From a virus, in the IMG/VR virus record IMGVR_UViG_3300047287_000112, positions 1-29,617 of that record: a stretch of 29,617 nucleotides of DNA; one strand, written 5' to 3'. Positions 1-29,617 of this stretch are shown one piece after another. A program made the position numbers and the translations under genes. The number at the start of each line of letters is the position of its first letter. Positions within the stretch are counted from its first letter, which is position 1. Under the pieces are notes generated by a model, which was not told the DNA's origin, did not search any database, and saw only the letters and a list, made by a program, of their open reading frames with translations.

Positions 1-34
1 GCCCCTGTAGTTCTCTGTGTTCCATTCAGAACGG

Positions 35-49
35 GTCCTGCCCCTGTAG
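35..49 (+). promoter_or_regulatory. Putative phage promoter, tandem copy 2
   Basis: This 15-mer ends in CCCCTGTAG and matches the recalled Syn5 promoter ATTGGGCACCCGTAA at 8 of 15 positions, mostly in the 3' half. It lies inside the second tandem unit. Support comes mainly from recurrence of the core at other gene fronts. An equivalent truncated copy ends at position 10. Confidence 0.45.
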
Positions 50-75
50 TTCTCTGTGTTCCATTCAGAACGCCA

Positions 76-90
76 GGAGTCTCCCTGTAG
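76..90 (+). promoter_or_regulatory. Putative phage promoter, tandem copy 3
   Basis: The core CTCCCTGTAG lies in the third tandem unit. It is followed by a leader carrying a perfect GTTCC/GGAAC hairpin with a 4-nt loop (100-113). Confidence 0.45.
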
Positions 91-120
91 TTCTCTGTGT
101 TCCATTCGGAACGGGGCTGC

Positions 121-135
121 ATTACGCTCCCGTAG
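121..135 (+). promoter_or_regulatory. Putative phage promoter, best match to Syn5
   Basis: ATTACGCTCCCGTAG matches the recalled Syn5 RNA polymerase promoter ATTGGGCACCCGTAA at 11 of 15 positions, the best match in the window. Downstream, GTTCCAGGAGGAAC (141-154) forms a 5-bp hairpin whose loop and 3' arm contain the Shine-Dalgarno for the GTG start at 156. The leader could therefore modulate translation of the winged-helix gene. Confidence 0.6.
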
Positions 136-155
136 TGGTCGTTCCAGGAGGAACA

Positions 156-677
156 GTGAGTGTATTGCTGAAGGAGTCGAGGCCGATGTTTCGGGAGGCG
201 GTTCGGCTGGGCCGCCATGCGGGGTTGGTGTATGGGCTGCTGTGGGAGGCGGCATGGCACGACAACCGGCCAGGGAAATACGGCCAGCCAGAGTGCGGGG
301 GGACAACAGCGTTCAGCCACGAGGCGATTGCGGACCAGTGCTGGATTGGGAAGGCCCAGGTGATCAAGGCCGTTGACCAGCTGTTGGACGATGGGTTGAT
401 TGCCTGTCTGTGGTTGGAACGGACTGGGAGTGGCAGCTGGAAGCGTCGCTACCGGGTGCTGCACAGCTCTGAGGTGCCAGGGCAGCGTGCTGCGATCCAG
501 GTAATGGGCCAGAAGCCATCTGAGCGTGCCAGGGCAATCCGTGAGCGGAAGGAGGCTCCCAGGCCGGAGGAAGTGCTGAAGCTGCCGTCTGGTTGTGGTG
601 AGGGGTATTCCTGGAAGGGGCGCCGGTACGAGCCTCAGGGGTGGGAGGACGAGATGTATGAGAAGGCCGCCAAGTGA
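156..677 (+). CDS. Winged helix-turn-helix DNA-binding protein
   Basis: Protein of 173 residues when started at GTG 156, which has AGGAGG five bases upstream. A second start, ATG 186, also has a good site (AAGGAG at 171) and would give 163 residues, so both may be used. Residues about 53-82 (FSHEAIADQCWIGKAQVIKA onward) read as a helix-turn-helix with recognition helix, followed by a basic wing-like stretch (about 90-102). This is the layout of the winged-helix domains seen in phage and plasmid replication or regulatory proteins. The tail is charged and without recognised motifs. It is the first gene after the tandem promoter-like units, so autoregulation or control of the left module is plausible but unproven. 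It overlaps the next gene by 4 nt (GTGA), which suggests translational coupling. Confidence 0.75.
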   Translation: MSVLLKESRPMFREAVRLGRHAGLVYGLLWEAAWHDNRPGKYGQPECGGTTAFSHEAIADQCWIGKAQVIKAVDQLLDDGLIACLWLERTGSGSWKRRYRVLHSSEVPGQRAAIQVMGQKPSERARAIRERKEAPRPEEVLKLPSGCGEGYSWKGRRYEPQGWEDEMYEKAAK

Positions 678-874
678 CCAAGCTGAGGTGGGGCAGGGAG
701 AAGCGTGGCGGGGTCTATACCCCTGAATGGCAGCCAAGGTCGGACGCATTGATCAAGCGGGACCTGGCGGCCTTGTCATCGAGCTGGGAGGGGACTCCTG
801 ACCAGAGGAGGGAATGGGCCAGGTTGAAGGACGAGCTGAAGACCAACCGCCTGCTTGCTGAGCGCTTGAGCTAA
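674..874 (+). CDS. Small charged protein, unknown function
   Basis: A 66-residue protein starting at GTG 674, which overlaps the stop of the winged-helix gene. It is highly charged, with WxR and DE/K-rich segments and a predicted helical C-terminus (residues about 40-66). No membrane segment, signal peptide or known motif is seen. The 4-nt coupling and the terminator-like hairpin about 60 bp downstream make it the last gene of a two-gene unit. I do not recognise the family. The tight coupling and normal amino acid mix argue that it is real. Confidence 0.65.
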   Translation: MTKLRWGREKRGGVYTPEWQPRSDALIKRDLAALSSSWEGTPDQRREWARLKDELKTNRLLAERLS

Positions 875-934
875 GCTCCTGATGTCACTGGTCGTGGTAG
901 ACCTCCCTGCTCTTGCCAGCGGGGTGGTGACGGG

Positions 935-968
935 AAAGGGGTCATGTCCTGGGCATGACCCCTTTCTG
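935..968 (+). terminator. Hairpin terminator, possibly bidirectional
   Basis: A perfect 12-bp stem (935-946 with 954-965) with a 7-nt loop ends in TTTCT. The 5' arm starts AAA, so the element could also work on the minus strand. The U-tract is short, so efficiency on the plus strand may be partial. It separates the winged-helix unit from the genes leading to terL. Confidence 0.65.
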
Positions 969-973
969 CTTGT

Positions 974-1010
974 CAGGTATTGGCAGAATGAGGGGACCAG
1001 CCGATACCTG
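974..1010 (+). promoter_or_regulatory. Second hairpin enclosing a Shine-Dalgarno-like loop
   Basis: CAGGTATTGGC (974-984) pairs with GCCGATACCTG (1000-1010) in an 11-bp stem with one G-U pair. The 15-nt loop holds GAGGGG (990-995 region), the only Shine-Dalgarno-like sequence before the GTG at 1013. It lies 8 nt after the preceding terminator-like hairpin. It could tune translation of the next gene or be an RNA-processing site. Confidence 0.45.
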
Positions 1011-1012
1011 CC

Positions 1013-1204
1013 GTGTACATCTGCAACTTCACTGCGTTGGCCCTGGGGTTGGAGGGCACACCAGACCCGTCTCTGAGCGTTGTGCAGGCGGCTGTGACGG
1101 CCAAGGGGTACACGGGTTATGTCTGCCCTGAGTACGTAGCCCCTGAGCCTCCTGCGAAGGCTGTAGGGGGTGATGGGGGGACAGTGAAGGCAGCACGTCG
1201 TTGA
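1013..1204 (+). CDS. Small hypothetical protein
   Basis: A 63-residue protein starting at GTG 1013, directly after an 11-bp hairpin. It has an N-terminal mixed segment, then GYTGYVCPEYVAPEPPAKAV and a Gly/Lys-rich tail. Two cysteines (Cys4 and Cys40) are too few for a zinc ribbon. No membrane segment is evident and the family is not recognised. Its stop codon shares one base with the ATG of the next gene (TGATG), and the following genes are joined the same way, so it belongs to a short coupled run leading to terL. The start lacks a well-spaced ribosome site, so the N-terminus is uncertain. Confidence 0.5.
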   Translation: MYICNFTALALGLEGTPDPSLSVVQAAVTAKGYTGYVCPEYVAPEPPAKAVGGDGGTVKAARR

Positions 1205-1509
1205 TGGCTGTCATCACGCGGGAGGACTTTGAGTGTCTGTGTGAGCAGGCGGGGTATGGGATTGGGTATTGGGCAGACAGTGCCACGTTCAGTCCGGACT
1301 GCTACACGGTGATGGAGACGGGTGAGGGGAGGATCGAGATTCCTCGCATCCGTGTGGAGGAGGTGTTGACGGAGCTGGAGGCTGGTCAATACGACGTGAG
1401 GGATGACCTGAGGGCAGCAGCGATCAGTGGTGATGCGGGGGAATGGGATAGCGAGGTGGCAGATGTCTTGATTCAGCTGGCGGCGTTTGGTGAGGTGGTT
1501 TACAGCTGA
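1204..1509 (+). CDS. Acidic hypothetical protein
   Basis: A 101-residue protein starting at ATG 1204, one base into the stop of the previous gene. It is strongly acidic: Glu and Asp run through residues about 35-90 (RVEEVLTELEAGQYDVRDDL). It looks helical at the C-terminus. No catalytic motif, membrane segment or signal peptide is seen. Small acidic phage proteins are sometimes DNA mimics or host-enzyme inhibitors, but nothing here shows that. It is coupled by TGATG to both neighbours. Not recognised. Confidence 0.6.
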   Translation: MAVITREDFECLCEQAGYGIGYWADSATFSPDCYTVMETGEGRIEIPRIRVEEVLTELEAGQYDVRDDLRAAAISGDAGEWDSEVADVLIQLAAFGEVVYS

Positions 1510-1679
1510 TGGACCTGGACCTGGACGTGTTGTCTGACGGGTGTGTGAGGGTGTGTCTGGGGGATGGTCAAGACCGTGTGTGTTGCACGGTCAGTTCGAT
1601 GCACCTGGTTGAGGGGAAGCGGGAGCAGTTGGAAAGGGCAGTACGAGGCAAAGTGATTGGCGACGACGCTTTGCTCTGA
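1509..1679 (+). CDS. 56-residue hypothetical protein before terL
   Basis: ATG 1509 overlaps the previous stop (TGATG) and the frame stays open to TGA 1677-1679. The product starts MDLDLDVLSDGCVRVCLGDG and has four cysteines (12, 16, 25, 26) in the first half, a possible small beta or metal-binding unit, then a basic helix-like stretch (residues 35-48). It ends 6 nt before terL. The coupling to both sides and the absence of any other way to fill the gap support it. Family unknown. Confidence 0.55.
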   Translation: MDLDLDVLSDGCVRVCLGDGQDRVCCTVSSMHLVEGKREQLERAVRGKVIGDDALL

Positions 1680-1685
1680 TCTGGT

Positions 1686-3446
1686 ATGCGGCAGTTATGG
1701 GAACCACTACCTGAACCGCTGGATCAGTTCCCGTATTTCTTGGCGTATTGCCTGAGGGAGCTGCAGTTGGCGGAGTATCCGACCAAGCAGCAGGTGGCAG
1801 TGGCGGACTGGATGGGCAATGGCCCGACCAGGCAGCTGACGGTGGCATTCCGTGGATTGGGTAAGTCATTACTGGCGTCTCTCTATGCGTTGTGGAGACT
1901 GCGGACGGACCCCCAGGAAAAGATCTTGGTGGTCTCGGCTACCTCGGTGAAGGCAACAGACTTCTCGTCATTTGCGTTGAAGTGTATCGGGGAGATTGAC
2001 ATTCTCCAAATCCTGACCCCTGGTCTTGCCAACCGATTCAGCAGTACGGCTTTTGACGTGGGTCCTGCGGTGGTGGAGCAGAGCCCATCGATGCGGTCAA
2101 TGGGTGTGATGGGGTCAACGACGGGTCAGCGTTGTAGCTGCGCGATCCTTGATGACATCGAGACGGTTCAGAACGTCATTACGCAGTTGAAGCAGGAGCG
2201 TGTGGCTCATGCGGTGACGGAGATCGAGTCAATCATCAAGCCGGATGAGGGTCAGCTGCTGCCCCGGAAGATCATGTATCTGGGGACGCCCCATACGGAG
2301 GCGAGCATTTACCTGCGATTGGTCAGGGAGCGTGGGTACAAGGCGAGGTATTTCCCAGCGCTGTATCCAGATGAGGTGGATTGCTATGACGGCAATCTGG
2401 ATCCGAGGGTCTGGTCTGAGCTGACGGACAACCCGGCCCTGGTGGGTGAACCGACCGATCCAGAGCGGTTCAGCCATGAGGACATCCTGCAAAGACAGGC
2501 CTCGATGACGAGGTCAAGTTTCCTGTTGCAGTTCCAGCTGAACACACGTCTGGCGACGTTGGACAAGTACCCGATCCGGTTGGGTGACCTGATCGTGATG
2601 GACATTGATGGGACGACCTTGCCAGAGACGGTGGTGTGGTCAAACCAACCGGACTGTCGGTTGCAGGACCTGGTCTGTGTGGGGATGGGTGGGGACTGTC
2701 ATTACCACCGTCCGATCTTTCAGAACGGCTGGGTCAGTCGGTCGGAGACCTGGCGTTGTGTCTTGGCGATTGACCCTGCCGGCAGGGGGGCGGATGAGCT
2801 GGCGTGGTGTGTCCTGGCGGAGTTGAACGGCAACCTGTTTGTGTTGGAGTCAGGCGGCAGCACCTTGGGGTATGCCGATGAGGTGTTGCAGCACCTGGCG
2901 AAGGTCGCCAAGAAGTGGGAAGTGAACTACGTGGTGGCTGAGGCGAACATGGGCGATGGCATGTTCAGCGCCCTGCTGAAGCCTCACCTGATGCGGGAGC
3001 ATCCGGTGACCATCGAGGAGGTGAAGCACAACATCAGGAAGGAGACCCGGTTGTGCGACACGCTTGGCCCCTTGATCCAGCAGCACCGGTTGGTGGTCAC
3101 GACCCGTGTGGTGCGGAATGACTACCGGATGACGGATGAGGACCCAGAGAACGGCTACAGCCGGTCGTTGTTCTTCCAGGCATCACGTCTGACACCGGAG
3201 AAGGGTTGCCTGAGTCATGACGACCGTTTGGATGCGTTGGCGATTGCCTGCGCGTACTTCGTGGAAGCCGCCGCCCAGGACCAGGACCGTGCCCAGCAGG
3301 CCCGTGCAGACCAGCTGCAACAGGAGGCCTATGAGGCGTGGATGGATGAGACGGGAGCTGGTGTGGACGCCCTGGCGCTGGGCTGGAGAGCTAAGCCCAT
3401 GACCAAGGCGCATGGGGGGATTACGAGGCTGCGGGTGGGCGCTTGA
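1686..3446 (+). CDS. terL: Terminase large subunit (T7 gp19-like)
   Basis: A 586-residue motor and nuclease that packages DNA through the portal; it is the same size as T7 gp19 (586). The ATPase half has Walker A FRGLGKS at 55-61, Walker B SCAILDDIE at 151-159, and the coupling motif YLGTPHTE at 198-205. Also gp19-like are FDVGPA near 123 and EPTDPERF near 255. The RNase H-fold nuclease half has AIDPAGRGAD (Asp363), AEANMGDGMF (Glu419) and HDDRLDALA (Asp512/Asp513/Asp516), the expected acidic triad. No strong ribosome site precedes ATG 1686, but the family N-terminus fits. Unlike T7, where this gene is near the right end, it lies upstream of the portal. Its 3' end overlaps a minus-strand gene by 26 bp. 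Confidence 0.97.
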   Translation: MRQLWEPLPEPLDQFPYFLAYCLRELQLAEYPTKQQVAVADWMGNGPTRQLTVAFRGLGKSLLASLYALWRLRTDPQEKILVVSATSVKATDFSSFALKCIGEIDILQILTPGLANRFSSTAFDVGPAVVEQSPSMRSMGVMGSTTGQRCSCAILDDIETVQNVITQLKQERVAHAVTEIESIIKPDEGQLLPRKIMYLGTPHTEASIYLRLVRERGYKARYFPALYPDEVDCYDGNLDPRVWSELTDNPALVGEPTDPERFSHEDILQRQASMTRSSFLLQFQLNTRLATLDKYPIRLGDLIVMDIDGTTLPETVVWSNQPDCRLQDLVCVGMGGDCHYHRPIFQNGWVSRSETWRCVLAIDPAGRGADELAWCVLAELNGNLFVLESGGSTLGYADEVLQHLAKVAKKWEVNYVVAEANMGDGMFSALLKPHLMREHPVTIEEVKHNIRKETRLCDTLGPLIQQHRLVVTTRVVRNDYRMTDEDPENGYSRSLFFQASRLTPEKGCLSHDDRLDALAIACAYFVEAAAQDQDRAQQARADQLQQEAYEAWMDETGAGVDALALGWRAKPMTKAHGGITRLRVGA

Positions 3447-3660
3447 GTTCAACGACCTTGTCTGCCATGCCGGAGAAGTCGAGCTTCCCGGCCAGCTGAC
3501 GCAGGGTTGAACCCTCAGCTGCGGTAGCGGTCACATTGTTCTGTTTGAGCAGGGCCATGGCTTCTTGCCTGGCCTTGCGGTCACCATTGCGGAGGTCTTC
3601 CAGTACCTGCTGGATGACTTCCTCGTGCATGTCGGCAAGCATCCCTTGCAGATCTGCCAT
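3421..3660 (-). CDS. Probable small terminase subunit, inverted
   Basis: A 79-residue minus-strand protein. It is helical and charged: an N-terminal MADLQGMLADMHEEVIQQVL helix, a second helix with the pattern RQEAMALLKQNNVTAT (residues about 31-46), then a loop and a short C-terminal part. T7 gp18 (89 residues) and other small terminases have the same layout of an amphipathic helix, a charged turn and a 'LLK.N.' helix. The gene sits beside terL, which supports the call, but similarity is only by eye. The start ATG (3660-3658) lacks a Shine-Dalgarno and lies 2 nt after a promoter-like element on the same strand. A convergent, opposite-strand small terminase would be unusual; a regulator is the alternative. 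Confidence 0.55.
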   Translation of the reverse strand: MADLQGMLADMHEEVIQQVLEDLRNGDRKARQEAMALLKQNNVTATAAEGSTLRQLAGKLDFSGMADKVVELKRPPAAS

Positions 3661-3662
3661 GA

Positions 3663-3677
3663 CTACGGGGGTGGATG
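3663..3677 (-). promoter_or_regulatory. Putative leaderless promoter for the minus gene
   Basis: On the minus strand CATCCACCCCCGTAG is followed after 2 nt by the ATG of the small terminase-like gene. It shares CACCCCCGTWGT with the plus-strand element at 3717-3731 and matches the recalled Syn5 promoter at 8 of 15. No ribosome site is present between it and the start. Confidence 0.5.
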
Positions 3678-3716
3678 GGCTGTTCTCAGTATGAGGACGG
3701 TCGGTACGCTGGTGTC

Positions 3717-3731
3717 ATTACACCCCCGTTG
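3717..3731 (+). promoter_or_regulatory. Putative leaderless promoter, late module
   Basis: ATTACACCCCCGTTG is followed after 1 nt by ATG 3733. It matches the recalled Syn5 promoter at 9 of 15, including ATT and CCCGT. It diverges from the minus-strand copy across a 72-bp intergenic gap. It would drive the structural operon. Confidence 0.55.
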
Positions 3732-3732
3732 T

Positions 3733-3930
3733 ATGGGCTGGTTTCCGCCGATTGACGAGCGCCTGGTGGCCGGATTGGCCACGGAGTTCCGCGATCAGGC
3801 GCCAGATCTGTCCTGGAACGAGAAGGAGGTGTGGTTCAAGGCTGGTCAGGTGTCAGTCGTCCGGTGGTTGGCGGCGAAGTACGAGGACCAGCAGGAGAAC
3901 GGACTGGCCATCGACCTGGAGGGTTTCTGA
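3733..3930 (+). CDS. Small hypothetical protein, first of structural operon
   Basis: A 65-residue protein from ATG 3733, starting MGWFPPIDERLVAGLATEFR, with WNEKEVWFKAGQVSVVRWLA in the middle. It is probably helical and has three tryptophans in the central region. The open frame extends upstream to 3565, but that extension runs antisense through the minus-strand gene and looks non-coding, and a promoter-like element sits directly before ATG 3733, so the short form is chosen. No known domain is recognised. The gp7.3-like genes follow it, starting 2 nt after its stop, so a minor virion or assembly role is possible. Confidence 0.6.
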   Translation: MGWFPPIDERLVAGLATEFRDQAPDLSWNEKEVWFKAGQVSVVRWLAAKYEDQQENGLAIDLEGF

Positions 3931-3931
3931 G

Positions 3932-4321
3932 ATGTGCGGAGGCAGCGCCCCAGCGGCCACGATCACTGTTCCGGATTACGGCGCCTACAACCAGCAATTT
4001 GAGCTGCAGAAGGCTGCCATCGACCAAACGATGAGCAGCAGCGTCCAGCTGATGCAGAACCAGCTGAACAACTCGTTGCTTCAGCAGCAGCAGGCATTGG
4101 AGGCAGCGAATGAGGCGAAACGGGTAGCCGCCGAGAACACCAGTGCTCAGGCCATGCGAATGGCGCAGCTGATTGGCACTCCTCCTCCCGAGAAGTCAGC
4201 GACAGCGCCGGTAGTGGGTCGCAATCGAGCCTCAGCTACGGCGAAAGGGAAGGGGGCCTTGCGAATTGAGAGTGCGAAGTCAGCCGGCTTTGGGCCGGGT
4301 GCCGGCCTCAACATCACTTAG
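3932..4321 (+). CDS. gp7.3-like minor virion protein, paralogue 1
   Basis: A 129-residue protein from ATG 3932 with GGAGGG eight bases upstream. It starts MCGGSAPAAT, has a long Gln/Ala helical or coiled-coil region (residues about 15-80), then a basic Ser/Ala-rich linker, and ends GFGPGAGLNIT. The ending matches T7 gp7.3 (…SSGGGINI), a small tail-associated protein ejected at infection, and the gene holds a similar place before the portal. The two following genes share the Cys2 start and the C-terminal motif, so the three look like diverged duplicates. The assignment rests on ends and position rather than overall similarity. Confidence 0.6.
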   Translation: MCGGSAPAATITVPDYGAYNQQFELQKAAIDQTMSSSVQLMQNQLNNSLLQQQQALEAANEAKRVAAENTSAQAMRMAQLIGTPPPEKSATAPVVGRNRASATAKGKGALRIESAKSAGFGPGAGLNIT

Positions 4322-4333
4322 GAGGATTGAGCC

Positions 4334-4732
4334 ATGTGTTTCGGATCGCAGCCCAGTCAGCCAACGGTCGTCTATCAGGGTCCCAGTGAGGAGGAGCTGG
4401 CAGCCAGCCAGGCAGCGTTGGATCAATACGCATCCCAGCTTGAAGCGCAGAACGCTGCCTTCCAGGCACAGCTGCAGCAGCAGGTTGATGCCGCCAACGC
4501 AAAGACTCAGGAGCTGACGAAGCAGGCAGCTGCTGACACAGCGGCTGCCGCGGCTGCTGCTGCTACTCAGCAGAACACGGCCTACGCGACGACCACAACA
4601 ACTGGCTCTACGCCGGATTCAGCTGAGACAACAACAGCTGTGACACCGAAGGAGAAGCCAGCCAGCAATCTGCTGATCAGCCTGGCCGGCACGCCCAGCA
4701 CTGCTGGCACTGGTCTCAACATCGGAGTTTGA
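4334..4732 (+). CDS. gp7.3-like minor virion protein, paralogue 2
   Basis: A 132-residue protein from ATG 4334 with AGGAGG at 4320-4325. It starts MCFGSQPSQPTVVYQGPSEE, has an Ala/Gln-rich coiled-coil-like stretch (residues about 20-85) with a run of Ala, a Thr-rich linker, and ends GTPSTAGTGLNIGV. The overall plan is the same as its neighbours, as is the ASNLLISLAG block before the end, which parallels the LRIES and LRLGS blocks of the other two. It is probably a virion component placed near the portal or tail. The gene is 12 nt after paralogue 1. Confidence 0.6.
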   Translation: MCFGSQPSQPTVVYQGPSEEELAASQAALDQYASQLEAQNAAFQAQLQQQVDAANAKTQELTKQAAADTAAAAAAAATQQNTAYATTTTTGSTPDSAETTTAVTPKEKPASNLLISLAGTPSTAGTGLNIGV

Positions 4733-4734
4733 TT

Positions 4735-5151
4735 ATGTGTGGCGGTGGTGGTGGCGGGTCTTCCGGTTCCGACAAGGCGGCGGAGGAGGCCAAGAAGGCA
4801 GCTGAGGAATTAGCTGCTCAGCAAGCGCAGGCGCAAGCTGAGCTGTTGGCCCAGCAGCAGGCCCAGCAGCAGGCCATGGCGCAAGCAGCAGCGCAGCAGC
4901 AAGCGCAAGCAGCCGCGCAAGCAGCAGCGATTGCGAAGGCGGAGGAGATCAAGCAGCAAAAGATCAAGGCAACCAGCACAGCGGTTTCGTCGTCGTTGAA
5001 GATCCTTGGCGCTGCTGGTCAAACCACGGCACCAACTCCAGCGATGACAAATCGCCCGCGAGGTCGAGGGCGGGCACGGTCAACAACGGCCTCGCTGCGA
5101 CTGGGCTCCACCAGCCAAGGCGCTGGTGCTGGCGCCAACATTGCGATCTGA
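4735..5151 (+). CDS. gp7.3-like minor virion protein, paralogue 3
   Basis: A 138-residue protein from ATG 4735 with GGAG seven bases upstream; an upstream TTG is less likely. It starts MCGGGGGGSSGSD, then has an uninterrupted Ala/Gln/Glu helix (residues about 14-80) that should be a long coiled coil, a Pro/Thr linker, a basic RPRGRGRAR patch, and ends GAGAGANIAI. The basic patch before the conserved tail is also seen in T7 gp7.3. The gene ends 2 nt before the portal start, so portal translation is probably coupled to it. Confidence 0.6.
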   Translation: MCGGGGGGSSGSDKAAEEAKKAAEELAAQQAQAQAELLAQQQAQQQAMAQAAAQQQAQAAAQAAAIAKAEEIKQQKIKATSTAVSSSLKILGAAGQTTAPTPAMTNRPRGRGRARSTTASLRLGSTSQGAGAGANIAI

Positions 5152-5153
5152 TC

Positions 5154-6770
5154 ATGTCGACTGCCGAATCTCGTTACCGCGACCTTGAAGGCCCCAGGAA
5201 CTACTGCCTGGATCGTGCGCGGGCATCGGCGCGGCTGACGATCCCGTACTTGGTGCCAACCAGTAACGAGCCAACCCCCGACAACCAGGAGTCATACCCG
5301 GTTCCCTGGAATGGCATTGGCGCCAGGGGTGTGTTGAACCTGGCCAGTCGGATGCTGCTGGCTCTGCTGCCGCCCACACAGCAGTTCTTCCGGTTCTCAT
5401 TGGATGAGGCGGCCCTGGCTCAGCAGGGTGTCAGCCCAGAGGAGAAGTCGAGCTTTGAGGAAGCGCTGAGCAAGATCGAGCGCCTGGTGCTGCGCGAGAT
5501 CGAGGCCAGCAATGACCGTGTGGTGTTCCACGAAGCAGTGCTGCACTTGGTCGTCACCGGCAACGCCCTGCTGTACGTCGGCAGTGATGGTCTGCGGGTG
5601 TACCACCTGAACAGGTACGTCTGCAGCCGTGACCCCATGGGTAACCCCCTGGAGGTGGTGACGTGCGAGGAGCTGGCGATTCACGTCCTGCCGAAGAAGG
5701 TGCAGGACATGCTCAAGGAAGAAGACGAGGAGCTGAAAGGCATCCTCGATGACCAGGATCCGATTCCCAAGCGGGAGGATGCCAAGACGGTTCGCATCTA
5801 CACCTACATCCAGTGGAAGGAGAAGCGGGTTGAATGGCACCAGGAGGTGAAGGGCAAGAAGATCCCGGGCAGTGAGGGCAAGGCTCCACTGGACGTGAGC
5901 CCCTGGCTGCCGCTGCGGATGACCCGTGTCGATGGTCAGCCCTATGGGGTGGGGTACGTGGAGGCCGCGGCCATCGCGGATCTGCAGACCTGTGAGGCGT
6001 TGTGTCAGGCCATTGCTGAGGGTTCACTGGCCAGCAGCAAGGTGTTGTTCCTGGTCAAGCCCAATGGCGTCACGAAGGCCGCTGATCTTGCCAAGGCACC
6101 CAATGGATCGTTTGTCACTGGTGATCCAAACGATGTTCTGGCGCTTCAAGTGCAAAAGAGCACTGATCTTGCTGTCGCAATGCAGGGCAAGCAGCAGATC
6201 GAAGCGCGTCTCAGTCAGGCATTTATGCTGGCTGATGTACGAGACTCTGAAAGAACAACCGCGGAAGAAGTACGCCTACAGGCGTTGCAGATTGAGAATA
6301 GTCTCGGCTCAATTTATTCCATCCTGACCACCGAGTTTCAGATTCCCTACGTTTCTCGGAAGCTGGACATCCTGACCCGTGAGGGCAAGGTGCCCAAGAT
6401 GCCGAAGGATCTGGTCAAGCCAGTCATGACGGTTGGCCTGGCGGCTGTGGGTCGTGGCAACGACCTGGAACAGCTGGTCCGGTTCACCACCACGCTTGGT
6501 CAGACGCTGGGTCCTGAGGGCCTGGCGCAGTACGTCAAGCCGCCTGAGCTGATCAAGCGGATGGCGTACTCAATGGGGATCGACGTTCTTGGCCTGATCA
6601 AGAGCGAGGAGGAGCTGGCCCAGGAGGCCCAGCAACAACAGCAGATGGCCATGGCCCAGCAAGCCATGGCATCACCTTTGGCCGATCCCCAGAAGCTGGC
6701 GACGGCTGCTGCAACCGCGCAGCAGATGCAGGCACCAGCTGAAGAACAACCACCTGAGCAACCCGTATGA
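5154..6770 (+). CDS. Portal (head-tail connector), T7 gp8-like
   Basis: A 538-residue protein, nearly the length of T7 gp8 (536). It forms the dodecameric portal ring through which terminase pumps DNA and on which the tail is built. Recognisable features are RASARLTIPYLVP near residue 25, WNGIGARGVLNLASRMLLALLPPTQ at about 52-76, and the conserved AFMLADVRDSERTTAEEVRL block at about 358-377 followed by GSIYSILTTEFQIP. The C-terminal 60 residues are Gln/Ala-rich, as is common in podovirus portals. Its stop overlaps the scaffold start (ATGA). Bases about 6110-6360, coding the most conserved part, look clearly more AT-rich than the rest of the gene. Confidence 0.95.
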   Translation: MSTAESRYRDLEGPRNYCLDRARASARLTIPYLVPTSNEPTPDNQESYPVPWNGIGARGVLNLASRMLLALLPPTQQFFRFSLDEAALAQQGVSPEEKSSFEEALSKIERLVLREIEASNDRVVFHEAVLHLVVTGNALLYVGSDGLRVYHLNRYVCSRDPMGNPLEVVTCEELAIHVLPKKVQDMLKEEDEELKGILDDQDPIPKREDAKTVRIYTYIQWKEKRVEWHQEVKGKKIPGSEGKAPLDVSPWLPLRMTRVDGQPYGVGYVEAAAIADLQTCEALCQAIAEGSLASSKVLFLVKPNGVTKAADLAKAPNGSFVTGDPNDVLALQVQKSTDLAVAMQGKQQIEARLSQAFMLADVRDSERTTAEEVRLQALQIENSLGSIYSILTTEFQIPYVSRKLDILTREGKVPKMPKDLVKPVMTVGLAAVGRGNDLEQLVRFTTTLGQTLGPEGLAQYVKPPELIKRMAYSMGIDVLGLIKSEEELAQEAQQQQQMAMAQQAMASPLADPQKLATAAATAQQMQAPAEEQPPEQPV

Positions 6771-7642
6771 CGACCACCCCGATGACTTCTGGCCCGTCGA
6801 TTGACACAAGCCCGCAGCTGACTGCCCCGGAGGGGATCAACAGCATCGTGGCACCTGGCCAAGAGTCACTGGTTGAGGAGTTTGTCCGTGAGCAGGAAGC
6901 CCAGCAGGAACCTGAGCTACTGGCCGGCAAGTTCAAGTCTGTTGACGACCTGGCGAAGTCGTACCAGGAGCTTGAGCGCAAGCTGGGTCAGCGCCAGCCA
7001 GAGCAACCTCGCACCAATGACCAACCCGAGACCGGTGGTTACACCGCGGACCAGGCCGTGGAGGTGTACGGGGAGGGGCCGGTGCAGGCGTTGGCCGAAA
7101 AGGGCGTCGACCTGGCGGAGGTGATGTGGAGGGCTGATAGCGGTCAGGACATCAGCCAGCACTACGACACCCTGGCCGAGACATTTGGCGTGACCCGCCA
7201 AGTGGTTGAGAACTACGTCTCCAAGGCCCAGGCGGGTGCTCAGCAGGCTGCAGGGGCAGTCGGGCTGTCCGAGGCCGACACGGTGCAACTGAAGGCCCTG
7301 GTGGGCGGCGAACAGGGTTTTCAGGAACTGAGCGGTTGGGCTGCCAAGAACCTGGATCCCAAGGAACTGGCCAACTACAACGCTGTGGTTGATAGCGGGA
7401 ACCGTCAGGCGATCGAGTGGGCGCTCAAGGCAATCCAGGCCCGCCGGGCGGCACCTGATGCCGTAGTGGAGCCAAAGCTCTACGGGGGTGGACAGGCTGC
7501 AGCGCCGACCCGATTTGAGAGCCAGCAACAGGTGCTTGATGCGATGAACAAGCGAAATGATCGTGGTCAGCGCCTTTATGACGTGGATGAGGCGTATCGC
7601 CAGAAGGTGCAGGATCTTCTGGCCAGGTCAGATGTGTTCTGA
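6767..7642 (+). CDS. Capsid scaffolding protein, T7 gp9-like
   Basis: A 291-residue acidic protein between portal and capsid genes, close in length to T7 gp9 (307). It should guide capsid shell assembly and leave before DNA packaging. It has a low-complexity acidic N-terminus, LAGKFKSVDDLAKSYQELER at about 51-70 (a segment typical of podovirus scaffolds), helical middle regions, and a C-terminal RNDRGQRLYDVDEAYRQKVQ segment near the end that may contact the capsid protein. The start overlaps the portal stop. The stop codon is part of an 8-bp hairpin. Sequence is poorly conserved in this family, so the call leans on position. Confidence 0.88.
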   Translation: MTTTPMTSGPSIDTSPQLTAPEGINSIVAPGQESLVEEFVREQEAQQEPELLAGKFKSVDDLAKSYQELERKLGQRQPEQPRTNDQPETGGYTADQAVEVYGEGPVQALAEKGVDLAEVMWRADSGQDISQHYDTLAETFGVTRQVVENYVSKAQAGAQQAAGAVGLSEADTVQLKALVGGEQGFQELSGWAAKNLDPKELANYNAVVDSGNRQAIEWALKAIQARRAAPDAVVEPKLYGGGQAAAPTRFESQQQVLDAMNKRNDRGQRLYDVDEAYRQKVQDLLARSDVF

Positions 7643-7659
7643 TAGTTTCTAATCAGAAC
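7636..7659 (+). promoter_or_regulatory. 8-bp hairpin over the scaffold stop codon
   Basis: GTTCTGAT (7636-7643) pairs perfectly with ATCAGAAC (7652-7659) around an 8-nt loop. The scaffold stop TGA is inside the 5' arm. No U-tract follows, so it is not an ordinary terminator. An RNA-processing or mRNA-stability site separating scaffold from capsid message would fit, as T7 cuts its messages at RNase III hairpins. Confidence 0.45.
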
Positions 7660-7682
7660 GCAACCTGAACGCCAGGCCCTTC

Positions 7683-7764
7683 AAGGAGGACAACCTGTGG
7701 CAGCGAAGGGATGAGCGGTCTAGCAAACCTCTTTTTCCAACAAAACCATGGCTACTCCTCCTGA
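7683..7764 (+). promoter_or_regulatory. Capsid leader with two overlapping minicistrons
   Basis: A strong AAGGAGG (7683-7689) lies 7 nt before GTG 7697, which opens a 5-codon frame (VAAKG, stop 7712-7714). That stop overlaps ATG 7711 (ATGA), which opens a 17-codon frame (MSGLANLFFQQNHGYSS) ending at 7764, 17 nt past the capsid ATG at 7748. The capsid start itself has no Shine-Dalgarno (CCAACAAAACC precedes it). Ribosomes could be handed down this chain to the capsid start. Sequence facts are direct; the coupling is inference. Confidence 0.45.
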
Positions 7765-8824
7765 TGTGGCTCTGAATCGGCTTGGCCAAATCAAGGGCGA
7801 TGCCGCGACTTGGGGTCCTGGCGCCGCTGGTGTCGATAAGGACCGCGCCCTGATGCTCAAGCTCGGCTCTGCCGAAGTGCTTGACGCGTTCATGACCAGC
7901 TGTGTGTTCAAGGGCAAGACCCGTGAGCGCAACATTCGCGGCGGCAAGTCGGTTGCCTTCCCGATCACCGGGAAGATGGCTGCCCGATTCCATAAACCGG
8001 GCACCCCGATCCTGGGCGAAGGCAACGATCCTTCCGACCTGAACGAGCGGGTCATCACTCTTGACGCCCTGATGATCGCTGATGCGGCGATCTATCAGAT
8101 GGACGAGCTGATGAGCTACTTCGACGTTCGTCAGATCTACACCACTGAGCTGGGTCGCGCCCTGGCTTACGAGTACGACAAGCGTGTGGCCCGCATGATC
8201 TATGCGGCGGCGACCGATACCACCGAGCCTCTGGCTAAGGACGGTACAGCCAAGCCCAAGGGTCCTGCCAACAACACTGGCCGAGTCGGCAAGACCATCA
8301 CCCTGGGCACCGGCTACACCGGTGCTGGCGCAACCCGCCAAGCCAAGGGTGACGCCCTGGTGGAAGCCATCTTCGACGCACGCATTGCGTTTGAGAAGAA
8401 GGACGTGTCCATCGACGGCATGTATGCAGTCTTCACTCCTGAGGACTACTACGCCATCACGATGTCCAGCCGTGCCATCAACACCGAGTTCAACGGTGGC
8501 AGTGGTTCCAACGGCACCATCGCCCAGGGCACCACGATGCGAGTGGCTGGCATCCCCATCTACTCCAGCAACCACGTCATGCAGCCGGCTTACAGCCTGG
8601 TTGCCGGTGATGTGAACCCTGACTACGCGCAGGATCTGTCGAAGTGTCACGGCCTGATCTTCAACCGTGAGGCGGTGGGTGTGCTGACTCTGCTCAGCCC
8701 TTCCCTGCAGCTGACCGGCCCTGAGTTCCGGGTTCAGTACCAGTCCGATCTGATGGTGGCTCGTCAGGCGATTGGCATGGGCAAGCTCCGTGCGGAGTGT
8801 GCCTGTGCAGTTGTGACGGCCTGA
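7748..8824 (+). CDS. Major capsid protein, T7 gp10-like
   Basis: A 358-residue HK97-fold shell protein, in the size range of T7 gp10A (345). Family features: VFKGKTRERNIRGGKSVAFP near residue 52 (residues 52-71), GKMAARFHKPGTPILG at about 74-89, RVITLDALMIADAAIYQMDE at about 100-119, then the LGRALAYEYDKRVARMIY helix. The C-terminal part has PEFRVQYQSDLMVARQAIGMGKLRAE, typical of podovirus capsids. No sign of a frameshifted longer form is seen. The gene is preceded by a leader with overlapping minicistrons instead of its own ribosome site, and followed by a strong terminator, as expected for the most expressed late gene. Confidence 0.96.
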   Translation: MATPPDVALNRLGQIKGDAATWGPGAAGVDKDRALMLKLGSAEVLDAFMTSCVFKGKTRERNIRGGKSVAFPITGKMAARFHKPGTPILGEGNDPSDLNERVITLDALMIADAAIYQMDELMSYFDVRQIYTTELGRALAYEYDKRVARMIYAAATDTTEPLAKDGTAKPKGPANNTGRVGKTITLGTGYTGAGATRQAKGDALVEAIFDARIAFEKKDVSIDGMYAVFTPEDYYAITMSSRAINTEFNGGSGSNGTIAQGTTMRVAGIPIYSSNHVMQPAYSLVAGDVNPDYAQDLSKCHGLIFNREAVGVLTLLSPSLQLTGPEFRVQYQSDLMVARQAIGMGKLRAECACAVVTA

Positions 8825-8864
8825 GCCAAACTGCGCTGGGAAGACTCCTGACGTGAAAGGCCAG

Positions 8865-8892
8865 GGGGTCAGCTACGGCTGGCCCCTTTTTT
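8865..8892 (+). terminator. Strong intrinsic terminator after capsid gene
   Basis: GGGGTCAGC (8865-8873) pairs with GCTGGCCCC (8878-8886) in a 9-bp stem (one G-U pair) closed by a TACG tetraloop (UNCG class), followed by six T (8887-8892). It lies 40 bp after the capsid stop, the same place as the T-phi terminator of T7 after gene 10. It should raise capsid message over tail messages. Confidence 0.92.
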
Positions 8893-8910
8893 CATGGCCA
8901 TCCACAATGG

Positions 8911-8925
8911 GTTGCGTCCCTGTAG
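8911..8925 (+). promoter_or_regulatory. Putative phage promoter before tail tube gene
   Basis: GTTGCGTCCCTGTAG matches the recalled Syn5 promoter at 9 of 15. It lies 19 bp after the capsid terminator, and 7 nt separate it from ATG 8933. The same CCCYGTAG core and 7-nt spacing occur before the tail fibre gene. A second shared element, CCACAATG, lies 16 bp before this core (27 bp before the tail fibre one). Confidence 0.6.
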
Positions 8926-8932
8926 TGGTCGG

Positions 8933-9595
8933 ATGGGCCTGGCGAATCAAGGAGTGACTCCCGGCAGGACCGGCCTACTGGATGCGGTGAACATCCTGCT
9001 GGAGAACATCGGGGAGACCCCGGTGAACAGCCTGGAGGGTGAGCAGATCGGGGATGCCCGGACGGCTGAGCGCACCCTGTTGGAGGTTCACAAGGAAGGG
9101 CAGACCGAGAGCTGGAGCTGGAACAGTGAGCAGCAGTACCCCTTTCAGAAGGACGTGAACACCCGGGAGATCGTGGTGCCGTCGAACGTGGTGAGCTTCT
9201 TCCCGGACCCGTACAACACGGCCAGGCGGTTCGTGTTGCGTGGTCAGAGGGTCTATGACACCTGGGAGCGCAGCTACAAGTACGACGCCACGGTGACCGA
9301 GGTCCGGGCGGACGTGACCTGGCTGCTGCCGTGGGATGACTGCCCGGAGGTGTTCAACCGTTGGGTAACGGTGAAGGCAGCCCGGGTGTTTGCGGATCGA
9401 GTGCTGACCAATGACGCGATCTTCAAGTACACGGTGGTGGATGAGCGGGCGGCCAGGGCGGCGCTGGAGTCAATGGAGCACCAGACCAACGGGTACAACC
9501 TGCTGACGGACGGCTATGGCTTGAGTCCGTTTCCGACCTACAGCCCCGGCATGGGCTTGGCTACGCGCCGCCTGGGCGGGGGGCTGCGTCTCTGA
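8933..9595 (+). CDS. Tail tubular protein A, T7 gp11-like
   Basis: A 220-residue adaptor (gatekeeper) protein that forms the ring between portal and nozzle; T7 gp11 is 196 residues. After a short N-terminus, TGLLDAVNILLENIGETPVNSLEG is the family signature (LLDAVN.LL..IGE.PV.SL). Further matches are RGQRVYDTWERS in the middle and the C-terminal MEHQTNGYNLL segment near residue 182, as in T7 gp11 (GYNML). ATG 8933 is preferred over ATG 8894 because the latter would translate the promoter-like element and directly abuts the terminator T-tract. No Shine-Dalgarno precedes 8933. The stop shares one base with the next start (TGATG). Confidence 0.93.
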   Translation: MGLANQGVTPGRTGLLDAVNILLENIGETPVNSLEGEQIGDARTAERTLLEVHKEGQTESWSWNSEQQYPFQKDVNTREIVVPSNVVSFFPDPYNTARRFVLRGQRVYDTWERSYKYDATVTEVRADVTWLLPWDDCPEVFNRWVTVKAARVFADRVLTNDAIFKYTVVDERAARAALESMEHQTNGYNLLTDGYGLSPFPTYSPGMGLATRRLGGGLRL

Positions 9596-12099
9596 TGGCG
9601 GACCTGATCAGCTACACGATCCCCAACTTGATCCAGGGGGTCACGCAGCAGCCGGATGCACAGCGGGATCCAACGCAAGGCGAGATCCAGGTCAATGCCA
9701 TGTCGAGCATTGCCGAGGGGCTGAGGAAGCGGGACAGCAGCCACACGTTGGCCCGGGTGAGTGCCACATCCTTTGGCGATGCCTTCATTCACACGATCCT
9801 GCGGGACAGCACGGAGGAGTACCTGGCGGTCATCACCAAGACCGGCATCCGGGTGTTTGACCTGATGGGTGTTGAGCGGACCGTCGCCGCTCCTGGCGGG
9901 TATGACTACCTGTCGACGGTGACGGATGCCAGGCAGCAGATCCGAGCCGTCACCATCGCGGACTACACGTTTGTCCTGAACACCACCAGGGCCACGGCGA
10001 TGGAAACCGCCCTGGCTCCAGCCATTGCCAGACCCAGCCCCCATGAGGCGCTGATCTGGGTGAGGGCTGCTAACTACGGCCAGTCGTATTCGGTGACGGT
10101 CAACGGCAAGACCGCGACGGTCACGACAGCGGTGGCCCCTGTGATCAGCAATGGCACGACGGTTACTGAGAACCGGATCAGCACTGCTGAAATTGCCAAC
10201 CAAATCAAGACGGGCATCGGCACCAACGCCGGCGTGGTCATCACCCGGTCGGGTTCCGTGTTGTGGTTGCAGTCATCCAGCCCAATCACGATCGCTGCCA
10301 CCGACGCCAGGGCCAACTCCGACATTACGGCGATCCTTGGCAAGGTGCAGGCATTCACCGAGCTGCCCACCATCGCCCCGAAGGGCTACCAGGTGGAGAT
10401 CGTCGGGGACCCAGGCAACAACTTCGATGGGTACTACGTCGAGTTCAGGCCAAAGAGTGGCAATTTTGGGGAAGGCGTCTGGGCTGAGACCGTCAGTCCT
10501 GGCGTCGAGTACAAGGTGAATGCCACGACGATGCCCCACGTCCTGGTTCGTTTGCCGGATGGGACGTTCTGGTTTGGCCCAGCAGCTGGCGCCACGGCTG
10601 GCGGTGTCATCAAGGTGCCGACCTGGGGGCAGCGGACGACTGGTGACTATGTGACGGCACCAGATCCAAGCTTTATCGGCAATCCGATCAATGACGTGTT
10701 CATCTACAAGAACCGCCTGGGTTTTCTGTCAGATGAGAACGTCGTCCTCAGTCGGGTGCGGGAGTTCTTTGAGTTCTTCCCCGAGACCGTCACCACGGTG
10801 CTGGACACCGATCCGATCGACGTGGTGGCGAGCAACAACCGGGTGTCTGTGCTGCGGTATGCGGTGCCGTACCAGGACGAGCTGATTCTGTTCAGCAGTC
10901 AGTACCAGTTCAGGTTCAACGCCGCCGAGACGGTCCTGACGCCCTCCACGGCACAGATCACGGTGCTCACCCAGTTCGATGTGGATGTGAGCGTCAGGCC
11001 CCAGCAGGCCGGCGGGTCGATCATCTTCTGCCAGGCCAATGGTCAGTGGTCACAGTTCCGAGAGTTCAGTGTGCGCGGGTCAGGCACTGCCCTGACAGCT
11101 GACGCCCAGGACCTGACCGGGTACGTGTCGGCCTATGTGCCGGCTGGGATCTTCAAGATGACGGTCAACGACGCAAGCAATTCGATGTTTGCGATCAGTC
11201 AGAGGGATGGTTTCAAGGATCGGATCTATGTCTACAAGTTCTTCTTCCGCAATACCGGCCAGGGCGCCGAGCGCGCCCAGTCGAGTTGGAGCCACTGGGA
11301 GTTCAATGGTGCCGATGAGGTATTGCAGGTGGTCTGCATCCGGGAGAACCTGTACTGCCTGATGCGGTACGGCGATGAGGTGTACCTGGAGGTGATCCCG
11401 GTCATGGATCGAATGTCTGAGGTGGTGGGTGGCCCGTACCCCCTGCTGCTGGATCGTCGGGTGAGCACCACGGTGGCGACGCAGGCTGGGATGCGGATGG
11501 CCAAGGGGGTGTTCAACGCAGTGGCAAACCAGACCACCTGGACGCTGCCCTACACGGCCAGGGCGCTCACCCAGGTGTGGTCGGCTTACAGCTACACCCC
11601 AGGCGCCAAGGTCGGTGGGGTGTTGCTGGGCAGCACCACAACAGGGAACACGGTCACGGCCCGTGGAGACTGGTCGGCAGCTGATGTGTTTGCGGGAGAG
11701 CCGTTCAACTTCCGGTATCGGTTCAGTCGGTTCAAGTTGGTGCGCGACATCGGCGGCGGGAAGGCCGCGGCCAATGCGATTCGCACCCAGGTGCGTCAGG
11801 CCAAGCTCCGCTACCACGAAACCGGGTTCTTCCAAATCAAGGTGATGCCTGAACACCGGGACACCTTCACGTACACGTATGACGGCGCTGTGATCGCTTC
11901 CAGGGGCGCTGTGATCGGATCCCCGAAGACCTACGACCAGGACACCCCCAGGTACTTTGAGGGGGTGTTCAACATTCCGATCATGAGTCGCGGTGAGCGG
12001 TGCATGGTCGAGATCCATAACGACACACCCCACCCGTGCAAGTTCAGCACTTGCGAATGGGTTGGCCTGGCCACCGGCAAGTCGAGGTCGATGCAATGA
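9595..12099 (+). CDS. Tail tubular protein B (nozzle), T7 gp12-like
   Basis: An 834-residue tail nozzle protein; T7 gp12 has 794. It should form the hexameric tip of the short tail to which fibres attach. The N-terminus SYTIPNLIQGVTQQPDAQR and EIQVNAMSSIAEGLRKR (residues about 6-47) is the family signature (IPNL.QGVSQQP…Q...N..S....GL.KRP). FGPAAGATAGGVIKVPTWGQR and FIYKNRLGFLSDENVVLSR (residues about 322-392) are also characteristic. It starts in the stop codon of gp11-like and overlaps the next gene by ATGA, so the tail and internal protein genes form one coupled operon. Confidence 0.95.
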   Translation: MADLISYTIPNLIQGVTQQPDAQRDPTQGEIQVNAMSSIAEGLRKRDSSHTLARVSATSFGDAFIHTILRDSTEEYLAVITKTGIRVFDLMGVERTVAAPGGYDYLSTVTDARQQIRAVTIADYTFVLNTTRATAMETALAPAIARPSPHEALIWVRAANYGQSYSVTVNGKTATVTTAVAPVISNGTTVTENRISTAEIANQIKTGIGTNAGVVITRSGSVLWLQSSSPITIAATDARANSDITAILGKVQAFTELPTIAPKGYQVEIVGDPGNNFDGYYVEFRPKSGNFGEGVWAETVSPGVEYKVNATTMPHVLVRLPDGTFWFGPAAGATAGGVIKVPTWGQRTTGDYVTAPDPSFIGNPINDVFIYKNRLGFLSDENVVLSRVREFFEFFPETVTTVLDTDPIDVVASNNRVSVLRYAVPYQDELILFSSQYQFRFNAAETVLTPSTAQITVLTQFDVDVSVRPQQAGGSIIFCQANGQWSQFREFSVRGSGTALTADAQDLTGYVSAYVPAGIFKMTVNDASNSMFAISQRDGFKDRIYVYKFFFRNTGQGAERAQSSWSHWEFNGADEVLQVVCIRENLYCLMRYGDEVYLEVIPVMDRMSEVVGGPYPLLLDRRVSTTVATQAGMRMAKGVFNAVANQTTWTLPYTARALTQVWSAYSYTPGAKVGGVLLGSTTTGNTVTARGDWSAADVFAGEPFNFRYRFSRFKLVRDIGGGKAAANAIRTQVRQAKLRYHETGFFQIKVMPEHRDTFTYTYDGAVIASRGAVIGSPKTYDQDTPRYFEGVFNIPIMSRGERCMVEIHNDTPHPCKFSTCEWVGLATGKSRSMQ

Positions 12100-12542
12100 G
12101 GTGGGCTGACCCGACCGAGGAGCGTGCTGCCTACATCGCTGGGCGTCTACGCAAGGAGGACGAGTTTGAGGTGTGGCTGAGTCACCGCATGACGCCCTAT
12201 GAGGCGGTGCTCATCAGCCTGGCTGGGAGTGATGTCTGCCGTTGCATCGAGTCAAACGATGGCGAGCCCCTGGGGGTGACTGGGGTCTGTGGTGACCGGA
12301 TCTGGATGCTGGGCACTGATCGTCTGACGGAGAGCAAGCAGAACCGTTGGGAGTTGGTTGTTTGCGGTCGAGAATGGGTTGATCACTGCTTGGAGGTGGT
12401 TGGGGTGCCGATCGGGAATCACGTCTACGCCAAGAACGAGCGGTCTATCCGCTGGTTGCGGCATCTTGGGTTCACGGTTGAGCACCCTGAACCCTTTGGC
12501 CCTAGCGCTGCACTGTTCTGCCCGTTCTGGAGGGAAGTCTGA
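12096..12542 (+). CDS. Internal virion protein, T7 gp13-like with GNAT features
   Basis: A 148-residue protein; T7 gp13 has 138. T7 gp13 is needed for correct assembly of the internal virion proteins. The order of blocks matches: a Cys/Leu segment (YEAVLISLAGSDVCRCIE), PLGVTGVCGDRIWMLGTDRL, then ERSIRWLRHLGFTVEHPEPF near residue 113 onward. The last block is the C-terminal signature of GNAT acetyltransferases (N..SI..L..LGF), so the fold is probably GNAT-like. The acetyl-CoA pyrophosphate loop (R/QxxGxG/A) is not evident, so catalysis is doubtful. It overlaps gp12-like by 4 nt and the next gene by 1 nt. Confidence 0.8.
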   Translation: MRWADPTEERAAYIAGRLRKEDEFEVWLSHRMTPYEAVLISLAGSDVCRCIESNDGEPLGVTGVCGDRIWMLGTDRLTESKQNRWELVVCGREWVDHCLEVVGVPIGNHVYAKNERSIRWLRHLGFTVEHPEPFGPSAALFCPFWREV

Positions 12543-13342
12543 TGGTTGTCATTGACCCGATTTCTCTTGGCGTCGCAGGCGTATCGACGATCTTCAATCT
12601 GTTCGGGGCAAGTGCTCAGAACAACGCCCAGCAGCAGGACTATCTGAACCAGGCGGCATTTCAGAACGCCACCAGCGAGTTCAACCAGTGGCAGGCGGGG
12701 CTGAACGCCAAGACCCAGAACCTGAACAACCAGTATTCCTATTGGCGGGATACGGTCAACTACAACCAGCAGCTGGCTTACACCAACCAGTTGCGGAACT
12801 ACGAGCTTGCCAAGGAGTTGGCTCAGGCGCAGCGAGTGATCGAGGCGCGGATTGGTGCTGGCACCCAGTTCATCATCAACTCCGAGTCGATCAACCAGGC
12901 CTTGCAGGAGCGCGGAATGCAGGAGGCCGTGGCAATGCAGCAGTACAGCTACAGGGCCTTGCAGGCCTCTGCTGCGTACCAGGCATCAGGACAGGAGGGG
13001 AAGACGATGGATCGGTATGTGGCCAACTTCGCCCGTCAGGCAGGGGACTACAACGCCTTGATGCAGATGGGCCAGAAGTTCCAGGCGCGTCAATACAGGC
13101 GCGACCAGTTAGCCGCGATTACGACCTATCTCAATCAGTACAACAGCCAGCAGTTCTATGAGCCGACTCCATACATGGATCCCATCGCACCGTTCCCGCC
13201 ATTGCCGACGATGGTCATGCCGCCGCCGCCGTCCATGACCGGCGCTGCGCCTAGCAGCAGCGTTGGGCTCAATGTCGGCACGGCTCTATTGGGTGGGGTG
13301 AACACCTACCTGGGCACTGCTTCAGCGATCAAGAACCTGTAG
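12542..13342 (+). CDS. Internal virion protein, T7 gp14-like
   Basis: A 266-residue protein (T7 gp14 has 196) with GGAGGG seven bases before ATG 12542. The N-terminus IDPISLGVAGVSTIFNLFGA is a hydrophobic, possibly membrane-inserting segment, followed by a long Gln/Asn/Ala helical region (residues about 27-200) and a Pro-rich tail with PPPPSMTGAAPSSSVGLNVG. In T7, gp14 is ejected and forms the outer-membrane part of the DNA channel. The late GLNVG echoes the GLNI endings of the gp7.3-like proteins. Its TAG stop forms part of a possible promoter-like element before the next gene. Confidence 0.8.
   Translation: MVVIDPISLGVAGVSTIFNLFGASAQNNAQQQDYLNQAAFQNATSEFNQWQAGLNAKTQNLNNQYSYWRDTVNYNQQLAYTNQLRNYELAKELAQAQRVIEARIGAGTQFIINSESINQALQERGMQEAVAMQQYSYRALQASAAYQASGQEGKTMDRYVANFARQAGDYNALMQMGQKFQARQYRRDQLAAITTYLNQYNSQQFYEPTPYMDPIAPFPPLPTMVMPPPPSMTGAAPSSSVGLNVGTALLGGVNTYLGTASAIKNL
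13328..13342 (+). promoter_or_regulatory. Weak promoter-like element before gp15-like gene
   Basis: ATCAAGAACCTGTAG ends in CCTGTAG and is followed by exactly 7 nt (GGCGACC) and ATG 13350, the same spacing as the elements before the tail tube A and tail fibre genes. It matches the recalled Syn5 promoter at 9 of 15. It overlaps the end of the gp14-like gene, so chance is a real possibility. The downstream gene has no Shine-Dalgarno. Confidence 0.3.
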
Positions 13343-13349
13343 GGCGACC

Positions 13350-16316
13350 ATGGCACGAGAACTCCAGCTCCCCGTTGGCCAGCTGAACACAGCAGCCAAG
13401 CCAGTCGACGCCTTTATCGCGCCGATCAACTATCAGGTGGCCCAGCCGGGGCCGCTGGTTCAGCTGCCTGGCGTGCAGGGCGTCAATGTCATCGGAACTG
13501 GCGGCACCACCAATGTGCAGGGCTCTAACAGCTTTGCCGACCTGGCAGAAGCGCTGAGGCCATTCACCAAGGAGTTGGTGCAGGCCACGCAAACAGCTGG
13601 GCTGGCATTTGCCAAGTGGCAAATGGACAAGGGCGAAGCCGAGTTCCTGCAGCAATACCGGACTGCACAGCTGAAGGTGGATGAATCCACCGAGGTGGGG
13701 GAGGTCAATTACGCCCAGGGCGCCCGTGCCGTTGGCGCCAAGGACCCAGGCGCTGGCTCTTTGATGTGGATGCTGAATCCATACCGGGAGATCGGAGCGC
13801 AGCGTGCTCGCAGCCGCCTGGCTGGGCAGGAGATCGAGTATGGGATGCCTTCCTACGTCAATTCTCGCAGCAATGAGATTGACTACACATCCCCGGATCA
13901 GGGTTTTGCAGCGCTGAACAAGATCAGGGCTGAGTACGTCGCTCAGGTGACGGAGAAGTTTGGGGTCAATGAATCGTCTCCTGGTTTCCAGAAGTACGCA
14001 GCCCCTGCAATCGAGAAGGCCAGCGAGAGGGAGGCCGCTCGGATCCAGGAAGACCGGGTCAAGTATTACGACGAGGTGATGCCAAGGCAGCTGACGCAGC
14101 TGCTTCGGAATCAGATGATCCTGGTTTCCATGACTGGGGCGTCATTTGAGCTGGATGGTAAGACTTATACCAGGGGCAAGGATCCAGAGGAGCTGTATTG
14201 GATCGCCGCCGGCATCAAGCTGAACAACATTTCCAGGGACTTCCTGCAGAAAGCAGGACCTGGCGGCATGGCCAGCAAGTGGGCCAGGCAGGCGTATGAA
14301 AGCCTCAAGGCTGAGGCGTACTACAACAATGACCAGACACTGCTCCGCCTTGTCGGTCAGATCCGCTCCGGAGAACCGCTACGCGGGCCTGACGGGAAGC
14401 CAACGAGGGACGCGCAGGGCCAGTCTGTCTATCTGACCTGGGATCAGCTGTATAGCCAGGATTCGATTGATTCCCGGATCAAATACGAGCAGGCCGGGTA
14501 TGCGGCGCGGCAGAACGAAGTCAAGGACTTTGGAGCCAGGTCTGAGGCGGCGATTGGCGATGCCATCCAAGGGATGCCGCCTGGCCCTGATCGGGCTGCG
14601 GCTGCGGCTGCGGCGCTGGATCGGTTCATCAAGGAGGAGACGGCGCGAACTGGCAGGCCGCCTTCTCCGGTTGCCATACAGGAGGCCCGCAGGGCATTCA
14701 AGGAGGCAAGTGATCTGACCAGTGATCTGGTCTTTGAGCAGGATGACCCGGGGGCGCCAACCCGGTACTTCGCCCAGCTTGAGCAGACCTATGGGTCAGA
14801 TTTCAACGCCAAGCGGGAGCGGGAGAAGGTTCAGGCCCTTGCCGCTGGGATGAGGAATCAGGAGGAGGCGAGGCAATTCCAGGCCAGTGCTTTCGCTGCG
14901 ATTGAACGCAAGGAGAAGGAAGTGCAGGACATGAGCGGCTACAAGGCTGCTCGCGACAAGGTCATCAATGACAACGTCAACTCACGGATCCTGCGGAACT
15001 ATCCAGCGAACCCAGCGAACCCAGCCTTTGGCAAGCCAGATCGGGAGGAGTCTGAGCGTCGGCAGCGTGGCGCGTACACCCAGCACGTCAACAACCGGAT
15101 CAAGGAGAAGGAAGCCCAGCTGAAGCGGAAGCTGAACGAGTCAGAGGTGCGTGCTGTCACCCAGCAGGCGATTGACGAGTACGGCAAGAACGACAAGGAC
15201 TCACTGCAGTACCTGTTCCCTGGCAGTCCGGCGTATCCAGACAGCCAGTCTGTGGATCCCTACGGCACGATCAAGCCGGTGGACCTGGGCGCTGACGGCA
15301 AGCCCAAGCCGAATACACCACCCGCTCCGAAGGTGTATTCGATCAACCAGTTGGACGACATCCCCAACCGTGCGGTGGAGCTGCGTCAGTACCGGACCAA
15401 GCCGGTGATGGCGCTGAACTCAATCCGTGATGTGATCTTCAACGCGATTGATGGCAAGGCTCAGAGCGTGAAGTTTGAGCGGGCATGGCGTGATGCTGGG
15501 GCGCCCAACGCGTGGGACTTCCTGATGAAGCAGCTGAAGATGTATCCGAACTACAAGGGTGATGACTGGTCTCCTTCGGAGGAGTACAAGGCCCGGCAGC
15601 GGTTGCTGTCGATGGGTGGCACGGCAAATGCCGAGGTTGCCCGAGCAGCTGTTGGGCAGCAGTTCCCGAACATTGCTGCCATTGCCAGTCAGACCGCTGG
15701 CAGGACGTTCGATGCGATCTTTGGAGTTGCTCCCGCCAGCGCGGAGCCGCGCATTGCAATCCGCCAGGGCGGGGGAGGCGGCCAGGGTGGCGCCGTCCCT
15801 TTTACGGGTAGTGGCGACCTGCGCCCCTTCAACAATGTCTTGGCGTTACTGAGGAGCGGTGAGGGCGGCTGGGATTCCGCCAACCGCGGCATTGCTGGCG
15901 ATACGCCCAGGGGTGTTCCTGGGTTGAGCCGTATGACGCTTGGCCAGTGGAAGGGGCTCCAGGCCAGGGGGTACAACGCCCTGGGTGCCTATCAGTTCAT
16001 TCCCGGCACGTTGAAGCTGGCTCAGCGTGAACTCGGTCTTTCTGACTCCACGGTGATGACTCCTGAGGTGCAGGGCCGTCTTGCTGTGCAGCTGATGGTG
16101 GGTACCAAGCGCCCGCGATTGGCTGCGTACCTGAAGGGCGAGAGCAATGACATTGGCGCGGCGTTGGATGACCTGGCCCTGGAGTGGGCCTCAGTCCACA
16201 CCAGAGGTGGCGGCACGGCCTATCCAACTGTTGGCGGCAATGCTGCATCCATCCCTCGCAGCAGAGCGCATCAGGTCTTGCAGCAAGCCAGGGCTGCATA
16301 CCTAGGCAGGGGATAA
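13350..16316 (+). CDS. Internal virion protein, gp15-like, with C-terminal muramidase domain
   Basis: A 988-residue protein, longer than T7 gp15 (747). Residues 1 to about 800 are mostly helical and charged, with repeated Lys/Glu/Arg helices, as expected for a periplasm-spanning tube protein. A Gly-rich linker (about 806-820) leads to a lysozyme or transglycosylase-like domain (about 825-985): LALLRSGEGGWDSANRG with candidate catalytic Glu838, LGAYQFIPGTLKLAQRELGL, a typical substrate-cleft motif, and a final helix. This domain should open peptidoglycan during DNA ejection. In T7 the transglycosylase is at the N-terminus of gp16, so the activity has moved. The N-terminus is fixed by ATG 13350 after a promoter-like element. 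Confidence 0.85.
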   Translation: MARELQLPVGQLNTAAKPVDAFIAPINYQVAQPGPLVQLPGVQGVNVIGTGGTTNVQGSNSFADLAEALRPFTKELVQATQTAGLAFAKWQMDKGEAEFLQQYRTAQLKVDESTEVGEVNYAQGARAVGAKDPGAGSLMWMLNPYREIGAQRARSRLAGQEIEYGMPSYVNSRSNEIDYTSPDQGFAALNKIRAEYVAQVTEKFGVNESSPGFQKYAAPAIEKASEREAARIQEDRVKYYDEVMPRQLTQLLRNQMILVSMTGASFELDGKTYTRGKDPEELYWIAAGIKLNNISRDFLQKAGPGGMASKWARQAYESLKAEAYYNNDQTLLRLVGQIRSGEPLRGPDGKPTRDAQGQSVYLTWDQLYSQDSIDSRIKYEQAGYAARQNEVKDFGARSEAAIGDAIQGMPPGPDRAAAAAAALDRFIKEETARTGRPPSPVAIQEARRAFKEASDLTSDLVFEQDDPGAPTRYFAQLEQTYGSDFNAKREREKVQALAAGMRNQEEARQFQASAFAAIERKEKEVQDMSGYKAARDKVINDNVNSRILRNYPANPANPAFGKPDREESERRQRGAYTQHVNNRIKEKEAQLKRKLNESEVRAVTQQAIDEYGKNDKDSLQYLFPGSPAYPDSQSVDPYGTIKPVDLGADGKPKPNTPPAPKVYSINQLDDIPNRAVELRQYRTKPVMALNSIRDVIFNAIDGKAQSVKFERAWRDAGAPNAWDFLMKQLKMYPNYKGDDWSPSEEYKARQRLLSMGGTANAEVARAAVGQQFPNIAAIASQTAGRTFDAIFGVAPASAEPRIAIRQGGGGGQGGAVPFTGSGDLRPFNNVLALLRSGEGGWDSANRGIAGDTPRGVPGLSRMTLGQWKGLQARGYNALGAYQFIPGTLKLAQRELGLSDSTVMTPEVQGRLAVQLMVGTKRPRLAAYLKGESNDIGAALDDLALEWASVHTRGGGTAYPTVGGNAASIPRSRAHQVLQQARAAYLGRG

Positions 16317-16330
16317 CTACACCCCCGGAC
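16316..16330 (+). promoter_or_regulatory. Partial promoter-like element before polyvalent gene
   Basis: ACTACACCCCCGGAC shares the 10-mer TACACCCCCG with the element at 3717-3731 but lacks the GTAG end. It lies in the 62-bp gap between the gp15-like and polyvalent genes, 48 bp before ATG 16379. The gap holds no other feature except GAGGGGAGG (16355-16363), 15 nt before the start. Confidence 0.3.
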
Positions 16331-16378
16331 AACACCAGCACTGTGCGCTGGAATGAGGGGAGGTTTTGAGCAGTTGGA

Positions 16379-19300
16379 ATGGCCCCTGAGCAGCGGCGGA
16401 CTCGGCGTGGGTTGAGCGCCAACGAATCCAGCCCTGCGGTGACGGCAACCGCTGCCAGGCCCGCCAGACCTGCAGGTGGTGCGAGACCACCTGCCAGGCC
16501 CTGGTGGTGGTACATCACACCAGCTGGTCTGGCCAATGAGGTGAAGTATCGCCAGCGGCAGCTGAAGGAGATCAACAAGGGCACCCAGTACATGGGTCGA
16601 GTCGGCATGTTGCCGATCTACATGGACCCCAAGGGCCGGCTTGGGACTTCTACACCGTCGCAACGAGACATCGTCCGCGGTGCTGCCCAGGTGCCGCTGG
16701 ATGTGGTCAAGCTCGGCACCAACGTGGTGCAGCGGGTTGCCAATGGGAACAAGCCTGCAGACCCTGCCAGCACTCCCGTAGGGCGTGCGGTCACTGCGAC
16801 TGAGCGTGCGCTGAACACGGGGCTGAACCTGCCGCAACCTGAGCAACGGCGGCCAGAGGATCTGTTCTGGCAGCAGATGGGCAACCAGTTCACGACTGGT
16901 GCGCTTGGTGGCGTCGCAGCTGCTCGCCTGATCGGCGCCAATGCCTTCACGCAGGGTGCCTTCCAGAGCCTGAACCCAACGGTGCAGCAGGTATTGCGTT
17001 GGACCGCAGGTATTGGCACTGAGTCATTCATCAGCACAGCGCTGACCGACAACCGTCAGGGCAACCCGGCCAATGCGTTTGGGGAGAACGCCCCGCTGGC
17101 AGTCCAGCCAACGGATGACATGGTGTCGTCCCTGGGTAAATCCCTCCTGCCGAATGCTGCTGTCGAGTTGGCATTTGGTCTGGGTGGTCTTGGCGTTGGC
17201 AAGGGGCTGAACAACGTCACCCGTCGCATCCAGGAAGGCCGTGCTGCTGCCGAGGTGCAGGGCGCCAGGAACTGGGCGCAGGAGAACGGCATCCAGGTGG
17301 ACAACGACGGGGTGAGTGAGTTCACCCCTGAGGTGATGCAGCCTGCTGCAGCACCAGATGCTGCAGCACCAACGCCGAAGGCTGAGGCCACTGCGGCACC
17401 TGCGGCTGAACCTGCAGCCACTGCAGCACCTGCGCCCAAGGCTGAACCGATCAATGCCAAGCAGGCGGAGGAGATGCTGCTTGGCCCCGAGGAGGAGGGT
17501 CCGGTCTATGACCCATCCCTGCCTGAAGTTGACACTGCCATCCAGGCACTGGACCGGTTGGATGACCAGCGACTACAGGAGGCCGCGGCTGTTGCTGGCC
17601 CTGTCCTGCCAGAGCTGGATCGTCACCTGGGGGAGCAGCAAGCCAACTTCCAAGTGCAGGAGGGGTTGAACGCTGAGCTGCTTGGCGGTCCTACGCAGAA
17701 CCTGGCCAATCCGGCAGTGCCGTATGAGGCGCAGTGGCAGCAGCTGCCAAATGACACGTTGCTATCGCTGGCAGCACCACAGAACAGCCCACAGCTGTTT
17801 GAGAAGGTTCAGGGACTGACCGGACGGGAGTTTGAGCAGTTCACCCGTGGTGATGTCCTCGATGGCTTGAAGTCCCTGCGGGAGGAGGGTTTCACGGTGC
17901 TGCCCAACCGCCTGCAGGACGGTGCGGTGGTGATGGATGTGAATGCCATTGCCGTGGATCCGGCTCGCTTCCAGTTCAAGGACAACGTCAACGCCCAGGG
18001 CCAGCAGAAGGGCAACTCCCTGGAGGGTGTGAGCAACTGGAACCCTGATGCGGAAGGTGTCATCCAGACCTGGACTGATGCAGCGGATGGTCAGACCTAT
18101 GTGGTCAATGGCCACAACCGTCTGGCCAAGGCGAAGGAGCTGGGCATCGGGAGCATCCGCACAGAGGAGATCCTGGCCAACACTCCAGAGCAGGCCAGGG
18201 CTGTTGGTGCCATCGCCAACATCTCCTCAGGTGGTGGCACCGCCTTTGACGCGGCCAAGGTGATCCGCGAACTGGGCATTGCCGATCCAGCTGGTCTGGA
18301 AGCCGCTGGCATCCCCCTGCAGTCGGGCCTGGGCGTGCAAGGCCTGGCGCTGAGCAAGTTGCCGGACAACCTGTTCCAGTCAGCGGTCAACGGTGAACTG
18401 CCGCTGGGCAGGGCGTTGGCATTGGGTGGCAGTGGGTTGGATCCCGAGGGGATGACCCGCGTGGTGCAGCTCGCCCAGGGCCGTGACATGACAGAGCGGG
18501 GCTTTACCGAGCTGACCCAGATGGCCAGCACCGCTCCGAAGGTGGAGTCTGATCAGATGGGGTTGTTTGGCCCTGAGGTGATCGACACCACGATCATCAA
18601 GGCCGAACTGGCAGCAAAGGTCAGGGCTGAGCTGACCAGCAACAAGAACCTGTTCAAGAAGGTCGGACGTAAGAAAAACGCAAGCGCCCTGGCGGACAAG
18701 GCAGGAGCTGAGGTCAACACCACCCAGGCACAGGACGCTGCTGGTGTGGCCGAGGCGGTGCTTGGTGAGTTCGACCAGACCAAGTACGCGGCCGAGACAC
18801 CGATCAGTCAGCTGCTGAATGACGGTGCTGCTGAGATCGCGGGTGGCGGGAAGCCTGCTGTGATCGCCAAGCGGATCCTGGCCCAGCTGGAGAAGGCAGC
18901 AGAGACAGCACCACCAACACCCAAGGCACCGGTTGAGGAGCCTGCTGTGGATGCGGGCGGGCTCAACGAGCGCTGGATCAAGAAGTACAGCCAGATGACG
19001 CCTGAAGGCCTGGAGCAGGTCAAGGCAGAAGCTGACAAGTACCTGTTGGGCGAGAAGGCCCTGGCCAACCGTCAGGCCAGGTGGCAGGAGATCCAGGACC
19101 AGGAGGCCAGGGTTGGTCAGTACCTCGATGAGATGCCTGGTTCCAACAGCCCGGCAGAACTGAGTGAGGAGGCGTTCCTGGCCAAGTGGGGTGCAGACGA
19201 GAGCACCCACCCACAGATCCACAGCAACCAGGCCTACAGCAAGACCAAGACCGCCCTGGAGCGCCATGAATGGGCCAAGGCATTCCTGGCCTGGTACGAG

Positions 19301-21964
19301 CAGAACGTCGGCGCAGCACCGCTGTTGCCTGACCAGCGCAATGAACTGAAGAAGGCAGTCATCACCCGGGCCATCCAGAACGGTGAGGTGAGACCCAGCG
19401 AGGCACCGCTGCCGGAGTTGCCCGATCCACCGCGGGATCTGTCAAATCCAGACCTGGCCCTGCAGGACGAGTTGCGTCTGGCGGATCACTACGCCCAACA
19501 GGACGCCATTCAGAAACAGGTGGAGCTGGAAGCCCAACGCAAGGCGATTGGGTATGACGACATGCCGCTGGAGGAGAAGAAGGCCAACGGGATGCTGGAT
19601 ACCTGGCAGCCCTGGCAGCCCAGGGCCATGGAGGACACGGTGGACACCCGTGGCCAGGGCCGGTTCTTCCATGGCTCATCGCAGCCGATCGAGGGAGGCA
19701 AGCCCCTTGGTGTGCAGAGCGGTGACTACTGGACCGAGACCAACATTTTCGGCAACGGGTTCTACGCCACTGAGGACTTCGCCACAGCTGGCAACCAGTA
19801 CACGCAGAAGGGCAAGCGCCAGGCACTGCGGCCTGATGTGCCAGTGGACATCTACGCAGCCAGCGATGAACTGGTGCGGGTTGGTGGGGCAACGCCAGAG
19901 GAGGCCTGGAACCTCACTCGGCGCAGCACGGACATCCCATCACCGGAGCGGCTGAAGGAGATCGCGGCAGCCCTGCGCTCCAAGCAGGACTTCAACGGGC
20001 GCAACGAAATGATTGCTGCCCGGCTGGATGAGCTGGCAGCCAGCCCACCGCAGGCCAAGCAGTTCAATCCTGCCGTTTATGAGGTGGTGGAGAAGGAGCC
20101 TGTCCGGTTCCTCGATGGGGAGCAGTCGATCGGCTGGGCGGACAACACGCCAGAGGCGAAGGCGCTCCGGGGGATGTCTGGCCAGCTGTGGGAGGAGGTC
20201 AAGGGCGAATGGGAGGCCAATGGCTCAATGTCTTACGCCCAGCTGATTGATGAAGCCCGTGGCATCAGCAAGCAGATCGGCTACAGCCGTGCTGACACCA
20301 CAGAGCTGATCGACTCCCTGAACGAGGAGCTGATGGGTCTGGGTTATGGCGGCATGACCCACCAGGGCGGTGTTCGCGCCGGTGGTGGCGGTCGTCTCCA
20401 TGAGGTGAAGATCTACTGGCAGCCGGAGAAGCAGATCGAGCTGAAGCAGGTGGGGGCAGCGGGACCGGATGCACCGGTGCAGTCAGCCGAGGCTCAGGGC
20501 AATGGCCTGACCACCCAGACCGCCGGCACCCTGGATGAACGTACCCAGCTGGCTCGTCAGCAGCTGGAGCAAGCCAAGGCCCAGGGCGATGAGGCAGGTG
20601 CTGCGGCATGGCAGCAGGAGCTCCGGCAGCTGGAACGCAGCCGACTGGGCAATGCCATGGATGCCAAGGCCACCACCCAGCAGGACATGTTCGGGGTGGG
20701 GCAGTACGACACCAGCACGCCGTTGCTGAACCAGCCGCCAGCCCGGCCTCAGGTGGAGATCCCGGCTGAAGCAAGCCGACCCATCACGGAGAAGACATCG
20801 CCTGGTCGCATTGAGGGCGCTGCCGAGCTGGTCATGAAGTGGGTGAACGCGGGGGCGATCACCGTGGACGCTGCACCCATTCGCACCCTTGCTCAGGCCG
20901 TCAAGGTAGTCCGAGCCAAGGGGGCCATCCTCAACTCGGACAAGGTGCCTGGCCTGGACATCGGCAAGGCATGGGACGCCATGGCGATGGGACGCATCAC
21001 CCCAGAGGTCGAGGCGATCTCCAGGGCCTACAAGCAGTTCTATGGCCTGGATGACTCCATGGAATCCGCTGTCCCGGGCTGGGATCAGGCGGATGCTGGC
21101 CCTGCTGTCTGGCGCTTGGATGACGATTCCCCTGGTCCGTTTGAGACGGCGGATGCAGCGCGGACCAGGCGGGAGGACAGGGCGCTGGCCATCATCCATC
21201 GCGTCACTGGGGTGGATGACGGCCTGAGGGTTCGTTTTGAGGACGTTTACAAGGAGAAGATCAAACCCAAGGAATGGGGCGGGGATGGCGTTGAGACCAT
21301 CCGTTCAGGCGGGACCTACAGCCTGACCACTGACACCATGACCATCCGCGGAGTGCTCCAGTCCGGGGAGAGGATGGTCGATGAGACGGCCTTCCATGAG
21401 TCGTGGCACCGGGTTCAGTACCTGGCCTTGTCACCCAAGGAGGCCAAGGTGATGGACACCAACTGGGCACGGCTCAAGACTTCCCTTGGGGCCAACCACG
21501 GCACTGACACGGGGATCGCATACGCTGAGACCCAGGCAGTCGCTTTTCAGCGCTATGCGTCGGCACGTCTCCGAGGGGAAGATCCGATCTATGCGCTACT
21601 TGGCGGCTATCAAGGCAACTTCGGCAAGGTCGAAAAGGTCGTCAACAAGGTCGCAGCAGCTTTCGACCGCGTTATTGATTTCGTTGAGAAGGTTCATAAC
21701 CTGCTTGTTAACAAGACCTTCGACTCGACGAGAGCGATCTTTGAGAGAGGATTCAATGGTGCTCTGAAAGGAGAGGCCAACCTCAACTTTGAGCAACCGG
21801 ATTCCGGGATTCACTACATGCTCCGCCCTGATGGGTGGAAGGCGCAGACATGGGCCAACACCCCAACAGGCGCAGGTAAGGGCGTGACCCTTGATGTGGT
21901 CATGGCTGACTTCGACTCAAAACTTGCTGATCTCAAATCCAAAGCTCTTGCTGGAGGTTGCTGA
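16379..21964 (+). CDS. Giant polyvalent virion protein: ParB, ADP-ribosyltransferase and HExxH regions
   Basis: An 1861-residue multidomain protein in the internal virion protein cassette, probably packaged and ejected. In order: a helical N-terminus; an Ala/Pro linker (about 320-360); a ParB-like region (about 500-630) with VDPARFQ and VVNGHNRLAKAKELG (GHNR at 578-581); an ADP-ribosyltransferase-like region (about 1090-1350) with RFFHGSS (His1098), NIFGNGFYATEDFATAGNQY (from 1122) and GYGGMTHQGG; and a metallopeptidase-like region with AFHESWH (His1673, Glu1674, His1677) and a downstream YAETQAVAFQRYA whose Glu1717 could be the third zinc ligand. These three domain types co-occur in phage 'polyvalent proteins' thought to act on host targets on entry. 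Active-site integrity is judged by eye only. The last about 130 codons look AT-richer. Confidence 0.82.
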   Translation: MAPEQRRTRRGLSANESSPAVTATAARPARPAGGARPPARPWWWYITPAGLANEVKYRQRQLKEINKGTQYMGRVGMLPIYMDPKGRLGTSTPSQRDIVRGAAQVPLDVVKLGTNVVQRVANGNKPADPASTPVGRAVTATERALNTGLNLPQPEQRRPEDLFWQQMGNQFTTGALGGVAAARLIGANAFTQGAFQSLNPTVQQVLRWTAGIGTESFISTALTDNRQGNPANAFGENAPLAVQPTDDMVSSLGKSLLPNAAVELAFGLGGLGVGKGLNNVTRRIQEGRAAAEVQGARNWAQENGIQVDNDGVSEFTPEVMQPAAAPDAAAPTPKAEATAAPAAEPAATAAPAPKAEPINAKQAEEMLLGPEEEGPVYDPSLPEVDTAIQALDRLDDQRLQEAAAVAGPVLPELDRHLGEQQANFQVQEGLNAELLGGPTQNLANPAVPYEAQWQQLPNDTLLSLAAPQNSPQLFEKVQGLTGREFEQFTRGDVLDGLKSLREEGFTVLPNRLQDGAVVMDVNAIAVDPARFQFKDNVNAQGQQKGNSLEGVSNWNPDAEGVIQTWTDAADGQTYVVNGHNRLAKAKELGIGSIRTEEILANTPEQARAVGAIANISSGGGTAFDAAKVIRELGIADPAGLEAAGIPLQSGLGVQGLALSKLPDNLFQSAVNGELPLGRALALGGSGLDPEGMTRVVQLAQGRDMTERGFTELTQMASTAPKVESDQMGLFGPEVIDTTIIKAELAAKVRAELTSNKNLFKKVGRKKNASALADKAGAEVNTTQAQDAAGVAEAVLGEFDQTKYAAETPISQLLNDGAAEIAGGGKPAVIAKRILAQLEKAAETAPPTPKAPVEEPAVDAGGLNERWIKKYSQMTPEGLEQVKAEADKYLLGEKALANRQARWQEIQDQEARVGQYLDEMPGSNSPAELSEEAFLAKWGADESTHPQIHSNQAYSKTKTALERHEWAKAFLAWYEQNVGAAPLLPDQRNELKKAVITRAIQNGEVRPSEAPLPELPDPPRDLSNPDLALQDELRLADHYAQQDAIQKQVELEAQRKAIGYDDMPLEEKKANGMLDTWQPWQPRAMEDTVDTRGQGRFFHGSSQPIEGGKPLGVQSGDYWTETNIFGNGFYATEDFATAGNQYTQKGKRQALRPDVPVDIYAASDELVRVGGATPEEAWNLTRRSTDIPSPERLKEIAAALRSKQDFNGRNEMIAARLDELAASPPQAKQFNPAVYEVVEKEPVRFLDGEQSIGWADNTPEAKALRGMSGQLWEEVKGEWEANGSMSYAQLIDEARGISKQIGYSRADTTELIDSLNEELMGLGYGGMTHQGGVRAGGGGRLHEVKIYWQPEKQIELKQVGAAGPDAPVQSAEAQGNGLTTQTAGTLDERTQLARQQLEQAKAQGDEAGAAAWQQELRQLERSRLGNAMDAKATTQQDMFGVGQYDTSTPLLNQPPARPQVEIPAEASRPITEKTSPGRIEGAAELVMKWVNAGAITVDAAPIRTLAQAVKVVRAKGAILNSDKVPGLDIGKAWDAMAMGRITPEVEAISRAYKQFYGLDDSMESAVPGWDQADAGPAVWRLDDDSPGPFETADAARTRREDRALAIIHRVTGVDDGLRVRFEDVYKEKIKPKEWGGDGVETIRSGGTYSLTTDTMTIRGVLQSGERMVDETAFHESWHRVQYLALSPKEAKVMDTNWARLKTSLGANHGTDTGIAYAETQAVAFQRYASARLRGEDPIYALLGGYQGNFGKVEKVVNKVAAAFDRVIDFVEKVHNLLVNKTFDSTRAIFERGFNGALKGEANLNFEQPDSGIHYMLRPDGWKAQTWANTPTGAGKGVTLDVVMADFDSKLADLKSKALAGGC

Positions 21965-21967
21965 GCC

Positions 21968-24900
21968 ATGTCCAACTGCGAAGACATCTTCAATCAGATC
22001 CGTTCCCTGGAAGCCCAGCGGAAGGGCCTTTTGGATCAGCACACCATGCTGGAAAGCGTGGAGGGTGACCCCAAGCCCGAACGCACCTTCCTGTTCCGCG
22101 GCAAGGACGGCCAGGAGTATGAGGCCAACTTCGATGAGGTGTGGAAGCGGCTGGCCCGTGACCCGTTAGCGCAGCAGGAATGGGCCAATGCCGCTGCAGA
22201 AGCGGGATACAAGCCCGTTGGGTCGGAGGGTCAATTTGAGAACTTCCGCCAGATGGTGGATCAGATGGGCATGGATAACGCCCAGCGGTTGGGTGCCATG
22301 CTCACGGCCATGACGGGTGAGTGGGAGAGGTATCGCCCAGCGGACTTTGATGCGGTCACATCCATCAACCACCGCGATGCGTTCCTGGAGCGTCTGAGCA
22401 CTGCTTTCACTGAGGCTCGGATCAACATTGACAAGGACGCGTTGGGCCAGGCGATCAGCAAGAACGTGGCACCGTTCCTGGGGATCCTGAACAACCAGGC
22501 CAAGCTGGAGGTCTTTGCCAGCCTCACCCGGCGGAATCTGATTGACGCCATGGATGGGCTGAGGGTCCAGATGGCAGAGACGGGTGTGGCGCCCACCCGG
22601 GAAGCCAAGGCTCAGTTCCTGGACAGCTACGCCAAGGCGATCTACGCGCATCGTGCCAAACGCATTGCATCCAGGCGTTCTGGCCAGCTGCTGCAGAACT
22701 ACCAGCGCCTGGTGGATGAGGACCAGGCCGCCCCTGGTTCGTTGTGGGAGGAGACCGGAGCAGAGGCCAAGGCACAGCTCGATCAGCTGGGCGAGGAAGT
22801 GATTGCCATGACCCCGCAGGAGATGGTCAAGGAGGGCAGCCTGGCCAGGCGGGTGGTGGAAGCAACTGACAAGGGCGCTGCTGGCGCCAAGGACATGGAG
22901 GAGTTGATCCAGACCATCAAGACCGAGGGTGTGGATCCGATTGGTGATGGTGATGCCGGGTGGGAAAGCCTGTGGCGTCGTAATGCACGGGCTGCATACA
23001 AGGACTCTGTGTTGTTCAGCCCCCGGACGCAGATCCTGTCGAACTACCTGTCACAGAAGATCGTCTTCCTGGCGGAGGGGTTCAAGCGGTTCTCGGGTGA
23101 TAACGCCTGGCGGCTGACAGAAGGTCGCGCCAGGGGTGCCCAGCTGGATCTGCTGGGCGATGACCCCGAGGCATTGGCTGCTGCCAGGAACCAGCCGGTC
23201 TATGTCAATCCGTTGGGGACGGACTTCTTCCGTGGTGCCCTGAAGGACCAGATCGACGGTGCTCGCATTGCGGTGGAAGCTGGTCTGCGAGCTGAGGCAG
23301 CGATCAAGCAGGGATGGGGTGAATCCATCCGCAAGGGCTTCTTTGAGGCTGAGGCGCCGTTTGCTGGCAACGTCGATTACTTCAACACCAAAGAGGGGCA
23401 GCTCAACCTGGACCAGCAGTACCAGGCTGCCCAGGCAGTGCTGGATGAACCGCTGGATCCCAAGCGGCTGCCATTCCAGCTGAGGGACAAGCTGCACATT
23501 GCCTTGAAGCTGCTGGACAACAGCGCGATCGAGCGTGCAACAGGCAGACGGCTGCCGGTGTATTCGGCATTGCAGGCACTGACCGCTGTGGATCAGCGGG
23601 CTGGTCTGCGGGCATTCATGACCGACCGGGCCAATGACCTGCTGCTGGAACAGGCCACGCTGTACCCGGACCGCACCTTGAAGGAGTGGGGCGATGCGGT
23701 GGATCAACAGCTGCAGGACCAGCTGTACCAAGCCGAACCCAGCCCGCAGAACATCAAGGACGCCAGGGCGCAGTTCGGCCTGGAGGAGGATGACCTGTCA
23801 GATGACGAGATTGCTGCCTGGCTGGCTCAGGAGCGGGTTGGCTTCCCGGTGCTGGCCACAGCTGAGCAGATCAAGTCGAAGGACGTGTCCATTGCCATGC
23901 GGATGCAGCAACGGCAGACGCAAGGCCTGGCTGGTGCTGTGGATCGGGCGTTCACCGGACTGCGTCAGAGCGAACTGGGTGACACGTTGGTGCCGTTCTG
24001 GCAGTCTCCGTACAACCAGACGATCTGGGACATCAGCCTGGCGAACCCACTGAGCCCAGTCACCAAGATCGCCCAGGTGGCGTGGAACCTGCCGCAAGGC
24101 AAGGTGACACCCAAGATGCTTGGTCAGGCCCAGGCCGCAACGGTGGTGTGGCTATCCCTGGCTGGCATGGCGATGACCATGCGGAGCCAGGGCCTGATCG
24201 TGGGTAATGGCCCCCTCGATCCCAACCTGCGGAAGCAGTGGATTCAGCGACTGAATGCGGAAGGCAAGGTGCCGAACAGCATCTTCCGCATCCCGTTCAA
24301 CATGGGTGGCATCCCAGTGCTGAACAGCTTGTTCCTGCTGGTCGACGCGATGGATGTGATCGACCAGGGCAACGTCAGCAAGTACGACCAGCACAACGCC
24401 TTCCAGGGTGTGTTGCAGGTGGGTGCTGGAGCGGTCATGCGGATGCCGGGTTTCCGGCAGGTGCAGATGATCTATGACACCTTTGCCAACGGCAATGAAA
24501 GCGCTGCCATTCGGATGGCGGCATGGGTGACCAATAGCCAGGCCAATGTCCTCTCAGGTGGTGAGCGGTTCATGGAATGGGCTACGGGGACGCAAGCGAC
24601 TGATCTGCAGGCACCACGCACCCGTGGCAGCAGTCAGGACCTGTATGAGTTCGATCAGCTACCCGAGAACCACCCGCTGAAATCCACCTGGAATAAGGTC
24701 CGCAGTTGGGTCTACAACTCCAATCCTGGCGTGTCGCATTGGATGGGCACCCGGGTGAAGGAGACCACCTGGCTGGGTCGTCAGCTGGTCAGGCCTGATG
24801 GAATTTTCCGTGGTGAATGGCCAGTAGGTGTCCCTGGCATCTGGTCATTCAACGGTGGGGAGTACCGGGTGGAGCAGGAGCTTGAGCGCCTGGGGATGCT

Positions 24901-25447
24901 GAACCCACCGACGGCATTGATGACCGGCAAGCTGGATCGGGCTTACATGACCCCTGGCCTGGAGGAGGAGTACAACGCTGCACTCGGCACGGTCAAACCA
25001 CAGCGTCCCTTCTCGCAAGATCCCCGCTGGGGTGGCATTGCCTTGTGGCGTGGCGCTGAGGAGCAGGTGAGCACCTACGGCAACACCGTGCCGGTGCGGA
25101 AGAAGCTTGACCTGACGCGTCTGATTGATCAGGCCACGCAAGGCCGCACGGTTCGGGAGGCCATGAACTGGGTGCTGACCAGTAAGCAGTGGGCCAAGTG
25201 GGAAGCAGACCCAGAGACCACTACCAACCCGAAGGTGCGGGACATGACGGCTGAAATGCGAAAGAACCAGCCAGGGCCGGTGTTGATCCAGCGCATCAAG
25301 GACTACTACGCCGATCTGGCCCAGGGCGAGATCGAGCGGAGCAGCACGACTGATGCGTTGCAGTGGAAGGCAGACATGGATCGAGGTGTCACTGACCTGG
25401 GAACCTTCATGCAAGGCCAGCAGCAGCTCCTCCAGGGCGCGAACTAG
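21968..25447 (+). CDS. Large internal virion protein with LPD38-like region
   Basis: An 1159-residue protein with GGAGG about 10 nt before ATG 21968. It occupies the T7 gp16 slot (last ejection protein before the tail fibre) but has no visible transglycosylase at its N-terminus. The first about 300 residues are helical and charged. Residues about 670-860 contain VPFWQSPYNQTIWDIS, a hydrophobic helix ending in GLIVGNGPLDPNLRKQWIQR (from 742), then GIPVLNSLFLLVDAMDVI. This resembles the membrane-associated LPD38 domain of large polyvalent proteins. It probably forms the inner-membrane part of the ejection channel. Family similarity is recalled, not searched. Confidence 0.75.
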   Translation: MSNCEDIFNQIRSLEAQRKGLLDQHTMLESVEGDPKPERTFLFRGKDGQEYEANFDEVWKRLARDPLAQQEWANAAAEAGYKPVGSEGQFENFRQMVDQMGMDNAQRLGAMLTAMTGEWERYRPADFDAVTSINHRDAFLERLSTAFTEARINIDKDALGQAISKNVAPFLGILNNQAKLEVFASLTRRNLIDAMDGLRVQMAETGVAPTREAKAQFLDSYAKAIYAHRAKRIASRRSGQLLQNYQRLVDEDQAAPGSLWEETGAEAKAQLDQLGEEVIAMTPQEMVKEGSLARRVVEATDKGAAGAKDMEELIQTIKTEGVDPIGDGDAGWESLWRRNARAAYKDSVLFSPRTQILSNYLSQKIVFLAEGFKRFSGDNAWRLTEGRARGAQLDLLGDDPEALAAARNQPVYVNPLGTDFFRGALKDQIDGARIAVEAGLRAEAAIKQGWGESIRKGFFEAEAPFAGNVDYFNTKEGQLNLDQQYQAAQAVLDEPLDPKRLPFQLRDKLHIALKLLDNSAIERATGRRLPVYSALQALTAVDQRAGLRAFMTDRANDLLLEQATLYPDRTLKEWGDAVDQQLQDQLYQAEPSPQNIKDARAQFGLEEDDLSDDEIAAWLAQERVGFPVLATAEQIKSKDVSIAMRMQQRQTQGLAGAVDRAFTGLRQSELGDTLVPFWQSPYNQTIWDISLANPLSPVTKIAQVAWNLPQGKVTPKMLGQAQAATVVWLSLAGMAMTMRSQGLIVGNGPLDPNLRKQWIQRLNAEGKVPNSIFRIPFNMGGIPVLNSLFLLVDAMDVIDQGNVSKYDQHNAFQGVLQVGAGAVMRMPGFRQVQMIYDTFANGNESAAIRMAAWVTNSQANVLSGGERFMEWATGTQATDLQAPRTRGSSQDLYEFDQLPENHPLKSTWNKVRSWVYNSNPGVSHWMGTRVKETTWLGRQLVRPDGIFRGEWPVGVPGIWSFNGGEYRVEQELERLGMLNPPTALMTGKLDRAYMTPGLEEEYNAALGTVKPQRPFSQDPRWGGIALWRGAEEQVSTYGNTVPVRKKLDLTRLIDQATQGRTVREAMNWVLTSKQWAKWEADPETTTNPKVRDMTAEMRKNQPGPVLIQRIKDYYADLAQGEIERSSTTDALQWKADMDRGVTDLGTFMQGQQQLLQGAN

Positions 25448-25486
25448 CTCACGGCTGGGCGGTTGGCCACAATGAGGTCAATGCGC

Positions 25487-25501
25487 CCCACGTCCCCGTA
25501 G
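25487..25501 (+). promoter_or_regulatory. Putative phage promoter before tail fibre gene
   Basis: CCCACGTCCCCGTAG is followed by 7 nt (CGGTCCG) and ATG 25509. From the core on, it parallels the tail tube A element (CCCTGTAG, TGGTCGG, ATGG). It lies in the 61-bp gap after the large internal protein gene; no terminator is seen in that gap. Confidence 0.58.
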
Positions 25502-25508
25502 CGGTCCG

Positions 25509-27473
25509 ATGGCAATCCCAACCCCCTACAGCTATCGGCAATACACGGGGGATGGGTTGGCCCGGACGTTCTCCGTCCCCTTCCCGTACATGCAGAGGGC
25601 TCACGTCCATCTGTACCTGGGGCATCAGCGACTGGTTGACGGGGTCGAGTACAGCTGGACCAGTGGCACTGAGCTGCAGCTGACGGTGCCACCCACTGAT
25701 CTGCTGACGGTCAGACGGGTCACACCTGAGGATTCGCAGGTCGTCGCATGGAATGACGGCAGCTACCTGATCGAGGGGGATCTCAATACCTCAGATCGCC
25801 AGTGGCTGTACCTGCTGCAGGAACAACACGACCAGCTGATGCGGTTGCAGTACGGGGTGGGAACTCTCCCTGGTGCTGGCAACCCCCTGGCGACGCTGAC
25901 GTTGTGGAACCGTCTGGCGCGGCACCTGGACACAGCCAAGGGCACTGCTGATGAGGTTGCTTCCACCGTTGATGGGGTCGACCAGAAAGCTGGTGACTGG
26001 GTGGCGGATGACGGTCATGTGGCGACCACCGCGGCGCTGAGCGAACGGTTTGACGTGATCATGTCCGGCACCAAACCGCCGGATCCACCAATCACGGAGC
26101 AGCGCCAGGGCGGCAAGCTCTGGATCGACACGGCCCAGCTGGAGATCAGCTACTGGGATCCGGTGATTCGCGCATGGGTGAACCTGACTGATGCCGGCCC
26201 TGCCGGCCCGCCGGGTGGTGGTGTTGCCAGCGTCACAGGCATCGCGCCAATTCAGGTAGCAGCTACGACCACCGACCCGGTGGTGAGCATTACGCCTGCG
26301 ACGACGACTGCAGCCGGTTCGATGTCGGCGGCGGATAAGACCAAGCTCAATGGCCTGGTCAACTACAGCCTGCCGACTGCCAGCGCCACGGTGCTGGGCG
26401 GCATCCGGGTTGGCAACAACCTGACGATTGATCCGGCGACAGGGATTCTTTCAGGCAACCTGCCTGGGGCTCTGGTCTACAGGGGCATTCGTGATGTGAC
26501 AGCACCTGCGCCTGCATCACCTGCAGTGGGTCACGTCTACATCAACTCCACGCTGGGCGTGGCGGATGCCAGCTGGACTGGCCTGGTGGGAAAGATCCCA
26601 GCCAGTGACCTGTTGCTGTGGGATGGCTTCCGGTGGGGCCATGTCGGCACATCTGGCAACACGTCTTCTGGCGTGACGCTTGTCACTGGTACTGCACCAG
26701 TGCAAGTCGGCGGATCCTTCAATGCACCAGTGATCAGCGTTGATCTGGTTACGCCCAGCACCCAGGGCAGCGGTGGCAGCGATGGTCTGATGACAGCCCA
26801 GGACAAGGAGCGCCTGGACAACATCCCCGATGGGGCTGCTGATGGCACTGTCACCCAGGTCAGTGGATCCGGCCCAGTCAAGGTGGCGACTGGCACCACC
26901 ACTCCGGTGATCAGCATTGACCCTGCAACCACTGCAGCGGTTGGTGTGGTGCAGTTGGCGGATGCAGCGGCAGTCACTGCTGGCACCGTTGGCCGGGTGG
27001 TTGATGCAGCTCAGCTGAAGGCATTGACCCCAACAGCAACAACCCTGGTGCAGGGCCAGGTGCGGTTGGCGAGTCCCGCAGAGGTGGCAGCTGGCACTGA
27101 TGACGCCAAGGCCGTCACATCACTGGGCGTCGCCCAGGGCTATGTGGCGAAGGCCATGGAGCCGTTCATCAAGGCGATCCCGCAGAACGCCCAGACCGCG
27201 GCCTATGCCTTGGTGGCAACTGACAAGGGCAAACACATCTCAATCACCACAGGAGGGGTGACGGTGCCTGCTTCTGTCTTTGCTGTGGGTGATGTGGTTG
27301 TCATCTACAACAACAGCACAGCCAGTCAGACCATTAAACAAGGAGCTGGAACCACTCTCCGGTTGGGTGGCACGGCGACCACAGGTGATCGCACCTTGGC
27401 TCAGCGTGGTCTGGCCACAATGTTGTGTGTTGGCACCAATGAGTTTGTTGTCAGCGGTGGTGGGTTGACATGA
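25509..27473 (+). CDS. Tail fibre protein, T7 gp17-like N-terminus
   Basis: A 654-residue fibre. Residues 1 to about 150 are the T7 gp17-type tail-attachment domain (YRQYTGDGLARTFSVPFPYM, VDGVEYSWTS, a helical SDRQWLYLLQEQHDQLMR stretch). The shaft has three diverged repeats of the form VTxVTGxxPxxVxxxxxxPVxSI, starting near residues 238, 393 and 455; the first two lead to MSAADKTKLNGL and MTAQDKERLDNI. The C-terminus KHISITTGGVTVPASVFAVG through VSGGGLT is a small beta domain common in phage fibres. It attaches to the tail nozzle and contacts the host surface. There is no Shine-Dalgarno; a promoter-like element ends 7 nt before the start. It overlaps the next gene by ATGA. Confidence 0.93.
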   Translation: MAIPTPYSYRQYTGDGLARTFSVPFPYMQRAHVHLYLGHQRLVDGVEYSWTSGTELQLTVPPTDLLTVRRVTPEDSQVVAWNDGSYLIEGDLNTSDRQWLYLLQEQHDQLMRLQYGVGTLPGAGNPLATLTLWNRLARHLDTAKGTADEVASTVDGVDQKAGDWVADDGHVATTAALSERFDVIMSGTKPPDPPITEQRQGGKLWIDTAQLEISYWDPVIRAWVNLTDAGPAGPPGGGVASVTGIAPIQVAATTTDPVVSITPATTTAAGSMSAADKTKLNGLVNYSLPTASATVLGGIRVGNNLTIDPATGILSGNLPGALVYRGIRDVTAPAPASPAVGHVYINSTLGVADASWTGLVGKIPASDLLLWDGFRWGHVGTSGNTSSGVTLVTGTAPVQVGGSFNAPVISVDLVTPSTQGSGGSDGLMTAQDKERLDNIPDGAADGTVTQVSGSGPVKVATGTTTPVISIDPATTAAVGVVQLADAAAVTAGTVGRVVDAAQLKALTPTATTLVQGQVRLASPAEVAAGTDDAKAVTSLGVAQGYVAKAMEPFIKAIPQNAQTAAYALVATDKGKHISITTGGVTVPASVFAVGDVVVIYNNSTASQTIKQGAGTTLRLGGTATTGDRTLAQRGLATMLCVGTNEFVVSGGGLT

Positions 27474-28795
27474 GCATTGCTGCAATTCTCCTGGCTGGTG
27501 GTTCCACTGGCCCCGCTCCTGTCAACGGCGGCACCGCTGTGTTCGTCACCCCTGGCACGTACACCTGGACGGTGCCCGAGGGGGTTACCAGTGTCTGCGC
27601 TGTTGTGATCGGTGGTGGCGCATCTGGCGCAGACGCGAGTGCCGGTGTCGCCACAGCGGGCGGCGCCGGTGGTGGCCTGGTCTGGGCCAACGACATCGAG
27701 GTGACACCCGGCGGCACGTTTGAGGTGGTCGTGGCCGCAGCAACGCCAGGCGCCTCGAACGCCACCGCGCGGCGTGGTGCTCTGAGCCGTTGCCAGTACG
27801 TCCCACCTTCTGGGCCGGGACTCGTGCTATTGGCATACGGGGGCGGCACCGGTTCCACGGGCAGTGCCGGCAACGCCACGACCACCGGCGGCGGGGCCAG
27901 CATTGCCGATAGCAGTGGCGGCCTTCTGATCAAAGGGACCACTGCGGTGCACGCAGGCGGCACAGGCGCCGCGAACGTCACCGCCAGGGCCGGTGGTGGT
28001 GGAGGTGCGGCTGGTTACACCAGCGACGGCAGCAGCGCAGCGACAACCACCAGTGGCAGTCCAACCACCACCATGGATGGCGGCCGCGGTGGCGTGTACT
28101 GGACAGCCACCAGCACAGGATTCGGCGGTGCAGGCGGCGGCGTGAATGTGTACGGCTCACACCCCACGCCAGAGGCAGCCAGCTCGGGCGGCTCCTACGG
28201 CGGGGACGGTGCTCCCGCAGCTGCGGCGGGCACGGGCAAGAGAGACGGCGGCGCCTTCGGCGGTGGCGGTGGCGGCTCCTACCACAACTATAACGGTGGC
28301 GCTGGCGCCCGCGGTGCAGTTCGCATCATGTGGGGCGCTGGTCGTTCGTTCCCGAACAACGCAAAAGAACCAATCGCAATAACGGGAACATCAATCTCAG
28401 ACAGCATCGGAACGAGTCGCCTTACCAGCGCACTGATTCCTGCAGGGGCTAGCTATGTCGGCGTGCTGCAGTGGCTAGAGATCAAGGCGTACATGACGAC
28501 CAACCCTGACACGAACCCCGTGAAGACTTGGTTGCGGTTCGACTCGGCGGGAGCGATGCAAAACCAGACATCTACAACCGATCCAGGCTGGACACCGATC
28601 AGCTTTAGCACCGGGGGGACCCTGCACAACGCACCACTTTCAGTGACGTTCGCCGCGAGTCTTGTTGTTGGCGGCGTGAGTAAAACGCCTGACGCGCATT
28701 TCCCCGTAGGAAGCCGCTACACGGTGCAGGGTCGCCTGACCGACATCGACGGCAACGTAGTCATCACGCCTGAGTTGAGCATCATCCCCACCTGA
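27470..28795 (+). CDS. Glycine-rich putative receptor-binding or adhesin protein
   Basis: A 441-residue protein coupled to the tail fibre by ATGA. The first about 45 residues carry GTYTWTVPEGVTSVCAVVIG, the opening beta motif of many phage glycine-rich domains. Residues about 45-290 are rich in Gly with repeated GGGG, GGAGGG and GGDG runs, as in phage adhesins built from packed polyglycine helices. Residues from about 296 to 441 are a different, Gly-poor beta domain (NAKEPIAITGTSISDSIG onward, with WLRFDSAG and YTVQGRLTDIDGNVV), coded by distinctly more AT-rich DNA. A fibre tip or host-recognition role is inferred from position and composition. Confidence 0.7.
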   Translation: MSIAAILLAGGSTGPAPVNGGTAVFVTPGTYTWTVPEGVTSVCAVVIGGGASGADASAGVATAGGAGGGLVWANDIEVTPGGTFEVVVAAATPGASNATARRGALSRCQYVPPSGPGLVLLAYGGGTGSTGSAGNATTTGGGASIADSSGGLLIKGTTAVHAGGTGAANVTARAGGGGGAAGYTSDGSSAATTTSGSPTTTMDGGRGGVYWTATSTGFGGAGGGVNVYGSHPTPEAASSGGSYGGDGAPAAAAGTGKRDGGAFGGGGGGSYHNYNGGAGARGAVRIMWGAGRSFPNNAKEPIAITGTSISDSIGTSRLTSALIPAGASYVGVLQWLEIKAYMTTNPDTNPVKTWLRFDSAGAMQNQTSTTDPGWTPISFSTGGTLHNAPLSVTFAASLVVGGVSKTPDAHFPVGSRYTVQGRLTDIDGNVVITPELSIIPT

Positions 28796-28833
28796 TTGCT
28801 GATGCCCTCAAGGCCAGCCCGTTTGGCATAGCC

Positions 28834-29112
28834 GTGAACTTCCCCCGCATCACGCCAACCACTGTTCTGCTGGGGTTGTTGGTGGTGTTGATGATGAGCA
28901 GTGTGCTGTACAACCGCGAGAGCCTGCTGTTCTGCGAGCGGGCTCTATACGGTGAGTTGTCTACCCTGCAGAAGGAGAAGACATTGCAGGGACCGATTAA
29001 GTTCAACGAGGTCTGTCCCGAGATCCGGCAACGGGTGGAGACCAACCTGAATAAGTGGCTTGAGGTGATCCTGGCGTTACTGGTGCAGTGGCATCCACCC
29101 AGCCAGCCCTAG
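28834..29112 (+). CDS. Small membrane protein, possible holin
   Basis: A 92-residue protein from GTG 28834. Residues about 8-26 (TPTTVLLGLLVVLMMSSVL) are a clear membrane segment, residues 27-70 are polar and charged, and WLEVILALLVQW at about 75-86 is a second, shorter hydrophobic stretch. In T7 the class II holin gp17.5 follows the tail fibre gene, so position and topology allow a holin, but a spanin-like or other membrane protein is possible. No Shine-Dalgarno is near the GTG, so the start is uncertain; the membrane segment would be retained with any plausible start. No endolysin is recognised beside it. Its TAG stop overlaps the stop of the convergent gene at a CTAG. Confidence 0.55.
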   Translation: MNFPRITPTTVLLGLLVVLMMSSVLYNRESLLFCERALYGELSTLQKEKTLQGPIKFNEVCPEIRQRVETNLNKWLEVILALLVQWHPPSQP

Positions 29113-29426
29113 GTGATCATCCGAGTGTTGTCATTGTCCACGTCATGGGCCAGCGGGTCGAAGCTGCCCTCGACGTTGGCATCACCGACAGGGGCTTCCA
29201 CGGCCCCCTTTCGCTTGGCATCTTGATCCGCGAGTGACGCCAGCCAAGACTCCAGGCTCTCCCGCATGGGCAGCCCCTTGGGGATCTTCAGGAAGCGCCG
29301 CAGGTCTGCCACGTCCCTGATGAAGACGCTGGCGCCACCGGAGAAGGCGATGTAGTACCTGCCGTTCCAATCGAGGCTGGTCCCGACGGATGTCGTTGGA
29401 GACAGGCGCAGAAAATCACGCTTCAT
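29109..29426 (-). CDS. Hypothetical protein, minus-strand operon
   Basis: A 105-residue protein starting at ATG 29426-29424, with GGAG in the upstream coding sequence. The first half (TSLDWNGRYYIAFSGGASVFIRDVADLRRFLKIP) reads as beta strands followed by a helix; the second half is helical then acidic (EGSFDPLAHDVDNDNTRM). No membrane segment or known motif. The start overlaps the stop of the upstream gene (ATGA), which shows it is a real operon member. Its stop CTA on the plus strand sits in the same CTAG as the stop of the convergent membrane protein gene. Confidence 0.6.
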   Translation of the reverse strand: MKRDFLRLSPTTSVGTSLDWNGRYYIAFSGGASVFIRDVADLRRFLKIPKGLPMRESLESWLASLADQDAKRKGAVEAPVGDANVEGSFDPLAHDVDNDNTRMIT

Positions 29427-29527
29427 AGCCAGCTCCAGTTGCGACCACTGACGTAGTAGTAGGGGTTGTCAGCCTCTTTGCAGTAGGCGTCATACACCGC
29501 CCGAGCGGCGGGGGGGAGGTCACTCAT
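29423..29527 (-). CDS. 34-residue hypothetical protein
   Basis: ATG 29527-29525 opens a 34-codon frame ending at TGA 29425-29423, which overlaps the next ATG by 4 nt. The product starts MSDLPPAARAVYDAYCKEAD and ends with a Tyr/Trp-rich tail (YYYVSGRNWSWL). Overlap on both sides with operon neighbours supports it despite its size. GGAAG lies about 8-12 nt upstream. Function unknown. Confidence 0.5.
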   Translation of the reverse strand: MSDLPPAARAVYDAYCKEADNPYYYVSGRNWSWL

Positions 29528-29617
29528 TCAGCAGCTTCCTGTAGATCAACATGTCGTGGTCTTTCACGCCGCGCAGCAGGTGAGCCGCCTTGAACGGTTC
29601 CAGTTGCAGCGCTGGGG
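29520..29617 (-). CDS. C-terminal part of a gene running off the window
   Basis: An open minus-strand frame enters at the window end and stops at TGA 29522-29520, overlapping the ATG of the 34-residue gene. The visible end reads …ALQLEPFKAAHLLRG, then VKDHDMLIYRKLLNE. It looks like a helical C-terminus. The family cannot be judged from 32 codons. It shows that the minus-strand operon continues to the right. Confidence 0.5.
   Translation of the reverse strand, partial: PALQLEPFKAAHLLRGVKDHDMLIYRKLLNE

Follow-up and report, generated by a model that had tools for sequence, protein, structure and literature searches.

The question raised by this locus is what kind of protein is encoded by a very large ORF lying within a T7-type ejection cassette, and how its product might leave the virion. 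The window (the whole stretch of DNA analyzed here, a 29,617-bp contig from an uncultured virus) carries its late genes in T7-type order, i.e., terminase, portal, scaffold, capsid, gp11, gp12, gp13-like, gp14-like, gp15-like, the large ORF, gp16-like, and fiber. The window features given with positions below are on the plus strand. The ORF, here designated POLYV, extends intact from position 16379 (ATG) to 21964 (TGA) with no internal stops and encodes 1,861 amino acids, including a single cysteine at residue 1861. It is preceded by genes for a gp13-like protein (positions 12036 to 12542; Pfam T7_Gp13, E = 5.5e-6; phrog_308) and for two cysteine-free products, a gp14-like protein (12542 to 13342) and the 988-residue gp15-like protein gp15L (13350 to 16316). 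Downstream lie the gp16-like gene gp16L (21968 to 25447), encoding 1,159 residues with one cysteine at residue 4, and the tail fiber gene that ends the cassette (25509 to 27473; Pfam Phage_T7_tail, E = 3e-22).

A sequence-only reading had described a single 1,861-residue frame with ParB, ADP-ribosyltransferase (ART), and HExxH motifs inside a T7-type ejection cassette. Both the ORF and the motif positions were verified. The cassette assignment is borne out by the gp11-gp12-gp13-gp14L-gp15L-POLYV-gp16L-fiber order, common to about 60 uncultured podovirus loci, and by the protein in the same slot of Anabaena phage A-4L, which is a pre-ejectosome chain (see below). The suggestion that POLYV replaces part of gp16 had to be abandoned, a separate gp16-like gene starting at 21968. 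The earlier interpretation is partly supported: POLYV is a polyvalent-type protein of the ejection cassette, without a match to curated PolyVal families, and not a gp16 replacement.

The neighboring genes showed some features of their own. The end stretch of gp15L (residues ~833 to 984) matches two PHROG families of unknown function, and the gp15-like homologue of locus L003 resembles, as judged by eye, an SGEGG...GAYQF lysozyme/transglycosylase, a function that in T7 resides in gp16. Locus L030 has, between gp15L and POLYV, an unassigned 999-amino-acid ORF with nine cysteines.

Standard libraries provided no name for the POLYV gene. Whole-protein sequence searches of Pfam and PDB gave nothing usable, and PDB profile searches returned chance matches alone, whether started from the alignments of ART, zincin, gp15L, or gp16L or from that of the C-terminal part of the giants. 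The PHROG family phrog_21, labeled “portal protein,” matched residues 519 to 799, i.e., the ParB stretch, with an E value of 4e-40; the alignment covers no more of phrog_21 than positions 1019 to 1305 of 1,362, its C-terminal extension, and the “portal” label would therefore mislead automatic annotation of POLYV.

The first module is that of ParB. Residues 491 to 859, modeled by AlphaFold2 with 42 relatives aligned (pLDDT 81.6), matched Noc, ParB, and KorB across the N-domain and the helix-turn-helix (HTH) (Foldseek E = 2e-5, probability 1.0), and VIA Z scores were 10.9 against ParB with CTPgammaS and ~7 against sulfiredoxin. The modeled ParB N-domain (CTPase-type fold) and HTH DNA-binding domain span residues ~514 to 719 (positions 17918 to 18535). 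At the ParB motif 2 position lies GHNR (residues 578 to 581; 18110 to 18121), overlapping a VNGHN string invariant in the 42 aligned relatives. The model supports the presence in POLYV of a fold of the ParB/Srx superfamily, motif 2 included, together with its DNA-binding domain. The ddrB-ParB family (PF18763) gave no profile match at an E value of 10.

An ART-fold domain was recognized at residues ~1090 to 1366 (positions 19646 to 20476), with homologues at E values of 7e-24 to 2e-32. It carries FFHG with His1098, GNGFYATED at residues 1125 to 1133 (Tyr1129), and GYGGMTHQGG at residues 1322 to 1331; the FFHG, the Tyr, and GYGGxTHxGG were invariant among five ART-region relatives. An ~80-residue insertion in the domain (19814 to 20059) is, by alignment, absent or much shorter in the four closest ART relatives. 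In the AlphaFold2 model of residues 1081 to 1861 (pLDDT 71.9, pTM 0.45), the best structural match of the ART region was to residues 1418 to 1611 of chain B of PDB entry 9K3A, itself carrying HGT...GSGTYF motifs, with a VIA Z of 12.7 over 173 residues. Further matches were weak when taken alone (a diphtheria toxin homologue, Z 6.8; MbcT, 6.6; the anti-CRISPR 6kyf, 6.0). The ADP-ribosyltransferase fold is thus indicated by structural similarity. ART-PolyVal (PF18760, HYD class) had no profile match at an E value of 10 in the window and five related records, and gave subthreshold matches in some relatives. Of the His, Tyr, and Asp that this class has on strands 1, 2, and 5, respectively, His1098 and Tyr1129 are conserved. 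POLYV and its subfamily have GYGG where the other ART lineages of the same slot have GYDG, which makes the presence of the class-defining Asp doubtful for POLYV; with that Asp replaced by Gly, ART activity cannot be assumed.

Searching by peptide pattern with just the ART region yielded no relatives, and those used here were reached through the ParB profile. Another, broader ART profile (ART2) was set aside, as a conserved linker had contaminated it. A second ART lineage (HGT...GDGVYMA...GYDG, with subthreshold Pfam PARP matches) occupies the same slot in the POLYV genes of L033, L060, L061, and L119, and ART domains therefore seem to have been acquired there more than once.

The third module, a zincin-type metallopeptidase region at residues ~1579 to 1800 (positions 21113 to 21778), had profile matches in about 35 relatives. 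Among 29 aligned relatives, the sole four invariant columns were the H, E, and H of HESWH (residues 1673 to 1677; 21395 to 21409) and Glu1717 (21527 to 21529), a candidate third metal ligand. The HExxH plus downstream Glu of lethal factor/PPEP-type zincins is hence present in all 29 as a sequence motif. VIA matches included many anthrax lethal factor entries (Z ~7), PPEP-3 (6.8), and IrrE (5.5), all within the background range of unrelated matches, and MPTase-PolyVal (PF18818) gave no profile match at an E value of 10. The zincin fold is more weakly supported than the other two, mainly by the invariant HExxH...E; we accept it on account of these residues and of the connection made, by another route, between phage MPTase domains and lethal factor by Iyer et al. 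(PMC5512222). Of the three folds anticipated from the letters, each found a structural match, that of the zincin being weak on its own. That the underlying motifs exceed chance is upheld by the invariance among relatives of VNGHN, HExxH with Glu1717, and the ART residues.

A single POLYV chain consequently unites at least two domains of unlike biochemistry (ParB and ART folds, together with the zincin-type motif set) and is encoded among virion/late genes, two of the hallmarks of polyvalent proteins; a further one, delivery into the host at infection, would apply by analogy with the A-4L chains of 9K3A. Its relatives share these domains unevenly. A ParB-region profile identified 246 IMG/VR relatives, 80 of which were retrieved, while a gp16L profile recovered 77 loci. 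The N-terminal and ParB regions are conserved and the remainder is mosaic: the zincin may be present or missing, the ART may precede it, follow it, or be absent, and some members lack ParB. The nearest relative (L003, 74% identical) has no ART and retains ParB and HESWH, and the nearest named genome, the uncultured Nohivirus S31C1, encodes a 1,484-residue homologue also devoid of ART. The cultured freshwater Synechococcus phage S-SRP02 has homologues of gp15L (E = 4e-81) and gp16L (E = 7e-66) and, between them, a 1,016-residue POLYV homologue with a terminal cysteine and no ParB, zincin, or ART match (gp46, annotated “chromosome segregation ATPase-like”; L258:15091-18141). The mosaic domains and the S-SRP02 form indicate that POLYV is a chassis with exchangeable cargo. 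ParB relatives L064 to L086 come from non-T7-type phages and contain four-cysteine clusters (e.g., residues 135, 141, 145, and 152), in contrast to the cysteine-poor podovirus forms, suggesting that they may be zinc-binding modules.

What may link this variable cargo to the cassette is a pair of cysteines, a feature absent from the observations of the sequence-only reading and found in the follow-up. The codon of Cys1861, the last residue and only cysteine of POLYV, is at 21959 to 21961, and that of Cys4, the only cysteine of gp16L, at 21977 to 21979. In all 76 distinct POLYV-gp16L pairs, POLYV has a cysteine within its last four residues (the sole one in 72/76, with extra cysteines in the other four proteins) and gp16L has exactly one, near the N terminus. 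Two loci, L031 and L032, have gp16L starting ~40 residues earlier, and there the lone cysteine is kept at residue 46 in its usual N-C context. When pairs were reduced to lineages with gp16L identity below 40%, both cysteines were kept in 13/13, 12 of them without any other cysteine, against a chance expectation of ~1e-4 per lineage on the assumption of one randomly placed cysteine per chain. The POLYV/gp16L codons are TGC/TGC in 61 pairs, TGC/TGT in 8, TGT/TGC in 6, and TGT/TGT in 1; this independent variation points to selection on the amino acid. The Gly-Gly preceding Cys1861, in contrast, needs no protein-level explanation, as its codons hold GGAGG (21953 to 21957), a Shine-Dalgarno-like sequence for gp16L. 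Nor is the pair tied to the effector domains, S-SRP02 having it without any of them. Cysteines or disulfides are unmentioned in an ejection protein review (PMC8954989) and in the PhiM1 ejectosome paper (PMC11440229), and the terminal pair is, as far as a limited literature search shows, unreported.

The same arrangement is found in a separate group of phages. Phage A-4L (Saffermanviridae) encodes in the same order an internal protein, the 1,717-residue A4L_27, and the 1,114-residue A4L_26, whose lone cysteines are Cys1715 and Cys5, respectively. The pair recurs in Pf-WMP3, Pf-WMP4, LPP-1, Lbo240-yong1, TR020, and CHP58, making seven A-4L-type phages in all, with an extra cysteine in the downstream protein of TR020 only. 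A4L_27 and A4L_26 are chains B and A, respectively, of 9K3A, titled cyanophage A4 pre-ejectosome (Hou et al. 2025, doi 10.1073/pnas.2423403122, cited in PMC12810830). By hhalign, the A-4L-group chains showed no relation to POLYV or gp16L beyond the ART region (P = 1.5e-4). Judging from these sequences, the cysteine pair would be either very old or have arisen twice, the A-4L group possibly representing an independent case.

Single-ORF relatives provide the counterpart. In P-SCSP1u-type phages, the slot is occupied by a gene for ~2,100 to 2,900 amino acids with no separate gp16L gene downstream. No relation emerged when hhalign compared gp16L with the P-SCSP1u sequence by itself; with 31 giants aligned, their C-terminal part proved homologous to that of gp16L (probability 97.8, P = 9e-13, 390 columns). 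Forty of 45 distinct complete giants are cysteine free and five have one or two internal cysteines; none of the 45 has a cysteine within 10 residues of either end. The P-SCSP1u giant itself (L004:16627-24318; 2,563 amino acids) combines ParB with an HESFH zincin motif, an ART-like region at ~1540 to 1680, and a gp16L-like C terminus and is devoid of cysteine. In the ParB tree, one change (support 100/95) divides split from single-ORF forms, so that the contrast between fused forms without the cysteines and split forms counts as a single event; the “split” label had wrongly been given to L006 and L082 as well, whose genes lie outside the POLYV cassette, and the result was the same without them. 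In T7, P-SSP7, phiKMV, and HTVC019P, all eight gp15/gp16-type proteins are cysteine free, and the tail tube proteins have four to nine. The gp14-type proteins mostly have one cysteine in T7 (L248) and the single-ORF clade and mostly none in the split clade.

The reading that we favor, with a probability of roughly 0.6, is that POLYV is a capsid-packaged, ejected cargo whose effector domains are interchangeable and which is joined by a covalent bond to the gp16-like channel protein. From the conservation of the two residues we infer a disulfide between POLYV Cys1861 and gp16L Cys4, and, by analogy with the A-4L chains of 9K3A, POLYV would probably be ejected ahead of the phage DNA. Both proteins would be packaged in the internal core; upon lysis, as virions meet oxygen, the disulfide would form, and the two chains would exit the head as one chain-like unit, much as the fused relatives would by virtue of a peptide bond. 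With the chains otherwise cysteine free, no wrong crosslink would impede their unfolding in the narrow channel. The reducing host cytoplasm would then open the bond and release the cargo, whose ParB/HTH could engage DNA, whose ART could modify a host target, and whose zincin could process the chain or a host protein. In the fused clade, the peptide bond would perhaps be cut by the zincin, a type of cleavage that has been proposed for polyvalent proteins (PMC5512222). A plausible conjecture is that the POLYV domains blunt host defense. We extend the proposal more tentatively, at somewhat less than an even chance, to many cyanobacterial and other aquatic podoviruses: a redox-breakable disulfide would join the last residue of a giant multidomain effector to the N-terminal residues of its channel partner. 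The two would thus leave the capsid as a single chain and separate once inside the reducing cytoplasm of the host, relatives attaining the same continuity by gene fusion.

POLYV could instead be an ordinary polyvalent protein packaged beside gp16L, the terminal cysteines serving for homotypic ring crosslinks, metal binding, or core assembly with no bond between the two proteins. Polyvalent proteins that carry ParB, ART, and MPTase domains have indeed been described for phages (PMC5512222), and one cysteine per chain could pair with its own copy in a ring. Homotypic bonds, however, would not lead one to expect fused forms lacking both cysteines. The abutting-end positions also recur in two groups whose chains have no detectable homology, and we consider this explanation rather unlikely. 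Another view would make POLYV mainly a structural core scaffold, with ParB, ART, and zincin as degenerate, noncatalytic blocks that take up capsid space and bind the DNA packaged there. It draws on S-SRP02, which manages with a 1,016-residue version free of detectable effector domains, and on the GYGG of the POLYV ART in place of GYDG. The invariant HExxH and Glu in 29 relatives, the conserved ART His/Tyr, and the ParB GHN nevertheless suggest working active sites, and ART and zincin are gained or lost between close relatives; a scaffold role of this kind seems to us unlikely.

The Gly-Gly-Cys end and Asn-Cys start might also be by-products of nucleic acid signals, either a Shine-Dalgarno sequence or translational bypass from Cys codon to Cys codon yielding a fusion. 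GGAGG does lie within the Gly codons ahead of gp16L, the Cys codons of the two genes are usually 13 to 23 nt apart, and relatives encode a true fusion. A Shine-Dalgarno sequence accounts for Gly-Gly, yet it requires no Cys codon and leaves the loss of all other cysteines unexplained. Bypass had been prompted by the identical codons near the junction and was rejected for codon mismatch: of the 15 TGT-containing pairs, 14 have a landing codon unlike the take-off codon. Besides, one to three sense codons follow the cysteine in 24/76 pairs, and two pairs have their Cys codons 143 nt apart. An origin in nucleic acid signals is accordingly very improbable.

The case of POLYV joins two questions, how very large proteins of podophages pass the narrow portal and what couples an ejected effector to its channel and later releases it. 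The signature formed by the two cysteines is widespread as well as simple, and it can be tested in phages in culture (A-4L, Pf-WMP4, LPP-1, and S-SRP02), both A-4L partners being present in one deposited structure. Cysteine depletion constitutes a sequence rule that may help recognize ejected proteins, and the unannotated giant genes of aquatic cyanopodoviruses are supplied with functional hypotheses.

Compared with known systems, POLYV and gp16L share with T7 gp15/gp16 the genomic position and a likely trans-envelope channel role, but the T7 pair has no cysteine and no POLYV counterpart between its members; hhalign of 41 gp16L sequences against the single T7 gp16 sequence gave a probability below 1%. 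T4 Alt (ART) and P1 DdrB (ParB and MPTase) are, according to published accounts, packaged in the head and delivered with DNA (PMC5512222, PMC12810830), as is proposed for the cargo here. They belong, unlike POLYV, to other virion types. To our knowledge, neither is coupled to an ejection channel protein. With polyvalent proteins (Iyer et al. 2017, PMC5512222), POLYV has in common a long polypeptide, unrelated enzymatic domains (ParB, ART, and zincin), a location beside virion genes, and mosaicism. It departs from them in having no Pfam PolyVal ART, ParB, or MPTase match, an HTH with its ParB, a different third ART residue, and a terminal cysteine that has its partner in the adjacent protein, a feature which the parts of that source used here do not report. 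The P-SCSP1u-type giants occupy the same slot with ParB and zincin, frequently joined by an ART, and have a C terminus homologous to gp16L; they differ in being one polypeptide, mostly cysteine free and annotated as hypothetical, and genes of this slot have been called internal virion proteins by size and position only (PMC9860041). The A4L_27/A4L_26 chains of 9K3A belong to another phage family, have no detectable homology to POLYV and gp16L outside the ART, and lack HExxH, whereas gene order, the ART-like region (Z 12.7), and one cysteine at each abutting end are common to both systems.
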